Below are positions 1 through 64,000 of a stretch of DNA of 64,000 bases, piece by piece (within the stretch, counting starts at the first letter, position 1; every line of letters starts with the position of its first letter). A program made the position numbers and the translations under genes. Location: assembly GCA_004298045.1 (NCBI GenBank), contig SCRM01000021.1, forward strand, positions 248,001 through 312,000. Reading direction: 5' to 3'. The notes under the pieces are model-generated. The model searched no databases. It saw only the letters and a program-made list of their open reading frames with translations, and was not told the DNA's origin. Source of the DNA: Rhodanobacter sp. (GTDB lineage Bacteria > Pseudomonadota > Gammaproteobacteria > Xanthomonadales > Rhodanobacteraceae).

Positions 1-320
1 CTGGCGTATGGATCCTCGACGTGCGACTCCATGCCGAGCAGGCCGTCTTTGCGCATCACGCCAAAGATGTCGTACAGCAGCGAAAGCAGGTCGACGAAAT
101 CCTCCTTGCGGTATTTCGGCCCCTTGAACAGCGCGCCGATCTCGTGCGCCGCGGCCTTGAGCACCTTGGACGGGTTGGCGGTGATGAACGCGCCCAGCGC
201 GCCGCCAAAAATGATCATGAACTCGTACGGTTGCCACAATGCAAGCAACTGGCCGTGCGCGAGGAGGTACCCGCCCAGCACGCAAACGAGCACGATCAGC
301 GAGCCAACCATTACCAGCAT
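1..320 (-). CDS. motA: Flagellar motor stator protein MotA (N-terminal part, cut by window edge)
   Basis: Reading leftward from an ATG at 320, the first 106 codons give the N-terminus of MotA, the proton-channel stator subunit that drives flagellar rotation in the inner membrane. The start MLVMVGSLIVLVCVLGGYLL is the first membrane helix. It is followed by WQPYEFMIIFGGALGAFITAN, the second helix with the family's glycine-rich turn, and then the cytoplasmic KVLKAA...FKGPKYRKEDFVDLLSLLYD segment typical of MotA. The reading frame stays open to base 1, so the C-terminal part (helices 3-4 and the torque loop) lies outside the window. motB would be expected further left. Identification rests on similarity recalled from the family and is strong. 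Confidence 0.93.
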   Translation of the reverse strand, partial: MLVMVGSLIVLVCVLGGYLLAHGQLLALWQPYEFMIIFGGALGAFITANPSKVLKAAAHEIGALFKGPKYRKEDFVDLLSLLYDIFGVMRKDGLLGMESHVEDPYA

Positions 321-397
321 GTTTGATTTCCGGGGAGACGACTTCCTGCGCCTTCCGGGTTATCGGGCCGTGACGGGAAAAGTTGAGTGGGGGTCGC

Positions 398-1207
398 TCA
401 GTTGTTTGCGCGGCTGAAATAGAACCCGCTGTAGCCCTCGACGTCGTGGTCGTGGGCAAACGGGATGCGGCATTCGCGCTCTTCGCAGCGCCAGGCGTCG
501 ACCACGCGGTAGCCCAACTCGCCCATGGCGCGGATGAAGGCCGGGCGCGCGTGCACGTGGTAGGGCAGGCAGGCGAAGCCCATGTTCTGGAGGGTGTGGA
601 AATCGTGGTGGTCGTGCATCGGCGAGTTGTTCACGATCAGGTGGCGCGGCGGTGCGGCGAGCGTGCCGAGCCATGCGGGCAGGTCGAAGTCGAAATATTG
701 CAGCGCGCCCAGCACCAGCAGGGCATCCTGGCCGTCTGCCGCGTTTTTGTCGGCGGCAAATGCCAGCCGGTGCGCGGCGTCGTGTTCGGCCGCCCAGGCG
801 CGCCCGGCTTCCATCGTGGTTGGCATGTCGCTTACCGTCCAAGTGATGTCGCCGGGGTAGTCGAGATAGCGCGCAAAGGCGTAATACGCCACGCCGATGT
901 GGCCGCCCAGGTCAAAAAACCGCCGGCAGTTCCGGTGCAGCAGCTGTTCCAGCCAGTACAGGGTCGGATAGTCGCCAATGGCGAGTTGGCGTGTGCGGTA
1001 GCGGTATTGGGCGGCCGCTTGCGGCTGGTCGTAGCTGGCCTTGAGCGCCGCCGGCACGGCCGCCAGTGCGCTGGCGTAACTGGGAAACACGCCCAGGTAG
1101 TGGTTGCCGTGGCGTTGGCGCGCAAACTGGTGCCGATAGAGCAGCTTTGCCAGCGGCGTGAACGGCGGCAATTTCAAGGTTTCCATCGCGATGCCGCGCA
1201 GGCTCAT
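398..1207 (-). CDS. TIGR04325-type putative SAM methyltransferase
   Basis: The 269-residue protein starts at an ATG at 1207 preceded by AGGAG seven bases upstream; a second ATG at 1186 has no such site. It carries RFFDLGGHIGVAYYAF around residue 125, a motif I-like SAM-binding loop, then SDMPTTMEAG, LVLGALQYFDF and LIVNNSPMH. This is the layout of the TIGR04325 (LIC12133) family of putative methyltransferases, often linked to polysaccharide or natural-product loci. The substrate is unknown. It is divergent from hemN, with about 160 bases between them that hold an FNR-like palindrome, so the two could share regulation. There is no membrane segment or signal peptide, so it should be cytoplasmic. 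Confidence 0.7.
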   Translation of the reverse strand: MSLRGIAMETLKLPPFTPLAKLLYRHQFARQRHGNHYLGVFPSYASALAAVPAALKASYDQPQAAAQYRYRTRQLAIGDYPTLYWLEQLLHRNCRRFFDLGGHIGVAYYAFARYLDYPGDITWTVSDMPTTMEAGRAWAAEHDAAHRLAFAADKNAADGQDALLVLGALQYFDFDLPAWLGTLAAPPRHLIVNNSPMHDHHDFHTLQNMGFACLPYHVHARPAFIRAMGELGYRVVDAWRCEERECRIPFAHDHDVEGYSGFYFSRANN

Positions 1208-1318
1208 GGGGTGGCTCCTGGAGCGAGGTACAGCGCCCGCAAGTCTATAGGCGGCGTCACGCTCTCGCATTGCCGTTGTTGCCTGCGACAAAACGTTCCC
1301 GCTCAACCATTTGCGGAT

Positions 1319-1332
1319 TTGATGCCGGTCAA
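1319..1332 (+). promoter_or_regulatory. FNR/DNR-like box upstream of hemN
   Basis: The sequence TTGATGCCGGTCAA matches the FNR/DNR consensus TTGAT-N4-ATCAA at nine of the ten defined positions; the only mismatch is G in place of A in the right half-site. Its centre is exactly 41.5 bases before the hemN ATG. Anaerobic control of hemN by FNR/Anr is established in enterobacteria and pseudomonads. No good -10 hexamer is seen at the expected spacing, so the mode of action is inferred. Confidence 0.55.
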
Positions 1333-1366
1333 TCGCGGGTTTTTGCGGCTTGCGGAGACTGGCACC

Positions 1367-2767
1367 ATGAACGCCGCCATCCAGATCCCCGAGTTCGATC
1401 CCGCGCTGATCTCGCGCTACGACGTGGCCGGGCCGCGCTACACCAGCTACCCCACGGCGCCGCAGTTCCACGCCGGGTTCGACGAGCGGGCGTTGCGCGC
1501 GGTGATCCAGGCGTCGAACGAGGAGCCGATTCCGCGCCCACTGTCGATCTACGTGCACGTGCCGTTCTGTGTCAGCCCGTGTTTCTACTGCGGCTGCAAC
1601 CGCATCATCACGCGCGACGTCGGCAAGGCGGATCGTTACCTCGAACGCCTGTACCGCGAGATCGAGCTGGTGGCGAAACTGTTCGACCGCGACCGCCAGG
1701 TGACCCAGTTGCACTTCGGCGGCGGCACGCCGAATTTCCTCGATGCGCCGCGCATGCGCGACCTGATGGGCGTGCTTGCCGGGCATTTCAATTTCGGCGA
1801 TGCGCGCACGCGCGAGTTCGGCATCGAGATCGACCCGCGGTTTGCGGATGCCGACTACATCGCCGCGCTCGGCGAGCTTGGCTTCAACCGCATCTCGGTC
1901 GGCATCCAGGATTTCGACCCCGCGGTGCAGGCGGCGGTCAACCGCATCCAGAGCGTGGCGCAGACGCGCGAGGTGCTGGAGTCGGCCAAGGCGCACGGTT
2001 TCCGCTCGACCAGCGTCGACCTCATCTATGGCCTGCCCAAGCAGACGGTGGCCGGGTTCGACCGCACACTGGACGAGGTGATCGGCCTCGCGCCCGACCG
2101 CGTGGCGGTGTACGCGTACGCGCACCTGCCGGAGATGTTCAAGGCGCAGCGCCAGATCGAGGCGGCGGACCTGCCGAGCCCGGCGACGCGGCTGGCATTG
2201 ATCGGCCGTGCGCTGGAACGCCTGGGCGCGGCCGGCTACGTCTACGTGGGCATGGACCATTTCGCGCGCGCCGACGACGAACTGGTGCGTGCGCAGCAGG
2301 CCGGCACGCTGCAGCGCAATTTCCAGGGCTATTCCACCCACGGCGATTGCGACATCGTCGGCCTTGGCGTGAGCGCGATCGGGCGCATCGGCGACAGCTA
2401 CAGCCAGAGCGCGCGCGACCTCACCGGCTACTACGCCGCCATCGACAACGGCCGGCTGCCGATCGCGCGCGGCATCGCGCTGAGCCACGACGACCTGGTA
2501 CGGCGCGAGGCGATCGGCCAGCTCATGTGCCACGGCGAGCTGGACATGCCGACGTTCGGCGCGCAGCACGGCGTGGATTTTGCCGAGTACTTCGCCGCCG
2601 AGCTGGAGCGCCTGCGCGCACTGGCGAACGACGGCCTGGTCCGGCTGGACGCGGACACGATCACGGTCACCGCACGCGGGCGCCTGCTGCTGCGCATCGT
2701 GGCGATGTGTTTCGACGCCTATCTGGGGCGCGAAGCGGCGCCGCGGCGATTCTCGCGTACGATATGA
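1367..2767 (+). CDS. hemN: Oxygen-independent coproporphyrinogen III oxidase
   Basis: HemN converts coproporphyrinogen III to protoporphyrinogen IX without oxygen using radical SAM chemistry in the cytoplasm, so heme can be made anaerobically. The 466-residue length fits the family (about 457 in E. coli). The cluster-binding cysteines are C68, C72, C75 and C77 in HVPFCVSPCFYCGCN, the diagnostic CX3CX2CXC form of true HemN. LHFGGGTPNFL and the SVDLIYGLPKQT segment follow. The ATG at 1367 has GGAG nine bases before it. The stop overlaps the ATG of the following fnr gene (ATGA), indicating one translationally coupled operon. An FNR-like box lies upstream, which fits a gene needed when oxygen is low. 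Confidence 0.97.
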   Translation: MNAAIQIPEFDPALISRYDVAGPRYTSYPTAPQFHAGFDERALRAVIQASNEEPIPRPLSIYVHVPFCVSPCFYCGCNRIITRDVGKADRYLERLYREIELVAKLFDRDRQVTQLHFGGGTPNFLDAPRMRDLMGVLAGHFNFGDARTREFGIEIDPRFADADYIAALGELGFNRISVGIQDFDPAVQAAVNRIQSVAQTREVLESAKAHGFRSTSVDLIYGLPKQTVAGFDRTLDEVIGLAPDRVAVYAYAHLPEMFKAQRQIEAADLPSPATRLALIGRALERLGAAGYVYVGMDHFARADDELVRAQQAGTLQRNFQGYSTHGDCDIVGLGVSAIGRIGDSYSQSARDLTGYYAAIDNGRLPIARGIALSHDDLVRREAIGQLMCHGELDMPTFGAQHGVDFAEYFAAELERLRALANDGLVRLDADTITVTARGRLLLRIVAMCFDAYLGREAAPRRFSRTI

Positions 2768-3534
2768 GCGTCGCCCTGCAAGAGGTGCGTCCCGTGGCCA
2801 AGCGCGCATTGCGCACCGAAGCGCCGGCGGCCGTCAGTGCGCCGGATTTCTGCCGTACCTGCGCGCTGTCCAGCGCATGCGCGATGGTCGGCTACGGCCT
2901 GCCCGAGCTGTCGCCGCTGTACCGCCTGATGGAGCACCTGGGCCCGTACCGCGCGGGCGACGCGGTGTTCCACCAAGGCGACGTGTTCGAGGCGGTATAT
3001 GCGGTGCGTTCGGGTGCGGTCAAGACCCGCCAGCTCGACAAGGACGGCCACGAGCACGTGCTGGGTTTCTATCTGCCGGGCGAGGTGATCGGGCTGGACG
3101 CGATCTATCCCGCGCAGTTCCCGTGCGACGCGATCGCGCTGGAAGACGCGCAGTTCTGCCGGTTCTCGTTTCCCGCCATGAGCCTGCTGGCAACGCGCCA
3201 GCCGGCGGTGCAGAAACACCTGTTCCGCCTGATCGGCCAGCGGCTCGGCATGCGCCAGTTGTTGTCCGGCGACTACAGCGCGGACGAACGCATGGCGGCG
3301 TTCCTCGTCGATTTGGGCGACCGTTATGCCGCACGCGGGTTTTCGGCTACCCAATTCCGGTTGGGGATGTCGCGCGGCGACATCGCCAGTTACCTGTGTC
3401 TGGCCGCGGAAACCGTGAGCCGCACGCTGAGCCGGTTTCGCAGCCAGGGGCTGATCGTGCTGCGCGGCCGCGCTCTGGTACTGCAACAGCCCGAAACACT
3501 GCGCGCATTGGGGAAAAACCTGCTTGCCGACTGA
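2764..3534 (+). CDS. fnr: FNR/Anr-type oxygen-sensing transcription factor
   Basis: This 256-residue CRP/FNR-family regulator has the four cysteines that hold an oxygen-labile [4Fe-4S] cluster: C30, C33 and C39 near the N-terminus (CX2CX5C) and C121 in the sensor domain, the spacing of E. coli FNR. A cyclic-nucleotide-like beta-roll (about residues 55-140), a dimerisation helix and a C-terminal winged helix follow. The recognition helix reads AAETVSRTLSRF, with the E..SR signature that reads TTGAT half-sites. It is therefore an oxygen sensor (FNR/Anr/FixK2-like) and not a cluster-free NO sensor (DNR). It overlaps hemN by four bases, so the regulator is co-made with an anaerobic enzyme. It is the obvious candidate to bind the TTGAT-N4-ATCAA-like sites in this window. 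Confidence 0.95.
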   Translation: MSVALQEVRPVAKRALRTEAPAAVSAPDFCRTCALSSACAMVGYGLPELSPLYRLMEHLGPYRAGDAVFHQGDVFEAVYAVRSGAVKTRQLDKDGHEHVLGFYLPGEVIGLDAIYPAQFPCDAIALEDAQFCRFSFPAMSLLATRQPAVQKHLFRLIGQRLGMRQLLSGDYSADERMAAFLVDLGDRYAARGFSATQFRLGMSRGDIASYLCLAAETVSRTLSRFRSQGLIVLRGRALVLQQPETLRALGKNLLAD

Positions 3535-3609
3535 CCGCGGCGGCAGTGTGCTCCAATGCGTTGCCCTGGCCGCCGAGTCCGGCGGCACCCACGCCCACGA
3601 GGAGCCGGC

Positions 3610-4161
3610 ATGTTCGTTCGCCACACATCGAAGCACTACAGCGGCGTGTTGATCGCCTTGCATTGGTTGACCTTGCTGCTGCTCATCGCGGTGTACGCGC
3701 TGATCGAGCTGCGCGGCATCTACCCCAAGGGCAGCGACGCCTATCTGGCCATGAAGAGCTGGCACTTCATGCTCGGCCTGACGGTGCTGGCGCTGCTGCC
3801 GATCCGCCTGCTGGCGCGCGCGGGCGGTGGCGCCAACCCGCCCATCCATCCGCCGTTGGCGGCGGCGCAGGAGAAGCTGGCCAAACTGGTGCATCTGCTG
3901 CTGTATCTGTTCCTGCTGGTGATGCCGATCCTCGGCTGGATGACGCTCAGCGCGGAGGGGCAGGTGATTCCCTTCTTCGGGCTGGAGCTGCCGCCGCTGG
4001 TCGCCGCGGACAAGCCGCTTGGCCATCAACTCGAGGAAATCCACGAGACCATCGGCACCATCGGCTACTACCTCATCGGTCTGCACGCCGCGGCCGCGCT
4101 GTTCCATCACTACTGGACGCGCGACGACACCATGCGGCGCATGATGCTGCGTCGCAACTAA
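3610..4161 (+). CDS. Cytochrome b561 family protein
   Basis: This 183-residue protein has four predicted membrane helices and the regularly spaced histidines of bacterial (CybB-type) cytochrome b561: H18 in IALHWL, H52 in KSWHFMLG, H95 in KLVHLLLY and a late histidine cluster in GLHAAAALFHHYW. These bind two b-type hemes and move electrons between the quinone pool and periplasmic acceptors. The ATG at 3610 is preceded by GAGGAG. It lies 75 bases after fnr and before a strong terminator, so it may end the hemN-fnr transcript. Its true redox partner is not visible from sequence. A link to nirK next door is a guess from position. Confidence 0.9.
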   Translation: MFVRHTSKHYSGVLIALHWLTLLLLIAVYALIELRGIYPKGSDAYLAMKSWHFMLGLTVLALLPIRLLARAGGGANPPIHPPLAAAQEKLAKLVHLLLYLFLLVMPILGWMTLSAEGQVIPFFGLELPPLVAADKPLGHQLEEIHETIGTIGYYLIGLHAAAALFHHYWTRDDTMRRMMLRRN

Positions 4162-4179
4162 GCCTTTCTTGAACTCCGA

Positions 4180-4212
4180 CGAACGGCCCGCAAGCGCGGG
4201 CCGTTCGCGTTT
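4180..4212 (+). terminator. Intrinsic terminator after the cytochrome b561 gene
   Basis: A perfect 12-base-pair stem (CGAACGGCCCGC paired with GCGGGCCGTTCG) with the loop AAGC is followed by a short T run (CGTTTG). It separates the hemN-fnr-b561 unit from the nirK promoter region. Confidence 0.75.
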
Positions 4213-4287
4213 GTGCGGCATCACGCCGCGCTGGACGGGTTGCCGCATGTGGTCGCTTGACGCACTTGCAGCAAGCTCTTCACGCAA

Positions 4288-4301
4288 TTGATTGCGATCA
4301 A
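4288..4301 (+). promoter_or_regulatory. Perfect FNR/DNR box in front of nirK
   Basis: TTGATTGCGATCAA is an exact match to the consensus TTGAT-N4-ATCAA bound by FNR, Anr, DNR and NnrR proteins. Its centre is 61.5 bases before the nirK ATG. If it acts at -41.5, transcription would start near 4336 and leave a leader of about 20 bases containing the GAGGAG ribosome site. Whether the FNR at 2764 or an NO-sensing DNR elsewhere uses it cannot be told from sequence. Confidence 0.88.
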
Positions 4302-4355
4302 ATTTCGTGTGTGTTCAGCCATGGAGCATGCCCCCGGACCACGAGGAGCAACTCC

Positions 4356-5879
4356 ATGAAAACCGTACTGTGCGCTGCCGCGATGACCGCCACGCTGCTG
4401 CTTGCCGCCTGCAGCGGCGGGTCGCCCGACAAGCGTTCGTTGCTGGCAGACATCCCCTCCGCCCATGCCGCCCCCGCACCCCTGATGCTGGCGCCGCCCG
4501 ATTTCGGCCCGCCGCAGGGCGCGCCGATCAAGGCCGTGCTCACCAGCCCGCCCCACGTACCGCCGCCGATCCATCGCGACTATCCGGCGAAGGTGATCGT
4601 GGAGCTGGAAGTGGTGGAGAAGGAGATGCCGATTTCCGAAGGCGTGAGCTACACGTTCTGGACCTTCGGCGGCACCGTGCCCGGCAGCTTCATCCGCGTG
4701 CGCCAGGGCGACACGGTGGAGTTCCATCTGAAGAACGCACCGGACAGCAAGATGCCGCACAACATCGACCTGCACGGCGTGACCGGGCCGGGCGGCGGCG
4801 CGGCGTCGAGCTTCACCGCGCCGGGCCATGCCTCGCAGTTCACCTTCAAGGCGCTGAATCAGGGCATCTACGTCTACCACTGCGCCACCGCGCCGGTCGG
4901 CATGCACATCGCCAACGGCATGTACGGACTGATCCTGGTCGAGCCACCGGAGGGCCTGCCCAAGGTCGATCACGAGTACTACGTGATGCAGGGCGATTTC
5001 TACACCATCGGCAAGTACCGCGAAAAAGGCCTGCAGCCGTTCGACATGGAGAAGGCGATCGACGAGCGCCCGACCTACGTGCTGTTCAACGGCAAGGAAG
5101 GCGCGCTCACCGGCGACAACGCGCTCACCGCCAAGACCAACGAAACGGTGCGGCTGTTCGTCGGCAACGGCGGACCGAACCTGGTGTCGAGCTTCCACGT
5201 GATCGGCGAGATCTTCGACCGCGTGCAGCCCGAGGGCGGCACGGTGACCCAGCACAACGTGCAGACCACGCTGATCCCCGCCGGCGGCGCAGCGATGGTG
5301 GAGTTCCACACCGACGTGCCGGGCAGCTACGTGCTGGTCGACCACTCGATCTTCCGCGCGTTCAACAAGGGCGCGCTGGGCATCCTCAAGGTCGACGGTC
5401 CGGAGAACAAGCTGGTGTACTCCGGCAAGGAAGTGGACTCGGTGTACCTCGGTGACCGTTCGGAGCCCAATCTCAAAGCGGTGACCGTGGCGGCCAAGGC
5501 GCACGCGGCCGGCACCCTGACCAGGGCGGACCAGATTGCCGCCGGCAAGCAGCTCTTCACCGGCACCTGCTCGGTTTGCCATCAGGACAACGGCCAGGGC
5601 CTGGCCAACGTGTTCCCGCCGCTGGCCAAGTCCGACTTCCTCGCGGCCGATCCCAAGCGGGCGATGAGCATCGTCACCCACGGCCTGAGCGGCAAGATCA
5701 AGGTCAACGGCAAGGAGTACGACTCGGTGATGCCGCCGATGGCGCAGCTCACCGACGATGAGGTGGCCAACATCCTCACCTACGTGGTCAACAGCTGGGG
5801 CAACGCCGGCGGCCAGTACAGCAAGGAGGAAGTCGCCAAGGCGCGGGCGGAAGCCAAGCCGATGGCGGCGGGGCACTGA
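4356..5879 (+). CDS. nirK: Copper nitrite reductase, lipoprotein form with C-terminal cytochrome c
   Basis: This 507-residue enzyme reduces nitrite to nitric oxide. The N-terminus has a lipobox (LLLAAC, acylated C19), so it should be membrane-anchored in the periplasm. Two cupredoxin domains span about residues 70-350. Type 1 copper ligands are H135, C176, H184 and M189; type 2 ligands are H140, H175 and H330; catalytic Asp138 and His281 are present. A fused class I cytochrome c domain follows (C405-S-V-C408-H409, axial Met at 459 or 462). This heme-tailed architecture is known from Ralstonia-type NirK. The ATG at 4356 has GAGGAG before it. It is preceded by a perfect FNR box and followed two bases later by nirV. 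Confidence 0.97.
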
Positions 5880-5881
5880 GC

Positions 5882-6643
5882 ATGTGCCTGCGCCATGTAC
5901 TGGCCTGGATCGGCATGGCGCTGGCCCTTCCGGCAGCGGCGGCGGACTACGCCGCCCTGCCCGGAGGGCAGTTCGCCAGCGTGATTCCGGCCGACGGCAA
6001 GGCGGCCAGGGCCACCATTGCGCCGTTCCGCCTGCGCACCGAGCCGGTGACCAACGGCGAGTTCCTCGCCTTCGTCAAGACTCACCCGCGTTGGCGGCGC
6101 GACCAAGTGGCCAGCGTGCTCGCCGACCAGCGTTACCTGAGCCATTGGGCTGGCCCGGTCGAGCTGGGCAAGGACGTCCTGCCGCGCCAGCCGGTGACGC
6201 GCGTGAGCTGGTTCGCCGCGCAGGCCTATTGCGCCAGTGAAGGCGCCCGCCTGCCGAGCTGGTACGAATGGGAATATGCGGCTGCTGCCGACGCCACGCG
6301 GCGCGATGCGCGCAAGGACCCGGCGTGGCGTGAGGATCTCCTGGCTTGGTACTCGCGCCCGTCGAGCGCGCCGCTGCCGGTGATCGGCGGCCGGCCCAAC
6401 GTCTACGGCGTGCGCGACATCGTCCACCCGGTATGGGAGTGGGCCGACGACTTCAACGCGCTGCTGGTCGCCAGCGACAGCCGCGACCAGAACGACCCGG
6501 ATGTCCTGAAGTTCTGTGGTGCCGGTGCCGTCAGCCTGCAGGAAAAAGAGAACTACGCCGTGCTGATGCGCGTCGCCATGCTCTCCGCGCTGAAGGCCGC
6601 GGACACCACCAACAACGTGGGGTTTCGCTGTGCAAAACCCTGA
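5882..6643 (+). CDS. nirV: NirV, SUMF1/FGE-fold protein linked to nirK
   Basis: The 253-residue protein has a signal peptide (residues 1-21, ending AAAADY) and a sulfatase-modifying-factor fold: ATIAPFRLRTEPVTNGEFLAFV, PVTRVSWFAAQAYCASEGARLPSWYEWEYAA, VWEWADDFN and a C-terminal NNVGFRC. NirV proteins accompany nirK in many denitrifiers; their function is unsettled. The cysteine pair that formylglycine-generating enzymes use for catalysis is absent here (the stretch aligning to it reads VLMRVAML), so it is unlikely to make formylglycine. It starts two bases after the nirK stop and is surely co-transcribed, so a role in NirK maturation or stability in the periplasm is the usual suggestion. Confidence 0.9.
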   Translation: MCLRHVLAWIGMALALPAAAADYAALPGGQFASVIPADGKAARATIAPFRLRTEPVTNGEFLAFVKTHPRWRRDQVASVLADQRYLSHWAGPVELGKDVLPRQPVTRVSWFAAQAYCASEGARLPSWYEWEYAAAADATRRDARKDPAWREDLLAWYSRPSSAPLPVIGGRPNVYGVRDIVHPVWEWADDFNALLVASDSRDQNDPDVLKFCGAGAVSLQEKENYAVLMRVAMLSALKAADTTNNVGFRCAKP

Positions 6644-6744
6644 TTACCTCAGACCGGAATGGAGCGATGGGGCCCATGGATGGACCCCACGCAAGGTGCC
6701 GCGCAGTGGCGCCGCGGCGGAGCCGATGCCGCAGGCGTCGGCGA

Positions 6745-6775
6745 GTCTGTCGAGTGCGGGATGCACTCGACAGAC
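6745..6775. repeat. Perfect 13-bp hairpin between nirV and the SCO gene
   Basis: GTCTGTCGAGTGC and GCACTCGACAGAC pair perfectly around the loop GGGAT. There is no T run, so it is not a standard intrinsic terminator. It could slow or protect the nirKV transcript. About 75 bases further on, a smaller GCCCGC-GA-GCGGGC hairpin (6849-6862) resembles the palindromic core of REP elements. The rest of the 6644-6902 gap shows no gene. Confidence 0.6.
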
Positions 6776-6902
6776 ATCGGTAACGGGGCGAGCCCGGCGT
6801 GACGCCTCAAGAGAATGCCCACTCTCGTTTTTCAACCTGCCAAGCATCGCCCGCGAGCGGGCTCCTGCAAGACCCCCCCGGCCTTCCTTACGGAGACTCT
6901 CC

Positions 6903-7478
6903 ATGAAACGCCTGCTACTGATATTGGCATTGATGCTCGCGACCGCGCCCGCCATCGCCCAGAACAAACCGTTGCCCACCGACTCCATCTATCACCTCGA
7001 CGTGCAGTTCACCGACCAGGCCGGCCACACGCAGCCGCTGGCCGCGCGGCGCGGCCGGCCGCAGCTGGTCACGATGCTCTACACCTCCTGCCAGATGGTG
7101 TGCCCGCTCATCATCGACAGCCTGCGCCAGACGTGGAAGACGCTGGACGCCGGCGACCGCTCGCGCATCGACCTGCTTGCCGTGAGCTTCGACCCCGAGC
7201 GCGACACCGTGGCCGCGCTGCGCGCCTACGCCGCCAAGCGCCAGCTCGTCGCCCCGCCGTGGACGCTGGCGCGTACCAAGGCCGGCGACGTGCGCCAGCT
7301 TTCGGGCGTGCTGGGCCTGCAGTACCGCCAATTGCCGGATGGCGAGTTCAACCATTCCAGCGAGCTGATCCTGCTCGATGCCGAAGGCCGCATCGTGGCG
7401 CGCACCACCAGGATGGGCCGCGCGGATCCGGGGATGGTGGCGGCGATCAGGCAGACGTTGGCGGGAAAACAACGCTGA
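6903..7478 (+). CDS. SCO1/SenC family copper chaperone
   Basis: This 191-residue protein has a signal peptide (cleavage near residue 19 after APAIA) and the thioredoxin-like fold of SCO proteins. The copper-binding residues are C63 and C67 in TSCQMVCP (CX3C) and H151 in FNHSSELILLD. SCO proteins deliver copper to the CuA site of oxidases and also to other periplasmic cuproenzymes. Its place just downstream of nirKV and near an azurin gene suggests it metallates NirK or an oxidase expressed under the same conditions; that target is inferred. The ATG at 6903 is preceded by GGAGACTCTCC. A terminator at 7513-7542 ends the unit. Confidence 0.92.
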   Translation: MKRLLLILALMLATAPAIAQNKPLPTDSIYHLDVQFTDQAGHTQPLAARRGRPQLVTMLYTSCQMVCPLIIDSLRQTWKTLDAGDRSRIDLLAVSFDPERDTVAALRAYAAKRQLVAPPWTLARTKAGDVRQLSGVLGLQYRQLPDGEFNHSSELILLDAEGRIVARTTRMGRADPGMVAAIRQTLAGKQR

Positions 7479-7512
7479 TAAACGGACGTCCAGACGTCCG
7501 CATATGTCGCAC

Positions 7513-7542
7513 GAAGCCGCCGACATGGCGGCTTCTTCTTTT
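7513..7542 (+). terminator. Intrinsic terminator after the SCO gene
   Basis: GAAGCCGCC pairs with GGCGGCTTC around GACAT and is followed by the T-rich stretch TTCTTTT. Just before it, CGGACGT-CCAG-ACGTCCG (7483-7500) forms a second small hairpin. Together they close the nirK-nirV-SCO region. Confidence 0.85.
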
Positions 7543-7589
7543 GCATGCGTGTGGTGCCTTGTCACACTCGCGCCATGCGTTTTGCGGAA

Positions 7590-7603
7590 CTGACGATCGT
7601 CAA
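7590..7603 (+). promoter_or_regulatory. Weak FNR-like palindrome before the porin gene
   Basis: CTGACGATCGTCAA contains the 12-base perfect palindrome TGACGATCGTCA. It matches seven of ten defined positions of TTGAT-N4-ATCAA. A site centred at -41.5 would give a start near 7638 and a 22-base leader to the ATG at 7660. This is the weakest member of the set and could belong to another regulator. Confidence 0.35.
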
Positions 7604-7659
7604 AAATCACACGGCGATGGTCATGGAAAGTGCGCGCGCCTCCACGACGGAACCCCACG

Positions 7660-8889
7660 ATGAAAGTATCGCTTCGACCGCTGGCGTTGGCCTGCGCGAC
7701 CGCCTTTGCCCTCGCGCCGCTGGCCGCCGCATGCGCGCAATCCGCTGCCGCCGGGAGCTCCAGCGCGTCGCCATGGCAGCTGGAATGGAACCTGCGCGTG
7801 CGCCACGAGCAAGTGGACAGCGACGCCTTTGCCAAGGATGCCAAGGCCGATACCGCGCGGTTGCGGCTCGGCTTGCGCGCGCAGTTCGACAACGGCTGGC
7901 GCGGCCTTCTCGAAGGCAACGGCGTGGCTGCGGCCAACGACCACTACAACAGCGGTGCCAACGGCCACACGCAGTATCCGGCGATCGGCGACCCGCAGGC
8001 CGCCGAGCTCAGCCAGGCATGGATCGGCTGGCAGAACCAGGCCTTCGGTTTCAGCGCCGGTCGCCAGGCGCTGGTATTCGACAACCAGCGCTGGGTGAAC
8101 GACGCCGCGTGGCGCCGGCACCCGCAGACCTTCGATGCGGTGGCGCTCACCTGGCATCCGGCGGGCGACTGGACGGTGCGCTACGCGTGGCTCGACCGCG
8201 TGCACCGCGCGGCGACGAAAAAGGCGCTCAGCCCGCTGGTGCGCGAGCGTCGGCTGGATACCCACCTGCTCAATGTCAAATACGAACGCGCGCGCCAGTC
8301 GTGGGTGGGCTACACCTATCTGCACGAAGACCTCGACCTGCGTACCGCCTCGTCGGCCACCTACGGCGCGCGCTGGGTCGGCAAGCCCGCTGGCGATGGT
8401 TTTGGCTGGCAGCTCGAAGCCGCACGGCAAACCGATTACGCCAACAACCCCTTGCACTTCACCCACAACTACTGGCTGATCGAACCGGCGTTGACGCTCT
8501 CCGGCATCACCGTGCGCCTCGGCTGGGAGCACCTGGGCGGCGACGGTCGCACCGCCTTGCAGACACCGCTGACCTCGCCACACGTGTTCAACGGCTGGGA
8601 CAACCAGTTCACCGTGACCCCGGTCGGCGGCCTGCAGGATCGCTACGCCGCCGTTGGCGGCATCCTGCCGGCGGCCGGCAAGCTCGCGTGGAATGTGGCG
8701 TGGCACGACTTTCACGCCGTGCGCGGCGGCCGTTATGGCAGCGAATGGGATGCTTCCGTGGGGCGCCCGCTTGGTTACGGCGTCACCGCACTGGTCAAGG
8801 CCGCGCGTTATCAGGCCGACGGCTTTGGCCGTGACGACACGAAGGTATGGCTGCAGCTGGAGTGGGCGGGCACCCAGGCGCTGGATTGA
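7660..8889 (+). CDS. Alginate-export-type outer-membrane porin
   Basis: This 409-residue protein has a signal peptide (cleavage after about residue 26, AAACAQ) and then alternating hydrophobic/aromatic stretches of a beta-barrel: WQLEWNLRVRHEQVD, ADTARLRLGLRAQF, FGFSAGRQALVFDNQRWV and TKVWLQLEWAG at the C-terminus. The arrangement matches the Alginate_exp (pfam13372) porin family. The transported solute cannot be told. Such porins occur beside denitrification genes in some proteobacteria, and an FNR-like palindrome precedes it, so a nitrite/nitrate or organic-anion role is possible but inferred. The ATG at 7660 follows ACGGAACCCC, a weak ribosome site. Confidence 0.8.
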   Translation: MKVSLRPLALACATAFALAPLAAACAQSAAAGSSSASPWQLEWNLRVRHEQVDSDAFAKDAKADTARLRLGLRAQFDNGWRGLLEGNGVAAANDHYNSGANGHTQYPAIGDPQAAELSQAWIGWQNQAFGFSAGRQALVFDNQRWVNDAAWRRHPQTFDAVALTWHPAGDWTVRYAWLDRVHRAATKKALSPLVRERRLDTHLLNVKYERARQSWVGYTYLHEDLDLRTASSATYGARWVGKPAGDGFGWQLEAARQTDYANNPLHFTHNYWLIEPALTLSGITVRLGWEHLGGDGRTALQTPLTSPHVFNGWDNQFTVTPVGGLQDRYAAVGGILPAAGKLAWNVAWHDFHAVRGGRYGSEWDASVGRPLGYGVTALVKAARYQADGFGRDDTKVWLQLEWAGTQALD

Positions 8890-8950
8890 ACGGGGCTTCG
8901 TCCGGGTTCGGGGCGTCCGTCGCGAATCGCCCACTGCGGTCCTGATGTGC

Positions 8951-8964
8951 TTGACTTGCATCAG
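8951..8964 (+). promoter_or_regulatory. FNR/DNR-like box before the DUF2249 gene
   Basis: TTGACTTGCATCAG matches eight of ten defined positions of TTGAT-N4-ATCAA. It is nearly identical to the box in front of azurin (CTGACTTGTATCAG on the plus strand). Its centre is exactly 41.5 bases before the ATG at 8999, which helps to choose that start. Confidence 0.6.
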
Positions 8965-8998
8965 CGCCGGCCCGCCCGGCAAACGATGCAATGACGCG

Positions 8999-9241
8999 AT
9001 GACTTGCGATGAACTCGACTTGCGCCAGCTCGCGGCGCCGGAACCGATGGTGCGTGCGCTGGAAGCGGCGGACCGGCTGGCGCCCGGCGAAAGCGTCGCC
9101 GTGCTGGCGCCGATGCTGCCGCGGCCGTTGCTGATGGAACTGGCTGCGCTCGGTTTCGAAGCCGAGCCCGAACCGGCGCTGCCCGACGGCAGCGTGCGCG
9201 TGGTGATCCGCCGACCCGGCGATGGCGAAGCTGCGGCTTGA
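8999..9241 (+). CDS. DUF2249 domain protein
   Basis: This 80-residue protein begins DELDLRQLAAPEPMVRALEAADRL and continues PGESVAVLAPMLPRPLLMELAALGFEAE, the signature of DUF2249 (TusA-like fold). DUF2249 proteins are commonly found with denitrification and NO-response genes, alone or fused to hemerythrin; their biochemistry is not settled. The ATG at 8999 was chosen because an FNR-like box lies just upstream; an in-frame ATG at 8945 would place the box inside the gene. It overlaps the next gene by 20 bases, so the two are one operon. The aspartate/arginine pair of the LDLR motif is intact. No signal peptide is seen. Confidence 0.8.
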   Translation: MTCDELDLRQLAAPEPMVRALEAADRLAPGESVAVLAPMLPRPLLMELAALGFEAEPEPALPDGSVRVVIRRPGDGEAAA

Positions 9242-10463
9242 CGAGGCGCCGGCAGCCGCGCTGCCGTTGCGCTTCCTGCTCTCGATGCCGTGCTGGGGCA
9301 TTCTCGGCGGTTTGTTGCTGCTGGTGGATGCCGATGCGGCGCTGCGCTCGCGCTGGCAGCCGGCGACGCTGGCGATCACGCATGTGTGGACGCTCGGTGT
9401 GCTGGGCAACGCCATGTTCGGCAGCTTGCTGCAGTTTTTGCCGGTCGCCGGCAGCACGTCGGTGCGTTGGGGCGCTGGCGCGCCGTATCTGCACGCGGTG
9501 TTCAACCTCGGGGTGCTGGCGCTGGTGTTCGGCCTGCTTGCCGGCTCGCGCACGGGCTTGTTGACCGCCGGCGTACTGCTGCCGCTGGCTTTTCTGTGGC
9601 TGGCCGCGATGACCTTGCCGGGGCTGGTCGTCGGCGCCGGCGACAAGCTGTTGCGCGTCGGTATCGGCACGGCGGTGACCTACGGCGTGCTCACCGCGGC
9701 GCTGGGCGCCGGTTTGGTGGGCGCGCTGGCCACCGGGCACGGCTGGTGGCCGAGCGTGGTCGACGTGCATGCGAGTTTCGGCGCGCTGGGCTGGATCGTG
9801 CTGCTGATCGCCGCCGTCGCGCGGCTGACGATGCCGATGTTCCAGGGCACGCGCATGGTGCCGGCGCGCGGGCAGGGCACGTGGCTCGCGGCAGTGGCGT
9901 TGCTGTTGCCGTTGGCGGGCGCATGGCATGCGCTGCGCGGCGGCGCGTGGCTTGCCGGCGCCGTGGCGGCAGGTGCGCTGGCCTTCGTCGCCACCGCACT
10001 GGTGTTGCAATGGCCGGTGGCACGGGCGCGGCGCACCCTGCTGTATCGCGAGTGGCGGTTCGGCTTGCTGGCGTTGCTGGCCGCCATCGCCGCTCTGCTT
10101 GCCGGCCGCGGCGTGCTGGCCGGCGTGCTCGCGTTCGGCGTCGGCCTGCCGGTGATGGTGGGCGGCATGGCGATGGAGATCGTGCCCTTTGTGGCGTGGA
10201 TCGACCTGCGTCACCGCATCCCGCGCGGCACGCGCATCCCCGGCGTGCAGCGCCTGTCCGAGGACGAACGCAAGCGCCGGGTGCTGCACGCGCACTACGT
10301 CGCTGCGCCGCTGCTGGTGCTGGCCGCATGCTGGCCGCAACCGTGGCTGCTGCGCGTGGCGGCGTTGGCGCAGGTCGGCGTGTGGTCGCTGCACGCGGCG
10401 ACGCTGTGGCAAGTGCTGCGTGCCGCACGCGGGTTCGCACGAACGGCGATGGCCGGTGAGTGA
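9222..10463 (+). CDS. Polytopic membrane protein, heme-copper-oxidase/NnrS-like, linked to DUF2249
   Basis: The 413-residue protein has about eleven or twelve predicted membrane helices with histidines inside or at the ends of helices: H54 (ITHVWTLGVLGNAMFGSLLQ), H91 (YLHAVFNLGVLAL), H183 (VDVHASFGALGW), the LHAHY cluster and a late SLHAATLW. The pattern resembles heme-copper oxidase subunit I-like or NnrS-like proteins found in denitrifiers, but it is shorter than a catalytic subunit I and I do not see a full set of copper B ligands. Function is therefore unassigned; a heme-binding role in NO or nitrite stress is plausible. Its start lies inside the DUF2249 gene, so the pair is translationally coupled behind an FNR-like box. 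Confidence 0.7.
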   Translation: MAKLRLDEAPAAALPLRFLLSMPCWGILGGLLLLVDADAALRSRWQPATLAITHVWTLGVLGNAMFGSLLQFLPVAGSTSVRWGAGAPYLHAVFNLGVLALVFGLLAGSRTGLLTAGVLLPLAFLWLAAMTLPGLVVGAGDKLLRVGIGTAVTYGVLTAALGAGLVGALATGHGWWPSVVDVHASFGALGWIVLLIAAVARLTMPMFQGTRMVPARGQGTWLAAVALLLPLAGAWHALRGGAWLAGAVAAGALAFVATALVLQWPVARARRTLLYREWRFGLLALLAAIAALLAGRGVLAGVLAFGVGLPVMVGGMAMEIVPFVAWIDLRHRIPRGTRIPGVQRLSEDERKRRVLHAHYVAAPLLVLAACWPQPWLLRVAALAQVGVWSLHAATLWQVLRAARGFARTAMAGE

Positions 10464-10598
10464 TCCGCTGCGCCAACGCTTCGCCAAATGATGCGCGTCA
10501 AGGGCAGGGCGGCGATGCACACGCATGCTGACGCGCTGCCGGCACGGGGCCTTCGACGACGCGCGCCGCCGGCGACTTCCCCACTTCGAAGGATCGTC

Positions 10599-11624
10599 AT
10601 GTCCGAAACTGCCCAGTTTGCCAAGCCTTCATGGCGCGATGGCATGGAGCTCGAATACGCCGACCTCATCGCACGACTCGAACCCTTGATGCCGTGCCTG
10701 GAGATTCCGCTGCACCTGCCGTGGATCGACGCCATCAACCGGCTCAAGAAGGAGCGCGGCGCGGTCATCATGGCGCACAACTACCAGTCGCCGGAGATCT
10801 TCCACGGCGTGGCCGACGTGGTCGGCGATTCGCTCGGGCTGGCGCGCGCGGCGGCCGATTGCAAGGAGGACATCATCGTGGTGTGCGGCGTGCACTTCAT
10901 GGCTGAGAGCGCCAAGATCCTCGCGCCGGAGAAGACCGTGCTGATCCCCGACCTCGAAGCCGGCTGCTCGCTTGCCGCCTCGATCACCGCCGAGGACGTG
11001 CGCGAACTGAAGCGGCAACACCCCGGCGTCCCGGTGGTGAGCTATGCCAACACCTCGGCCGCGGTCAAGGCCGAATCCGACGCGATCTGCACCTCGGCCA
11101 ACGCGGTACAGGTGGTGGAGGCGATGGGCAGCGACACGGTGATTTTTCTGCCGGACGAATACCTCGGCAAACACGTGGCCAAGCAAACCGGGATCAAGAT
11201 CATCCTGTGGCACGGCCACTGCGAGGTGCACGAGAAGTTCACCGCGCAGCAGGTGCGCCATGTGCGCGAGGCGTTCGGGGTGAAAGTGGTGGCGCATCCG
11301 GAGTGCCCGCCGGAAGTGCTGGAGGAGGCCGATTTCGTCGGCTCCACCACCGCGATGGGCAAGTGGCTGGAACGCGAGCAGCCGGAAAAGGTGGCGATGA
11401 TCACCGAGTGCTCGATGAGCGACAACCTCAAGGTGCAGTTCCCGCATACGCAGTTCATCAAGCCGTGCAACCTGTGCCCGCACATGCAGCGCATCACGTT
11501 GCCGAAGATTCACGCCGCACTGTGCGAGATGAAGCACGCGATCGAGATTCCCGCCGACGTGATCGCCGGCGCGCGCCGAGCGCTCGACCGCATGCTGGCG
11601 ATCGGGAGACGGGAGCCGGCGTGA
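10599..11624 (+). CDS. nadA: Quinolinate synthase A
   Basis: NadA condenses iminoaspartate with dihydroxyacetone phosphate to quinolinate, the second step of de novo NAD synthesis, using an oxygen-sensitive [4Fe-4S] cluster. The 341-residue protein shows AVIMAHNYQSPEI, VVGDSLGLAR, GVHFMAESAKIL and the cluster cysteines C96, C236 and one of C290/C293 (PCNLCPHM). The ATG at 10599 was chosen because homologs start close to it (MSETAQF) and AAGGA precedes it; earlier in-frame codons lack family similarity. The nadB start overlaps its stop, so the two enzymes of iminoaspartate handling are made together. Confidence 0.96.
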   Translation: MSETAQFAKPSWRDGMELEYADLIARLEPLMPCLEIPLHLPWIDAINRLKKERGAVIMAHNYQSPEIFHGVADVVGDSLGLARAAADCKEDIIVVCGVHFMAESAKILAPEKTVLIPDLEAGCSLAASITAEDVRELKRQHPGVPVVSYANTSAAVKAESDAICTSANAVQVVEAMGSDTVIFLPDEYLGKHVAKQTGIKIILWHGHCEVHEKFTAQQVRHVREAFGVKVVAHPECPPEVLEEADFVGSTTAMGKWLEREQPEKVAMITECSMSDNLKVQFPHTQFIKPCNLCPHMQRITLPKIHAALCEMKHAIEIPADVIAGARRALDRMLAIGRREPA

Positions 11625-13051
11625 AACCGATCGTGGTGGTGGGCGCCGGCGTGGCCGGCATGGCGACCGCGCTGGCGGCGGCGCCGGCACGCGTGCTGCT
11701 GCTCAGCCGCGACGCGGCCGGCGCCGCCAGTTGGCTCGCGCAGGGCGGCATTGCCGCGGCGATGGATGCGGCCGACAGCGTGGAGTCGCACGTGCGCGAC
11801 ACGCTGGAAGCGGGCGCGCAGCACAACTCGCTGGAAGCCGTGCGCTGGTTGTGCGGCGAGGCGCCGGCCACGGTGCGCTGGCTCGCCACGCAGGGCGTGG
11901 CCTTCGACCGCGCCGCTGACGGCACGCTGGCGCTCGGCCGCGAGGGCGGGCACCACGCCGCGCGCATCGTGCATGCCGGCGGCGACGCGACCGGCGCCGT
12001 CATCGTGCAGGCCCTGCAGGCGCGCGTGCGCCAGGCCGGCCATGTCGAGTGGCGCGATGGCGTGGACGTCGACGCGCTGCTGGTGCACGACGGCCGCGTT
12101 GCCGGCGTGCGCACGCGCGATGGGGCAGGGCGCAGCGAAGAGGTCGAGGCCACGGCGGTGGTGCTGGCCACCGGTGGCATCGGCGCGCTGTGGGCACGCA
12201 CCAGCAATCCGCCGGGCGCGAACGGCGCCGGGCTGGCGCTGGCGCTCGTGGCCGGCGCGTTTCCGCGCGACCTGGAATTCATGCAGTTCCATCCCACCGC
12301 GCTCGACGTCGGCGGCGAGCGCCTGCCGCTCCTGACCGAAGCGCTGCGCGGCGCCGGCGCGCGTCTCGTCGATGGCGACGGCCACGCGCTGATGCGCGGC
12401 GTGCACCCGCTCGGCGACCTCGCGCCACGCGACATCGTGGCGCGTCGCGTGTGGGAGGTGCAGCGCGAAGGCGCCGCCACGCTGCTCGATGCGACGGACG
12501 TGCAAGGGGATTGGCAGCGGCGTTTCCCCACCGTGCTGGCGGCCTGTCTCGCACACGGTTTCGATCCGCGCACCACGCCGTTGCCGATCACGCCGGCCGC
12601 GCATTTTCACATGGGCGGCTTGGCGACCGATCTGGACGGCCGCACGTCGCTCCCCGGCCTGTATGCGGTGGGCGAGGTGGGCTGCAACGGCGTGCACGGG
12701 GCCAATCGGCTGGCCAGCAATTCGCTGCTGGAAGCCGTGGCCGGCGGTCGGCGCACCGGTGCCGACCTTGCGCAATCGCCCATCCCGCCCCCGGGCGACG
12801 GCGCCTGGCACTGGATCGAGCGCGAGCCGTCGCTGGATGCCGAAGGCGTGCGCACCCTGCGCACCATGCTGTGGAACGTGGCGGGCCCGGTGCGTGAATC
12901 CACCGTGCTGCGTGACGCGTGGCGCATCTGCCGCGCAGCAGCGGAAACGAGCTGGCAGATGCGCCTGGCAAAGCGCCTGCTGCGCGCCATGCGCGTGCGC
13001 AAGGAGAGCCTCGGCGCGCATTACCGCGAGGATCGCGGCTGCCCGATGTGA
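11621..13051 (+). CDS. nadB: L-aspartate oxidase
   Basis: NadB oxidises L-aspartate to iminoaspartate with FAD, feeding NadA. The GTG start at 11621 overlaps the nadA stop (GTGA) and gives MKPIVVVGAGVAGMATALAA, the FAD-binding Rossmann motif. ASWLAQGGIAAAM, LATGGIGALW, EFMQFHPTAL, the active-site stretch HFHMGGLATDLDGRTSLPGLYAVGE and the CNGVHGANRLASNSLLE block are all present. At 476 residues it is shorter than the E. coli enzyme (540): the C-terminal helical tail is trimmed, while the catalytic and FAD parts are complete. It should be functional. nadC is not in the window. Confidence 0.95.
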   Translation: MKPIVVVGAGVAGMATALAAAPARVLLLSRDAAGAASWLAQGGIAAAMDAADSVESHVRDTLEAGAQHNSLEAVRWLCGEAPATVRWLATQGVAFDRAADGTLALGREGGHHAARIVHAGGDATGAVIVQALQARVRQAGHVEWRDGVDVDALLVHDGRVAGVRTRDGAGRSEEVEATAVVLATGGIGALWARTSNPPGANGAGLALALVAGAFPRDLEFMQFHPTALDVGGERLPLLTEALRGAGARLVDGDGHALMRGVHPLGDLAPRDIVARRVWEVQREGAATLLDATDVQGDWQRRFPTVLAACLAHGFDPRTTPLPITPAAHFHMGGLATDLDGRTSLPGLYAVGEVGCNGVHGANRLASNSLLEAVAGGRRTGADLAQSPIPPPGDGAWHWIEREPSLDAEGVRTLRTMLWNVAGPVRESTVLRDAWRICRAAAETSWQMRLAKRLLRAMRVRKESLGAHYREDRGCPM

Positions 13052-13194
13052 GGGTGGTTGCGCCATGCGACTTTCGTCGTGCGACATCCTGTCGTGCGCG
13101 CGGCGTTCCATACGCCCGCGTTCCGGTGACGGGTGTCAATCGTGTACCGTGACGCACCATTCACACTTCTTCATCATCTTTCTGCGAGTGCGCC

Positions 13195-13710
13195 ATGTCC
13201 CGTCCTTCGTCCTTTACCTACGAACAATTGCTGGCCTGCGGACGCGGCGAATTGTTCGGCGACGGCAACGCGCGTTTGCCGGCACCGCCGATGCTGATGT
13301 TCGATCGCGTCACCCACATCTCCACCGAGGGCGGCGCGCACGGCAAGGGCGAGATCAAGGCCGAGCTCGACATCCGCCCCGACCTGTGGTTTTTCGGCTG
13401 CCACTTCATCGGTGATCCGGTGATGCCCGGCTGCCTCGGGCTGGATGCGATGTGGCAGCTCTCCGGGTTCTTCCTGCCGTGGCTGGGCGAGCCGGGCCGT
13501 GGCCGCGCACTGGGCGTGGGCAAGGTCAAGTTCACCGGGCAGATCATGCCCAAGGCCAAACTGGTGCGGTACCAGATCGACATCCGCCGCGTGATGCGCG
13601 GCAAGCTTGCGCTGGTGATCGCCGACGGCACCACGTTCGTCGATGACCGCCCGATCTACGAAGCCAGCGACATGCGCGTGGGGCTGTTCCAGTCCACGGA
13701 GAACTTCTGA
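13195..13710 (+). CDS. fabA: 3-hydroxydecanoyl-ACP dehydratase/isomerase
   Basis: FabA dehydrates 3-hydroxydecanoyl-ACP and isomerises the product to cis-3-decenoyl-ACP, the branch point of anaerobic unsaturated fatty acid synthesis. The 171-residue length is exact for the family. Catalytic H70 and D84 sit in the signature [20 protein letters not shown]. The ATG at 13195 follows a 140-base leader after nadB. It ends one base into the fabB start (TGATG), so fabA and fabB form a coupled operon, the classic gammaproteobacterial arrangement. Confidence 0.98.
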
Positions 13711-14918
13711 TGCGCCGCGTCGTCGTCACCGGCATGGGCATCGTCTCCTGCCTCGGCAATGCGCTCGACACGGTGTCCACCGCGCTGCGCGACCTGAAAA
13801 GCGGCATCGTCGCCAAGCCGGATTACGCCGAGCACGGCCTGCGCAGCCAGGTGGCCGGCGTGCCGCAGGTGGATCTGGATGCCTCGATCGACCGCAAGCT
13901 GCGCCGCTTCATGGGCGACGCCGCGGCGTATGCCTACCTTTCGATGCGCGACGCGATTGCCGATGCGGGTTTGGCGGTGGCGCAGGTCAGCAACCCGCGC
14001 ACCGGCGTCATCGCCGGCTCCGGCGGCGGCTCGGCGCGCTGGCAGATCGAGACCGGCGACCTGCTGCGTGCGAAGGGCGTGCGCAAGGTCGGCCCGTTCA
14101 TGGTGCCGCGCACGATGTGCTCCACCGTGTCGGCCACGCTGGCGACCGCGTTCGGCATCCTCGGGCTGAGCTATTCGATTTCCGCCGCCTGCGCCACCTC
14201 GGCGCACTGCATCGGCGCGGCGGCCGACCTGATCCGCCACGGCGCACAGGACATCGTGTTTGCCGGCGGCGGCGAAGAGGAACACTGGGGCATGACCGCG
14301 CAGTTCGACGCGATGGGTGCACTGTCCACCGGCAGCAATCACCAGCCCAAGCAGGCGTCGCGTCCGTACGACGTCAACCGCGACGGCTTCGTCATCGCCG
14401 GCGGCGGCGGCATGCTGGTGCTCGAGGACTACGAGCACGCCAAGGCGCGCGGTGCGCACATTCATGCCGAGCTGGTGGGTTACGGCGTTACCTCGGATGG
14501 CGAGGACATGGTGGCGCCTTCCGGCGAGGGTGCGGTGCGCTGCATGCAGATGGCGATGGCCAACGTCGCGCACCCGATCGACTACCTCAACACCCACGGC
14601 ACCGCTACCCCGCTCGGCGACATCGTGGAATTGAACGCGGTGCGCAAGGCGTTCGGCACCGACGTGCCGCCGCTGTCGTCCACCAAGGCGCTCACCGGCC
14701 ACTCACTCGGCGCCGCCAGCGTGCACGAGGCGATCTACAGCCTGCTCATGATGCGCGACGGCTTCATGGCCGGCTCGGCGCACATCGAGGCGCTCGATGA
14801 GCGCGCGCAGGGTTTCCCCGTCCTGCGCGAGAGTCGCGAAGCGAAGCTCGACACCGTCATGTCCAACAGCTTCGGCTTTGGCGGCACCAACGCCACGCTG
14901 GTGTTTGCACGGGTCTAG
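13710..14918 (+). CDS. fabB: Beta-ketoacyl-ACP synthase I
   Basis: FabB elongates cis-3-decenoyl-ACP and so commits the FabA product to unsaturated fatty acids. The 402-residue protein has the thiolase fold with the nucleophile C161 in [11 protein letters not shown] and the two histidines in [11 protein letters not shown] and TGHSLGAAS. The start [17 protein letters not shown] is typical. It overlaps fabA by one base. A large inverted repeat (14922-14989) follows directly and probably ends transcription between this gene and the convergent GFA gene. Confidence 0.98.
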
Positions 14919-14921
14919 GGA

Positions 14922-14989
14922 CGTGGGCGGCAGGAACCAGGCAGGCCAAAACGGCGCAGCCGCAGCTGCTTGAGTTTCTGCCGCCCACG
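14922..14989. repeat. Long inverted repeat between fabB and the GFA gene
   Basis: Twelve-base arms CGTGGGCGGCAG and CTGCCGCCCACG pair perfectly across a 44-base insert. The insert holds a smaller stem (GCAGC-CGCA-GCTGC, 14956-14969). No T run is present on either strand. It fills nearly the whole gap between two convergent genes, so a transcription-blocking or mRNA-stabilising role for both is likely. It could also be a mobile palindromic element. Confidence 0.6.
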
Positions 14990-14996
14990 CTCCGGG

Positions 14997-15398
14997 TCAG
15001 GTCGGCAATTGCGCAAACGCCGGCAGCGTTTCCAGCTGGTGATCCCAGGCCGCGCGGCTGGCGGTAAACAGATGTGCCTGCGGCGATAGCGCAGGCACAT
15101 CATCCAGGCTGCCTGCCGGCACTGCCAGCAGCCGACCCTGTTGCATGGGCAACGCCGAGCCGCATACCGAGCAGAAACTGCGCGCGTGGCGGGTGCCTGG
15201 CAGTCGAAAGCTGGCGATCCGATCCGCGCCAGCCAACCATGCAAGCTGAGCCGTGGTCGAGAACAGGTTGGCCGCATGCGCCGAGCCGGTGTCCTTGCGG
15301 CAGTAGTCGCAATGGCAGAGGTAAAAGTAGTCGAAACTGCCGTTGACTTCGTAGCGGACGGTGCCGCACAGGCAGGAACCGCGGTAGCTGGGAATCAT
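14997..15398 (-). CDS. GFA-family zinc protein
   Basis: This 133-residue protein belongs to the GFA family (formaldehyde-activating-enzyme-like, also annotated CENP-V/GFA domain). Zinc-binding cysteines are visible: C9 and C11 in GSCLCGTVRYEV, C28, C30 and C33 in LCHCDYCRK, and C76 and C79 in SFCSVCGS. Members bind zinc, and a few have been proposed to use glutathione adducts, but the substrate of most is unknown. The ATG at 15398 follows GAGG at about ten bases; an in-frame start further upstream would add residues not seen in the family. It is convergent with fabB and divergent from the patatin gene. Confidence 0.85.
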   Translation of the reverse strand: MIPSYRGSCLCGTVRYEVNGSFDYFYLCHCDYCRKDTGSAHAANLFSTTAQLAWLAGADRIASFRLPGTRHARSFCSVCGSALPMQQGRLLAVPAGSLDDVPALSPQAHLFTASRAAWDHQLETLPAFAQLPT

Positions 15399-15529
15399 GT
15401 CGAAACCTCGGTTTGCAGGGCGCCCAGCATGCGCCATGACGACGTTGTCGTGTATGCGGGAACACCACGGCTCCTGAGCGCATCCAATGGACAGTAAGCA
15501 GCGGGTGCAAGCCGGTGCCGGAGGATGCA

Positions 15530-16429
15530 ATGGGTCAGCACAAGACAGCCATGGTGCTCAGCGGTGGTGGCAGCCTCGGCGCGGTGCAGGCCGGAATGCT
15601 GCTGGCATTGGCGGAGGCCGGCGTCACGGCTGAGCTGATTGTCGGGGCGTCGGTGGGCGCGCTGAATGGCGCGTTCTACGCGGATGACCCGACCCCGGCG
15701 GGTACCGCGCGACTGGTCGCGCTGTGGCGCAGCCTGCAACGCCGCGATGTGTTTCCGCTGACGTTGTGGGCCGGGCTCAAGGCGTTGGTATTCAGCCGCG
15801 ATCATCTGGTGGAGCCCGCCGCACTGCGCGATATCGTGTGCCGCAGCCTGCGCATGCGCCGCATCGAGGAGGCGCCGGTTGCTCTGCACGTGGTGGCGAC
15901 GGACATCCTGAGCGGCGAAGACGTGCTGCTTTCGCGCGGCGACGTGGCGACCGCGCTCATGGCGAGCACCGCGATCCCGGTCGTGTTTCCGCCGGTGGCG
16001 TGGGAAGGGCGCCAGCTGGTCGATGGCGGCGTCAGCAACAACACCCCGATCACCAGTGCGATTGCGCTTGGCGCCGAGCGCATCCTGGTGCTGCCGACCG
16101 GCACCAGCTGCGCGCTGACCGAACCGCCGCACAACATGGCGGCGCTCGCGCTGCATGTACTGGGCTTGCAGAACATGCGCCAGCTTGATCGTGACATCGA
16201 GCGCCACGCGGCGGCAGCGCGCATCACCGTGGTGCCGCCGTTGTGCCCGCTCGACGTATCCGTTTTCGATTTTTCCCACACCGCGGCATTGATCGAACGA
16301 GCGGTAACGCAAACGCGCGCATGGATCGCTTCCGGCGGACTGGCCAGCGCTGGCCCTCTGCATGTGCCGTTGGCACATCGCGACCGGCCATCCGCGGCGG
16401 CGGCCGGCCGTTGCGAGCCGGTGAGCTGA
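15530..16429 (+). CDS. Patatin-like phospholipase
   Basis: The 299-residue protein has the patatin Ser-Asp dyad: S41 in the nucleophile elbow GASVG and D165 in LVDGGVSNN, with the oxyanion loop LSGGGSLGA at residues 10-18. These enzymes hydrolyse acyl chains from phospholipids or related lipids. There is no signal peptide, so it is cytoplasmic or peripheral at the inner membrane (RssA-like). The ATG at 15530 has GGAGG six bases upstream; a start at 15515 would lie upstream of that site. A roughly 40-residue arginine/alanine-rich tail follows the fold and looks poorly conserved. Confidence 0.9.
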   Translation: MGQHKTAMVLSGGGSLGAVQAGMLLALAEAGVTAELIVGASVGALNGAFYADDPTPAGTARLVALWRSLQRRDVFPLTLWAGLKALVFSRDHLVEPAALRDIVCRSLRMRRIEEAPVALHVVATDILSGEDVLLSRGDVATALMASTAIPVVFPPVAWEGRQLVDGGVSNNTPITSAIALGAERILVLPTGTSCALTEPPHNMAALALHVLGLQNMRQLDRDIERHAAAARITVVPPLCPLDVSVFDFSHTAALIERAVTQTRAWIASGGLASAGPLHVPLAHRDRPSAAAAGRCEPVS

Positions 16430-16469
16430 GCGTGTTTCCCCTTTTGCTTTCCAACAAGGAGTGCCCTAG

Positions 16470-17198
16470 ATGTTCGGAACGGTTCCCGTGGCGGTGCGCA
16501 AGACCAATGCACTGGCCGACACCAGCGTGGCGGAGCGCATCCGCCAGCGTCTCGTTGCCGCCGGCAAGCGTTACTACGCCAACGACAACATTGCCGATTT
16601 CATCGAAGACGGCGAGCTTGACGCCCTGCGCGAGGAAGTCGCGGGCAAGATGCAGGCGGTGCTGCAATCGCTGGTGATCGACACCGCCCACGACCACAAC
16701 ACGCGCGAAACGGCGCAGCGGGTGGCCAAGATGTATCTCGACGAAGTGTTCCGCGGCCGCTATCAGTCGGCGCCGACCGCCACCACTTTCCCGAACGTGG
16801 CGCACCTGGGCGAGCTGATGGTGGTGGGCCCGATCACCGTGCGCAGCGCCTGCGCGCACCACCTGTGCCCGATCATGGGCAAGGTGTGGGTGGGAGTGTT
16901 GCCGAACCCGTCGTCGGAGCTGATCGGCCTGTCGAAATACACGCGCCTGTGCGACTGGGTGATGAGCAGGCCGCAAATCCAGGAAGAGGCCGTGGTGATG
17001 CTGGCGGATGAACTCGAACGGCGGGTCAAGCCCGACGGCCTGGCGGTGCTGATGGAGGCCAGCCATTTCTGCGTGCATTGGCGCGGCGTGAAGGACGACG
17101 CCTCGTCAATGCGCAACACGGTGATGCGCGGCGCCTTGGTGCACGACGCCGAACTGCGTCGCGAATTCCTGGCGCAGGTCGGCCGGCCGGCAGCGTAA
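16470..17198 (+). CDS. folE: GTP cyclohydrolase I
   Basis: FolE converts GTP to dihydroneopterin triphosphate, the first step of folate (tetrahydrofolate) synthesis. The 242-residue protein carries the zinc ligands C128 and H131 in SACAHHLCP and C201 in SHFCVHWRG, plus DNTRETAQRVAKM-like and LIGLSKYTRLCDWVMSRPQIQE segments. It resembles the FolE form of about 220-240 residues common in Xanthomonadales, with a longer N-terminus than E. coli FolE. The ATG at 16470 follows AACAAGGAG, a good ribosome site. It may be co-transcribed with the patatin gene 40 bases upstream. Confidence 0.95.
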   Translation: MFGTVPVAVRKTNALADTSVAERIRQRLVAAGKRYYANDNIADFIEDGELDALREEVAGKMQAVLQSLVIDTAHDHNTRETAQRVAKMYLDEVFRGRYQSAPTATTFPNVAHLGELMVVGPITVRSACAHHLCPIMGKVWVGVLPNPSSELIGLSKYTRLCDWVMSRPQIQEEAVVMLADELERRVKPDGLAVLMEASHFCVHWRGVKDDASSMRNTVMRGALVHDAELRREFLAQVGRPAA

Positions 17199-17298
17199 GT
17201 ATCCATGCGCACTTTACCTTCCCGGACACGGTCGTCATCCAGAGCCAATGACCATGCATGCACGGCGTTGAGCATGGCCGTGGCAACATGCGTGCGCC

Positions 17299-18033
17299 AT
17301 GAACAAATCAACAGACACAGCAGACGCCTTGCAGGCCGCGGCCGCGCCGACGCCAGCCAGCGACGAGACGCAGCTTGCGCAGCAGGCGGCGGCGGGCGAC
17401 GAAACCGCCTTTACCACGATCATGCGGCGCTACAACCGGCGCCTGTTTCGCACCGCGCGCAGCATCCTGCATACCGATGCGGACGCCGAGGATGCCTTGC
17501 AGGACGGTTATCTGCAGGCTTGGCGTGCGCTGCCGTCATTTCGCGCAGAAGCCAGCCTTTCGACCTGGATGGTGCGCATCGTGGCCAATGCGGCGCTGGC
17601 CCGCTTGCGCAAGGTGCGCGGCACGTCTGTGCCGCTGGACGACGTCATGAACGAGCTTGAAGACCGCTCCGCCGTGACCGACGCCCATGGCAACAGCCCG
17701 GAACGCGCCATCGCCGCCGTGCAGCTGCGCGAGCTGCTGGAGTCGCGCATTGACGCCTTGCCGGAAGCGTTTCGCGCGGTGTTCATGCTGCGCGGCGTCG
17801 AGGAGATGAGCGTGGAAGAGGTGGCGCGGGCGCTGGATATTCCCGAGGCCACGGTGCGCACGCGCTATTTCCGCGCGCGCAAGCTGATGCGCGAGGCGCT
17901 GGGTAGCGTGGTCGACCGCACGCTGCGCGATGCCTTTGCCTTCGACGGCGCGCGGTGCGATCGCATGGTGGTTGGCGTACTGGCCAAAGCCCGGGCGGAA
18001 GGTCTGATTGCCGGTGGACATCATCAGGATTGA
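17299..18033 (+). CDS. ECF-type RNA polymerase sigma factor
   Basis: This 244-residue sigma-70 family protein has region 2 (ETAFTTIMRRYNRRLFRTARSI... AEDALQDGYLQAWRALPSF) and region 4 (LPEAFRAVFMLRGVEEMSVEEVARAL...TVRTRYFRARKLMRE), with no regions 1 or 3, as in extracytoplasmic-function sigma factors. About 40 residues follow region 4. No anti-sigma gene is adjacent: downstream lies a broken peroxiredoxin-like gene instead. The regulon and trigger are unknown; an oxidative-stress role would be a guess from that neighbour. The ATG at 17299 has no strong ribosome site. Confidence 0.9.
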   Translation: MNKSTDTADALQAAAAPTPASDETQLAQQAAAGDETAFTTIMRRYNRRLFRTARSILHTDADAEDALQDGYLQAWRALPSFRAEASLSTWMVRIVANAALARLRKVRGTSVPLDDVMNELEDRSAVTDAHGNSPERAIAAVQLRELLESRIDALPEAFRAVFMLRGVEEMSVEEVARALDIPEATVRTRYFRARKLMREALGSVVDRTLRDAFAFDGARCDRMVVGVLAKARAEGLIAGGHHQD

Positions 18034-18050
18034 CACCGGGGTCATGTGAA

Positions 18051-18465
18051 GTGCGATTGACAGCTCCCGACAAAGCGCCCGAGCTGACGCAGACCGACGT
18101 GGCCGGCCACGCGGCGAACGTCGGGAGCAATGGGCGCGCACCTTGCTCAGCTTTTTCCGCGATCCGGCGCGTCCGTTCTCGGTGATCGCCGACCACGATT
18201 CCGCGCTGTACACGGCCTACGGCGTGCGGCGGTTTTCGTGCTGGGGCAAGCTCAAGGCGAGGCTTACCCGCTTCTGACGTTGATCAGGGGCCTGCGCATC
18301 GTCGGGCTGGCCGGCCTCAAAACCTCCCACCTGATGCCGGCTGATTTCCTGATCGATGAGCAAGGTCGGATCGCGGAAACCTGGGATGGCCGCGATGCGG
18401 GCGACCGGATCCCGCTGGGACGCGTGGAGTTGTTTGCGGCACGCGGGCTGGTGCGGCGCGTGCAC
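18051..18465 (+). pseudogene. Decayed AhpC/TSA-family peroxiredoxin-like gene
   Basis: Pieces of one peroxiredoxin-like protein appear in three frames. From GTG 18051: MRLTAPDKAPELTQTDVAGH. From about 18131 in another frame: TLLSFFRDPARPFSVIADHD then YGVRRFSCWGKLKARLTRF and a stop at about 18272. From about 18262 in the third frame: LTLIRGLRIVGLAGLKTSH, then LMPADFLIDEQGRIAETWDG. In the intact family roughly 60 residues with the active-site cysteines stand between FFRDPA and RPF; they are missing here. So the gene has two frameshifts and an internal deletion and cannot make an active enzyme. No other gene is visible from 18466 to 18729. Confidence 0.75.
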
Positions 18466-18729
18466 GCCTGGCTGGCTCAGGCGACCGCGGCACGTTGCCG
18501 CGGCCTCACGCACCGCCATTTGCCGTTGGTCAAGCGTCGTCGTGGGAGCGTGCCGCATCATTGCGGGGCGTCCCCATGTCGTTTCAAGGCCGCGCCGCAG
18601 GACGGACAACCGATCGACGCCATGCACACGGCGGTGGCGGCCTATCCGCATTATTTCACGGCGCCCGGCTGGGGCACGCCGCACACTCATTGACCCGCCA
18701 TCGACAACCGCTTTCGCGAGGCAATCGGC

Positions 18730-19071
18730 ATGGAGTACATCACTGCGTGGCAATGCATCGGCTGCGGCAAGATCGAGGCGCCGCAGCCGTGTATCGGCGT
18801 GTGCCAGGATCGCAAGGTGCAGCTGGTCGGCAAGGCCGACTACGAAGCCGTGCTGGCTGAGCGCGATGCGTTGACGGCGCGCCTGGCACAGGTGCGCAGC
18901 AGCCTGCAGCGGTTTGCGCTGGCGAAACCGCATGCAGACCGCTGGCAACAGACCTGGGAAGCCTTGCAGCAGGAATTGCATGGCTTGCTGCAGACGCTGG
19001 AAACCGCAGCCGACGCGGCGCCCGTGGTGCCAACGGGCGGCACCGGCGTGGTGTCGCTGATCGCGCATTGA
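18730..19071 (+). CDS. Small cysteine-rich hypothetical protein
   Basis: This 113-residue protein is not recognised by name. The N-terminus has four closely placed cysteines (WQCIGCGKIEAPQPCIGVCQ), a likely zinc or metal site. It is followed by a helical, charged region (YEAVLAERDALTARLAQVRSSLQRF) that looks like a coiled coil, and an alanine/threonine-rich tail. There is no signal peptide. The ATG at 18730 follows CGAGGCAATCGGC. It stands alone downstream of the broken peroxiredoxin gene and convergent with the dehydrogenase gene at 19087. The coding potential is supported by codon usage like its neighbours and by the domain-like layout. Confidence 0.7.
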   Translation: MEYITAWQCIGCGKIEAPQPCIGVCQDRKVQLVGKADYEAVLAERDALTARLAQVRSSLQRFALAKPHADRWQQTWEALQQELHGLLQTLETAADAAPVVPTGGTGVVSLIAH

Positions 19072-19086
19072 CGCCGGCTGGCGGAT

Positions 19087-19848
19087 TCAGGCGCCGGTCG
19101 GTGGCGGTATCGGCATCGCATCGTCGCTGGCGACGAGGCGGGCGTGGATGCGTTCCAGGTGTTCGATCAACTCGGTACGCGCGGCGCCGGCATACGGGTT
19201 TTCGCGCTGGATCGCCGCAAACAGATGCCCGGCGTCGCCGCGCACTGCCGCCAGCATGTTGGCGAGGCCCAGGAACGAGGGGGGCGCCATCGACAGGTCG
19301 TCACCCACGCCCATTTCCACCAGCGCACGGGCGATGAAAAACGCGAGTGCGTGGGTTTTCGCCATCGCGTGATCGTGTTCGGCCGGGTCCTTGTCGATCA
19401 CGCTGCAGCCGAGTGAAGCAAACAACGCGCGGGTGCGGCTTGCCGTTTCCGGGTGCTGGGCGCTGGCGCAGATCACGGTGCGCCGCGGTTCGTTGCGGGC
19501 AATGCTGAGCGGGCCGAACAGGGGATGCGTCCCCACGTGCGGGATGGCCGCGCCGAGGTAGGTGTCCAGCAGCTGGCACGGATGCTGTTTGACGCTGCCC
19601 ACGTCGATCACCGTGTGCTGCGGCGTCAGCAAGGGACGCAGCTCGCGCAGGGCGGCTTCGAGATGCGGCACCGGCATTGCCAGCACCACCCAGTCGGCGC
19701 CGTCCAGGGCCGCAGCCGGCGACCCGCCGGCAAGCGCGGCGGGCACGTCGGCCTGTGCGTCGATTACACGCACGGTGTGGCCGGTTTGGCCGAGCAAGTC
19801 GGCAAAGGCACGACCAAAGCGGCCGTAGCCGAACAGGGCAAAAATCAT
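19087..19848 (-). CDS. Prephenate dehydrogenase-like protein (TyrA type)
   Basis: The 253-residue protein starts MIFALFGYGRFGRAFADLLG, a Rossmann NAD(P)-binding motif. It continues with VVLAMPVPHLEAAL, TVIDVGSVKQHPCQLL and GTHPLFGPLSI, the substrate-binding HP.FGP motif of prephenate/arogenate dehydrogenases, and a helical dimerisation part (HAMAKTHALAFFIARAL). These enzymes make 4-hydroxyphenylpyruvate or tyrosine from prephenate or arogenate. There is no fused chorismate mutase and it is somewhat shorter than typical TyrA, so it may be a specialised paralog. The ATG at 19848 follows GGAGCCCTCC. It lies about 110 bases downstream of a PLP enzyme on the same strand and may be co-transcribed. 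Confidence 0.8.
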   Translation of the reverse strand: MIFALFGYGRFGRAFADLLGQTGHTVRVIDAQADVPAALAGGSPAAALDGADWVVLAMPVPHLEAALRELRPLLTPQHTVIDVGSVKQHPCQLLDTYLGAAIPHVGTHPLFGPLSIARNEPRRTVICASAQHPETASRTRALFASLGCSVIDKDPAEHDHAMAKTHALAFFIARALVEMGVGDDLSMAPPSFLGLANMLAAVRGDAGHLFAAIQRENPYAGAARTELIEHLERIHARLVASDDAMPIPPPTGA

Positions 19849-19957
19849 GGAGGGCTCCGCAAACGAGGCAGGTCGACACCGCCATGCGGCAGCGGCCTGC
19901 GGAATGGTTGCACCGCAGCGTGCAATGACGCCACTCCGGGCAAGCGCCGTACGGTGT

Positions 19958-21067
19958 TCAGGACGCGAGCGCGTGCCACGTGCCGCTGGCAATGCTCTGC
20001 TTGAGCGCCTGGCTGGCCGGGCCGATGTCGATGTGGTGTTCGACGAGCCAGTCGGGATTGAACAGGGTTTCGGCGTAGCGCTCGCCAGGGTCGCACAAGA
20101 GGCTCACGATGCTGCCACGCTGGCCGCTCTTGCGCAGGCCGGCGGCAAGCTGCAGGCACGCCACGAGATTGGTGCCGGAGGAGCCGCCGTAGCGGCGACC
20201 CAGCAGAGTCTCAAGCAACCATGCGCCGGCGATGGCGGCGTGGTCGGGCACTTCGATCACGTCGTCCACTACTTCAAAAGTGAAGCCGGGTTCGACCAGC
20301 GGGCGGCCGATGCCCTCGATCAGCGTGGGCTGGCGGGCAACGGCATCGTGGCGACGTGTGCGCCAACCTTCGACATAGGCGCTGCCGGTGGGTTCGGCTA
20401 CGCATAAATGGGTGGCCAGCCGCCGATAGCGCAGATAGCGCCCGATGGTGGTCGAGGTACCCCCGGTGCCGACGCCGCACACGATCCAGGTTGGTACGGG
20501 CTGCGGCTCGCGCATCATCTGGGTGATGATGGACTCGGCGATGTTGTTGTTGCCGCGCCAATCGGTGGCCCGCACGGCAAGCCCGAATTGATCGAGGTGG
20601 CAGGCGCCTCGGGCAGCGTGTTCGGCGGCGCGCGCGTGCACTTGGCCGGCATCTTCCACCAGGTCGCAGGTGCCGCCCAGCGCCTGCACCGCGTGGATCT
20701 TGCGCGGCGCCGTCACCGCTGGCATCACGGCGGTGAAATGCAGTCCGAGCAGGCGCGCAAACCAGGCCTCGGAAATGGCCGTGCTGCCGGAAGAGGCGTC
20801 CACCACGGCCTGGCCCTCGTGCAGCCGGCCGTTGCATAGCGCGTACAGGTACAGCGAGCGCGCGAGGCGGTGTTTCAGACTGCCGCTGGGGTGGACGGAT
20901 TCGTCTTTGAAATAGAAGTCGATGCCGTCAAAGCCGGGAAAGTTGAGCTTGAGCAGGTGCGTGTCGGCCGAGCGCGCGGCCTCTTGCGAGAGTTTTTCCA
21001 GCGCGGCGAGTTCCCAGCCGCGTTCCGCAGCCTGCGGTGCGCCGATGATCGGGGTGGCAGTTGACAT
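19958..21067 (-). CDS. PLP-dependent cysteine synthase family protein
   Basis: This 369-residue fold-type II PLP enzyme has the Schiff-base lysine K65 in HPSGSLKHRLA, the phosphate/substrate loop ASSGSTAISEAW and the glycine-rich phosphate cup GVGTGGTSTTIG. Such proteins include cysteine synthase, cystathionine beta-synthase and related eliminating or replacing enzymes. It has extra segments compared with CysK/CysM (for example WLLETLLGRRYGGSSGTN) as in the PLP-dependent cysteine synthase family annotated in Xanthomonadales; the substrate is not certain. The ATG at 21067 is preceded by GGAG. It is divergent from the GGDEF-EAL gene. Confidence 0.85.
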   Translation of the reverse strand: MSTATPIIGAPQAAERGWELAALEKLSQEAARSADTHLLKLNFPGFDGIDFYFKDESVHPSGSLKHRLARSLYLYALCNGRLHEGQAVVDASSGSTAISEAWFARLLGLHFTAVMPAVTAPRKIHAVQALGGTCDLVEDAGQVHARAAEHAARGACHLDQFGLAVRATDWRGNNNIAESIITQMMREPQPVPTWIVCGVGTGGTSTTIGRYLRYRRLATHLCVAEPTGSAYVEGWRTRRHDAVARQPTLIEGIGRPLVEPGFTFEVVDDVIEVPDHAAIAGAWLLETLLGRRYGGSSGTNLVACLQLAAGLRKSGQRGSIVSLLCDPGERYAETLFNPDWLVEHHIDIGPASQALKQSIASGTWHALAS

Positions 21068-21334
21068 GGGGTAGCTCCGATGTGGGGCGGCGGCAAGGCG
21101 TCGCCTGCAACCGGCGTGAAAGTGGCTCATAGCTTATGCCCATCCACCAGGCTGCCCGCTTGCCACAAGTCAGCCGGGTCGCTGCGCCTCAGTCCGCGGA
21201 ACCGGCGCAAATTGTCGCAGTGCAGAACGGCCGCCGTTGCCGCATTCACGCGCGACAAACGGCGCGCTGGATTTGATGCGCTTATCCGTGGTGAAGTGAC
21301 GTCCGCCTTTGACCACTGCATCGACCGCACACGC

Positions 21335-24300
21335 ATGAGCAGCCAGGATGCGACCAGCAATGGGGCGTTTCGCGAACGCTTCTACCGCAGCGTCGCGGAG
21401 ACTCTCGCGTTGCTGCATGCCACCCCGGATCGCGATCGCCGTCAGGCCATTCATGCGGTCGCCGGCATTCTTGCTGCCACGATGGATTTGCCACTGGTGT
21501 GGGTGGGGCGCCGCGAGCCGGGCCGGTATAGTGTTGAGGTACTGGCCGCCGCCGGCCCGGATGCGGCCTACACCGAAGGGCTGCGCTTGAGCGCCGACCC
21601 GCAGGAGATTGGCGGCAGTGGTCCGGTCGGCATGGTGTTGCGCGAGGCGCATGCACTCACGATGGCGGTGGACACGCCGGCGTTTGCGCCCTGGCGTGAC
21701 GCGGCACAACAACACGACTTCGGGGCCATCATCGTGGCGGCAGCGGCCACCCACGACGACGGGCAGCTGGTGCTCAGCGCCTACGCTCGCACGGATGGGC
21801 CGCCATTCGGCGCGGACGTGCTCGACTGGGCCCAGCGCCTCGCCGACGAGCTGGCACGGTTCTGGGATCACCAGCAATTGCTTGAACGCAGCCTGCGCCT
21901 CAGTCGCTACCGCACGGCGCAACGCGCGATCCAGCAATCGCTGCTGGAGCAGCCTGGCCCCGATGCGGTGTACGCCAAGCTCGCGCATGCGCTGGTCGAC
22001 ATCGCGGGGGCATTGGCGGTTGACGTACTTGTCGCCGTGCCGGGCGCGTCCATGCTGCACCGCGTCGCCCTGGCGGGCGCCATCAGCGATGTGGTGCGCC
22101 AGCTGCCGACCCCGCCGTGTCGCGTCGACGACGAGGCCCAAGCGGTGGTGCCGACGTTGGCGTTCATGCAGGCGCGCCCGGTGGTGCGCCGACACCCCGA
22201 CCGGGTTGGTCATGACGGCCGCACTTTTCACACCTTGCTGCACGATCACGCCGGAGCGGTTGGTTGTTGGCCGTTGTTCGCGCGGCCACGCGACACCGCG
22301 GTGGCGCACGCGGTGCCCAGTGGTGTGTTCGTGGTCATGGCCAACGAGGCGGATGCCTTCGACGACGAATTGTGCCGCCTGCTCGATGAAGTGGCCGATG
22401 CCACCAGCCTGGCGCTGCATCAGCACGCACAGCGCGCCGCACTCAGCCGTGAGAAGGATCGCCAGACTTACCTGGCGTTGCACGACGACCTCACCGGGCT
22501 GCCCAACCGGCGCGCACTGGAACTGCATCTCGAACAGGTCTTGCGGCGGGCCGACGCGCGCGGGCGTCAGGTGGCCGTGGGTTTGCTCGATCTGGATGAC
22601 CTCAAACCCATCAATGATCGCCACGGGCATGCAGCCGGTGACCGGCTGCTGGTGGAGATGGCACGCCGCTTCCGGCACGGTCTGCGCAACGACGATTACC
22701 TCGCGCGCCTGGGCGGCGACGAGTTCGTGCTGGTATTCGAGGATCTGGAAACCGGGCAGGAGGTCGATGGCCTGCTGGAACGCGTCGACGAAGCGCTGCG
22801 CCAACCACTGACCATCGACGAGACGACGGTGTCGATGGGGGCCAGCCTCGGGGTGGCGTTGTATGCCTGCGGCAGTGGGCTGACCGGCGAACAGTTGGTG
22901 CGCCGGGCGGATCAGGCGATGTATCGGGTGAAAAGCCGCAAACGCCAGCGCTCGCGCTGGTGGGCGCTGGTGGCGGTCGACGGCTCGGCGGACAAATCCG
23001 GCGAGCTCACGTTGAGTTCGCCGTATGGCGAGGCGGCAGCGGCAGCGCTGGCCGAATACGCCGAGGAGTGGGCACTGCGTCTGCCGGCACTGGTCGATGG
23101 ATTCAGCGAACAGTTGCGGGCACACGCGGGGATCGCGGCACTGCTCGCGCTATTGCCGACGTCGGATTTCGCGCAGCTCCGGTCACGCTTGATCCTGCAT
23201 TTGCGCCTGCTTTTGCGACCAGCGTTGACCGACGCCGTGCATCGCGCCCGCGCCTATCGTGCCGGGGTGCTGTATGCCGCCTGCGGGTTGGAAGAGGTCT
23301 GGTTGCTGGAAGTGATCGAGGAGTTGCGGGTGGCGCTTGCCACCACGCTTGGTGGCACCGGCCGCCTCAGCCGGCGCGCGCTGATGGTGGTCCTGCAGCG
23401 CCTCGGCATGGAGCGCCAGTGGCAGCTGGAGAGCATGCGCGAGCTGCAGCGCAAACGGGTGGCGGTACTGGCGCAGTTGAACGCGCTGGCATGGTCGGCG
23501 GAAAGCTATCTCGCCCTGATCCAGGGCGCGACCGATATTCTCGCGGCGCACGCGGAGGTGGTCGCCTGCTCGGTGGGGCGCCCCGATCGCGATGGCGACC
23601 TGACCTACGAGGCAGCGGCGGGCGGGGCGTTCACGCGCTACCTGCGTGCGTTGGCGGCCGGCAGCGTGGCGTCGATCGGCGTGCGCGCGGAGGATCCGGA
23701 GGGGCAGGGCCCCAGCGGGCGGGCGTGGCGCACCGGCACCATCGAACGCTGTGGCCATTACGGCAGCGATCCGGTAATGGCTCTGTGGAGCAAGGCAGTA
23801 TTGGAGCTCGGCGTGATCTCCAGCGTCTCGGTGCCGCTGTGCCCTGCACGCCATCGACCGGCGGTGGTGCTGGCGTTGTTCAGCCCGTATCTGGGCGGCT
23901 TTCGCGGCGAAGACCAGCAGGCCTTCATCGAACAGATCCGCACCGTGCTGGAACTCGCCCTGGTACGCCTCGCGCCGCCGCGGCCGGGCTTTGAACTGCT
24001 GCCCTTCATCGTGCGTGAACGCTGGCGCGCCAGCATCGCCACCGCAGCGCTGGAGATGTACTACCAACCATTGGTACATCTGGCAGACGGTCGTGCCAGC
24101 GAAATCGAGGCGCTCGCGCGCTTGCACGATATCGACGGCACTGTGCTGTCGCCCGGGCGTTTTCTCGCGGCACTGGATGGCGACGATTTGCTGGCGCTGT
24201 TTTGCCAGGGGCTGGCGCAGGCCATCGCTTGCCAGCGTCGCCTCGCGGATCAGGGCCATGTGCTCGACGTGGCGGTCAACGTACCAGCGACGGCATTGCA

Positions 24301-25063
24301 CGACGCGCGTTACGTGGACACGGTGTCCGCGGCGATCCACGCCGGTCGCTGTGATCCGGCCACCTTGTTGCTGGAGATCCTCGAATCGCCAACGGAAGGC
24401 GGACATCCCGATTGGCCCGACGCCAGCGGCGTGCAAACGCTGCGTGCGCTTGGCGTGCGCCTGGTCGAGGACGACCTCGGCGCCGGTTACAGCTCGCTGA
24501 TCCGTTTGCGGCAGTGGCCGTTCGACTGCATCAAGGTGGATCAGGCCATCGTTGGCCAGGCCCACACCGATCCGCGCGGCACGCTGCGCTTCGTGCGCCA
24601 GTTGATCCGCATCGGCCACGACCTGCGGCTCGAGGTGGTGGTGGAGGGCCTGGAAACTCCCGCCCTGGTTGAAGCCGCGCGCATTCTCGGCGCGGATTTT
24701 GGCCAGGGGTACGCGTTGGCGTCACCCATGCCGGTGGGGCAGTTGGCCGATTGGCTGGCGCGCCGCTCCACACCGACGGTGGTCGGCACGCCGCACACCG
24801 GCCTTGGCGCCTTGGCGGCGGAGCTGCGTTGGGAGGAGCAATTTCTCGCACTGCCGGAGGAACCGGCATACTGGAAACGGCATGCCGAGGCTGCTTGCGG
24901 CCCCGGGGCCTACCTGCACGAGCTGGCTGGCGGCGGCGCGTTGCATACGACGCATGAGGCGATGCACCGCGCAGCTGAGAACGGCCCGGCGGACGCGCGC
25001 TATCGCGAAGCGCACGAGGCATTTCTGGCATTGCTGGTGCAACACGTGTTGACGCAAAAGTAG
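21335..25063 (+). CDS. Multi-domain GGDEF-EAL cyclic-di-GMP protein with GAF and globin-like sensors
   Basis: The 1242-residue protein appears to hold two GAF-like domains (about 10-185 and 200-365), a GGDEF domain (about 375-540, intact LGGDEFVLVFE), a helical globin-sensor-like domain (about 555-710), a third GAF (about 720-865), an EAL domain (about 880-1130) and a 100-residue tail. EAL catalytic residues look complete: EIEALARL, VNVPATAL, LLEILESP, EDDLGAGYSS, IKVDQAI, VVVEGLET and FGQGYALA. So both synthesis and breakdown of c-di-GMP are possible. In the globin-like part, RAYRAGVLYAACGLEEVWLL aligns with the protoglobin heme motif but a tyrosine stands where the proximal histidine would be. 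The ATG at 21335 is likely but has no strong ribosome site. No membrane segment is seen. Confidence 0.88.
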   Translation: MSSQDATSNGAFRERFYRSVAETLALLHATPDRDRRQAIHAVAGILAATMDLPLVWVGRREPGRYSVEVLAAAGPDAAYTEGLRLSADPQEIGGSGPVGMVLREAHALTMAVDTPAFAPWRDAAQQHDFGAIIVAAAATHDDGQLVLSAYARTDGPPFGADVLDWAQRLADELARFWDHQQLLERSLRLSRYRTAQRAIQQSLLEQPGPDAVYAKLAHALVDIAGALAVDVLVAVPGASMLHRVALAGAISDVVRQLPTPPCRVDDEAQAVVPTLAFMQARPVVRRHPDRVGHDGRTFHTLLHDHAGAVGCWPLFARPRDTAVAHAVPSGVFVVMANEADAFDDELCRLLDEVADATSLALHQHAQRAALSREKDRQTYLALHDDLTGLPNRRALELHLEQVLRRADARGRQVAVGLLDLDDLKPINDRHGHAAGDRLLVEMARRFRHGLRNDDYLARLGGDEFVLVFEDLETGQEVDGLLERVDEALRQPLTIDETTVSMGASLGVALYACGSGLTGEQLVRRADQAMYRVKSRKRQRSRWWALVAVDGSADKSGELTLSSPYGEAAAAALAEYAEEWALRLPALVDGFSEQLRAHAGIAALLALLPTSDFAQLRSRLILHLRLLLRPALTDAVHRARAYRAGVLYAACGLEEVWLLEVIEELRVALATTLGGTGRLSRRALMVVLQRLGMERQWQLESMRELQRKRVAVLAQLNALAWSAESYLALIQGATDILAAHAEVVACSVGRPDRDGDLTYEAAAGGAFTRYLRALAAGSVASIGVRAEDPEGQGPSGRAWRTGTIERCGHYGSDPVMALWSKAVLELGVISSVSVPLCPARHRPAVVLALFSPYLGGFRGEDQQAFIEQIRTVLELALVRLAPPRPGFELLPFIVRERWRASIATAALEMYYQPLVHLADGRASEIEALARLHDIDGTVLSPGRFLAALDGDDLLALFCQGLAQAIACQRRLADQGHVLDVAVNVPATALHDARYVDTVSAAIHAGRCDPATLLLEILESPTEGGHPDWPDASGVQTLRALGVRLVEDDLGAGYSSLIRLRQWPFDCIKVDQAIVGQAHTDPRGTLRFVRQLIRIGHDLRLEVVVEGLETPALVEAARILGADFGQGYALASPMPVGQLADWLARRSTPTVVGTPHTGLGALAAELRWEEQFLALPEEPAYWKRHAEAACGPGAYLHELAGGGALHTTHEAMHRAAENGPADARYREAHEAFLALLVQHVLTQK

Positions 25064-25197
25064 CAAGCGCCGATTGGCTTCGACAGCGTGGCGGGCGTTT
25101 GCTGCGCGCGGGGCCGAGCCGCCGAATGCAACTGGTAATGCATCGGAGGCGACGGTGATCAGCGCATGGGACGCCGACGCGCCGGAGCCGGCGCCAT

Positions 25198-25229
25198 GAA
25201 AAACGCCCCGATCTCGCGACCGGGGCGTT
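25198..25229 (-). terminator. Intrinsic terminator of the azurin gene
   Basis: On the minus strand AACGCCCCG pairs with CGGGGCGTT around a ten-base loop and runs straight into TTTTTC. It lies about 20 bases after the azurin stop codon and also ends the intergenic stretch after the GGDEF-EAL gene. Confidence 0.9.
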
Positions 25230-25249
25230 GCATTCCAGCGGCGGTTTTT

Positions 25250-25693
25250 TTACTTGACCGTCAGCGTGCCGTGCATCAGCGTCGCGTGGCCGGGGAATGA
25301 GCAGAAGTAGACGTAATCCTGGCCCGCCTTGAGCTTGCTGACGTTGACCGTGGTGGTGGCCGACTCGCCGCCGCCGATCAGCTTGGTGGAAGCGATGACC
25401 TTGGGGTCGTTGGCTTTTTCGTAGCCCTTGGCGGCACCGGCGGCGGCATCGGCAGCCAGCACGGCCTTTTCGTCGGCCGCGGTCGTCAGCACCCAGTCGT
25501 GGCCCATCGAGGCCACCGGCAGCTTGCCGGTGTGCTTCAGTGTGACCTTGAAGGTCTTGCAGGCTTTCGGCACGGTGATCGAGTGGACGTTGAACTGCAT
25601 CGCATCGTTGGCCTCGACCGTGGTCGCGCAATCGGCGGCCATCAGCGGAGAGGAAGCCAGACCAAGCAGGGCGAGGACAATCAGTTTGCGCAT
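25250..25693 (-). CDS. azu: Azurin (blue copper electron carrier)
   Basis: This 147-residue precursor has a signal peptide (MRKLIVLALLGLASSPLMAA) and a mature azurin of about 128 residues. Type 1 copper ligands are H65 (with G64 in MGHDWVLT), C131, H136 and M140 in YVYFCSFPGHATLMHGTL; the C22-C45 disulfide pair is also present. Azurin shuttles electrons in the periplasm and is a known donor to copper nitrite reductases in denitrifiers. The ATG at 25693 is preceded by AAGGAG at eight bases; the GTG three codons earlier is too close to that site. An FNR-like palindrome lies about 60 bases upstream, tying it to nirK at 4356. Confidence 0.97.
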   Translation of the reverse strand: MRKLIVLALLGLASSPLMAADCATTVEANDAMQFNVHSITVPKACKTFKVTLKHTGKLPVASMGHDWVLTTAADEKAVLAADAAAGAAKGYEKANDPKVIASTKLIGGGESATTTVNVSKLKAGQDYVYFCSFPGHATLMHGTLTVK

Positions 25694-25754
25694 CGGTGTC
25701 ACTCCTTCGATAGAAGCATCGGATTCAATTTTGGGAGCGTACGGCGATTGCGCC

Positions 25755-25768
25755 CTGACTTGTATCAG
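25755..25768 (-). promoter_or_regulatory. FNR/DNR-like box upstream of azurin
   Basis: On the minus strand CTGATACAAGTCAG matches seven of ten positions of TTGAT-N4-ATCAA. A -10-like CAAAAT (25728-25733) lies 21 bases downstream, the spacing expected when an activator is centred near -41.5. The predicted leader is about 27 bases and includes the AAGGAG ribosome site. The box is nearly identical to the one before the DUF2249 gene. Confidence 0.6.
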
Positions 25769-25801
25769 TACCGCCTGCGGCGAATCGCCCCACCTGCAAT
25801 T

Positions 25802-26893
25802 TCATGCAGCGACGGGTGCGGAACCTGTCGCAACCTCCTGCACCTGCCGGGCAGGACAAACCAGTGTCCAGGCGATCTCCTCGCCGGCGCGCAGCGGCAC
25901 GCACTGCGCGCCGCCGAACGGGATCACCGCCGGCACCCGCCACGCCCGGCGTTCAAGCACGACCGTGTCGGTGTTGCGCGGCACACCGTAGAATTCCGCG
26001 CCGTGGAAGCTCGCAAAGGCTTCCAGTTGATCGAGCCGATCCATTTCGTCGAACGCCTCGGCATACAGCTCGATGGCGGCATGGGCGGTGTAGATGCCGG
26101 CGCAACCGCACGCGCTTTCCTTGGCGCCGCGTGCGTGTGGCGCACTGTCAGTGCCGAGGAAGTAATGCGGGTTGCCGCTGGTGGCCGCCTCGAGCAAGGC
26201 GCGCCGATGGGTTTCGCGCTTGAGCACCGGCAGGCAGTAGTGGTGCGGATTGAGGCCACCGGCAAAGATCGCATTGCGGTTCATCAGCAGATGGTGCGCG
26301 GTGATGGTGGCGCCGACGTGCGCCGGCTGGGCGTCGATGAACTGCACGGCGGCGCTCGTGGTGATGTGTTCCAGCACCATGCGCAGGCGCGGAAAGCGCT
26401 GGCGCAGCGGGATCAGTTCGCGGTCGATGAACGCCGCCTCGCGGTCGAAGATGTCGACCGCGGGATCGGTCACCTCGCCGTGCATCAGGAGCGGCAGGCC
26501 GCACTCTTCCATGGCTTCCAGCACGCCGTGCACGTGTTTCAAGTCACGCACACCCGATTGCGAGTTGGTGGTGGCGCCGGCCGGGTAGTACTTCACTGCG
26601 TGCACGATGCCGCTGGCCTTGGCCTTGGCGATTTCCGCCGGGTCGGTGGCCTCGGTGAGGTAGAGCGTCATCAGCGGCTGGAACGTGCTGCCGGCGGGCA
26701 AGGCGGCCAGCACGCGCTCGCGGTAGGCCTGTGCCCGGGCCACCGTGGTGACCGGCGGCTTGAGGTTCGGCATGACGATGGCGCGGGCGAAGCGCTGCGC
26801 ACTGTCGGCCACCACCGAAGCCAGCGCCGGGCCGTCGCGCAGATGCAGGTGCCAGTCGTCCGGGCGGATGATCTCGAGACGCGTGATGGGCAT
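25802..26893 (-). CDS. pyrC: Dihydroorotase
   Basis: PyrC cyclises carbamoyl aspartate to dihydroorotate in pyrimidine synthesis. The 363-residue protein shows the two-zinc amidohydrolase site: DDWHLHLRDG, the carboxylated lysine in HAVKYYPAGATTNS, MHGEVTD, LEHITT and the catalytic aspartate in LGTDSAPHARGAKE. It belongs to the short class II type of E. coli (348 residues); about 15 extra residues follow the usual end (VCPARQVQEVATG). The ATG at 26893 gives MPITRLEIIRPDDWH, the expected start. Divergent from the carboxylesterase gene. Confidence 0.96.
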   Translation of the reverse strand: MPITRLEIIRPDDWHLHLRDGPALASVVADSAQRFARAIVMPNLKPPVTTVARAQAYRERVLAALPAGSTFQPLMTLYLTEATDPAEIAKAKASGIVHAVKYYPAGATTNSQSGVRDLKHVHGVLEAMEECGLPLLMHGEVTDPAVDIFDREAAFIDRELIPLRQRFPRLRMVLEHITTSAAVQFIDAQPAHVGATITAHHLLMNRNAIFAGGLNPHHYCLPVLKRETHRRALLEAATSGNPHYFLGTDSAPHARGAKESACGCAGIYTAHAAIELYAEAFDEMDRLDQLEAFASFHGAEFYGVPRNTDTVVLERRAWRVPAVIPFGGAQCVPLRAGEEIAWTLVCPARQVQEVATGSAPVAA

Positions 26894-27001
26894 GGCACGG
26901 TTCCTTGACGCGGGAAGGTCATGGTATCGGATGATCCTGTGCATCGCCTCGGTGCTGGCGCTGGCGCGGCAACGTGAGGAAGATGGGGTACGGTTTCCGG
27001 C

Positions 27002-28588
27002 ATGGGGTGCGGCATGCGAACAAGTGCGTGGTTGGCGCTGGCGGTACTGTGGGGTTGCGGTGTGGCGGCAGTGGCAGCGGAGGCACCGCCCGAGGTGACG
27101 GTGGCGACGGGTGCCCTGGCGGGCACCCACGAGGCGCCGCTCGGGCTCGACGAGTTCAAGGGCATCCCGTACGCGGCGCCGCCGGTCGGCGCGCTGCGCT
27201 GGAAGCCGCCGCAGCCGGCGGCCGCGTGGCACGGGGTGCGCGAAGCACAGCGGTTCGGCGCTCGTTGCATGCAGCGTCCGCTGTACAGCGACATGGTGTT
27301 TCGCGCCAGCGGCATGAGCGAGGATTGCCTGTATCTCAATGTGTGGACGCCGGCCGCGCGCCACACGCACAAGCTGCCGGTGCTGGTGTATTTCTACGGC
27401 GGCAGTTTCCTCGCCGGCGACGGCTCGGAGCCGCGCTACGATGGCGCGAGCCTCGCGCAGCGTGGCATCGTCACGGTGACGGTGAATTACCGGCTCGATG
27501 TATTCGGCTTTCTGGCCTTGCCGGCGCTGGTTGCCGAGTCGCCACAGCACGCGGCCGGCAACTACGGTCTGCTCGACCAGGTGGCCGCACTGCGCTGGGT
27601 CCGGCGCAACATCGCGGCGTTCGGCGGTGACCCGGGCCGGGTCACGATCGGCGGTGAATCCGCCGGTTCCATGGCCGTCTCCGCACTGATGGCTTCGCCG
27701 TTGTCGAAGGCGTTGATGCACGGCGCGATCGGCGAAAGCGGCGCCGTGCTCGGCAACCTCAAACCGCCGACACTGGCGCTGGGCGAGCGGCAGGGCGAGG
27801 CCTATTTGAAGCGGTTGGGTGTCAACTCGCTGGCGGCGTTGCGCAAGCTCGATGCCAAGACGCTGTTGGCTGCCGTCGGCGCACCGGGCGAACCGGATTT
27901 TGGCCCCGTGATCGACGGCGATTTCCTGCCGCGCTCGCCAGAAGCGATCTACGCGGCGGGTGAGCAGGCGCACATTCCGTTGCTGGTCGGCTCCAATTCC
28001 ATGGAAGGCAGCGACGCCGACCTGCTCGGCAAGGCGTCGCCCACGCCGGCCAACTATCGCGCCGCGGTGGAAAAGCGGTTCGGCGCCCACGCCGCCGAAG
28101 CCTTGCGGCTGTATCCCGGCACCACCGACGCCGAGGCCGTGGCTTCCGGCACGGCATTGGCGAGCGACCAGTTCATCGCGTTCGCCACCTGGCGCTGGAT
28201 GGACCAGCAATATCGCAGCGGCGTGCCGGTGTACTACTACCGGTTCGACCGCGCGCGCCCCGCGCGCCGCGATGGCACGGCACCTGCGCAGGCCGGCGCC
28301 GTGCACAGCGCCGAAATCGAGTACGCCTTGGGCAACCTCGACAGCAACCACGTCTACGCGTGGGCGGACGCCGATCATCGGGTGTCGCGCATCATGTCCG
28401 GTTACTTTGCGCAGTTCATCAAGACCGGCAGCCCGAACGGTGCCGGCCTGCCGCACTGGCCCGCCGTGACGGCCAAGGACGGCGGACTCACGCGGCAATG
28501 GATCGGCGTGGATACGCACAGCGTGGTCGACCGCAACGCACCGCGCTACGAATTCCTCGAACGGGTGGAGCCCGACGCGCATTTGTAG
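27002..28588 (+). CDS. Type B carboxylesterase, secreted
   Basis: This 528-residue alpha/beta-hydrolase of the carboxylesterase/lipase type B family has a signal peptide (about residues 1-26). It shows FKGIPYAAPPVGALRWKPP, SEDCLYLNVWTP, the oxyanion loop YGGSFLAG, the nucleophile S220 in GGESAGS, and the catalytic histidine in GAVHSAEIEY. It should hydrolyse carboxylic esters in the periplasm or outside. ATG at 27002 is the first in frame; ATG at 27014 (MRTSAW) is an equally good start with a more compact signal peptide. A cluster of palindromic repeats follows the stop. Confidence 0.92.
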   Translation: MGCGMRTSAWLALAVLWGCGVAAVAAEAPPEVTVATGALAGTHEAPLGLDEFKGIPYAAPPVGALRWKPPQPAAAWHGVREAQRFGARCMQRPLYSDMVFRASGMSEDCLYLNVWTPAARHTHKLPVLVYFYGGSFLAGDGSEPRYDGASLAQRGIVTVTVNYRLDVFGFLALPALVAESPQHAAGNYGLLDQVAALRWVRRNIAAFGGDPGRVTIGGESAGSMAVSALMASPLSKALMHGAIGESGAVLGNLKPPTLALGERQGEAYLKRLGVNSLAALRKLDAKTLLAAVGAPGEPDFGPVIDGDFLPRSPEAIYAAGEQAHIPLLVGSNSMEGSDADLLGKASPTPANYRAAVEKRFGAHAAEALRLYPGTTDAEAVASGTALASDQFIAFATWRWMDQQYRSGVPVYYYRFDRARPARRDGTAPAQAGAVHSAEIEYALGNLDSNHVYAWADADHRVSRIMSGYFAQFIKTGSPNGAGLPHWPAVTAKDGGLTRQWIGVDTHSVVDRNAPRYEFLERVEPDAHL

Positions 28589-28720
28589 GTTGGACTTCAA
28601 TCCGACATGCCTTTTGCGGGATACGGTCGTGTCGAAGTCCGACCTACGGAAACTCCCACGTGGGTCGGGATTCATCCCGAAAGGCTTTTAGCGACAGTGC
28701 GGTGGGCCTGAAATTGGCCC
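28585..28720. repeat. Cluster of REP-like palindromes
   Basis: Three palindromes stand in a row after the esterase gene. GTAGGTTGGACTTC (28585-28598) pairs with GAAGTCCGACCTAC (28634-28647), with one G-T wobble. TCGGGAT-TC-ATCCCGA lies at 28665-28680. GGGCC pairs with GGCCC at 28704-28720. The motif GTAGGT(C/T)GGA...TCCGAC resembles the short repeated palindromes scattered in xanthomonad genomes. The stretch 28589-28783 has no gene. Confidence 0.65.
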
Positions 28721-28783
28721 CAGAGCAGTTTGTGGCTGCGGTCGAACGCACATCCACGTGGCCCCCGAATCCCGAATCAGGCG

Positions 28784-29620
28784 TCACCGCCTGACCGCCA
28801 GCACCCCATCCAGCGCCAACTCGGCACGAAAGCCCGCCGTTTCCAGGCGGCGGGCCACTTCGCGCGGCACATCGCGGCGCGAGGTCAGCTTGTTCGGGCT
28901 GCCGGTGTAGTGGAACAGCCGCGCACCGTGGCGCAACACGCGCGCCAGTTCGGTGTAGAACGCCGCCGAATACAGCTCGCCGGCAATCCCGAAACGCGGC
29001 GGGTCGTGCAGCGCGGCATCGAATGCCGCATCGGGCAGCTGCGCGATGGCAGCGGCGATATCCGCGTGGGTGAGCGTGAGACGGCCACCGCTGTCGTCGG
29101 GGTCGGGCGACCACGGATCGAGCGTGCGCAGCCACAAGACGTCGCCGTTTTTCTCGAACGACTGCACCTGCGCCGCGCCCGCGGCAAGACAGCATGCCGC
29201 GAAGTAGCCGAGCCCACCGCAGGTATCCAGCACGCGTTTGCCTTGCGGCGCCACCAGGGTCACCTTGGCGCGAGCATCGTCCAGCGGTGAGGTCTTGGCC
29301 GTCGGCAGCATCTTGATGCCGTCGATTTCGAAGGTCGGCACGCCCCACACGGTGGGCACCAGCTTGATGAGCGCGCCGGAGAAACGCGCAATCGGTGCAA
29401 ACGCGTCGCCATCCCAGTAATGGATGCTGCGCTCCTTGATCGCGGGCGGGTATGGATACTGCGTGCCGCGCCATGACCAGTCGTCGGTCGCCAGCACCGC
29501 GCTGTCCGTGCTGTGTCCAAGGTCGAGCGAGCCCGACCACGTGGTGGCGCCGGCACTGCGGGCTGCGTGCAGTGCCGTGGCGGTTTGCTGCGTCAGCAGC
29601 GGCCCGGTGTAGTGCGCCAC
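28784..29620 (-). CDS. Class I SAM-dependent methyltransferase-like protein
   Basis: The 278-residue protein has a SAM-binding core: KRVLDTCGGLGYFAACCLAAGA (motif I region), VQSFEKNGDVLWLRTLDPWS, LTHADIAAAIAQLPDAAFDAALHDPPRFG and LFHYTGSPNKLTSRRDVPRE. The HDPPRF motif resembles the D/NPP(Y/F) catalytic motif of base- or amine-modifying methyltransferases. About 110 N-terminal residues precede the core and include WSWRGTQYPYPPAIKERSIHYWDG. Related proteins are annotated as methyltransferase or spermine synthase-like; the substrate is unknown. The ATG at 29620 is divergent from the small periplasmic protein gene at 29741. Confidence 0.75.
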   Translation of the reverse strand: MAHYTGPLLTQQTATALHAARSAGATTWSGSLDLGHSTDSAVLATDDWSWRGTQYPYPPAIKERSIHYWDGDAFAPIARFSGALIKLVPTVWGVPTFEIDGIKMLPTAKTSPLDDARAKVTLVAPQGKRVLDTCGGLGYFAACCLAAGAAQVQSFEKNGDVLWLRTLDPWSPDPDDSGGRLTLTHADIAAAIAQLPDAAFDAALHDPPRFGIAGELYSAAFYTELARVLRHGARLFHYTGSPNKLTSRRDVPREVARRLETAGFRAELALDGVLAVRR

Positions 29621-29740
29621 GAAGATGCTCCGGATGAGGGAAAGGTGGAGTTTACGGGGTCGCGCTTTGCGGTTTCCTCACTTGCCGCGTCGCATAGTCC
29701 CTTCTCCGCGGCGTATGCCGCGCATGGCGGGGAGTACATC

Positions 29741-30145
29741 ATGAGCAAGCACTGGATGGTTGGCTTGGGGTTGGCGGCGTGTGTGTTGGCGTTGCCGGGG
29801 GCGGCCATGGCGGCGGATGTGGGGGCGGCAACGAAACAGGCGGCCACTGCGAGTGCACATGCGGGCATGGCGCTGGGGGCAGCCAACCTCGCCACCGCCG
29901 AGGCGCATTTGCAGCACGTGGTGAATTGCCTCGTTGGCACTGCAGGTACCGGTTTCGACGCGAAGGCAGCCAACCCGTGCAAAGGCATGGGGCAGGGTGC
30001 GATCCCCGATGCCAAGGGCGATGCCGCCTTGACCACACGGCTTGAGGCCGCGCTCGCCGACGCCAACGCCGGGCTCAAGGCCACGACGCTGGAAGCGGCA
30101 CACGCGGCGGCCAAGAAAACGATGGACGCACTGCAAGCGAAATGA
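29741..30145 (+). CDS. Small periplasmic protein, helical, function unknown
   Basis: The 134-residue protein has a clear signal peptide (MSKHWMVGLGLAACVLALPG, cleaved after AAMAA) and an alanine-rich helical mature part. Two cysteines (VVNCLVG and ANPCKGMG) are separated by about 17 residues and may form a disulfide. The spacing of histidines in ASAHAGMALGAANLATAEAHLQHVVNC hints at metal or heme contact but no known motif is complete. ATG at 29741 follows GGGGAG. I do not recognise a named family. It lies alone between a divergent methyltransferase and the FMN reductase gene. Confidence 0.75.
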   Translation: MSKHWMVGLGLAACVLALPGAAMAADVGAATKQAATASAHAGMALGAANLATAEAHLQHVVNCLVGTAGTGFDAKAANPCKGMGQGAIPDAKGDAALTTRLEAALADANAGLKATTLEAAHAAAKKTMDALQAK

Positions 30146-30272
30146 GCCGCGCGTGGCGTGACGGCGCTCGTACTTGTCTTGACCGGCCGTGGCACCGCCG
30201 CCGCAAACATGTGTACACCATGGCCACCCTGCGCCGCACGGGCGGCGACCGCACCCGAGGAAACATGCCGCG

Positions 30273-30833
30273 ATGAATACGATCAAGGTTGCCGTGCTGG
30301 TGGGCAGTTTGCGCAAGGGTTCGTTCAACCGCCGTCTTGCGCACGCGGTTGAAAGCCTGATGCCGCCAGATTTCCAGTTCGAGTATGTGCCGCTGGGCAA
30401 CGTACCGCTCTACAACCAGGACTTCGACGGCAATTACCCGGCGGCCGCAACCACCCTGAAGCAAACCATCGAGGCGGCGGATGCGGTGTTGTTCGTCACT
30501 CCCGAATACAACCGCGGCGTGCCCGGCGTACTGAAGAACGCGCTCGACGTGGCCTCGCGGCCGTGGGGCACCAACTCCTTCGGCGGCAAGCCGGGCGCGG
30601 TGATCGGCGCATCGATCGGCGCCACCGGCAGCGCACTTGCCCAGCAGCATCTGCGCAATTCACTGGTGTTTCTCGACCTTGCGGTGATGGCGCAGCCCGA
30701 GGTGTTCGTGCAGTTCAAGGATGACGACCCGGTCGACGCCGATGGTCACATCACCAATGAAGGCACGAAGAAATTCCTGCAAGGGTTTGCTGACCACTAT
30801 GCGGCGTGGGTGCATCACCACCTGAAAAAGTGA
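30273..30833 (+). CDS. NADPH-dependent FMN reductase
   Basis: This 186-residue flavodoxin-fold protein has the FMN phosphate loop GSLRKGSFNRRLA and the PEYNRGVPGVLKNALDVASRP motif of the NADPH-dependent FMN reductase family (ArsH/ChrR/azoreductase-related). It reduces flavins or quinones with NAD(P)H in the cytoplasm and may protect against redox-cycling compounds. ATG at 30273 is preceded by GAGGAAAC. A terminator that runs into the end of the convergent ppk gene follows directly. Confidence 0.92.
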   Translation: MNTIKVAVLVGSLRKGSFNRRLAHAVESLMPPDFQFEYVPLGNVPLYNQDFDGNYPAAATTLKQTIEAADAVLFVTPEYNRGVPGVLKNALDVASRPWGTNSFGGKPGAVIGASIGATGSALAQQHLRNSLVFLDLAVMAQPEVFVQFKDDDPVDADGHITNEGTKKFLQGFADHYAAWVHHHLKK

Positions 30834-30839
30834 GCGCGT

Positions 30840-30880
30840 GCGGCGCAGTGCCGATTACGGCTCCGCGCCGCAGAGTTTTT
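30840..30880 (+). terminator. Terminator after the FMN reductase gene, overlapping the ppk 3' end
   Basis: GCGGCGC (30840-30846) pairs with GCGCCGC (30865-30871). An inner GCCG-ATTA-CGGC stem and a TTTTT run at 30876-30880 complete it. Because ppk ends at 30855 on the other strand, the terminator uses ppk coding bases. Confidence 0.7.
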
Positions 30881-32987
30881 GCAGCAGTTGTTGTTGCACG
30901 TCGTAGACACGCTCACCAGTGGCTGGCCGCAGCGTCGTGTAACTGCCGTCGGCATGCAGTTCGGAGGCGCCGCTGGTGTCGGCCAGATAGTGTTCGAGCG
31001 CCCCCAGGATGCGCTGCTGCAGTTTGCGGCCGGTGATGGGAAACGCGCATTCCACGCGTTTGTCGAGGTTGCGCTCCATCAGGTCGGCACTGGAGAGATA
31101 CAGCACCGGCTCGCCGGCATTGGCAAACCAGTACGCGCGGCTGTGTTCGAGAAACCGACCGATCACCGAGCGCACGCGGATGTGCTCGGAAACACCCGGT
31201 ACCCCGGGGCGCAGGCAGCACATGCCGCGCACGATGAGGTCGATGCGCACACCGGCGATGCTGGCTGCGTAGAGCGCGCGGATCATCGTGGGGTCGGTCA
31301 GCGCATTGACCTTGATGATGATGCGTGCCGGCTTGCCAGCCGCTGCGTGCGCGGCCTCGCCAGCAATCAGGCCGAGCAGGCCCGCTTTCAGCGTAAACGG
31401 CGCCTGCAGCAGTTTTTTCATGCGCAGCGCCTTGCCCATGCCGGTGAGCTGGCTGAACAGCTTGTGCACGTCCTCGCACAACGCCGGATCGGAGGTAAGC
31501 AGGCTGTAGTCGGTATACACGCGCGCATTCGCCGCGTGGTAGTTGCCGGTGCCCAAGTGCGCGTAACGCACCAACTCGTCGCCTTCACGACGCTGGATCA
31601 GGATCAGCTTCGCGTGCGTCTTGATGCCCACCACGCCATAGATGACGGTCGCACCGGCCTGCTGCAGGCGCGCGGCCAGACCCAGGTTCGACTCTTCGTC
31701 AAAGCGTGCCCGCAGCTCGACCACCGCCGTGACTTCCTTGCCGGCGCGTGCGGCATCGACCAGGGCATCGACGACCTCCGAATGGGTGCCGGTGCGGTAC
31801 AGCGTCTGCTTGATCGACAGCACTTGCGGATCGCGTGCCGCCTGACGCAACAGATCTACCACTGGCGCGAACGACTCGTAGGGGTGAAGCAGCAGCACAT
31901 CCTGTTTGGCAATGGCGGCAAACAGCGTCTCCGCCTGCCGCAGCGCCTTCGGCAACGCCGGTACGAACGGTGGATATTGCAGTGCCGGGTAACTGACCTT
32001 GCTGGCGATGCGAAACAGCCGCGCCAGGTTGACCGGCCCGTTCACCTCATACAGCTCGCTGGCCGTCAGGCCGAACTGTTTCAACAGGTGGGCACTGAGC
32101 TCTTTCGGGCAATTGTCGGCCACTTCCAGCCGCACCGCGTCGCCAAAGCGGCGCGCATAAAGCTCGCCGCGCAGCGTCATCGCCAGGTCTTCGATGTCCT
32201 CCGGGTCGATCGCGAGATCGGCGTTGCGCGTCAGCCGGAACTGGTAGCTGCCAAGCACCGTCATGCCGGGGAACAGTTCGGCCGCGTGCGCGTGGATGAT
32301 CGACGACAGCAGCACGTAGACGTCGCCGCTCTCCACCACCTCGTCCGGCATGCGGATCAACCGCGGCAACACGCGCGGCGCCGGCACCACGGCCAGCCCC
32401 GAGTCGCGGCCGAACGCATCCACGCCATCCAGCCGCACGATGAAGTTGAGGCTCTTGTTGACCAGCAGCGGAAACGGGTGGGTCGGGTCGAGGCCGATCG
32501 GGGTCACCAGTGGCGCGACCTGGGTACGAAAGTAATGGCGCACCCACAGCTTCTGTTTGTGCGTCCACTCGTCGCGCCGGGCGATGCGGATATTGTGCGC
32601 GGCCAGTGCGGGCAAGATGCGCGCATTGAGGATTGCGTACTGACGTTCCACCTCACGATGGGTGATGGTGGAAATCTCGGCCAGTACCTGTGCCGGTGGC
32701 ACGCCGTCGGCGCCGATCAGTTCGTGATCGAGCGCGATCTGGCTCTTGAGCCCCGCCACGCGGATCTCGAAGAACTCGTCGAGGTTGCGCGAAAAGATCA
32801 GCAGAAACTTCAGCCGCTCCTGCAACGGCGTGCGCTTGTCCAGCGCCTGATCGAGTACGCGGACGTTGAATGCCAGCTGCGACAGTTCGCGGTTGATGTA
32901 CAGCCGACGCGCATGCAGGTCGGGGCCATCCGCCGGCGTGGTGGGGGTAAGCGTGGGTGAAGTCATCGTGACGCGACCAGCAGACAT
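30855..32987 (-). CDS. ppk1: Polyphosphate kinase 1
   Basis: Ppk1 makes inorganic polyphosphate from ATP through a phosphohistidine. The 710-residue length is typical. The N domain (INRELSQLAFNVRVLDQAL, FSRNLDEFFEIRVAGL), the H domain, and the two PLD-like catalytic domains (IKTHAKLILIQRREG, YAHLGTGNYHAANARVYTDYS, SSADLMERNLDKRVECAFPI) are all present, including the phosphorylated histidine of the KTHAK motif. The ATG at 32987 is the first in frame; ATG at 32966 (MTSPTL) is about equally likely since neither has a clear ribosome site. murB lies 30 bases upstream on the same strand. Confidence 0.96.
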   Translation of the reverse strand: MSAGRVTMTSPTLTPTTPADGPDLHARRLYINRELSQLAFNVRVLDQALDKRTPLQERLKFLLIFSRNLDEFFEIRVAGLKSQIALDHELIGADGVPPAQVLAEISTITHREVERQYAILNARILPALAAHNIRIARRDEWTHKQKLWVRHYFRTQVAPLVTPIGLDPTHPFPLLVNKSLNFIVRLDGVDAFGRDSGLAVVPAPRVLPRLIRMPDEVVESGDVYVLLSSIIHAHAAELFPGMTVLGSYQFRLTRNADLAIDPEDIEDLAMTLRGELYARRFGDAVRLEVADNCPKELSAHLLKQFGLTASELYEVNGPVNLARLFRIASKVSYPALQYPPFVPALPKALRQAETLFAAIAKQDVLLLHPYESFAPVVDLLRQAARDPQVLSIKQTLYRTGTHSEVVDALVDAARAGKEVTAVVELRARFDEESNLGLAARLQQAGATVIYGVVGIKTHAKLILIQRREGDELVRYAHLGTGNYHAANARVYTDYSLLTSDPALCEDVHKLFSQLTGMGKALRMKKLLQAPFTLKAGLLGLIAGEAAHAAAGKPARIIIKVNALTDPTMIRALYAASIAGVRIDLIVRGMCCLRPGVPGVSEHIRVRSVIGRFLEHSRAYWFANAGEPVLYLSSADLMERNLDKRVECAFPITGRKLQQRILGALEHYLADTSGASELHADGSYTTLRPATGERVYDVQQQLLQKLCGAEP

Positions 32988-33017
32988 GGCAGGCGTGGAT
33001 GGTAGCTCGCCGACGGC

Positions 33018-34058
33018 TCAGACGATGACCGGCTCCGGCTCCAGCCGCACGCCGAATGCGGCTTCGACGGTGGCCATGACATGCTGCGCGAAGGCCCACA
33101 ATTCCGGGCCGGTGGCGTAGCCATGATTGACCACCACCAGCGCGTGGCGATTGGAAATGCCGACGTCGCCCTGGCGACTGCCTTTGAGCCCGCAGCGGTC
33201 GATCATCCACGCGGCGGAAAGTTTCACCTGGCCGTTCGGCTGCGGCCATGCCGGCAGCTCGGGGTGGGTGGCTTTGAGCGCAGCGGCGCGTTCGGCGTCG
33301 ACGATCGGGTTCTTGAAGAAGCTGCCGGCGTTGCCGATTACCGCGGGGTCGGGCAGCTTGCGGCCGCGCATGCGCACCACCGCTTCGGCCACGTGGTACG
33401 GCGCCGGGGTATCGACGCCGAGCCGCGCAAGCTCTTCGTGCATGCCGGCATAGTCCAGCCGCAGGGGGCGGTGGCGGGGCAGGGCGAAGCGCACCGCGGT
33501 GACAATGTAGCGCCCCGGCTCACGCTTGAAGCGCGACTGCCGGTAGCCGAACGCGCACTCGGCGTTGCCGATGACGGCGATGCGGTGTTCGTGCACGTCC
33601 CAGGCTTCGACGCTTTCGACGAACTCGGCGACTTCGGTGCCGTAGGCACCGATGTTCTGTACCGGTGCAGCGCCGACGGTACCGGGAATGGCGATCAGGT
33701 TTTCCAGTCCGGCAAAGCCCTGTCCAAGCGACCAGCGTACGAAGTCGTCCCAACGCTCGCCGGCGGCGACCGCGATGCGGGTGACATCGCCTTCCTCTTC
33801 CACTTGCACGCCGTGCGTGAGCATGGCCAGTACGGTGCCGGGAAAATCCCGCGTCAACAGCAGGTTGCTGCCTTCGCCCAGCACCAGCAGAGGCTGCGCC
33901 CGCACGGCGGGGAAAGCCAGCAGCTCGGGCAGTTTGCTGGCGTCGTGCAGTTCGGCCAGCAGGTGAGCGCGAGCCTGCACGTGCAGGGTGTTGCGGGTGG
34001 CGAGCGGAGCGTTTTCGGTGAGCGCGTAGCCGCCCATCGGTACGGGTTCAAGCGGCAC
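33018..34058 (-). CDS. murB: UDP-N-acetylenolpyruvoylglucosamine reductase
   Basis: MurB reduces the enolpyruvyl group to give UDP-N-acetylmuramate in peptidoglycan synthesis, using FAD and NADPH. The 346-residue protein is of the E. coli type I form: [62 protein letters not shown] with the catalytic serine, and a C-terminal glutamate region. The GTG at 34058 is preferred: AAGGA lies seven bases before it, whereas the ATG at 34037 has none. It overlaps pyrD by eleven bases, so murB and pyrD are co-transcribed. Confidence 0.95.
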
Positions 34059-35094
34059 GGCGGGTTCCTTCGAGGTTGCGGATCGCGTCGACGCACTCGG
34101 CGACCAGGCGCGGCCCGCGGTAGATGAGGCCGGAGTAGAGCTGCACGAGGTTGGCGCCGGCATTGATTTTTTCCGCCGCATCGGCGCCAGCCAGAATGCC
34201 CCCGACGCCGATGATCGGCATCTGCGGGCCAAGCCGCGCGCGCATGCCGCGCAGCACGTCGGTGGCCAGCGCGAACAAGGGGCGGCCGGAGAGTCCGCCG
34301 GTTTCATGGCCCAGCGGGTGGTTGGCCACCAGCGTGTGGTCCACCGTGGTGTTGGTGCAGATCACGCCGTCGATGCCGGTGGCTTGCAGCACCTGGGCGA
34401 TGCCGTCGAGCTCGGCGTCGCCCAGATCGGGCGCGATCTTGAGCAGCATCGGCTTGCGCGCGCCAGCCTGGGAGCCAAGCCGCTCCTGGGTCTCACGCAG
34501 GGTACCGATCAGGCGGTGCAGGGCGTCTTCATGTTGCAGGTCGCGCAGGCCCTTGGTGTTGGGCGAAGAAATATTCACCGTGATGTAGCTGGCGCGCGCG
34601 TAGACGTGCTCAAGGCAGGTGAGGTAGTCGTCCACCGCACGCTCGTTCGGCGTGTCCTTGTTTTTGCCGATGTTGATGCCGAGCACGCCGTCGTAGCGGG
34701 CACGCCCGACGTTGCGCATGAACGCGTCGACGCCAGCGTTGTTGAAGCCCATGCGGTTGATGATGGCGGCGTGCTGTGGCAAGCGAAACAACCGCGGCCG
34801 CGGGTTGCCCGGTTGTGCGCGCGGCGTCACCGTACCCACTTCGATGAAGCCGAAGCCGAGTGCGCCGAGCGCATCCAGATGTTCGGCGTTCTTGTCCAGC
34901 CCGGCAGCCAGGCCGACCGGATTGGGGAAGTGGACACCGAACGCGGTGGTCGGTGCGGCGGCGACGGGGGGCACGAACCACGCCAGCAAATGCAGTCGAT
35001 GTGCCAAGTCGAGCGCGCGCAAGGTGCTGCCGTGCGCAGCCTCGGCATCGAGTGCGAACAGCAGTGGGCGCAGCGATGGGTAGGCGTCGATCAC
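34048..35094 (-). CDS. pyrD: Dihydroorotate dehydrogenase (quinone)
   Basis: PyrD class 2 oxidises dihydroorotate to orotate with FMN and passes electrons to quinone at the inner membrane. The 348-residue protein has the membrane-contacting N-terminal helices ([18 protein letters not shown]), [54 protein letters not shown] with the catalytic serine, ICTNTT and GVGGI. The GTG at 35094 gives the right family length and follows GGAAG; longer forms add unrelated residues. It overlaps murB by eleven bases. Confidence 0.95.
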
Positions 35095-35161
35095 CGTGGC
35101 GCTTCCGCAGGTGCGGACTGCCGCGGCCTTGCCGGCCGATGACCGGGCGATGCACCGTGGC

Positions 35162-35467
35162 TCAGTGCCATGGCAGGAAGTGCGCGCTGAAACCGAGGCC
35201 AAGCAGGACAAACGCGACCAGCAGGAAAAGGCCGATGGCCGTGAGTACCAGCTGCAGGTAGCCGAGCACCAGCCCGGCTACCGCCAGCCCGCCGCCGTCG
35301 ATGCTGCCCGGCGGCGCATGGCGTATTTCACCGCGCGCCAGGTGCCCGCACACCACGGCGGCAACGGCACCGACGAACGGCAGCATGCACCATGCCAGCA
35401 CGCCGAGCACGAGGCTGGCGATGGCGAGACCACTGGTGGTGCGGGCAAGCGGCAACGGTTGGTTCAT
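35162..35467 (-). CDS. DUF4190-type small membrane protein
   Basis: This 101-residue protein has two predicted membrane helices around [20 protein letters not shown] and [20 protein letters not shown], separated by [18 protein letters not shown]. That is the DUF4190 pattern (a short repeated [11 protein letters not shown]-type hairpin with a GHLA.GEI.R linker). Function unknown; often a small inner-membrane protein of envelope maintenance. ATG at 35467 was chosen because the family starts shortly before the first helix. It sits between the ALDH gene and pyrD on the same strand. Confidence 0.85.
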
Positions 35468-35490
35468 GGCAATCCCTGCGAAGGGCCTGG

Positions 35491-37026
35491 TTACAAGTCG
35501 AACTTGATGCCCTGCGCCAGCGGCAAGGCATTCGAGTAGTTGATCGTGTTGGTTTGCCGGCGCATGTAAGCCTGCCACGCCGTCGAGCCGGATTCGCGGC
35601 CGCCGCCGGTGTCCTTCTCGCCGCCGAACGCACCGCCGATCTCGGCGCCCGAGGTGCCGATGTTGACGTTGGCGATGCCGCAGTCGCTGCCACCGGTGGC
35701 GAGGTACTGCTCGGCAGCCTTGAGATCCTGGGTGAAGATGGCTGCGGACAAGCCTTGTGGCACGCCGTTCTGCATGGCGATGGCTTCGTCCAGCGTCTTG
35801 AACGGCATCACGTAGAGGATCGGCGCGAAAGTTTCGGTCTGCACCACCTCGTCGGAGTTTTTCACCCCGCGCACGATCGTCGGCAGCACGAAAAAGCCCT
35901 TGCGGTCGGTGAGCGCCTTGCCACCGGTGACGACGACACCACCGAGCTTTTTCACCGCATCCACGGCACCGAGATACGCCTCGACCGCGGCGGCACTGTT
36001 CAACGGGCCCATCAGCGTCTTCGCGTCGGTCGGATCGCCGATCTTGGTTTCGATCTGCTTGTACGCGGCGGTGAGTTTCTGCACCACGTCCTCGATGATC
36101 GACTCGTGCACGATCAGCCGTCGCGTGGTCGTGCAGCGCTGGCCGGCGGTGCCGACTGCACCGAACACGATCGCCGGAATGGCGAGTTTCAAGTCGGCAC
36201 TGCGGTCAAGGATGATGGCGTTGTTGCCGCCCATCTCCAGCAGCGAGCGCCCGAGCCGGCGCGCAACCCGCTCGCCGATGTGGCGGCCGACCTTGGTCGA
36301 ACCGGTGAAGCTCACCAGTGCGATGCGCTTGTCGTCGACGAACGCCTGCGACAGTTCGGTGCCGGCATCGTTGAAGAGGAAGAAGATGTCCGGGAAGCCG
36401 CCGGCCTTCAGCGCGTCGTTGCAGATGCGGATTGCCGCGATCGCGGACAGCGGGGTCTTCGGCGACGGCTTCCAGATGCACACGTCACCGCACACCGCGG
36501 CGATGAACGCGTTCCACGACCACACCGCCACCGGAAAATTGAACGCGCTGATGATGCCGACCAGGCCGAGCGGGTGCCACTGCTCGTACATGCGGTGCCC
36601 CGGCCGCTCGGAATGCATAGTGTTGCCATAAAGCATGCGACTCTGGCCGACGGCAAAATCGGCGATGTCGATCATCTCCTGCACTTCGCCGTCGCCTTCC
36701 GGCTTGATCTTGCCCATCTCCAGCGCCACCAGCGAGCCCAGTGCATCCTTGTGCTGGCGCAGCGCATCGGCGCACAGGCGGATGGCTTGCCCGCGCTGCG
36801 GCGCCGGCGTGGCGTGCCACACCGCAAACGCCGCCTGCGCGTGATCCATCAGCTTGGCGTAATCGGCGCTGCTCGACGCATGCACGCTGGCGATGACCTC
36901 GCCAGTGGCCGGGTTTACCGGCGAAAGCGTGCCAGCATCGGTGGTGGTCGACCACTCGCCGTTGCCGAAATACGTGCCCGGATTGCTGCTGCCAAGACCG
37001 AGTGCACTGAGGATGTTCTGGGACAT
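35491..37026 (-). CDS. ALDH7-type aldehyde dehydrogenase (aminoadipate semialdehyde type)
   Basis: The 511-residue protein is an NAD-dependent aldehyde dehydrogenase of the ALDH7/antiquitin group: [44 protein letters not shown] with the general-base glutamate, and [12 protein letters not shown] with the nucleophile cysteine. ALDH7 enzymes oxidise alpha-aminoadipate semialdehyde/piperideine-6-carboxylate in lysine breakdown, which is the likely role. The closing [22 protein letters not shown] motif is also ALDH7-like. ATG at 37026 follows GGAG. It heads a leftward run with the DUF4190 gene and then pyrD-murB-ppk. Confidence 0.9.
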
Positions 37027-37130
37027 GCTTGACTCCGCGAAAACGTGAAACCCCGAAACAGTCATTCTATCAGTTGCCCCGCCGCGCCCGGTTCGCGCAG
37101 TGCGGCATTCCATGCCAAAATTCGCGGCTT

Positions 37131-37207
37131 GCCCCTGTAGCTCAGCTGGATAGAGCGTCCCCCTCCTAAGGGGAAGGTCGCGCGTTCAAATCGCGCCGGG
37201 GGCACCA
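37131..37207 (+). tRNA. tRNA-Arg (anticodon CCU)
   Basis: A complete 77-base cloverleaf with an encoded CCA. The acceptor stem is GCCCCTG with CGGGGGC, the D arm contains AGCTCAGCTGGATAGAGC, and the anticodon stem-loop is TCCCC-CTCCTAA-GGGGA with anticodon CCT at the loop centre. The T arm GCGCG-TTCAAAT-CGCGC follows. It reads AGG, a rare codon in GC-rich genomes. The gene stands alone between the ALDH gene and a gene-poor stretch. No integrase or att duplication is visible nearby. Confidence 0.97.
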
Positions 37208-37536
37208 TTCGTGCGCGACGTCGTTGCAGCTCCCCCATACCGCGGGCAGCGGTTCGCCACAGTTGCCTTGCACCCCGTGCATCAACCCGCCACGGCGGCG
37301 CCTTGGCGAAGTTGGCCGCGGCGTCCAGCGCCGTTTGTCGTCCACGACAGTCGAGTACGCGATGGGGGCAACGTCCGTGCGCCGCGCAAACGCCAGCGGC
37401 ACCGGCAGGCATCACGGTGATAGGGCTGATCAGGCCATCGACATCACGGTTCCACAAGGATCAGTTGGCGATCATCGTGGCTATGCATGCCCGGTGCCAA
37501 CGCAGCGTGGACATCGTGGCGGACTACACTGGCCTC
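37208..37536. other. Gene-poor stretch after tRNA-Arg
   Basis: About 330 bases without a convincing gene. Open frames here are arginine/proline-rich, as expected by chance in GC-rich DNA. One antisense frame through the tRNA gives the familiar spurious tRNA-antisense peptide. No repeat of the tRNA 3' end, no strong hairpin and no promoter could be seen. Confidence 0.6.
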
Positions 37537-37722
37537 ATGGTGCTTGTCGTCTCTCCAAAAATTCCCGTCAACGACCCGAAGCCGGTGCCGCCGGCAGAGC
37601 CGGATCCGGCCGATTGCTGCGGCGAAGGTTGCGTGCCATGCGTGTACGACCGGTATGACGAGGAGCGCGAGCGCTACAAGGCTGATCTGGCTGCGTGGCA
37701 GGCGCGCCATCCCGGCGAATAG
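37537..37722 (+). CDS. Small oxidoreductase-like (pfam09791-type) cysteine protein
   Basis: This 61-residue protein has PPAEPDPADCCGEGCVPCVYD followed by YDEERERYKADLAAWQAR. This is the pattern of the Oxidored-like family (P-rich start, CCG.GC.PCV.D.Y...L..W), found alone in bacteria and at the N-terminus of some eukaryotic oxidoreductases. Four cysteines in the CC..GC..C cluster may bind a metal. ATG at 37537 is the natural start directly before the family core; the frame is open further upstream but without similarity. Function unknown. Confidence 0.75.
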   Translation: MVLVVSPKIPVNDPKPVPPAEPDPADCCGEGCVPCVYDRYDEERERYKADLAAWQARHPGE

Positions 37723-37899
37723 TTGTCGCCAGTCAGGCGGTCATGCGCATGACGCGATGTAGGCTTGAGATGTGCGGCATGCCATGACGGTGGCCGCCAA
37801 CCGGTTTCGGCAACCCCGCATGGCGCGCGCGTACTGCGGTCGTTGCGCAGCCTTCGCTGCGGGGTTGCCGAACCCATCAGACCAGGTGTGGTGGCTGTG

Positions 37900-38872
<973 letters not shown>

Positions 38873-38880
<8 letters not shown>

Positions 38881-39760
38881 CCTGCGCGCGGGCGCCGTCG
38901 TCGCGAGCACCGTGCATTTGCCGCCCGGAACTTGGACGACGGTGCTGGACGCCCTGGTGGCGCGGTTCCCCGCGATCGACCGCGCCACCTGGATCGACCG
39001 CATCGCACGTGGCCGGGTGCTGGATGCGGCGGGGCAGGCGATTCCCATGGATGCCCCGTATCGGGCGGGCGCCTGCATCCGGTACTTCCGTGAGGTGCCG
39101 CACGAGGCGCCGATCCCGTTTGCCGAAACCGTGTTGCATGTCGATGCGCAGCTGGTGGTCGCCGACAAGCCACCGTTCCTGCCGGTGGCGCCGACCGGAC
39201 GCTGGGTGGAGGAAACCTTGCTGCGACGCCTGCAGCGCACGCTGGGCAATCCCGACCTGGCACCGCTGCATCGCATTGATCGCGCCACCAGCGGGCTGGT
39301 GCTGTTTTCCGCCAACCCGGCAACCCGCAACGCTTATCAAACACTGTTTCGCGAACGCCGCATCGCCAAGCGCTACGAGGCGCTGGCGCCGGCGATGCCG
39401 CGGCTCGCGTTTCCGCATGAGCGCTGCTCGCGCATCGAGCGCGGCGAGCCATTTTTTCGCATGCGTGAAGTGGCGGGCGAACCCAACGCCATCACCCGCA
39501 TCGAGGTGCTCGACCGTGGCGGCGCCACGTGGCGCTACGCGCTGCATCCGCTGACCGGGCGCAAGCACCAGCTGCGGGTGCACCTGGCCGCACTCGGCGC
39601 CCCGATTTGCGGCGATGCGTGGTACCCGGTCTTGACCGCGGAAGCGCCGGACGACGGTGCGCACCGCTTGCGCCTCTTGGCGCAGGCGCTGGATTTTGTC
39701 GATCCGCTCGACGGCGCGCGACGCCACTTTGAAAGCCGGCAGGTGCTGCCGGCGTGGTAA
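38873..39760 (+). CDS. RluA-family pseudouridine synthase
   Basis: The 295-residue protein has the RluA/TruC-type catalytic motif [18 protein letters not shown] with the essential aspartate in [32 protein letters not shown] and [20 protein letters not shown]. It converts specific uridines in rRNA or tRNA to pseudouridine; the exact site cannot be read from sequence. The GTG at 38873 overlaps the previous gene, so translation is coupled. No S4 domain is obvious at the N-terminus, as in RluA and TruC. Confidence 0.92.
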
Positions 39761-39842
39761 GTCGCGCCGCGGTGCAGTAACGGTCGGCGGGCATTCCACG
39801 TTATCGTCGCCGCCTTGTTTCCGCCGCAGGGGGTAGTTGCCC

Positions 39843-41864
39843 GTGAGTGCCCAGATGTTGTCCGCCGACTCGTCACGGCTCGAATTGACCTTGCGCGGCC
39901 TGGTGATCGGCATCCTGATCACCGTCGTGTTCACCGCCGCCAATGTGTTCTTCGGGCTCAAGGCCGGGCTCACGTTTGCCACTTCGATCCCGGCCGCCGT
40001 GATTTCGATGGCGATCCTGCGGGCACTGAAAAACTCGACGATGCAGGAGAACAACATCGTGCAAACCGTGGCCTCGGCCGCGGGCACGCTGTCTTCCATC
40101 ATTTTCGTGCTGCCCGGCCTCATCATCGTCGGCTATTGGAGCGGTTTCCCGTTCTGGATGAGTTTTGGCATCTGCGCCACCGGCGGCATCCTGGGCGTGA
40201 TGTACACCATCCCGCTGCGGCGTGCGCTGGTGACCGACTCCGACCTGCCGTATCCGGAAGGCGTGGCCTGTGCCGAGGTGCTCAAGGTCGGCTCCAGCCA
40301 CGGCAAGGAGGCGGCCGAATCGGTGGAATCCGGCGGCGCGGGGCTCAAGGCGGTGGTCGTGGGCGCGGTGGTTTCCGCGGTGTTCTACGTGGTGGTGCAG
40401 ACCAAGCTGTTTGCCGACATGGTGTCGGGTTATTTTCGCGTGGGCGACAAGGGGGCGGCGACCGGTTTCGATTTCAGCCTGTCGTTTGCGCTGTTCGCGG
40501 TGGGCCACCTCGTCGGGCTGTGGGTCGGCATGGCGATGCTGGTCGGCGCGGTGATTGGTTGGGGCTGGGCGGTGCCGCATTTCCTGCTGTTGCACCCGGA
40601 AAGCGGCGCGACCATGGATGCCGCGCAGGCGACGTGGAGCCATTACGTGCGCTTTGTCGGCGCCGGCACTATTGGCGTGGCGGCGATCTGGACGCTGGCC
40701 AAGCTGGTCAAGCCGGTGATTGGCGGGCTGGCTGGCGCCATGGCTGCCTCCAAGGTGCGCAAGGCGGGCAAGCTCGATACCTTGCCGCGTACCGAGCGCG
40801 ACATGCCGATCGGCATGGTCGGTCTCATCACGCTGCTGTGCCTGATCCCGGTCGGCTGGCTGCTCGGCCACTTTGCCAACATAAGCCACCTTGGCTCGCA
40901 GCTGACGCTGCTGGTGGTGGGCGGCGTGCTGTTCGTGGTGATCCTGAGCTTTCTCGTTTCCGCCGTGTGCGGCTACATGGCGGGCTTGATCGGATCGAGC
41001 AACAGCCCGCTGTCCGGCGTCGGCATTCTCGTCGTCATCATTGCGGCATTGCTGCTGGTGGTGGGGGTCAAGCCGCTGCTGCCGGCGGAATCGGGCAAGG
41101 CGCTGGTGGCGTTTGCGCTGTTCATCACTTCGATCGTGTTTGCGGTGGCGTCCATCGCCAACAACAACCTGCAGGATCTCAAGACCGGGCAACTGGTGGA
41201 CGCCACGCCGTCGCTGCAGCAGTGGGCGCTGGTGATCGGCGTGATTGCCGGTGCGCTGGTGATTCCGCCGGTGATGGATCTCCTGAACCAGGCCTACGGT
41301 TTCCTGGGTGCACCGGGCGTCGACCCGTCGCGTGCGCTGCCGGCGCCGCAGGCCGGGCTGATCTCCGCGCTGGCGCAAGGCGTCATCACCGGCGACATCG
41401 ACTGGAGCCTGATCATCATCGGCGGCGTGATCGGCGTGATCATCATCGTGGTCGACGAGATCCTGGCAAAAAAGGCGACATCGGTACGCCTGCCGCCGCT
41501 GGCCGTGGGCCTGGGCATTTACCTGCCCACCTCGACCACGTTGATGGTGGTAGTGGGCGCGCTGGTGGGCGCCTGGTTCGACCGGCGTGCCGAGCGCGGC
41601 CCCAACGCGGAGCCAACCAAGCAGCTTGGCGTGCTGTTGGCCTCCGGCCTGATCGTGGGCGAGAGCCTGCTGGGCGTGGTGGTGGCGGCGCTGGTGGCGT
41701 TTTCCGAGCAGCTCGGTTTTGCCAACCACGATGCGCCGCTGGCGCTGGTCGGCAAGGGCTTCCACGAGGCAGCCATCTGGATCGGTGGCACGGTGTTCGC
41801 CGCCATCGTGTTTTTGATGTACCGCTGGATCGCGCGGATGGGGCAGGGCACGACGACACACTGA
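39843..41864 (+). CDS. OPT-family oligopeptide transporter
   Basis: The 673-residue inner-membrane protein has about fourteen to sixteen helices and OPT-family landmarks: LTLRGLVIGILITVVFTAANVFFGLKAG, SGFPFWMSFGICATGGILGV, DLPYPEGVACAEVLKVG, and GYMAGLIGSSNSPLSGVGIL with the NSP motif. OPT proteins of this bacterial type move small peptides or metal-chelate compounds with protons. GTG at 39843 was chosen: GGGGG (39829-39833) lies nine bases before it, too close to the TTG at 39837. It lies 76 bases after the pseudouridine synthase gene on the same strand. Confidence 0.92.
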   Translation: MSAQMLSADSSRLELTLRGLVIGILITVVFTAANVFFGLKAGLTFATSIPAAVISMAILRALKNSTMQENNIVQTVASAAGTLSSIIFVLPGLIIVGYWSGFPFWMSFGICATGGILGVMYTIPLRRALVTDSDLPYPEGVACAEVLKVGSSHGKEAAESVESGGAGLKAVVVGAVVSAVFYVVVQTKLFADMVSGYFRVGDKGAATGFDFSLSFALFAVGHLVGLWVGMAMLVGAVIGWGWAVPHFLLLHPESGATMDAAQATWSHYVRFVGAGTIGVAAIWTLAKLVKPVIGGLAGAMAASKVRKAGKLDTLPRTERDMPIGMVGLITLLCLIPVGWLLGHFANISHLGSQLTLLVVGGVLFVVILSFLVSAVCGYMAGLIGSSNSPLSGVGILVVIIAALLLVVGVKPLLPAESGKALVAFALFITSIVFAVASIANNNLQDLKTGQLVDATPSLQQWALVIGVIAGALVIPPVMDLLNQAYGFLGAPGVDPSRALPAPQAGLISALAQGVITGDIDWSLIIIGGVIGVIIIVVDEILAKKATSVRLPPLAVGLGIYLPTSTTLMVVVGALVGAWFDRRAERGPNAEPTKQLGVLLASGLIVGESLLGVVVAALVAFSEQLGFANHDAPLALVGKGFHEAAIWIGGTVFAAIVFLMYRWIARMGQGTTTH

Positions 41865-41951
41865 ATGTGCGGCGGGCGGCAGCCATGCCCAACGTCAGCA
41901 AGGGATGCCAGTGCCGTAAACTGATGCTCTCCGAGGGGATGCGAGCACTGC

Positions 41952-44558
41952 GTGGAGCAAGACAAACCTGAAGTTGCACCGCCGGTGGTAGCGGTACTCG
42001 CCGCCCCCAGCCCGCGCGTCGTGTGGTTGCGCCGCATCATCGGCCCACTGCTGTCGGTCGGCATGCTGTGTCTGGCGCTGTGGGCGCTGCACCTGCTCGC
42101 GCGCGACGTCAGCTACCACGAGATTCGCGAGTACCTGCAGCACGTGTCGCGCCCGCGTCTGCTGCTCGCGATCGGGCTGACCACGCTGGGCTTCGGTGTG
42201 ATGTCGCTGTACGACCGTTTTGGCCTGGCCACCATCGGCAAGACGCTGCCGTGGCGACGGGTAACGCTGATCTCGTTCATCAGCTACGCATTCAGCAACG
42301 CGATCGGCATGTCGTTCCTGGTGTCGGGTTCGATCCGCTACCGCTTTTATGTGCAGAACGGTTTGTCCACCGGCGAGATCGCCAGGCTGGTGCTGTATTG
42401 CACCGTGGCGTTCTGGCTGGGCCTGCTGGCGCTGACCGGCACGACCCTGCTGGTCGTGCCGCTGCCGTCCGGTTTGCCGATGAGTTCCTGGCGGATTGCG
42501 TTGGCATCCCTTTTGGTGGCGATTCCGCTGGCATGGCTGGCTGCCGGCTTCATCCGCAAGCCGTTCAAGCTGTGGCGCTGGCAGGTGCATATTCCGGCTC
42601 CGGGCACCACGCTGCGCCAGATCGTGGTCGGTGCGGCCGATTGGTGGCTGGCGGCGGCGGTGATGTACGTCTTGATGCCGGATCGCCTGGATGCCGGCTT
42701 CGGGCATTTCCTCGCGATCTTCGTGATCGCCCAGATTGCCGGCCTCATCAGCCATGTGCCGGGCGGGCTCGGCGTGTTCGAGGCGGTGATGCTGGCGGGC
42801 CTCGGCGCCACCGGCAACCAGGCGCTGGCTGCACCCATCCTCGGTTCGCTGGCGGCGTTTCGCATCGTGTATTACCTGATGCCGCTGTGCGCCGCCACGG
42901 TGCTGGTGCTGCAGCGCGAAGCGCGCGGCTTGCATCGGCCGGCGCTGTGGTCGCCGTGGTTCAACAATCTGCTGCCCTCGTTTTTTGCCGGGCTGACGCT
43001 GGTGTCGGGTGCGGTGCTGCTGTTTTCCGGCGCTACCAAGGCGCTGCCGCACCGCATGGAGATCCTGCGCGACGTGTTGCCGTTGTCAGTGCTGGAAATC
43101 TCCCACCTGCTCGCCAGCGTGGTCGGCATGCTGCTCCTGATCCTCGCGCGCGGGTTGCAACGGCGGCTGGATGCGGCGTACTGGCTGACCCTGATCCTGC
43201 TGATATCGGGCGCGGTGTTCTCGCTGCTCAAGGGCATCGACTACGAGGAGGCGACGCTGCTGGCACTGCTGGCACTGGCGCTGTTCCCGGCGCACAAGCT
43301 GTTCTATCGGCGTGCGTCGTTGTTCAGCGGGCGCTTCTCGCCCGGCTGGATCCTTGCCATTGTCGCGGTGTTCGGCTGTGCGACGTGGCTGGTGATGTTC
43401 AGCTACAAGCACGTGGATTACAGCAACAGCCTGTGGTGGGAGTTCAGTTTCCACCAGGGCGGTGCACCGCGCGCCTTGCGTGCACTGGTCGGCGCCGCGG
43501 CGGCCGGGCTGCTGTTTGCGCTGGCCATGCTGATTCGCCCGCAGCGCTCACGCCACGTGCCGCCAACCGAAGCCGAGTTGCAGCGTGCGCTGCCGCTCAT
43601 CAAGCGGTACCACTCCGCACAAGCGCATCTCGCCCTCATGGGCGACAAGCATCTGTTGTTTGCGCCCAATGACGATGCGTTCCTGATGTACGACACCGAG
43701 GGGCGCAGTTGGGTCGCCCTGGGCGACCCGGTCGGCGCGGACGAAGATGCGCGGCGCGAGCTGGTATGGAGTTTCCTCGAACAGTGCGAGCGCGACGGCG
43801 GCTGGCCGGTGTTCTACGAGGTCAGCCCGGCCGATCTCGACCTGTATCTCGAAGTGGGCATGAACCTCATGAAGATTGGCGAGGAGGCGCGCGTCGCGCT
43901 GGCCGATTTCAACCTCGATGGCAAGTCCAAGAAGACCTTGCGCGGCACGGTAAACAAGCTCACCCGCGAAGGCTTGCACCTGGAGATCCTGCCGGCACAG
44001 CGGGTGCCTGAATTTCTGCCGCGATTGCGCGTGATCTCCGATGCGTGGCTGGGCGACAAGCACGCCCACGAGAAGCGTTTCTCGCTCGGCGCGTTCGATC
44101 CGAAATACCTGGCGCGCACACCAATGGCGTTGGTGTGGCAGGGCGAGCAGCTGGTGGCGTTTGCCAACCTGCTGCTCACCGACACCAAGGAAGAGGCCTC
44201 GGTGGACCTGATGCGCTTTTTGCCCAATGGCCCCACCGGCATCATGGATTTTCTGTTCATCGAACTCATGCAGTGGGCGCGACAGGAAGGCTACCGCTGG
44301 TTCAACCTGGGCATGGCGCCGCTGGCGGGCCTCACCAACCGCCGTCTTTCGCCATTGTGGAACCGTTTTGGCGCGCTGGTGTTCGGCCGCGGCGAGCGCT
44401 TCTACAACTTCCAGGGCCTCAAGCGTTACAAGGACAAATTCGACCCGGAGTGGGAGCCGCGCTACATGGCCACGCCGGGTGGCATCGCCGTGCCGCTCAT
44501 CCTGGCCAACGTGGCGAGCCTGATTTCCGGCGGATTGGTGGGCGTGGTGCGGCGATGA
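41952..44558 (+). CDS. mprF: Phosphatidylglycerol lysyltransferase/flippase MprF
   Basis: MprF aminoacylates phosphatidylglycerol with lysine (or alanine) from aminoacyl-tRNA and flips the product, lowering negative surface charge and giving resistance to cationic peptides. The 868-residue protein has an N-terminal flippase of about twelve or more helices (ISHVPGGLGVFEAVML is the typical motif) and a C-terminal GNAT-like synthase domain from about residue 540 (HLALMGDKHLLFAPND, VSPADLDLYLEVGMNLMKIGEEA, FNLGMAPLAGL). The GTG at 41952 is the likely start. The stop overlaps the start of the acvB-like gene (ATGA). Which amino acid is used cannot be told. Confidence 0.94.
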   Translation: MEQDKPEVAPPVVAVLAAPSPRVVWLRRIIGPLLSVGMLCLALWALHLLARDVSYHEIREYLQHVSRPRLLLAIGLTTLGFGVMSLYDRFGLATIGKTLPWRRVTLISFISYAFSNAIGMSFLVSGSIRYRFYVQNGLSTGEIARLVLYCTVAFWLGLLALTGTTLLVVPLPSGLPMSSWRIALASLLVAIPLAWLAAGFIRKPFKLWRWQVHIPAPGTTLRQIVVGAADWWLAAAVMYVLMPDRLDAGFGHFLAIFVIAQIAGLISHVPGGLGVFEAVMLAGLGATGNQALAAPILGSLAAFRIVYYLMPLCAATVLVLQREARGLHRPALWSPWFNNLLPSFFAGLTLVSGAVLLFSGATKALPHRMEILRDVLPLSVLEISHLLASVVGMLLLILARGLQRRLDAAYWLTLILLISGAVFSLLKGIDYEEATLLALLALALFPAHKLFYRRASLFSGRFSPGWILAIVAVFGCATWLVMFSYKHVDYSNSLWWEFSFHQGGAPRALRALVGAAAAGLLFALAMLIRPQRSRHVPPTEAELQRALPLIKRYHSAQAHLALMGDKHLLFAPNDDAFLMYDTEGRSWVALGDPVGADEDARRELVWSFLEQCERDGGWPVFYEVSPADLDLYLEVGMNLMKIGEEARVALADFNLDGKSKKTLRGTVNKLTREGLHLEILPAQRVPEFLPRLRVISDAWLGDKHAHEKRFSLGAFDPKYLARTPMALVWQGEQLVAFANLLLTDTKEEASVDLMRFLPNGPTGIMDFLFIELMQWARQEGYRWFNLGMAPLAGLTNRRLSPLWNRFGALVFGRGERFYNFQGLKRYKDKFDPEWEPRYMATPGGIAVPLILANVASLISGGLVGVVRR

Positions 44559-45358
44559 CCAAATCGAAGCGGGGCAGGTGGGCCATGTGGTCAGGCATTG
44601 GTGTCGCGGCGGTGGGTTTGGCCTTGGCAATCTGGACGCCGTTTTCCAGGCCGAGCCTGGAGCGATCCACCGTGCTGCTCACCCCGGCGGCAACCCTCGC
44701 CGCGCCGGCGGGCGAGGGCGACGTGCTCACCATTCTGTATTCCGGTGATGGCGGCTGGGCCGACCTCGACAAGCAGCTCGGCAATGCCTTTGTCGCGCGC
44801 GGCATCCCGGTCATTGGCATCAACGCCTTCAAGTATTTCTGGCGCAGCCGCGATCCCGACACCGCCGCCGCCGAACTCGACGCGTTGATGACGAAGTATC
44901 TCGGTGACTGGCACAAGCAGCGCGTGTGGCTGGTGGGCTTCTCGTTCGGTGCCGACGTGCTGCCCACGCTGATCGACAGGCTCAGTGCGGCAAACCGTGC
45001 ACGCATTGCGCAATTGGTGCTGCTTTCGCCCAGCCGCGATGCCAGCTTCGAGATCCAGTTCGAGGGCTACATGATGGCGCAGGGACGCTTCAAGGCCTTC
45101 GTCAAGACGTTGCTGGAGAAATTCAACAAGGTGCCGCACTACGCTGCACTGCCGCCGGTAGTGGCTATCGACCATGCGTTCCCGGTGGTTTGCTATTACG
45201 GTAAAGAGGAGGCCGACGACAGCCTCTGCACCGACGCGGGTTTGCCAAACTGGGTCACCGTGCATGCCAAGAACGGCGACCACCATTTCGAAGGCGGCTA
45301 CCTGCCGCTTGCCACGCAGATGATCGACGAGCTGCCGGTGGGCGCCGCTGGTCATTGA
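44555..45358 (+). CDS. AcvB/VirJ-family serine hydrolase
   Basis: The 267-residue protein has an N-terminal membrane anchor or signal (MWSGIGVAAVGLALAIWTPF) and an alpha/beta-hydrolase core: LTILYSGDGGWADLDKQLG, the nucleophile elbow LVGFSFGADVLP, and the histidine in GDHHFEGGY. It matches the AcvB/VirJ family. In Agrobacterium, AcvB sits in an operon with the MprF homolog LpiA and hydrolyses lysyl-phosphatidylglycerol. Here the ATG overlaps the mprF stop, the same pairing, so it should act in the periplasm on the MprF product. The single-domain form is VirJ-like in length. Confidence 0.9.
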   Translation: MTKSKRGRWAMWSGIGVAAVGLALAIWTPFSRPSLERSTVLLTPAATLAAPAGEGDVLTILYSGDGGWADLDKQLGNAFVARGIPVIGINAFKYFWRSRDPDTAAAELDALMTKYLGDWHKQRVWLVGFSFGADVLPTLIDRLSAANRARIAQLVLLSPSRDASFEIQFEGYMMAQGRFKAFVKTLLEKFNKVPHYAALPPVVAIDHAFPVVCYYGKEEADDSLCTDAGLPNWVTVHAKNGDHHFEGGYLPLATQMIDELPVGAAGH

Positions 45359-45404
45359 ATCGGCACGGCGGCATGATGGCCGCCCGTCCGCCGGAGTTCG
45401 TGCC

Positions 45405-45788
45405 ATGCCGCCGCGCCAGCCCGATGACGCCAAGCTCGATCGCATCGTTGCCGAAGCGCGGCGCGCCGCCGCGCAGCGTGAGGCCGGTTATCGCGAGCGT
45501 GCGCTGAAAATGTACTCGTGGGTGTGCGGCCGCTGCGGCCGCGAGTTCACCCGTGCCAACGTGCGCGAGCTCACCGTGCACCATCGCAACCACAACCACG
45601 ACGACAACCCTGCCGATGGCAGCAACTGGGAGCTCTTGTGCGTGTACTGCCACGACAACGAGCATGCCCGTTTCATCGACCATGTGCGCGGAGCAGGTTA
45701 CGAATTGGCGGCACCCGCGTCGGCGCCCGCCACCAGCAATCCGTTTGCCGATTTGCGCGCCATGCTGGCGGCCAGGGACAAAGGCTGA
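45405..45788 (+). CDS. yajD: YajD-family HNH nuclease
   Basis: The 127-residue protein has a zinc-bound HNH fold: CGRCG at about residue 42, LTVHHRNHNHDDNPADGSNWELLCVYCHDNEH with the HNH histidines and the second CXXC, and an alpha-helical C-terminus. YajD-like proteins are conserved small HNH proteins in proteobacteria whose cellular target is unknown. ATG at 45405 follows GGAG; a small GGCGGC-ATGATG-GCCGCC hairpin lies just upstream (45367-45384). It sits between acvB and rsmC on the same strand. Confidence 0.9.
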   Translation: MPPRQPDDAKLDRIVAEARRAAAQREAGYRERALKMYSWVCGRCGREFTRANVRELTVHHRNHNHDDNPADGSNWELLCVYCHDNEHARFIDHVRGAGYELAAPASAPATSNPFADLRAMLAARDKG

Positions 45789-45890
45789 CGCGGTACCCGG
45801 CTGGCGTTGCGTGAGCCCTCGTACTCGCGGCAGGCCCAACGGGCGCGCCTCGTACAATGGCGTCCTTCTTTTGCCGATACCGTTGCCGTG

Positions 45891-46961
45891 ATGCCAGCCG
45901 GATACGCCGCCCCCGCACCGACCGCGGAACTCGATGCGTTGTTTTTGCCCTTTGCCACCGGCGCGTTGCGTCTTCCCGTTGACGGCCAGGTGTGGTTTTT
46001 CGGTGCCCGTGCTGGCGTGCGCTTGCGTGAGATGGCGCAGCCAGGCTGGTGCTGCACGCAGGACTTCAAGCCGTTTGCCGATGCGCTGACGCGCGAAGGC
46101 TACGCCGTCGGCGCGCCGGCGCCGGCGCCGGAGGCGCGTTTCGCGGTGGTTGCGCTGCTGCCGGCGCGCTCGCGCGAGGTGCGCCGCATCCAGTTTGCAC
46201 AAGCCGTGCAGCGGGTGTCGCCAGGCGGCGTGGTACTGGCGTGCGTCGCCAACGCCGAGGGTGCGAAATCCGCACAGGCCGACCTCGCGTTGCTGCTCGG
46301 CCCGGTGCAAAGCCTCTCCAAGCACAAGTGCCGGGTGTTTTGGGCCACCGCCGACACCATCGACACCTCGCTCCTCGCGGCCTGGGGCGAACTGGATACG
46401 CCGCGCATGACGGCCGCCGGTTACCTGAGCCGCCCCGGTTTGTTTGCGTGGGATCGTGTCGATCCGGCGTCGGCGCTCTTGGCGTCACAGCTGCCGGCGG
46501 ATTTGCACGGCCGCGTCGCCGACCTCGGCGCCGGTTACGGTTACCTGGCGAGCCAGGTGGTGGCACGTTGCCCGCAGGTGCGCAGCCTCGATCTGTACGA
46601 AGCCGATGCGCGGGCGCTGACGCCGGCGCGCGAAAACCTCGTGCACGCGGTGGCATCCAGCGGGCGTGAGGTTGACGTTGAAGTGCATTGGCACGATGTC
46701 ACGCGCGGCCTTCCGGAACGTTATGACGCCATCGTCAGCAATCCGCCGTTCCACTTTGCCGGGCGTGCCGAGCTGCCGGCGCTCGGCCAGGCCTTCATTG
46801 CCAGCGCGGCCGACGCGCTCACCGCGGATGGACGGCTGTTGCTGGTCGCCAATCGGCAACTGCCGTATGAAGGCGTGCTTGCGGCGCGTTTTACCCAGGT
46901 TCGCCAGCTTGCACTGCGCGATGGTTTCAAGGCGATCGAGGCAAGCGGGGTGCGGTCGTGA
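45891..46961 (+). CDS. rsmC: 16S rRNA (guanine1207-N2)-methyltransferase
   Basis: RsmC methylates G1207 of 16S rRNA in the 30S subunit. The 356-residue protein has the duplicated RsmC build: a degenerate N-terminal methyltransferase-like half (about 1-180) and an active C-terminal half with RVADLGAGYGYLASQVV, LYEADARALTPARENL and the catalytic SNPPFHF. ATG at 45891 is preferred over the longer in-frame option at 45807 because the latter has no family similarity. Its stop overlaps the GTG start of rsuA (GTGA), so two 16S-modifying enzymes are co-made. Confidence 0.93.
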   Translation: MPAGYAAPAPTAELDALFLPFATGALRLPVDGQVWFFGARAGVRLREMAQPGWCCTQDFKPFADALTREGYAVGAPAPAPEARFAVVALLPARSREVRRIQFAQAVQRVSPGGVVLACVANAEGAKSAQADLALLLGPVQSLSKHKCRVFWATADTIDTSLLAAWGELDTPRMTAAGYLSRPGLFAWDRVDPASALLASQLPADLHGRVADLGAGYGYLASQVVARCPQVRSLDLYEADARALTPARENLVHAVASSGREVDVEVHWHDVTRGLPERYDAIVSNPPFHFAGRAELPALGQAFIASAADALTADGRLLLVANRQLPYEGVLAARFTQVRQLALRDGFKAIEASGVRS

Positions 46962-47665
46962 AGCTGGTCAAGCTGATCGCCAACCTCGGCTACGGCAGTC
47001 GCAAACAAGTCGCCTGGATGTTTCGCGAGGGCCGCATTACCGGTGCCGACGGCGAGGTGCTGTATGCGGATGATTCGGCCGACCCGGCGCACATCCGCAT
47101 CGATGGCGAACCACTTGATCCGCCAACCGGGCTGGTGTTGATGCTCAACAAACCGCTCGGCGTCACCTGCTCGCGCAAGGACGCCGGCCGCCTCGTCTAC
47201 GATCTGCTGCCGCCGCGCTACCGGCTGCGCGATCCGGCACTCTCCACCATCGGCCGCCTTGACCGCGACACTGCCGGCCTGCTGCTGCTCACCGACGATG
47301 GGGGATTGCTGCATCGGGTCATTTCGCCCAAGGCCGAAGTGGCCAAGGTCTACGCGGCGACGCTTGCGGAAGACCTGCGCGGCACGGAAACCGAACTCTT
47401 CGCCAGCGGCACGCTGATGCTCGATGGCGAAACCACGCCACTCGCGCCGGCACGGCTGGAAGTGTTTGGCCCGCGCAGCGCACGCCTTACCATCACCGAA
47501 GGCCGCTACCATCAGGTGCGCCGCATGTTCGCCGCCACCGGCAACCGGGTGGAAACCCTCACGCGCCTCGCCGTCGGCGCCTTGACCCTCGGTGATCTTG
47601 CCCCCGGTGGGTGGCGCGCACTTGACGCCGGCACGGTGGCGCGCGTGTTCGATCCGCCAGCGTAG
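46958..47665 (+). CDS. rsuA: 16S rRNA pseudouridine(516) synthase
   Basis: RsuA makes pseudouridine at position 516 of 16S rRNA. The 235-residue protein has an S4 domain at the N-terminus (KLIANLGYGSRKQVAWMFREGRITGADG) and the catalytic motif TIGRLDRDTAGLLLLTDDG, followed by KVYAATL and EGRYHQVRRMFAATG, typical of the RsuA/RluB/E/F group. The GTG at 46958 overlaps the rsmC stop. RsuA rather than RluE or RluF is chosen from length and the S4 domain. Confidence 0.88.
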   Translation: MKLVKLIANLGYGSRKQVAWMFREGRITGADGEVLYADDSADPAHIRIDGEPLDPPTGLVLMLNKPLGVTCSRKDAGRLVYDLLPPRYRLRDPALSTIGRLDRDTAGLLLLTDDGGLLHRVISPKAEVAKVYAATLAEDLRGTETELFASGTLMLDGETTPLAPARLEVFGPRSARLTITEGRYHQVRRMFAATGNRVETLTRLAVGALTLGDLAPGGWRALDAGTVARVFDPPA

Positions 47666-47760
47666 AGTAATGACATTGATCCATTCGGCCGCTGCTCCGG
47701 GCCCGCAATGGAAACCTGTTCGGCAAGGCCTGCCGGATTACTCGACTACCCGCGCGGCTC

Positions 47761-49088
47761 TCAGAATGTGACCTGGGCATACAGGCCCGTGACCAGGGTG
47801 TCCGGAATTTTCCCGGTGCCACCCGGATGGATCACATACTGCAAGTTGGGCCGCAGCTTGAACCACGGCGTCAGCTGCGCTCCGTAATCGATTTCGATGA
47901 TGCTTTCGTGGGTCTGGATGCCCACGGTACCCGGCACGACGCTGTCGCGCTCGCGCTGGAAGCGGGGCAGACGCGGATTGGTGCGCGCGTACGCAACGAC
48001 AAACGACACGAAGTCCTGGCTGCGGCCGGGAAACGTGCCTTGCCACACGCCGCCCGCCAGCCAGAAATAGCTGTAGCGCGCGGTGGCCCGATCGCCCGTG
48101 CCACCCATGATGCTGAGCCGCAGATGGCGCCGTGTGCCTTGATTGGCATAGACCGTCTGGCTGGTGATGACATAGGCCCCTGAGCGACCGTTGCGCTCGA
48201 TGAAGGGCATATCCGTGAACCCCACTGGCGTGCGGTCGACGCCGGTGTACACGTCGGGCGTGTCCGCGGTGTTGTAGTACGCACCGACCTGGTAGTCGCC
48301 CGGCATGGCATCGCCGCTGGTGTGCCAGCCGAGTTCTACCGGCACGAACTCGCCAGTGCGCTTGAATCTGAGATTGAACCCCTGGTTGGAATTTCCGGCG
48401 TTCGGGTTGTCGAGATACACGCTGGTCGCGATGTAGAACCCGGGCGTGACATGCAGTTTGAGACGAGCGCCCCATTGTGCGGTCGGGAAGTTGTGGGCGC
48501 CGCTGTTGGTGGTCATCGCGTTGGCATGGCCGCAGATCACGCCGTTCTGGAACTTGCAGAAATTCGGCAGTCGCGCGAAGTCGTCACCGACCGGCGACCA
48601 GCCGATGGCATAGTGGATCTTGTGGTCGTCGAGGTCTTGCTGGAAGTTGAGTTCCGCCAGCCGGAAGTTCTGGCCGGCGCCATACAGCTCCTGCACGGAG
48701 AACTGGTTGTGCAGCACGTCGTTGCTGAGGCTGCGGCCGGAGCGACCAGTCAGTGTCACCTGGATGTGGGCGTCGTGGATGCCGGCCAGCCGATCGAGAT
48801 CAAACACCGTCTCGAGGTCCAGTTGCTGGGTATAGCGCGCCGTATGCCGCAGCGGGCCGACAAAGATCCCGGCGCTTTCGCTGGTGTAGTGGGCGTTGAA
48901 CGTGATGCCATCCTGCTTGAGGCGCGTGCGCAGGCCGCCCCAGTCGCCGGTAAGGGGGGGCGCTGCCACCACTCCTGCGCCGCGGCCGGCGCCACAAACC
49001 CCAGCGATGCAGAAACGCACAGCAGGAGCCACAGCGCTCGCCATGGTGGTGAGCGGCTGGCGTGACGCGTGGTGGCGGGCGCGGTCAA
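47761..49088 (-). pseudogene. OprB-type carbohydrate porin, frameshifted in a G7 tract
   Basis: From about 48950 leftward the frame encodes an OprB porin body: LTGDWGGLRTRLKQDGITFNA, LAELNFQQDLDDHKIHYAIGW, and a barrel ending LVTGLYAQVTF. The signal peptide is in another frame: from a TTG at 49088 the reading gives SPPWRALWLLLCVSASLGFV then APAAAQEWWQRPP. The two parts join at a run of seven G on the plus strand (48954-48960). One extra base in the run would restore QEWWQRPPLTGDWGG. So it is either a broken gene, a phase-variable gene now off, or a sequencing slip. The TTG overlaps the stop of the upstream cytochrome gene (TTGA). Confidence 0.8.
48954..48960. repeat. G7 homopolymer at the porin frameshift
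   Basis: Seven consecutive G (C on the coding strand) sit exactly where the OprB frame breaks, directly after the signal peptide. Such runs are common slippage sites. Eight would put signal and barrel in one frame. Confidence 0.85.
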
Positions 49089-49741
49089 TGCGGCGCTTCG
49101 GCATGCGGTCGCCGCCGGCGCCGCCCCAGCGCCAGGACGATGGCGGCGAGGATCACGATGATCGCAGCCACGGTCACGCGCGCGATCAGCACCAGATGCG
49201 ACGCGGCGCCACCCGCACGCAGCGTTCGTACCTGATCGACCGAAACCTTGGCCGATGGATTGCCGAAATGCTGCGTCACGTAGTTGCCAAGCGTCGTGAC
49301 CTGTTGGTCGGAAAGCTCGCCCGCGAAACCCGGCATCTGCAAGGTCGAGCCGTGGCCGTGCAGCTGCACGCCGTCGAGGATCGCCATCACCAGGTTGTCG
49401 GTGTTGCTGCGGCCCGTCGCGGTGTTGTGGAACAGCGGCGGCAAGCCGCCATCGAAACTGCCCTCGCCGCGCGCTTGATGACACGTCGAGCAGTACGCGT
49501 CATAGAGCTGCGGGCCGGTCATGTCGGCTGCCGTCTTTGGCAACGCTTGGCCGCGAACGCCAGCGAGGTCGGCATAGGCCGCACCCCACGCATCGACGGG
49601 CTTGCTGTCCGCAGCGTCGTGCCGTGCCGGCACCGTTTTCAGGTACGTCGCGATGGCTTCGAGATCCGCGGTCGTCAGGTAACGGAAGCTCGCGTCCACC
49701 GCTTCCGCCATCGGCCAACGTCCGCCAGCCGTCGTCGATGC
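49085..49741 (-). pseudogene. C-terminal remnant of a multi-heme cytochrome c (alcohol dehydrogenase type)
   Basis: The segment starts within GGRWPMAEAVDASFRYLTTAD and holds one heme motif (YCSTCHQARGEGS), the LPPLFHNTATGRSNTDNLVM block, QMPGFAGELSDQQVTTLGNY and a C-terminal membrane helix with an arginine/histidine tail. It matches the last third of three-heme cytochrome c subunits of membrane-bound alcohol or gluconate dehydrogenases. The first two heme domains and the signal peptide are missing. An ATG upstream at 49870 keeps the frame open but only through a terminator and unrelated bases. The break near 49742 lies 150 bases from tRNA-Ala. The downstream porin overlaps its stop. Confidence 0.7.
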
Positions 49742-49830
49742 CCTGGCGTTATGAACACCCATCTTGGTGTCCAGGATCACTTGACCACTACACCCGGTGC
49801 GAGTCGAGGTATCACCGGGGTAAACAGCAT

Positions 49831-49862
49831 AAAAAAAGCCCAACCGATGAGGGTTGGGCTTT
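49831..49862 (-). terminator. Intrinsic terminator of tRNA-Ala
   Basis: On the minus strand an eleven-base stem (AAAGCCCAACC with GGTTGGGCTTT) closes a six-base loop. It is followed by a run of seven T. It lies about 30 bases past the tRNA 3' end. Confidence 0.9.
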
Positions 49863-49893
49863 TCATGCAACGGCCAGTTGCCGTCAGAAGTAT

Positions 49894-49969
<76 letters not shown>

Positions 49970-49983
49970 ACGCGAGGGAGCGC

Positions 49984-50012
49984 ATCTTAGCAGTGGCTCG
50001 CCGATACGCCAA
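49984..50012 (-). promoter_or_regulatory. Sigma-70 promoter of tRNA-Ala
   Basis: On the minus strand TTGGCG (50007-50012) and TAAGAT (49984-49989) are separated by exactly 17 bases. They are followed by a GC-rich discriminator before the tRNA, as in stringently controlled stable-RNA promoters. The predicted start is near 49977, a few bases before the mature 5' end. Confidence 0.8.
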
Positions 50013-50027
50013 GACTTTTTTGTGGGT

Positions 50028-51140
50028 TCATGCAGGCAACAACGCCGACAGGCGTTCGCGCAGGACGGGTTCGCGCCAACCGGTCAGCGCGCTGGGCCAG
50101 GTGCGGGTGGCGACGTAGGCCTCCAGCACCTTGCGCGCGCATAGCAAGCCGGAGGGCAGGTCGAGTGCGGTGGCTTCGGTGTCGATCAGTGTCTTCATCG
50201 CTTGCAGCGCCTTCTTGGCCTCGCCTTGCGGATGCGCGGCAATGGGCGTAGTGCTGGCGATCTCTTCGTCGGTGACCGGGTCGCCAAGCAGCTGGAACAG
50301 CTCGCTGCGCTGCGGGCTGTGCAACGCGCGTTGGCCGCGGCTGCGCTGCTCAAGATCGGCGAGGCTCGTGGGCGGCTCGTGGGCAAGGCTCATTGCCAAC
50401 GCGTCGTCGAGCAGCCATGGGCGCGGGCGGTCGAGTGTGCGTGCCGTGTGGTCGCGCCACAGCAGGATGCGGCGCAGCCGCGCTTGCTGCGCGGCGGGCC
50501 ATTCGGCAGCGCCGTGCGTGGCGCGTTGTGGTTGCAGATCGCCGCCGCGGTGACTGGCGCGCTGGCGCAGGCGGTCGCAATCTTCGGCAAACCACGCCGC
50601 GCGGCCGCGGGCCTGCAGGCGTTCGGTGAGCTGGTCGTGGATGGGTTCCAGGTACACCACGTCGAGCGCGGCGTAGCGGCGCTGGCTGTCGGTCAGGGGA
50701 CGCTGCAGCCAGTCGGAGCGCGTCTCGCCCTTGTCGAGGTCGACGCCGCACAGCTCGGCCACCAACGCGCGATAACTGACGCCAAGCCCCATGCCGGCAT
50801 ACGCCGCGGCAATCTGGGTGTCGAACAAGGTGCCTGGCCCGTCGGGCAGCAGCGGCGCCAGGGTTTCAAGATCCTCGCCGGCGCTGTGGATGATGGTCGC
50901 CGTGGCGCGGTTGCCCAGGGTCGGCTGCAGGGCGTCGTCGATGGCGAACGCCAGTGGGTCGATCAGCGCGTGGCGCCCATGGCAACCAATCTGCAGCAGC
51001 GCGAGCCGCGGGTGAAAGGTATCGCGCCGCATGAACTCGGTGTCGACGCCGACGGCGGCGCCGACTGGTACGCCGGCAAGCCAGGTTTGCAGGGTGGGAC
51101 GATCGCCGATCCAGTCGGCGCTGACATCAGTGGGTGACAT
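50028..51140 (-). CDS. rnd: Ribonuclease D
   Basis: RNase D is a 3'-5' exonuclease that trims tRNA precursors and other structured RNAs. The 370-residue protein has the DEDD exonuclease motifs: VGVDTEFMRRDTFHPRLALLQI (Exo I), IIHSAGEDLETLAPLL (Exo II) and YAALDVVYLEPIHDQL (Exo III, DEDDy type with tyrosine), plus a C-terminal HRDC-like helical part with ALAMSLAHEPP. It is immediately upstream of tRNA-Ala on the same strand, a neat but possibly chance pairing of a tRNA trimmer with a tRNA gene. Confidence 0.95.
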   Translation of the reverse strand: MSPTDVSADWIGDRPTLQTWLAGVPVGAAVGVDTEFMRRDTFHPRLALLQIGCHGRHALIDPLAFAIDDALQPTLGNRATATIIHSAGEDLETLAPLLPDGPGTLFDTQIAAAYAGMGLGVSYRALVAELCGVDLDKGETRSDWLQRPLTDSQRRYAALDVVYLEPIHDQLTERLQARGRAAWFAEDCDRLRQRASHRGGDLQPQRATHGAAEWPAAQQARLRRILLWRDHTARTLDRPRPWLLDDALAMSLAHEPPTSLADLEQRSRGQRALHSPQRSELFQLLGDPVTDEEIASTTPIAAHPQGEAKKALQAMKTLIDTEATALDLPSGLLCARKVLEAYVATRTWPSALTGWREPVLRERLSALLPA

Positions 51141-51241
51141 GCGATTTCCTGCACCTCACGGCGGTGGCGGTTTGCCCCGTTGGCGGGTGCTGACATAAGG
51201 TGGTCGAAAACGATAACAGGCCGATCAGGAAACGCCCAGGC

Positions 51242-53176
51242 ATGCCGAACAACCGCTCGTTGGATCGTCAACGCAAGCTCGGCGGTACGGTCGGCGTGAT
51301 CGTGCTGGCGTTCGGTCTTGGCTATCACTTCTTTCCGTCACTGTTTCATGCGGCGCCATTGCAACCCGAGCGTTCCGTGGCGGTGGCAACCGGCGGTGGC
51401 GCACCGCAGGTTGCCGTGCCTGACGAGCGGGCAACCGATGAGTTGAACGCGGGGCCGCCGCTGACGCTGGCACCCACCGCGGTGATCGCTGCGCGCTTGA
51501 AGCGGGGTACCCCGGCGTTGCCCCGACAGCTGACGCCCGACCCGCCAAAGTTGCGTGCGCTGCTGGATCGCGCCGACAAGGCGCTGGCAGAAGGGCGCCT
51601 CGCCGACGCGAAGGAGGGAGCCGCGGCCTTGTTTCTGGCCGCCGCCAAGGCCAAACCGGACAGCCGGCGCGCTGCCCGGGGCGTGATCGATGTGCGTGCA
51701 CGCCTGATCGCCCAGACCGAGCGCGATATCACCCTGGGCAATGCCGAAGATGCCACCGTACAGCTGGCGGCGTTGCGCACCTTGCCCGCCAGCGAGCAGG
51801 ACGTTGCCCACCTAGAGGCTTCGTTGGCAACGCTGGCGCAGGTGCGACCGCTGCTCGCGCGGGCGGCCGGTCTGCTGCAACAGGGTCGGGCCGACCAACC
51901 CCGTGGGCGCAGTGCATTGGACATCTACCGTCAGGTGCAGCAGCTCGATCCACACAATGCGGTGGCGGAGCAGGGGGTGCTGGATGTGCAGCGCGTGGTG
52001 CTTGACCGTGCCCTGGCAGCGGTGGCGCAGAACGATTTTGCCGGCGCCGACAAGGTGCTGGCCGCAGCGCAGGCGATCCGCCCCGGTTCCCAGCAATGGC
52101 ACGACGTGCGCGCGCGCATCGCGGGCATGCGCAGCTCGCGTGCGGAAGGCGTGCTCATGCAGGCGCGCAGCGCGCTCGATGCCGGCAACATTGCGTTGGC
52201 GAGGAGCCTTGCCGCACAGGTGCGCACGCTCGATCCGCAGTTCGCCGGGCTGGCCGATTTTGCGCAGCGCATTGCAGATGCCGAGGTTTACGCGGGGCAC
52301 AAGCCGGGGCAGGTGTTCACTGATCGCTATGTCGACCTGCCGGGGCAATCGCCGGCGATGGTGGTGATTCCGACCGGGACGTTTCTGATGGGGGCTGCCG
52401 ACGATGGCAACCGGCATGCGGCGGAGTTGCCGCAGCATCGGGTTACCGTAGCGCGCGGGTTTGCGATGGCGCGCAGTGCGATCACGGTTGGCCAGTTCCG
52501 TGAGTTTGTGCGCGTCAGTGGATACGTGCCCGATTCGGTGCGCCTCGGCGGCGCCAGCGTGTACGACGAGCGCAGCGGCGTGATGCGCGACGAGGGGCGT
52601 GCTACGTGGAAGGACGACTACGCCGCGCGGCGGGCGGCCGACAACCTTCCGGTGGTCAACCTGTCGTGGAATGACGCAAAGGCCTACGCGGATTGGCTCA
52701 GCCAGCGTACCGGCAAGCCGTATCGGCTGCCGAGCGAAGCCGAGTTTGCGTATGCGCTGCGTGGCGGTACGCAAACCCGTTACTGGTGGGGCGACGGCAC
52801 GCCTACATCGCGGGTCGAAAATCTCACTGGCGCAAAGGATCGTTCGCCCAGCGGCAGACGCTGGAGCCACGCGTTTCACGATTACGGCGATGGCTATTGG
52901 GGGCCGGCGCCGGTGATGAGCTTTGCGGCCAATCCGTTCGGCCTGTACGACATGGGGGGCAACGTCAGCGAGTGGGTGGCCGACTGCTGGCACGACAACT
53001 TCGTGCATGCGCCGGGCGACGGCAGTGCGTGGCTCAACCCGGGGTGCAGCGTGCACGTGCTGCGCGGCGGTTCGTGGGGGAGCTCGCCCGAACAGGCCCG
53101 CTCGGCGTGGCGGCAAGGCGCCAACGCCGACGTGCGCAGCGGCCGCGTCGGCTTTCGCGTGATCCGCGGATTGTGA
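51242..53176 (+). CDS. Membrane-anchored SUMF1-domain protein with helical repeats
   Basis: The 644-residue protein has a short cytoplasmic N-terminus, one membrane helix (GGTVGVIVLAFGLGYHFFPS), an alanine-rich helical-repeat region (about 100-370, TPR-like, ADKALAEGRLADAKEGAAAL and similar) and a C-terminal SUMF1/FGE-fold domain (MVVIPTGTFLMGAADDGNRH, LPVVNLSWNDAKAYADWL, YDMGGNVSEWVADCW, LRGGSWGSSPEQARSAWRQGANADVRSGRVGFRV). The catalytic cysteine pair of formylglycine-generating enzymes is absent (the aligned stretch is RSAWRQGANA), so it is more likely a binding or scaffolding domain facing the periplasm. ATG at 51242 is preferred; a GTG at 51200 lies too close to its upstream AAGG. The role is unknown. 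Confidence 0.82.
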   Translation: MPNNRSLDRQRKLGGTVGVIVLAFGLGYHFFPSLFHAAPLQPERSVAVATGGGAPQVAVPDERATDELNAGPPLTLAPTAVIAARLKRGTPALPRQLTPDPPKLRALLDRADKALAEGRLADAKEGAAALFLAAAKAKPDSRRAARGVIDVRARLIAQTERDITLGNAEDATVQLAALRTLPASEQDVAHLEASLATLAQVRPLLARAAGLLQQGRADQPRGRSALDIYRQVQQLDPHNAVAEQGVLDVQRVVLDRALAAVAQNDFAGADKVLAAAQAIRPGSQQWHDVRARIAGMRSSRAEGVLMQARSALDAGNIALARSLAAQVRTLDPQFAGLADFAQRIADAEVYAGHKPGQVFTDRYVDLPGQSPAMVVIPTGTFLMGAADDGNRHAAELPQHRVTVARGFAMARSAITVGQFREFVRVSGYVPDSVRLGGASVYDERSGVMRDEGRATWKDDYAARRAADNLPVVNLSWNDAKAYADWLSQRTGKPYRLPSEAEFAYALRGGTQTRYWWGDGTPTSRVENLTGAKDRSPSGRRWSHAFHDYGDGYWGPAPVMSFAANPFGLYDMGGNVSEWVADCWHDNFVHAPGDGSAWLNPGCSVHVLRGGSWGSSPEQARSAWRQGANADVRSGRVGFRVIRGL

Positions 53177-53285
53177 TTTCGTGTGGGAAAAATGCGCCAT
53201 GACCGCGAAATTCGCGTAGATTGTGCGGGCCGCATGGCCATCGCCCCACGGGGGGCGGTGTCTCGACTTATCACGATGGATGCCC

Positions 53286-53678
53286 ATGGCTACCAAGACC
53301 ACTGCCAAGAAAGCCCCTGCCAAGGCCGCGAAGCCGGCGCCGAAAGCCGCCCCCGCTGCCGTCAAACCGATCAAGGAAACGTTGACCAAGTCCGGTCTCA
53401 TCACGCATCTCGCCGCGCAGGCGGGCGTCGATACCAAGCACGTCAAGGCGGTGCTGGCGGCGCTTGAGCAGACGGTGCTCGGTGCCGTGAACAAGAAGGG
53501 CGCCGGCCAGTTCACGCTGCCCGGCCTGTTCAAGGTCAACGCGGTCAAGGTGCCGGCCAAGCCGAAGCGCACCGGCATCAATCCGTTCACCAAGCAAGAG
53601 CAGGTGTTTGCGGCCAAGCCGGCAACCGTCAAGGTCAAGGTGCGTCCGTTGAAGAAGCTCAAGGACGCCGCGGTCTGA
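53286..53678 (+). CDS. HU-like DNA-binding protein with lysine/alanine tail
   Basis: The 130-residue basic protein has a lysine/alanine/proline-rich N-terminal arm of about 45 residues (AKKAPAKAAKPAPKAAPAAV). An HU/IHF fold follows: LTKSGLITHLAAQAGVDTKH, VLAALEQTVLGAV, GAGQFTLPGLFKVNAVKVPA, and a beta arm with TGINPFTKQEQVFAAKPATV. It should bend or compact DNA in the nucleoid. Such histone-H1-like extended HU proteins occur in Xanthomonadales. ATG at 53286 was chosen; ATG at 53280 is possible and adds two residues. A large perfect hairpin follows the stop. Confidence 0.9.
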   Translation: MATKTTAKKAPAKAAKPAPKAAPAAVKPIKETLTKSGLITHLAAQAGVDTKHVKAVLAALEQTVLGAVNKKGAGQFTLPGLFKVNAVKVPAKPKRTGINPFTKQEQVFAAKPATVKVKVRPLKKLKDAAV

Positions 53679-53703
53679 TACGCGCGGGTTGCACCGATCG
53701 TTT

Positions 53704-53739
53704 ACATGACAAGGGCCGCTGATGCGGCCCTTGTCATGT
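53704..53739. terminator. Perfect 16-bp hairpin after the HU-like gene
   Basis: ACATGACAAGGGCCGC and GCGGCCCTTGTCATGT pair without mismatch around TGAT, giving one of the longest perfect stems in the window. There is no T run on the plus strand, so termination may be partial or Rho-assisted. It lies between the HU-like gene and the convergent lipoprotein gene and could serve both. Confidence 0.65.
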
Positions 53740-53810
53740 CATGCGGGGCGTCGCGCGTGAACGCGGGTGGTCGTTGCGAAGGACCGCCTCGGGTTCTGCA
53801 CAGCGGTGGG

Positions 53811-54191
53811 TCAGTGGGGTGGCGCGACCGGCGTAGCGTCGCAGCTGCGTCCTTGCAAGACTTGTTCCAGCTGGGTCGTCAATATGCGGCAACGCGCTGC
53901 AAGGTAGGGGCGTGTCCGTGGGTCGGCGGCGGCGTCACGCAGGCTCGTGCGCATGCTTTGGTAATGGGCCTGCAACTGGTTGGCGGGGAAAATACCTGCG
54001 GTGTGGTGGCAAGCCACGTAATGCGCAAGGTACTGGTCGCAAGCGGATACACCGGTCTCTTCCGCTGTGGTTGGCGGCGGCGGTGCTTGCGGGCGCGGCG
54101 CTGCACAGGCGGCAAGCAGCAGGCAGCCGCAAAGACAAAGCAGACGGTGCAGGTTCAAGTAGGGCACCCAGATCGAAAAACCGGTGGCCAT
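53811..54191 (-). CDS. Small cysteine-containing lipoprotein
   Basis: The protein has a lipoprotein signal, LNLHRLLCLCGCLLLAACAAP, with the lipobox LAAC. It is followed by a proline/threonine-rich linker (PPPPTTAEET) and a helical domain with cysteines in VSACDQYLAHYVACHHTAG, LAARCRIL and GRSC, likely forming disulfides. It should be anchored in the periplasmic leaflet of a membrane. ATG at 54191 gives 126 residues; ATG at 54218 or a TTG just before the signal are other options, since none has a clear ribosome site. Not a recognised family. Confidence 0.65.
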   Translation of the reverse strand: MATGFSIWVPYLNLHRLLCLCGCLLLAACAAPRPQAPPPPTTAEETGVSACDQYLAHYVACHHTAGIFPANQLQAHYQSMRTSLRDAAADPRTRPYLAARCRILTTQLEQVLQGRSCDATPVAPPH

Positions 54192-54218
54192 GATAGGGGC
54201 AGCGGTGGCAGGGAGCAT

Positions 54219-54688
54219 CGGCGCAACGCGCGTCGTGCGCCGTTGATAGGGGCCGCCGTGATCGATCCAACTCCCAGACCGCCCGGTACCGACAAGGCGT
54301 TGAGCCCGGCCTGCGACTTCGACGGGATGGTTGCCTGCAGGTACGCGGATAACGGAAATACCAGCTGCAGTGGCAGCGGGTTTGGCGCCGGTTTATGGCG
54401 CATGAAACCCCAGCAGGGTCAATAAACCACCGGGGCGGACTACCGCAAAACGGTTTTGTTGTATGCGCCTGGTTTCGGTCGTCAAACGGCTAGTCCGAAA
54501 GTGCCCTTGACATATCGCATGCGACGGAAATTTTCCGCTATGCTTGCCAGCGCTGTGTTTGCTAGGCACGCGCGTGCCCGTCACGGAAACGCTATTCCAT
54601 GTCGCTACACCCGATCCCGGCATCCCAGCCAGCCGCCGACTTGCTGAGTCGGTTTGTCTCAAGTGTTAGCAATGGATCGGAGTGAGTC
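54219..54688. other. Intergenic region with the probable long cold-shock 5' leader
   Basis: About 470 bases without a convincing gene. A good -35 hexamer, TTGACA, is at 54507-54512, but no strong -10 stands 17 bases later; TATGCT at 54539-54544 is the nearest candidate. If transcription starts near 54550 the csp leader is about 140 bases, as is usual for cold-shock mRNAs whose structure senses temperature. This is inferred. Confidence 0.45.
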
Positions 54689-54898
54689 ATGTCGGATCGC
54701 GAAACAGGTACCGTCAAGTGGTTCAACGACGCGAAGGGGTTCGGTTTCATCAGCCGCGAGAATGGCCCTGACGTGTTTGTGCATTTCCGTGCCATCGTCG
54801 GCACGGGCTTCCGCAGCCTGCAGGAAGGCCAGAAGGTGACGTTCAAGGTGGTGCAGGGCCAAAAGGGTCTGCAGGCCGAAGAAGTGCAGCTCGCCTGA
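54689..54898 (+). CDS. Cold-shock protein, CspA family
   Basis: The 69-residue protein is a single OB-fold cold-shock domain with both RNA-binding motifs: [20 protein letters not shown] (RNP1 KGFGFI) and DVFVHFRAI (RNP2 VFVHF). These proteins melt RNA secondary structure as chaperones, under cold or constitutively. ATG at 54689 follows GGAG. A textbook terminator follows the stop. Which csp paralog it is cannot be told. Confidence 0.96.
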
Positions 54899-54915
54899 GC
54901 TGCCAAACCGGATGG

Positions 54916-54943
54916 AAAAAGGCCGGCATGCGCCGGCCTTTTT
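54916..54943 (+). terminator. Intrinsic terminator after the cold-shock gene
   Basis: AAAAAGGCCGGC and GCCGGCCTTTTT form a perfect 12-base-pair stem around ATGC, with a T run on the plus strand (and an A run that makes it bidirectional). Confidence 0.95.
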
Positions 54944-54963
54944 CTTGGCGCCGAGGCTGCCGC

Positions 54964-55836
54964 ATGTCCGATCTTTCGATTATCACGCCCACCGCCCTGC
55001 CAGTGCTGCCCGCCGATGGCGCGCGCTTCGAACTGCTGTGCGTGGCGCCGCGGCGAGTGCCGGTGGCGATGTTGTACTGGCTGCCGGCGATGGGCGTCTC
55101 CGCACGTCACTACCTGCCGTTGGCACAGGCGCTGGCCAGCCATGATGTGGCCGTTGCGGTCCACGAATGGCGCGGGATCGGTTCCAGCAGCGTGCGCGCC
55201 GGCTGGCGCAGCAATTGGGGTTATCGCGAGTTGCTGGAGCTGGATTTGCCCGCCGGCATGGCGACCGCCAGCGCGCGATGGCCTGGCATTCGCCTTTGTG
55301 TCGGCGGACACAGTCTCGGCGGCCAGCTCGCTTGCCTGCACGCCGCGCTGCATCCGCAGCATGTCTCCGGCATCGCCCTGGTAGCCAGTGGCGCGCCGTA
55401 TTGGCGGCGTTTTCGCCGCGCACCGTGGATTGGGCTCGGCTACGTGGCGGCGCCGTGGCTGGCGGCGGCATGCGGGCACCTGCCGGGACGATGGCTCGGC
55501 TTTGCCGGCAACGAAGCGCGTGGCGTCACCGGCGACTGGGCGCGCTCCGGACGGCGCGGCCGCTATGTCGTGCACGGCATGTCGACGGATTTCCGTGCGC
55601 GCCTCGCCGGGTTGACGCAGCCGGTGCTCGGCTTGCGCTTGCGCGACGACTGGCTCGGCCCGGCCGGTTCGCTGGATTGGCTGCTGCGTCGCATGCCGCT
55701 TGCCGCCCGTCGGCACCAGGTATTGGCACCCGCCGACCTCGACGGCGTGGCCGCCGACCATTTCAGCTGGATGCAGGCGCCGGAAGCGGTGGCGCGCCAT
55801 ATTGCCGGCTGGATGGCCGCCGACCGCGCCCCTTGA
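54964..55836 (+). CDS. Alpha/beta-hydrolase
   Basis: The 290-residue protein is an alpha/beta-hydrolase: LYWLPAMGVSARHYLPLAQAL, VAVHEWRGIGSS, the nucleophile elbow GGHSLGGQLACLHA, and late aspartate and histidine candidates (LRLRDDWLGP, VAADHFSWM). It lacks a signal peptide. The family includes esterases and lysophospholipase-like proteins; the substrate is unknown. ATG at 54964 follows the csp terminator loop by about 20 bases, with GAGG just upstream. It lies before an old-yellow-type enzyme gene, 54 bases away. Confidence 0.85.
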   Translation: MSDLSIITPTALPVLPADGARFELLCVAPRRVPVAMLYWLPAMGVSARHYLPLAQALASHDVAVAVHEWRGIGSSSVRAGWRSNWGYRELLELDLPAGMATASARWPGIRLCVGGHSLGGQLACLHAALHPQHVSGIALVASGAPYWRRFRRAPWIGLGYVAAPWLAAACGHLPGRWLGFAGNEARGVTGDWARSGRRGRYVVHGMSTDFRARLAGLTQPVLGLRLRDDWLGPAGSLDWLLRRMPLAARRHQVLAPADLDGVAADHFSWMQAPEAVARHIAGWMAADRAP

Positions 55837-55890
55837 TGTTGCCGCGGCGTGCCGGCACCTTGCACGGGATGACGCTGATCCGGTATTCGC

Positions 55891-56943
55891 ATGAATCTGT
55901 TTGACGAGCTGTCGCAACGCGAGGTGCGCTTGCGCAATCGCATCGTGGTGTCGCCGATGTGCCAGTACTCGGCCACTGATGGCGTGCCCAATGCCTGGCA
56001 CCTCGTGCACCTGGGCAGTCGTGCGGTGGGCGGCGCCGGGCTGGTCTTTACCGAAGCGGCCGCCATCTCGCCGGCGGGGCGGATTTCGGCCGGCGATGTC
56101 GGCTTGTGGAACGATGCCCAGGTTGCCGCCTGGCGGCCGATCGTGGCGTTCATCGCCGAACACGGCGCCGTGCCCGGCGTGCAGCTCGCGCATGCCGGGC
56201 GCAAGGCCAGCGTGCGCCGCCCATGGGAAGGTGGTGGCCCCATGCGGCTTGGCGCATGGCCGACGTTGGCGCCTTCCGCGCTGGCGTACGACATTGGCTA
56301 TGCCGCACCGTCCACGCTGGATGCCGATGGCATTCGACGTGTCATCGACGAGTTTCGTGCGGCGGCAGCCCGTGCGCTGGCAGCTGGGTTTCGCGTGCTC
56401 GAATTGCACGCCGCGCATGGTTATCTCTTGCACCAGTTCCTATCACCGTTGAGCAATCGGCGCGACGATGCCTGGGGTGGGGATTTCGATGGCCGCACGC
56501 GCCTCACGCGCGAGGTGATCACGGCCGTGCGTGAAGTCTGGCCACAGCAGTTGCCACTGTGGCTGCGCATTTCGGCCACCGACTGGGCCGCTGAGGGTTG
56601 GGAGATCGAGCAGAGCGTGCGTCTTGCCACCCAGGTGAAAACCCTGGGCGTTGATCTGGTGGATGTTTCCAGTGGCGGTCTGGTGCCACACGCGGTGATA
56701 CCGGTGGCGCCGGGTTATCAAGTGCCGTTTGCCGAACGCATTCGGCGCGAAGCCGGCGTGGCCACTGGTGCTGTCGGCCTGATCGACTCACCGCAACAGG
56801 CGCAAGCGATCATTGCCGACGGTCGCGCGGACGTGGTGCTCGTGGCCCGCGAGAGTTTGCGCGATCCGTATTTTCCCCGCCGTGCCGCGCGCGAACTTGG
56901 CGCGCCCATCACACCGCCTGAGCCATATCAGCGTGCCTGGTGA
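55891..56943 (+). CDS. Old yellow enzyme, YqjM/NamA-type NADPH dehydrogenase
   Basis: The 350-residue FMN enzyme has VSPMCQYSATDGVPNAWHLVHLGS, GAGLVFTEAAAIS, VQLAHAGRKASV, the HAAHGYLLHQFLSPLSNRRDD active-site block and GLIDSPQQAQ. This is the YqjM-like class of old yellow enzymes, which reduce activated alkenes and nitro-compounds with NADPH. Cysteine in PMCQYS and the arginine-containing tail (RAW) are typical of YqjM. The pirin start overlaps its stop. The physiological substrate is unknown. Confidence 0.92.
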   Translation: MNLFDELSQREVRLRNRIVVSPMCQYSATDGVPNAWHLVHLGSRAVGGAGLVFTEAAAISPAGRISAGDVGLWNDAQVAAWRPIVAFIAEHGAVPGVQLAHAGRKASVRRPWEGGGPMRLGAWPTLAPSALAYDIGYAAPSTLDADGIRRVIDEFRAAAARALAAGFRVLELHAAHGYLLHQFLSPLSNRRDDAWGGDFDGRTRLTREVITAVREVWPQQLPLWLRISATDWAAEGWEIEQSVRLATQVKTLGVDLVDVSSGGLVPHAVIPVAPGYQVPFAERIRREAGVATGAVGLIDSPQQAQAIIADGRADVVLVARESLRDPYFPRRAARELGAPITPPEPYQRAW

Positions 56944-56957
56944 AGGAGGGGATTCCG

Positions 56958-57833
56958 GTGGCCACATCACCACTGTTGCTGCAAGGGAGAACACACGACC
57001 TGGGGGATGGCTTCATGGTAAGCCGCATGTTGCCGGTGCTGCAGGCGCGACGCGTCGGCCCGATCGTGTTTTACGACCACATGGGGCCGGCGGATTTCCC
57101 GCCGGAGCGCGGCATCAACGTACGCCCGCATCCGCACATCGGCCTGGCTACCGTCACCTGGTTGCTCGAAGGTGAAGTACGCCATCGCGACAGCCTGGGC
57201 AGCGTGGTCGACATCACGCCCGGTGCGGTGAACTGGATGACGGCCGGTCGCGGCATCACCCATTCGGAGCGCACGCCGCCGTCGGTGCTGGCCCAGCCGC
57301 ATCGGTTGCACGGCATCCAGATATGGGTGGCTTTGCCGCAGGCGGACGCGGAGATGGCGCCCGAATTCCATCACCATGAGGCGGGCGAGCTGCCGCACGT
57401 GATGCGTGACGGCATGGAGGTAGTGCTGATTGCCGGCACTGCCTGGGGCGAGCGTTCGCCGGTCAAGGTGTTTGCGCCGATGTTCTTTGCCGAGGCGCGC
57501 CTGCAGACCGGTGCGGAATTGCCGTTGCCCGCGGAACACCCCGAATGCGGCGTCCATGTGATTGAGGGCCGCGTGGCGTGGGGTGACGCAAACTTGGCCG
57601 AGGATCAGTTTGCGGTGCAGCTTGCCGGGCGAGCGGCGCCGCTGCGTGCACGCGAAGCCAGTCGCGTCATGTTGCTTGGCGGCGCCCCGCTCGATGGCGA
57701 TCGCCGGCTGTGGTGGAACTTCGTCGCCAGCACGCCCGGGCGCATCGAACAGGCCAAGGCCGATTGGCGCGAAGGACGCTTCGCGATGGTGCCGGGCGAA
57801 GAGGACGATGCGCTGCCATTGCCGCCGGGTTGA
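56958..57833 (+). CDS. Pirin family protein
   Basis: The 291-residue protein is a two-cupin pirin: GFMVSRMLPVLQARRVGPIVFYDHMGPA, INVRPHPHIGLATVTWLLEGEVRHRDSLG with the metal-binding histidines, and NWMTAGRGITHSE. The glutamate/histidine iron site of the first cupin (H in RPHPHIGL and H in THSE, with E later in the first domain) appears intact. Bacterial pirins are implicated as quercetinase-like dioxygenases or redox regulators. GTG at 56958 was chosen because AAGGAGGGG lies seven bases upstream; the GTG at 56940 overlaps the previous stop but lacks a site. Confidence 0.9.
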   Translation: MATSPLLLQGRTHDLGDGFMVSRMLPVLQARRVGPIVFYDHMGPADFPPERGINVRPHPHIGLATVTWLLEGEVRHRDSLGSVVDITPGAVNWMTAGRGITHSERTPPSVLAQPHRLHGIQIWVALPQADAEMAPEFHHHEAGELPHVMRDGMEVVLIAGTAWGERSPVKVFAPMFFAEARLQTGAELPLPAEHPECGVHVIEGRVAWGDANLAEDQFAVQLAGRAAPLRAREASRVMLLGGAPLDGDRRLWWNFVASTPGRIEQAKADWREGRFAMVPGEEDDALPLPPG

Positions 57834-57842
57834 CGTGTGGCG

Positions 57843-58334
57843 TCAGGTGGTGCGGTTGTGCGCGCGCATGGTGCGCTGCTTCTCGATCTGCCAGTCGCGG
57901 GCCTTCTCGGTGTCGCGCTTGTCGTGCTCCTGCTTGCCGCGCGCCAGGCCGATTTCAACTTTGACCTTGCCGTTTTTCCAATACATGGCCGTGGGCACGA
58001 GGGTGTAACCCTTGCGTTCCACCGCGCCGATCAAAGTGTCGATCTCCTTGCGATGCAGCAGCAGCTTGCGCGTGCGGCGATCCTCCGCAATCACGTGGGT
58101 GGAGGCGCTGACCAGCGGCGGAATCGAGGCGCCGACCAGGAACACTTCGCCCTTGATGATGATCGCGTAGCCGTCGCCGAAGTTGATGCGCCCGGCGCGC
58201 AGCGATTTGAGTTCCCAGCCCTGCAGGGCCACACCGGCTTCGAAGCGCTGATCGATGTGGTATTCGAAACGCGCGCGCTTGTTGAGCGCGATGGTGCCGG
58301 TGCCCTTGGTGTCCTTGTCCTTGCTCTTGGCCAT
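57843..58334 (-). CDS. smpB: SsrA-binding protein
   Basis: SmpB binds tmRNA and places it in the ribosomal A site for trans-translation of stalled ribosomes. The 163-residue protein has the OB-like core: [63 protein letters not shown], and the C-terminal [21 protein letters not shown] tail that enters the decoding centre. ATG at 58334 is standard. tmRNA itself is not in the window. It is divergent from ratA, the conserved neighbour. Confidence 0.97.
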
Positions 58335-58474
58335 GTCCGCTAAACTTCCGGCCTTTGGCGGCCGCGTTGCCCGTCGCCCCGGCTGGGGCAACGCTTGTGT
58401 TGAGAGTGCGTCCAGGGATGGGCGCTTGCTTGATCCCTGCCGGCACGGAGGCGGGCACAAATCAAGAGGATGTC

Positions 58475-58903
58475 GTGATCGAAATTCGCCGCAGCGCGCT
58501 GGTGCGTCACTCGCCGGAGCAGATGTTCGATTTGGTCGATGGGGTGGAAGCATACCCAAAGCACTTCGCGTGGTGCTCCTCCAGCAGCGTGATCGAGCGC
58601 GAGGGCAGCGTGCTGGTGGCGCGGCTGGATCTGCGTTTTGCCGGCCTCAGGCACCATTTCACCACGCGCAATACCGCCGACCGTCCGCATCGCATCGACG
58701 TCCGCCTGGTCGATGGCCCGTTGCGCTCGCTGGACGGCGTGTGGACCTTTACCGCGCTTGGTGGCGATGGTTGCAAGGTGGCACTGGCGCTCGACTTCGA
58801 TTACGCCGGCATCGGCGGCAGCGTGCTCAAGCTGGGCTTTCAGGGCCTGGCCAACCGCATGGTGGACGACTTCTGCAAGGTCGCGGACCAGGCCCATGCC
58901 TGA
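58475..58903 (+). CDS. ratA: RatA-family (SRPBCC/coenzyme Q-binding-like) protein
   Basis: The 142-residue protein has the START/SRPBCC fold: [36 protein letters not shown] and a C-terminal [26 protein letters not shown] helix. RatA in E. coli was described as affecting ribosome association, but it belongs to the same family as the COQ10 quinone-binding proteins, so a role in quinone function is also possible. GTG at 58475 follows AGAGGA. It overlaps rnfH by eight bases and is divergent from smpB, the classic smpB-ratA-rnfH order. Confidence 0.9.
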
Positions 58904-59180
58904 GCCTCACATCACGGTGGAGATCGTGCATGCCGGAGTCGACCGTTGCTGGCGGTGCAAGCTCGACGTCGCTGTGGGAAGCACGGTCGGGCAAGCGCTC
59001 GAAGTCTCCGGCGTGCTGGTCGAGTTGCCGGCCGATGTGGTGCAACCGCTGCGCGTCGGCATTTACGCGCACCCGGTAAGGCTGGACCGGGTACTGCGCG
59101 ATGGAGAACGGATCGAGATCTACCGCTCGCTGACGTTTGATCCGATGGCTGCGCGCAGGCGTCGCGCCAGCGGCCTCTGA
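58896..59180 (+). CDS. rnfH: RnfH family ubiquitin-like protein
   Basis: The 94-residue protein starts [21 protein letters not shown] and continues VGSTVGQALEVSGVLVELPADV, RVGIYAHPVRLDRVLRDGERIEIYRSLTFDPM, the RnfH pattern of a beta-grasp fold. Its function is uncertain; it is named after the rnf operon of Rhodobacter but in gammaproteobacteria it stays with ratA, as here. ATG at 58896 overlaps the ratA stop. It is convergent with bamE. Confidence 0.9.
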   Translation: MPEPHITVEIVHAGVDRCWRCKLDVAVGSTVGQALEVSGVLVELPADVVQPLRVGIYAHPVRLDRVLRDGERIEIYRSLTFDPMAARRRRASGL

Positions 59181-59192
59181 TCCGCGTCGACG

Positions 59193-59663
59193 TCAGTGCT
59201 TGCCACTGGCTCCGCCCATGGGCGTGCCGGCATCCTTGCTGTCCTTGTCACTGGTGTCCTTGTCGCCACCCTTGTCGTTGACCGGGTAATCGACGTTGAA
59301 CTTCTTGCTTTCCTTGAGCAGGTTCTTGTTGCTTTCGATGAACGCGTTGCCTTCGACCCGCGCCAGGGTGTCGCTGGTGAAATACAAGCTCAGCGTGCTC
59401 ACATTTATCTTGCCGCCGCGATGCGAGTAGGTGGAGACATAATCCCAGCGGCTCTGGTCAAACGGCGAAGTGACCGACGGCGTACCCAGCAGCACCAGTA
59501 CCTGACGCTTGGTCAACCCCGGCTTGAGCTGATCCACCGCCTTTTGGTCGATGGTCTTGTCGAACAGGTTGCCCTGACGCACGTCCGGCGTGTAGACCAG
59601 ATGGCAACCGGAAACAACCAGCGCGAGCGCGGCGACGACCGGCAGGGAAAACAGCTTGTGCAT
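59193..59663 (-). CDS. bamE: Outer membrane assembly lipoprotein BamE
   Basis: BamE is part of the BAM complex that inserts beta-barrels in the outer membrane. The 156-residue precursor has a lipobox VVSGCHL (acylated cysteine), the BamE core HLVYTPDVRQGNLFDKTIDQKA, QLKPGLTKRQVLVLLGTPSVTSPF and WDYVSTYSHRGGKI, and a lysine/aspartate-rich tail of about 40 residues (NDKGGDKDTSDKDSKDAG) that is longer than in E. coli. ATG at 59663 was chosen; the GTG three codons earlier has a poorer site. It is divergent from fur with about 75 bases between. Confidence 0.94.
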   Translation of the reverse strand: MHKLFSLPVVAALALVVSGCHLVYTPDVRQGNLFDKTIDQKAVDQLKPGLTKRQVLVLLGTPSVTSPFDQSRWDYVSTYSHRGGKINVSTLSLYFTSDTLARVEGNAFIESNKNLLKESKKFNVDYPVNDKGGDKDTSDKDSKDAGTPMGGASGKH

Positions 59664-59740
59664 GCGTGTCACGTCCAGATCGTGAAAGTATCGGATGATA
59701 CACTACGGCTTGGCAGCGCCAAGCCGACGGAGGTGCAACG

Positions 59741-60163
59741 GTGGAACAGGAAACCAAAGAGTTGCGCAGGGTCGGCCTCAAGGTCACGCACCCGCGCATG
59801 CGCATCCTGCAAATCTTCGACGACGAATCGGGCAGCCATCTTTCGGCCGAAGACATCTACAAACGCCTGCTTGCCGATCAGGAAGACATCGGCCTGGCAA
59901 CCGTGTATCGCGTGCTGACCCAGTTCGAGGCAGCCGGCATCCTCATCAAGCACAACTTCGAAGGCGGGCAAGCCGTCTACGAGCTCGACCGCGGCCAGCA
60001 CCACGATCACATGGTGGATATCGACAGCGGAAAAGTGATCGAGTTCGTCGGCGAAGAGATCGAGCGTCTGCAGCACGAAATCGCCGCGCGCCACGGCTAC
60101 GTGATCGAGGATCACAGCCTGGTGCTGTATGTGCGGCCGAAAACGCGCACCCGCAAAGCCTGA
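59741..60163 (+). CDS. fur: Ferric uptake regulator
   Basis: Fur represses iron-uptake genes with ferrous iron as cofactor. The 140-residue protein has the winged helix LKVTHPRMRILQIFDD, DIGLATVYRVLTQFEAAGI and the metal/dimer domain with HHDHMVDIDSGKVIEFVGEEIERLQ. The cysteine pair that holds structural zinc in E. coli Fur (CLDCG) is replaced (VDIDSG), as in several xanthomonad Fur proteins. GTG at 59741 follows GGAGG. The shared bamE/fur spacer carries a likely -10 (GATGATACACT). A bidirectional-looking hairpin follows at 60188-60220. Confidence 0.94.
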   Translation: MEQETKELRRVGLKVTHPRMRILQIFDDESGSHLSAEDIYKRLLADQEDIGLATVYRVLTQFEAAGILIKHNFEGGQAVYELDRGQHHDHMVDIDSGKVIEFVGEEIERLQHEIAARHGYVIEDHSLVLYVRPKTRTRKA

Positions 60164-60181
60164 ACGGCCGCCACGCGGCAC

Positions 60182-60380
60182 AAAAAAATCGCGAGGGAGG
60201 ACTCCTGTCCACCTCGCGATCGTTTCGGTACCTGACTGGATATCCGGCAGGGCGAGTTGCTCGCAACGAGCCGACGCATCCAAGGTAACGACAAGACGGC
60301 ATCCTGCCATCTGTCCGGGGCCACCGTCCCCACGAGGACCCCGGTACGCCATCTTGCGATGGCGGCTCCCCCACATCGAT
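60182..60380 (-). ncRNA. Candidate small RNA with AGGA hairpins (RsmA/CsrA-binding type)
   Basis: On the minus strand a promoter-like pair (see next entry) predicts a start near 60380. A strong hairpin plus seven T ends at 60182, giving about 200 bases. The RNA would fold GACAGAUGGC-AGGAU-GCCGUCUUGUC (60290-60315), a ten-pair stem with one bulge and AGGA in the loop. A second AGGA tetraloop, GGAC-AGGA-GUCC (60199-60210), sits on top of the terminator stem AUCGCGAGG/CCUCGCGAU. Several further GGA motifs occur. Hairpin-loop AGGA is the known recognition element of CsrA/RsmA. No open frame here looks coding. Alternatively it is only the 3' tail of the kinase transcript. Confidence 0.4.
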
Positions 60381-60386
60381 GACTGG

Positions 60387-60415
60387 ATCGTAACGAAGCC
60401 TTTACAGGCTGTGTA
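60387..60415 (-). promoter_or_regulatory. Possible promoter of the candidate small RNA
   Basis: On the minus strand TACACA (60410-60415) and TACGAT (60387-60392) stand exactly 17 bases apart, each matching four of six sigma-70 consensus bases. They lie just after the stop codon of the kinase gene. The small palindrome AGCCTGTAAAGGCT sits between them and could be a regulator site. Confidence 0.4.
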
Positions 60416-60427
60416 TCGGAAAATTTC

Positions 60428-62041
60428 CTATATCGGCGAAAGGTTGCCGTCGGACTCCGTGGCGCAGCGCAGCAATACGTGCAGATGAACACCACGTGTC
60501 TCCGGCCGCAGGCGGAATACGCCGCCGAGCGACGTGACCCGATTGCGCATGCCTTGCAAACCGCGTCCGCCGTCGGCATGCGCACTGCGCAGGGTGCCGG
60601 GCAGACCAACGCCGTCGTCACGCAGGTCGAGCAGGGCGAGCACCCCACCAGCGCGCTCGCCGACGCGCAGGCGCAGGCGAAATTCGCTGGCGCCGGCATG
60701 TTTCACCGTGTTGGTCGCGCTTTCCTGTGCCAGTCGATAGATCGTGGTGCGGGTGTCGTCGTCAAGCAGTCGCGGGTCGCCGTGAAGCTCAGTGTGGTAG
60801 CGGATGCCGGCGGCATGGAACAAGTCGCGGATCGGACCCTCATCCAGCGCGCGCAACAACCCGAATTCATCGAGTACGGCTGGCCGCAGGTCGTCCAGCA
60901 GCCGATGCAGTGCGCGCCGCATATGCGCGAGGATGCCGTTGATCGAAGTACTGATGTCCTGCATGCCCGCTTGCTGCAGCCGGGTCTGCGCCAGTTTCAC
61001 GTGGGTCTGGATGGCGGTGATGTTTTGGCCGAGTTCGTCGTGCAGCTCGGCGGCCAGGTGGCGGCGCTGTTCCTCGTCGGCTTGCAGGTTGCCGCGTGCC
61101 GCCGTGCGCAACTGGCGGGCAAGCTGGTCAAGACGACGGTTGGCAGCGGCCAGATGGGTGTTTTGCTCGGCCACCCGCCGCTTGCTGCGGCGCAGGGCGT
61201 CGGTGGCCGAACCGAGCATCAAGATGCCGGTACCGGCGACGGCAAAAAACAGGTAGCTGGCGGCCGACGGATCGTAGCCGAAGCGCTGATCGAGCAAGGC
61301 GGTGCCAAATGCCGATGCTGCCATCGCAAGGCTGGCGCCACGCCAGCCGTGGCGGAAGGCAAAGAACAACACCGGCGCGAGTGACAGTGCGCGCACAAAC
61401 TGCGGCTGCGGCGCGAGGCGGTCGGAGAGCACCAGCAGGATCGCCAGCACCGGCAGCATCACCAGCAAACCATCGAGCAGCAACGCCGCAAGCTCGCTGC
61501 GACCCGGCGGTGCACGCAGCAACAGCACCGTCACCGGCACCACCAGCAATACGCCGAGATATCCGCCCAGGAGCTCATAGCCCAGGGCTTGCCGCATTGC
61601 GGCGTTGGCGATGCTGGTGTGAAGGCCGGTCATGATGCCCATGTCGACCGCGGTAGTGCCCGACACCACGAGGGCGGCCGCAAGCAGCAGGCGTGCGGTT
61701 TCCTGGGGGTTGTGCAGGTTGGCGACTGCATGCGGGTTGAGCCGCCGCAGCACCCACAACCCGCCAGCGGTGGCCAGCGGCTCGGGCCATGCGCCCAGGA
61801 AATAACCGCGCCATCCCATTGGCAGACCCAGGTGCAGGCTCATCACCGCACTGGCCGTCAGCTCCGCGCCGATCACCCAGCCCCAGCGTCGCACCGGCCA
61901 TAGCAGCAAGGCAGCAAAACGCACGCCATACGGCAGCATCCAATACGGCTCGGCGGTAGGCCACAGCAGGAGCCACAGCGTGAAATAGCCCGCGCCGAGC
62001 AGTGGGCCGGATTGCAGCAGGCGGTAGGGCGTGGGGGACAT
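60428..62041 (-). CDS. Membrane histidine kinase, MASE1 sensor with HisKA_3 core
   Basis: The 537-residue protein has eight or more N-terminal membrane helices in a MASE1-like sensor (about 1-280) and then a NarL/UhpB-type kinase: LAAELHDELGQNITAIQTHVKL with the phospho-accepting H334 (HisKA_3), and the ATPase boxes AQESATNTVKHAGA, LRDDGVGLPG and GGRGLQGMRNRV. Such kinases pair with LuxR-type regulators, and one is divergently placed at 62119. The signal is unknown; MASE1 often senses small molecules in the membrane. ATG at 62041 is the likely start; a GTG at 62047 is possible. Its downstream side holds the candidate small RNA. Confidence 0.93.
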   Translation of the reverse strand: MSPTPYRLLQSGPLLGAGYFTLWLLLWPTAEPYWMLPYGVRFAALLLWPVRRWGWVIGAELTASAVMSLHLGLPMGWRGYFLGAWPEPLATAGGLWVLRRLNPHAVANLHNPQETARLLLAAALVVSGTTAVDMGIMTGLHTSIANAAMRQALGYELLGGYLGVLLVVPVTVLLLRAPPGRSELAALLLDGLLVMLPVLAILLVLSDRLAPQPQFVRALSLAPVLFFAFRHGWRGASLAMAASAFGTALLDQRFGYDPSAASYLFFAVAGTGILMLGSATDALRRSKRRVAEQNTHLAAANRRLDQLARQLRTAARGNLQADEEQRRHLAAELHDELGQNITAIQTHVKLAQTRLQQAGMQDISTSINGILAHMRRALHRLLDDLRPAVLDEFGLLRALDEGPIRDLFHAAGIRYHTELHGDPRLLDDDTRTTIYRLAQESATNTVKHAGASEFRLRLRVGERAGGVLALLDLRDDGVGLPGTLRSAHADGGRGLQGMRNRVTSLGGVFRLRPETRGVHLHVLLRCATESDGNLSPI

Positions 62042-62118
62042 CCGCACGATGGTACACGGCGCGGCAGCCTAACTTCGGGCATCGGCGCCAAGGCGCTGCG
62101 GTGTGTAGAGTAGGAAGC

Positions 62119-62754
62119 ATGTACAGCATCGTGCTGGTCGACGACCACGCCATCGTCCGCGAAGGGTTCAAGCGCCTGATCGGGTTGGAACCCGACCTGC
62201 AGGTTGTGGCCGAGTGCCGCACGGCGGACGATGCCGTGGAGGCGGTGGCGCAGCAGCATCCGGATCTTGTGGCAGTGGACCTTTCCCTGCCGGACGGCAG
62301 CGGCTTGCCACTGATCGAGCATTTGCGCAGCGTGGCACCCGCAACGCGCATCGTGGTGCTCAGCATGCATGACGGTGAGCCTTACGTTTCCGAAGCCCTG
62401 CGGCGCGGCGCCAGCGGCTACGTGACCAAGGGCGTGGCGCCCGAGGAGCTGGTCGCCGGCCTGCGCGCAGTGATGCAGGGGGAGGAGTTCCTGAGTTCGG
62501 ATCTGCGCCAGCGCCGCGCCGAGCAGCCGGAATCGACGCTGGACCCCCTGCATCGGCTCACGGCGCGCGAACACGAGGTGTTCTTGCTCTTGGCGCGCGG
62601 CCGCACGCCGAAACAGGTGGCTGCCGAGCTTGGCATCGGCCAGAAGACCGTCTACATCCACCGCGCCAGCGTGATGGGCAAGCTCAATGCCGGCTCGGAG
62701 CTGGAGCTGTACCGCATGGCGAGCGAGCGCGGTCTGCTCTCGGCTGCTGGTTGA
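62119..62754 (+). CDS. LuxR/NarL-type response regulator
   Basis: The 211-residue protein has a receiver (acidic pocket D8-D9, phospho-accepting D54 in VAVDLSLPDGSG, S in VVLSMHDG and K in GYVTKG) and a C-terminal LuxR helix-turn-helix (LTAREHEVFLLLARGRTPKQVAAELGIGQKTVYIHRASVMGKL). The layout is that of UhpA. It is divergent from the kinase gene with about 75 bases between, so the pair likely forms one two-component system with overlapping, autoregulated promoters. ATG at 62119 follows TAGGAAGC. Confidence 0.93.
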   Translation: MYSIVLVDDHAIVREGFKRLIGLEPDLQVVAECRTADDAVEAVAQQHPDLVAVDLSLPDGSGLPLIEHLRSVAPATRIVVLSMHDGEPYVSEALRRGASGYVTKGVAPEELVAGLRAVMQGEEFLSSDLRQRRAEQPESTLDPLHRLTAREHEVFLLLARGRTPKQVAAELGIGQKTVYIHRASVMGKLNAGSELELYRMASERGLLSAAG

Positions 62755-62763
62755 CCAGGCGCT

Positions 62764-64000
62764 TCAATCGGCTTGCGCGTGCGCCAGCATCTGTTTGGCG
62801 TGGGCGCGGGTTTCACGGGTAATTTCCACCCCGCCCAGCATACGGGCCAGCTCGTTGCGCCGGCCTTCGGCATCGAGTACTTCGATCAAGGTGCGGGTTT
62901 CGCCGTTGGCGCTGTGCTTGCTGACGTGCAGGTGGGCGTGGCCCTGTGCGGCAACCTGCGGCAGGTGGGTGACGCACAACACCTGGCACTGGGCGCCCAG
63001 CGTGCGCAGCTTTTGGCCGACGACCTCGGCCACCGCGCCACCGATGCCGGCGTCGACCTCGTCGAACACCATGGTGCCGATCGGGCTTTTGCCGAGCGTG
63101 GCCACCTCGATAGCGAGGCTGATGCGCGCCAGCTCGCCGCCGGAGGCGACCTTGCGCAACGGTCGCAGCGGCTGCCCCGGGTTGGCGCTGACCATGAGTT
63201 CGCAACGTTCGCGTCCCTGGGCATCCGGCTCCAGGCTGGCGGTAGGTTCCAGCGCCACTTGCAGCACGCCGCCGGTCATGCCGAGCTCGCCCATCAGCGC
63301 ACTGACTTCCTTGCCGAGCCGCGCCGCGGATTTGCCACGGGCGGCACCGAGTGCCGCAGCGACCTGCGCATAGTCGGCCTGCACGCGTTCGCGCTCGGCG
63401 GCCAGCTTGCCAAGCGCTTCACCGGCACCTTCGAGTTCGTCCAATTCCGTCCGCAGCGACTCGCCTTTGGTCTGCAGCTCGTTCAGCGGCACGTGGTGAC
63501 GACGCGCGAGCTCATGCAAATGGGCGAGGTGATCGTCCACCTGGGCGAAGCGTTCGGGGTCGAGGTCGATGTCCTGCGCGTAGCGGCCGAGCGCATCGGT
63601 GGCTTCGCCAAGCTGGATCGCGGCGTTGTCGAGCAGCTCCACGGTCGGGGCGAGGGCAGGGTCGATCGCGGCGAGTTTGCCAAGTTCGGCGTGGGCGCGA
63701 CCCAGGGCGCGGCGTAACGCGAACTCGCTGTCGCCGTCCAGCAGGTCGACGACGCTGGCGGAGCCTTCGGCGAGACGGTCGGCGTTTGCCAGCCGCTTGT
63801 GGCTGGCCTCGAGTTCGGCCAGCGCTTCGGGCGCCAGCGCCCATTGATCCAGCTCGGCCAGTTCATGGCGCAGCAGGTCGATGTGCTCGGCGCGGTTTTC
63901 ACCGCCGGACAGGCGTTCGATGTGGGCGCCAAGTTCGCGCCAGCGGGCGGCCAATTGACGCGCGCTGGTGAGCAGGGTTTCGTTGCCGGCATAGGCGTCC
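62764..64000 (-). CDS. recN: DNA repair protein RecN (C-terminal part, cut by window edge)
   Basis: RecN is an SMC-like ATPase that helps repair double-strand breaks. The visible 412 residues are the C-terminal two thirds: a coiled-coil part (about the first 200), VSANPGQPLRPLRKVASGGELARISLAIEV with the ABC signature (SGGE), GTMVFDEVDAGIGGAVAEVVGQKL (Walker B) and VLCVTHLPQVAAQ (H-loop). The frame remains open at 64000, so the N-terminus with Walker A is outside. It ends ten bases after the response-regulator stop. In many gammaproteobacteria recN adjoins the smpB/ratA/bamE cluster, as here with an insertion of fur and the two-component genes. Confidence 0.96.
   Translation of the reverse strand, partial: DAYAGNETLLTSARQLAARWRELGAHIERLSGGENRAEHIDLLRHELAELDQWALAPEALAELEASHKRLANADRLAEGSASVVDLLDGDSEFALRRALGRAHAELGKLAAIDPALAPTVELLDNAAIQLGEATDALGRYAQDIDLDPERFAQVDDHLAHLHELARRHHVPLNELQTKGESLRTELDELEGAGEALGKLAAERERVQADYAQVAAALGAARGKSAARLGKEVSALMGELGMTGGVLQVALEPTASLEPDAQGRERCELMVSANPGQPLRPLRKVASGGELARISLAIEVATLGKSPIGTMVFDEVDAGIGGAVAEVVGQKLRTLGAQCQVLCVTHLPQVAAQGHAHLHVSKHSANGETRTLIEVLDAEGRRNELARMLGGVEITRETRAHAKQMLAHAQAD

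Follow-up and report, generated by a model that had tools for sequence, protein, structure and literature searches.

Which kind of element lies between fur and the sensor kinase gene that converge on each other in this Rhodanobacter genome and, if it is a regulatory RNA, what would switch it on and what would it act upon? Within the window (the whole stretch of 64,000 nucleotides that was analysed) fur is found at 59741..60163 on the plus strand, where it serves as context only, and the kinase gene at 60428..62047 on the minus strand. A preliminary description had read the sequence in between as a short RsmX/Y/Z-like RNA of some 200 bases. What is added to it below is a palindromic box, the association with the neighbouring two-component system and the distribution over the family. 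We consider it likely that the locus encodes an RNA of a new family, about 199 nt in length, which has its own promoter, is activated by the adjacent two-component system and titrates CsrA with about four GGA sites.

A structured RNA gene between fur and a sensor kinase gene

The RNA gene is located on the minus strand at 60182..60380, between fur (+) and the convergent kinase gene (-); its limits are predicted at both ends and correspond to about 199 nt. The fold of the RNA has an energy of -98.6 kcal/mol, compared to -80.3 (sd 4.7) in 200 shuffled versions, all of which it surpasses (z = -3.9). Pairing was evaluated in two alignments: i) A4, of 14 sequences, which was not fitted to the model and from which the covariance model R1 was built; and ii) A8, of 96 distinct copies, which was fitted to the structure and is biased towards it, a fitting of which A4 is free. 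In A4, changes on both sides were found in 12 of the 50 pairs, a count lowered by misalignment of the terminator arm in three sequences, and the proportion of paired cells was 96.0% versus 91.7% after shuffling, with none of 500 shuffles as high. In A8 both-side changes extended to 43 of the 50 pairs, with 95.4% of the cells paired; 595 cells were counted versus 151 after shuffling, and the covariation score was 0.375 versus at most 0.097 for slid versions. The 96 copies derive from 99 chosen loci (66 + 33) that were given to the model, minus three duplicates, and exclude six loci that are discussed below (L079-L084) and six regulator-only genomes. The element is a conserved structured RNA gene.

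The structure comprises, all on the minus strand: helix 1 (60347..60364), with a mostly GNRA-type loop and both-side changes in 7 of 7 pairs; helix 2 (60315..60344), with such changes in 9 of 12 pairs and with the top CGU-GGGG-ACG (60325-60334), which holds GGA site 2; helix 3 (60295..60311), GAUGGC-AGGAU-GCCGUC, with 6 of 6 pairs and GGA site 3; helix 4 (60225..60291), a long-range pairing of UCGUUACCU with AGGUACCGA, with 8 of 8 pairs and 90.3% of its cells paired; helix 5 (60253..60263), CGAGCAACUCG, which is without GGA and reads CGAGC.A.UCG in 73 of 96 copies; and a terminator hairpin (60182..60220), with 10 of 13 pairs, GGA site 4 in its GGAC-AGGA-GUCC top and seven T behind it. At 60366-60385, an invariant 5' CGAUG could pair with the CAUCG of the first arm of helix 1, which would be a possible alternative fold.

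Several of these elements had been noticed before. The hairpin with the AGGAU loop is indeed present at 60315-60290, although its stem, described as one of ten pairs, has only six in the conserved helix 3. The GGAC-AGGA-GUCC element was recovered at 60210-60199 on the terminator stem, with the seven T at 60188-60182. Alignments lacking conserved pairing and AGGA loops had been named in advance as a refutation, and the outcome was the opposite: the stems covary, as described for the 43 pairs above, and the loops that had been proposed to carry AGGA retain a GGA in 94 (helix 3) and 95 (terminator) of 96 copies. The conserved stems and GGA sites support the view of a short RsmX/Y/Z-like RNA, for which we infer binding to CsrA/RsmA.

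Distribution

The DNA of the RNA region matched 14 of the 15 genus genomes; the genome without a match is a 1.5 Mb assembly rated as 85% complete. With R1, one full-length copy was recovered in each of 144 of the 233 genomes of the family, over 17 of 26 genera. Among named genomes a 19-base pattern yielded 107 stretches, 80 of which were searched with a model R2: 68 carried the RNA (66 at full length, 2 cut by the end of the locus) and 12 were without a strong match. The named genera with the RNA are Rhodanobacter, Dyella, Luteibacter, Frateuria and Fulvimonas. R2 matched 99 of 398 genomes of the order sample, 98 of them within the family and the remaining one (G339) with 33 nt of terminator (E = 0.004), and 1 of 369 genomes of the class sample, which is the source genome itself; both runs used stricter filters by which weak matches were lost, and the misses include the regulator-bearing genomes G145 and G153.

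At E ≤ 1e-62, 64 of 299 order genomes carried the gene for the adjacent response regulator, and each of these 64 belongs to the family. Comparison by eye over the 233 family genomes gave RNA and regulator together in 141, RNA only in 3, regulator only in 15 and neither in 74. Nine of the 15 regulator-only genomes were examined: five contained a full-length match at the expected place (E 3e-13 to 3e-7), two (G153, G154) contained the box described below while the model found nothing, and in two (G193, G204) the contig stops within the kinase gene; at least 5 of the 15 carry a diverged RNA. The RNA-only genomes are G194, where the contig stops beyond the kinase, and G182 and G183, where the RNA persists and no regulator was found. 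Contigs titled Thiobacillaceae bacterium (L128) and Candidatus Eremiobacteraeota (L162) carry the RNA as well, at 175 and 163 bits, and are probably mis-binned or mislabelled contigs of Rhodanobacteraceae.

Gene neighbours and control region

The gene order around the RNA is conserved. Of 20 loci taken from 16 other genera, 19 place the RNA next to the gene for a UhpB-like sensor kinase with MASE1 and HisKA_3 domains, together with the divergent gene for a UhpA/MctR-like response regulator with a receiver and a LuxR-type HTH domain (62119..62754, plus strand, in the window); recN comes next in 18 of the 20. Kinase and regulator resemble UhpB/UhpA and MctS/MctR, yet neither reaches the curated cut-off of any NCBIfam model shown, and the regulator of the window, with 134 bits to the UvrY/SirA/GacA model at a cut-off of 280, falls outside the GacA/UvrY equivalogs. 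A second regulator, encoded outside the window (G000:C10:66048-66677), is more GacA-like with 209 bits to NF007018, also below the cut-off of 280, and might act on the RNA as a second input. The source genome contains one copy of csrA, and csrA occurs in 221 of the 233 family genomes, including all 144 that have the RNA according to R1 (lists compared by eye). The CsrA of the source genome has both leucine 4 and arginine 44, residues that we take to function in RNA binding.

A promoter-like pair with 17 nt spacing had been proposed in front of the RNA, and it is found there on the minus strand: a weak -35-like hexamer TACACA (60410..60415) and, after 17 nt, a -10-like hexamer TACGAT (60387..60392), whose first two bases are part of a CGTTA that is kept in 94 of 96 copies. 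The pair agrees with the sigma-70 consensus at 8 of 12 positions, where the threshold of our simple scan was 9, and that scan listed neither the promoter pair nor the terminator; it is conservation, not consensus, that supports a putative promoter and terminator. A 5' end near 60380 would fit the conserved -10 element. The -35-like hexamer is overlapped by a palindromic box, TAGGAAATTTTCCGATA (60414..60430, minus strand), the first three bases of which form the stop codon of the kinase gene and which we propose as the site of the response regulator. The box TAGGAAWTTTTCCRATA, which we take to differ in sequence from the GacA site, precedes all 96 copies (73 exact, 17 with one mismatch, 5 with two and 1 with five), with a gap to the start of the model of 29 in 81, 30 in 14 and 31 in 1 of them; its centre would be at about -42 if the RNA starts at 60380.

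The box is largely confined to the RNA. Over 61 genomes 28 exact boxes were counted by eye, one per genome and all at the RNA, and an exact box occurred in 0 of 24 genomes of other families. Among the 30 sampled genomes that bear the RNA, 28 have the exact box there and two a box with a single mismatch; box copies with one mismatch away from the RNA were found in G116 and G240. In the source genome no second target was evident at up to three mismatches: there are four further places, besides the RNA site that reads on both strands, versus 2 in the reversed control. One branch of genus g23 has fur and the RNA parted from kinase, regulator and recN (L071, L076, L077), and in L074 kinase and regulator are missing while the RNA is present; in these four loci the box has 2 to 5 mismatches and the RNA and its -10 element are retained. 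The box thus seems tied to the regulator, as far as these sequences go, although boxes with two mismatches also occur in L131 and L152. The g23 branch with its decayed box amounts to a natural experiment on the proposed circuit.

GGA sites and G-rich elements

GGA site 1, the single-stranded GUGGGGGAG (60366..60374, minus strand), is kept as such in 90 of 96 copies. The trinucleotide itself is present in 93 copies at this 5' strand, in 96 at the top of helix 2 and in the numbers given above for the helix-3 and terminator loops, with all four aligned sites occupied in 91 of the 96; these sites remain constant while the stems vary in sequence. There are 7.4 GGA per RNA, compared to 4.7 in shuffles, and CAGGA[UAC]G is found in 87 of 96 copies, with 0.056 expected per RNA. 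The predicted openness of the four sites in the source RNA is 0.75, 0.67, 0.97 and 1.0, with the A of site 2 paired, so that several unpaired GGA, a mark of CsrA/RsmA-sequestering RNAs, are predicted. The exceptions are L115 and L078, without GGA in the helix-3 loop, L071, L076 and L077, without site 1, and L068, which has GGA in both loops but no CAGGA; in L078 (genome G106) the RNA is kept and the CAGGA loops are absent altogether.

According to PMC7652899, CsrB carries the repeat CAGGA(U/A/C)G in loops or in single-stranded stretches, and SELEX with CsrA gave the consensus RUACARGGAUGU, with ACA and GGA invariant and with six-base loops on weak stems favoured. Helix 3 and the top of the terminator resemble this consensus, but their loops have 4-5 bases and their stems are stable. 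Sequestration requires several GGA motifs, as stated in the part of PMC2375449 concerned; on the other hand, a mutant of the Xanthomonas RNA RsmU in which all four GGA motifs were changed was still bound by RsmA in vitro (PMC7694677, in the experiment described there), and because of this mutant the GGA counts prove neither side.

Four diverged members of one genus (L079-L082) were found beside regulator, kinase and box. The CAGGA of helix 3 is gone in three of them and mostly paired in L080, and a CAGGA[UAC]G hairpin is open (0.97-1.0) at a new position, with the GGA kept in the terminator loop; since these are close relatives, a single event may account for the turnover. L083 and L084 have no model match; in the region, assigned there by position alone, GCAGGAAGC is open as well (1.0 and 0.91). 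The reappearing motif favours, at the level of sequence, a partner that would read it, while L078, free of CAGGA loops, speaks against such a partner. Through this apparent movement of the site, the requirements of a CsrA decoy could be tested on natural variants.

The most invariant element of the RNA is the GUGGGGAC loop, present in 96 of 96 copies and kept even in L078. Of the 96 copies, 95 keep the G-rich element CGUGGGGACG (60325-60334) and 90 keep GUGGGGGAG (60366-60374), which is likewise G-rich. CGU-GGGG-ACG is not a classical CsrA loop, as the A of its GGA is paired, and CsrA binding does not fully explain CGUGGGGACG and GUGGGGGAG; CGU-GGGG-ACG and GUGGGGGAG look like a second module. 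The conserved helix-5 hairpin CGAGC.A.UCG is likewise left without explanation by a role as CsrA decoy. A more specific variant, in which the locus is an independently evolved counterpart of Gac/Rsm, the RNA is the main or only direct target of the sensor pair, the CAGGA loops titrate CsrA and GUGGGGGAG and CGU-GGGG-ACG pair with other RNAs, is put forward tentatively, as a possibility that we hold to be rather doubtful in this full form.

Alternative explanations

The position of the terminator hairpin between the convergent fur and kinase genes would suit a mere two-way transcription terminator, a reading that is extremely improbable, given that each of the six helices, spread along 200 nt, covaries and that sequence far from the terminator is conserved; as a full account, a plain terminator is refuted by the covariation in every helix. 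A small protein could be suspected from an open frame of 235 codons that starts at 60376, yet the lengths of the copies split 32/32/32 modulo 3, stops are scattered and ATGTGGGGG is missing in 8 of 96; this frame analysis of the 96 copies led us to reject it, and the chance that it holds is practically negligible. The RNA might also be the processed 3' end of the kinase mRNA, comparable to RsmU and without a promoter or regulator of its own: in 19 of 20 loci it comes directly behind the kinase gene in the same orientation, and RsmU originates in that way according to its description in PMC7694677. However, the RNA and its -10 element persist without the kinase upstream, both where the two are parted (L071, L076, L077) and where kinase and regulator are missing (L074), and the RNA is therefore not merely a tail of the kinase mRNA; the box and its spacing are retained in the other copies. 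We regard such a processed origin as highly unlikely.

A role as base-pairing RNA deserves somewhat more weight, unlikely as we judge it to be. Here GUGGGGGAG and CGU-GGGG-ACG would pair with C-rich mRNAs or with the C-rich loops of small RNAs such as sX13, and CsrA would have a minor part or none. It would account for GUGGGGAC being the best conserved element (96/96) and for its survival in L078 after loss of the CAGGA loops, and sX13, with the loops CCCC, CCCC and CCCCC, acts on 4G motifs according to PMC3771888. It leaves the conserved CAGGA and ACAGGAGU loops, and their reappearance elsewhere, unexplained, and sX13 has been reported only from Xanthomonas, Xylella, Stenotrophomonas and Pseudoxanthomonas.

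Proposed mechanism and relation to known systems

The reading that we prefer, an RNA activated by the neighbouring sensor pair and titrating CsrA, would work as follows. The membrane-bound MASE1 kinase would read a signal and phosphorylate the adjacent LuxR-type regulator, which would bind the palindrome over the -35 region and recruit RNA polymerase. Transcription would then begin at the RNA's own promoter, directly behind the kinase gene, and stop at a terminator whose loop is at the same time a GGA site; as the RNA accumulates, its approximately four GGA sites would titrate CsrA off mRNAs, in the manner of CsrB or RsmX/Y/Z. The best reading, in our view, is a compact switch of the Gac/Rsm type that employs another two-component system. 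The comparison establishes the conserved structure and GGA sites, the order of the genes and the box, whereas transcription and each step of action, from phosphorelay to titration, are proposed.

The RNA shares with RsmX/RsmY/RsmZ and CsrB/CsrC several GGA motifs that are predicted to be unpaired, a rho-independent end and a two-component system as likely activator, next to an upstream palindrome that may be an activator site, and with CsrB the CAGGA(U/A/C)G loops (as described for CsrB in PMC7652899). It differs from them in that their Rfam family models are not matched, in that the palindrome is of another sequence than the GacA site and in that the likely activator is UhpA/MctR-like and encoded beside the RNA. 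No match at the gathering score was obtained with Rfam for the window; when the limit was relaxed to E = 10, a microRNA model (E = 4.1) was the sole hit, and the loci of five relatives gave only tmRNA, elsewhere in the loci. An earlier description of the RNA was not found in the open-access literature (subscription journals and preprints lay outside the scope). The logic of two-component system, small RNA and CsrA is common to the Gac/Rsm and BarA/UvrY/Csr circuits; unlike in Gac/Rsm, the regulator reaches 134 bits versus the cut-off of 280 and the kinase is of the MASE1/HisKA_3 kind.

RsmU of Xanthomonas belongs to the same order, binds RsmA and has about four GGA motifs, and it is, in the description at PMC7694677, processed from the 3'-UTR of the comEA mRNA and reported only from Xanthomonas; the new RNA, with its own conserved promoter region between fur and the kinase gene, is set apart by that description. 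Like sX13 of the Xanthomonadaceae, another small RNA of this order, it is strongly folded and has apical loops that are its likely contacts; the loops of sX13, however, are C-rich and its gene follows polA (PMC3771888), while the new RNA has G-rich loops and follows the kinase gene. Loops rich in C, such as those given for sX13 in PMC3771888, would be able to pair with CGU-GGGG-ACG and GUGGGGGAG. The nearest relatives by kind are RsmX/Y/Z and CsrB, and the nearest by taxon is RsmU, as characterized in PMC7694677.

In 2017 it was stated in PMC5568370 that GacA/S orthologs are present in every species for which RsmA-regulating RNAs had been validated, and RNAs activated by other factors were predicted. 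The idea of Gac-independent activation is therefore not new, as it was proposed there before; the novelty is a conserved RNA case that is linked to its candidate activator. For Xanthomonas, a paper of 2014 stated that no homologs of rsmB had been found and suggested an undiscovered mechanism (PMC3937308), after which RsmU was reported in 2020. If our reading is true, a sister family of the same order would gain its CsrA antagonist and, next to it, a candidate for the activator, which makes the pathway directly testable, and the same control logic would have been assembled from other parts.
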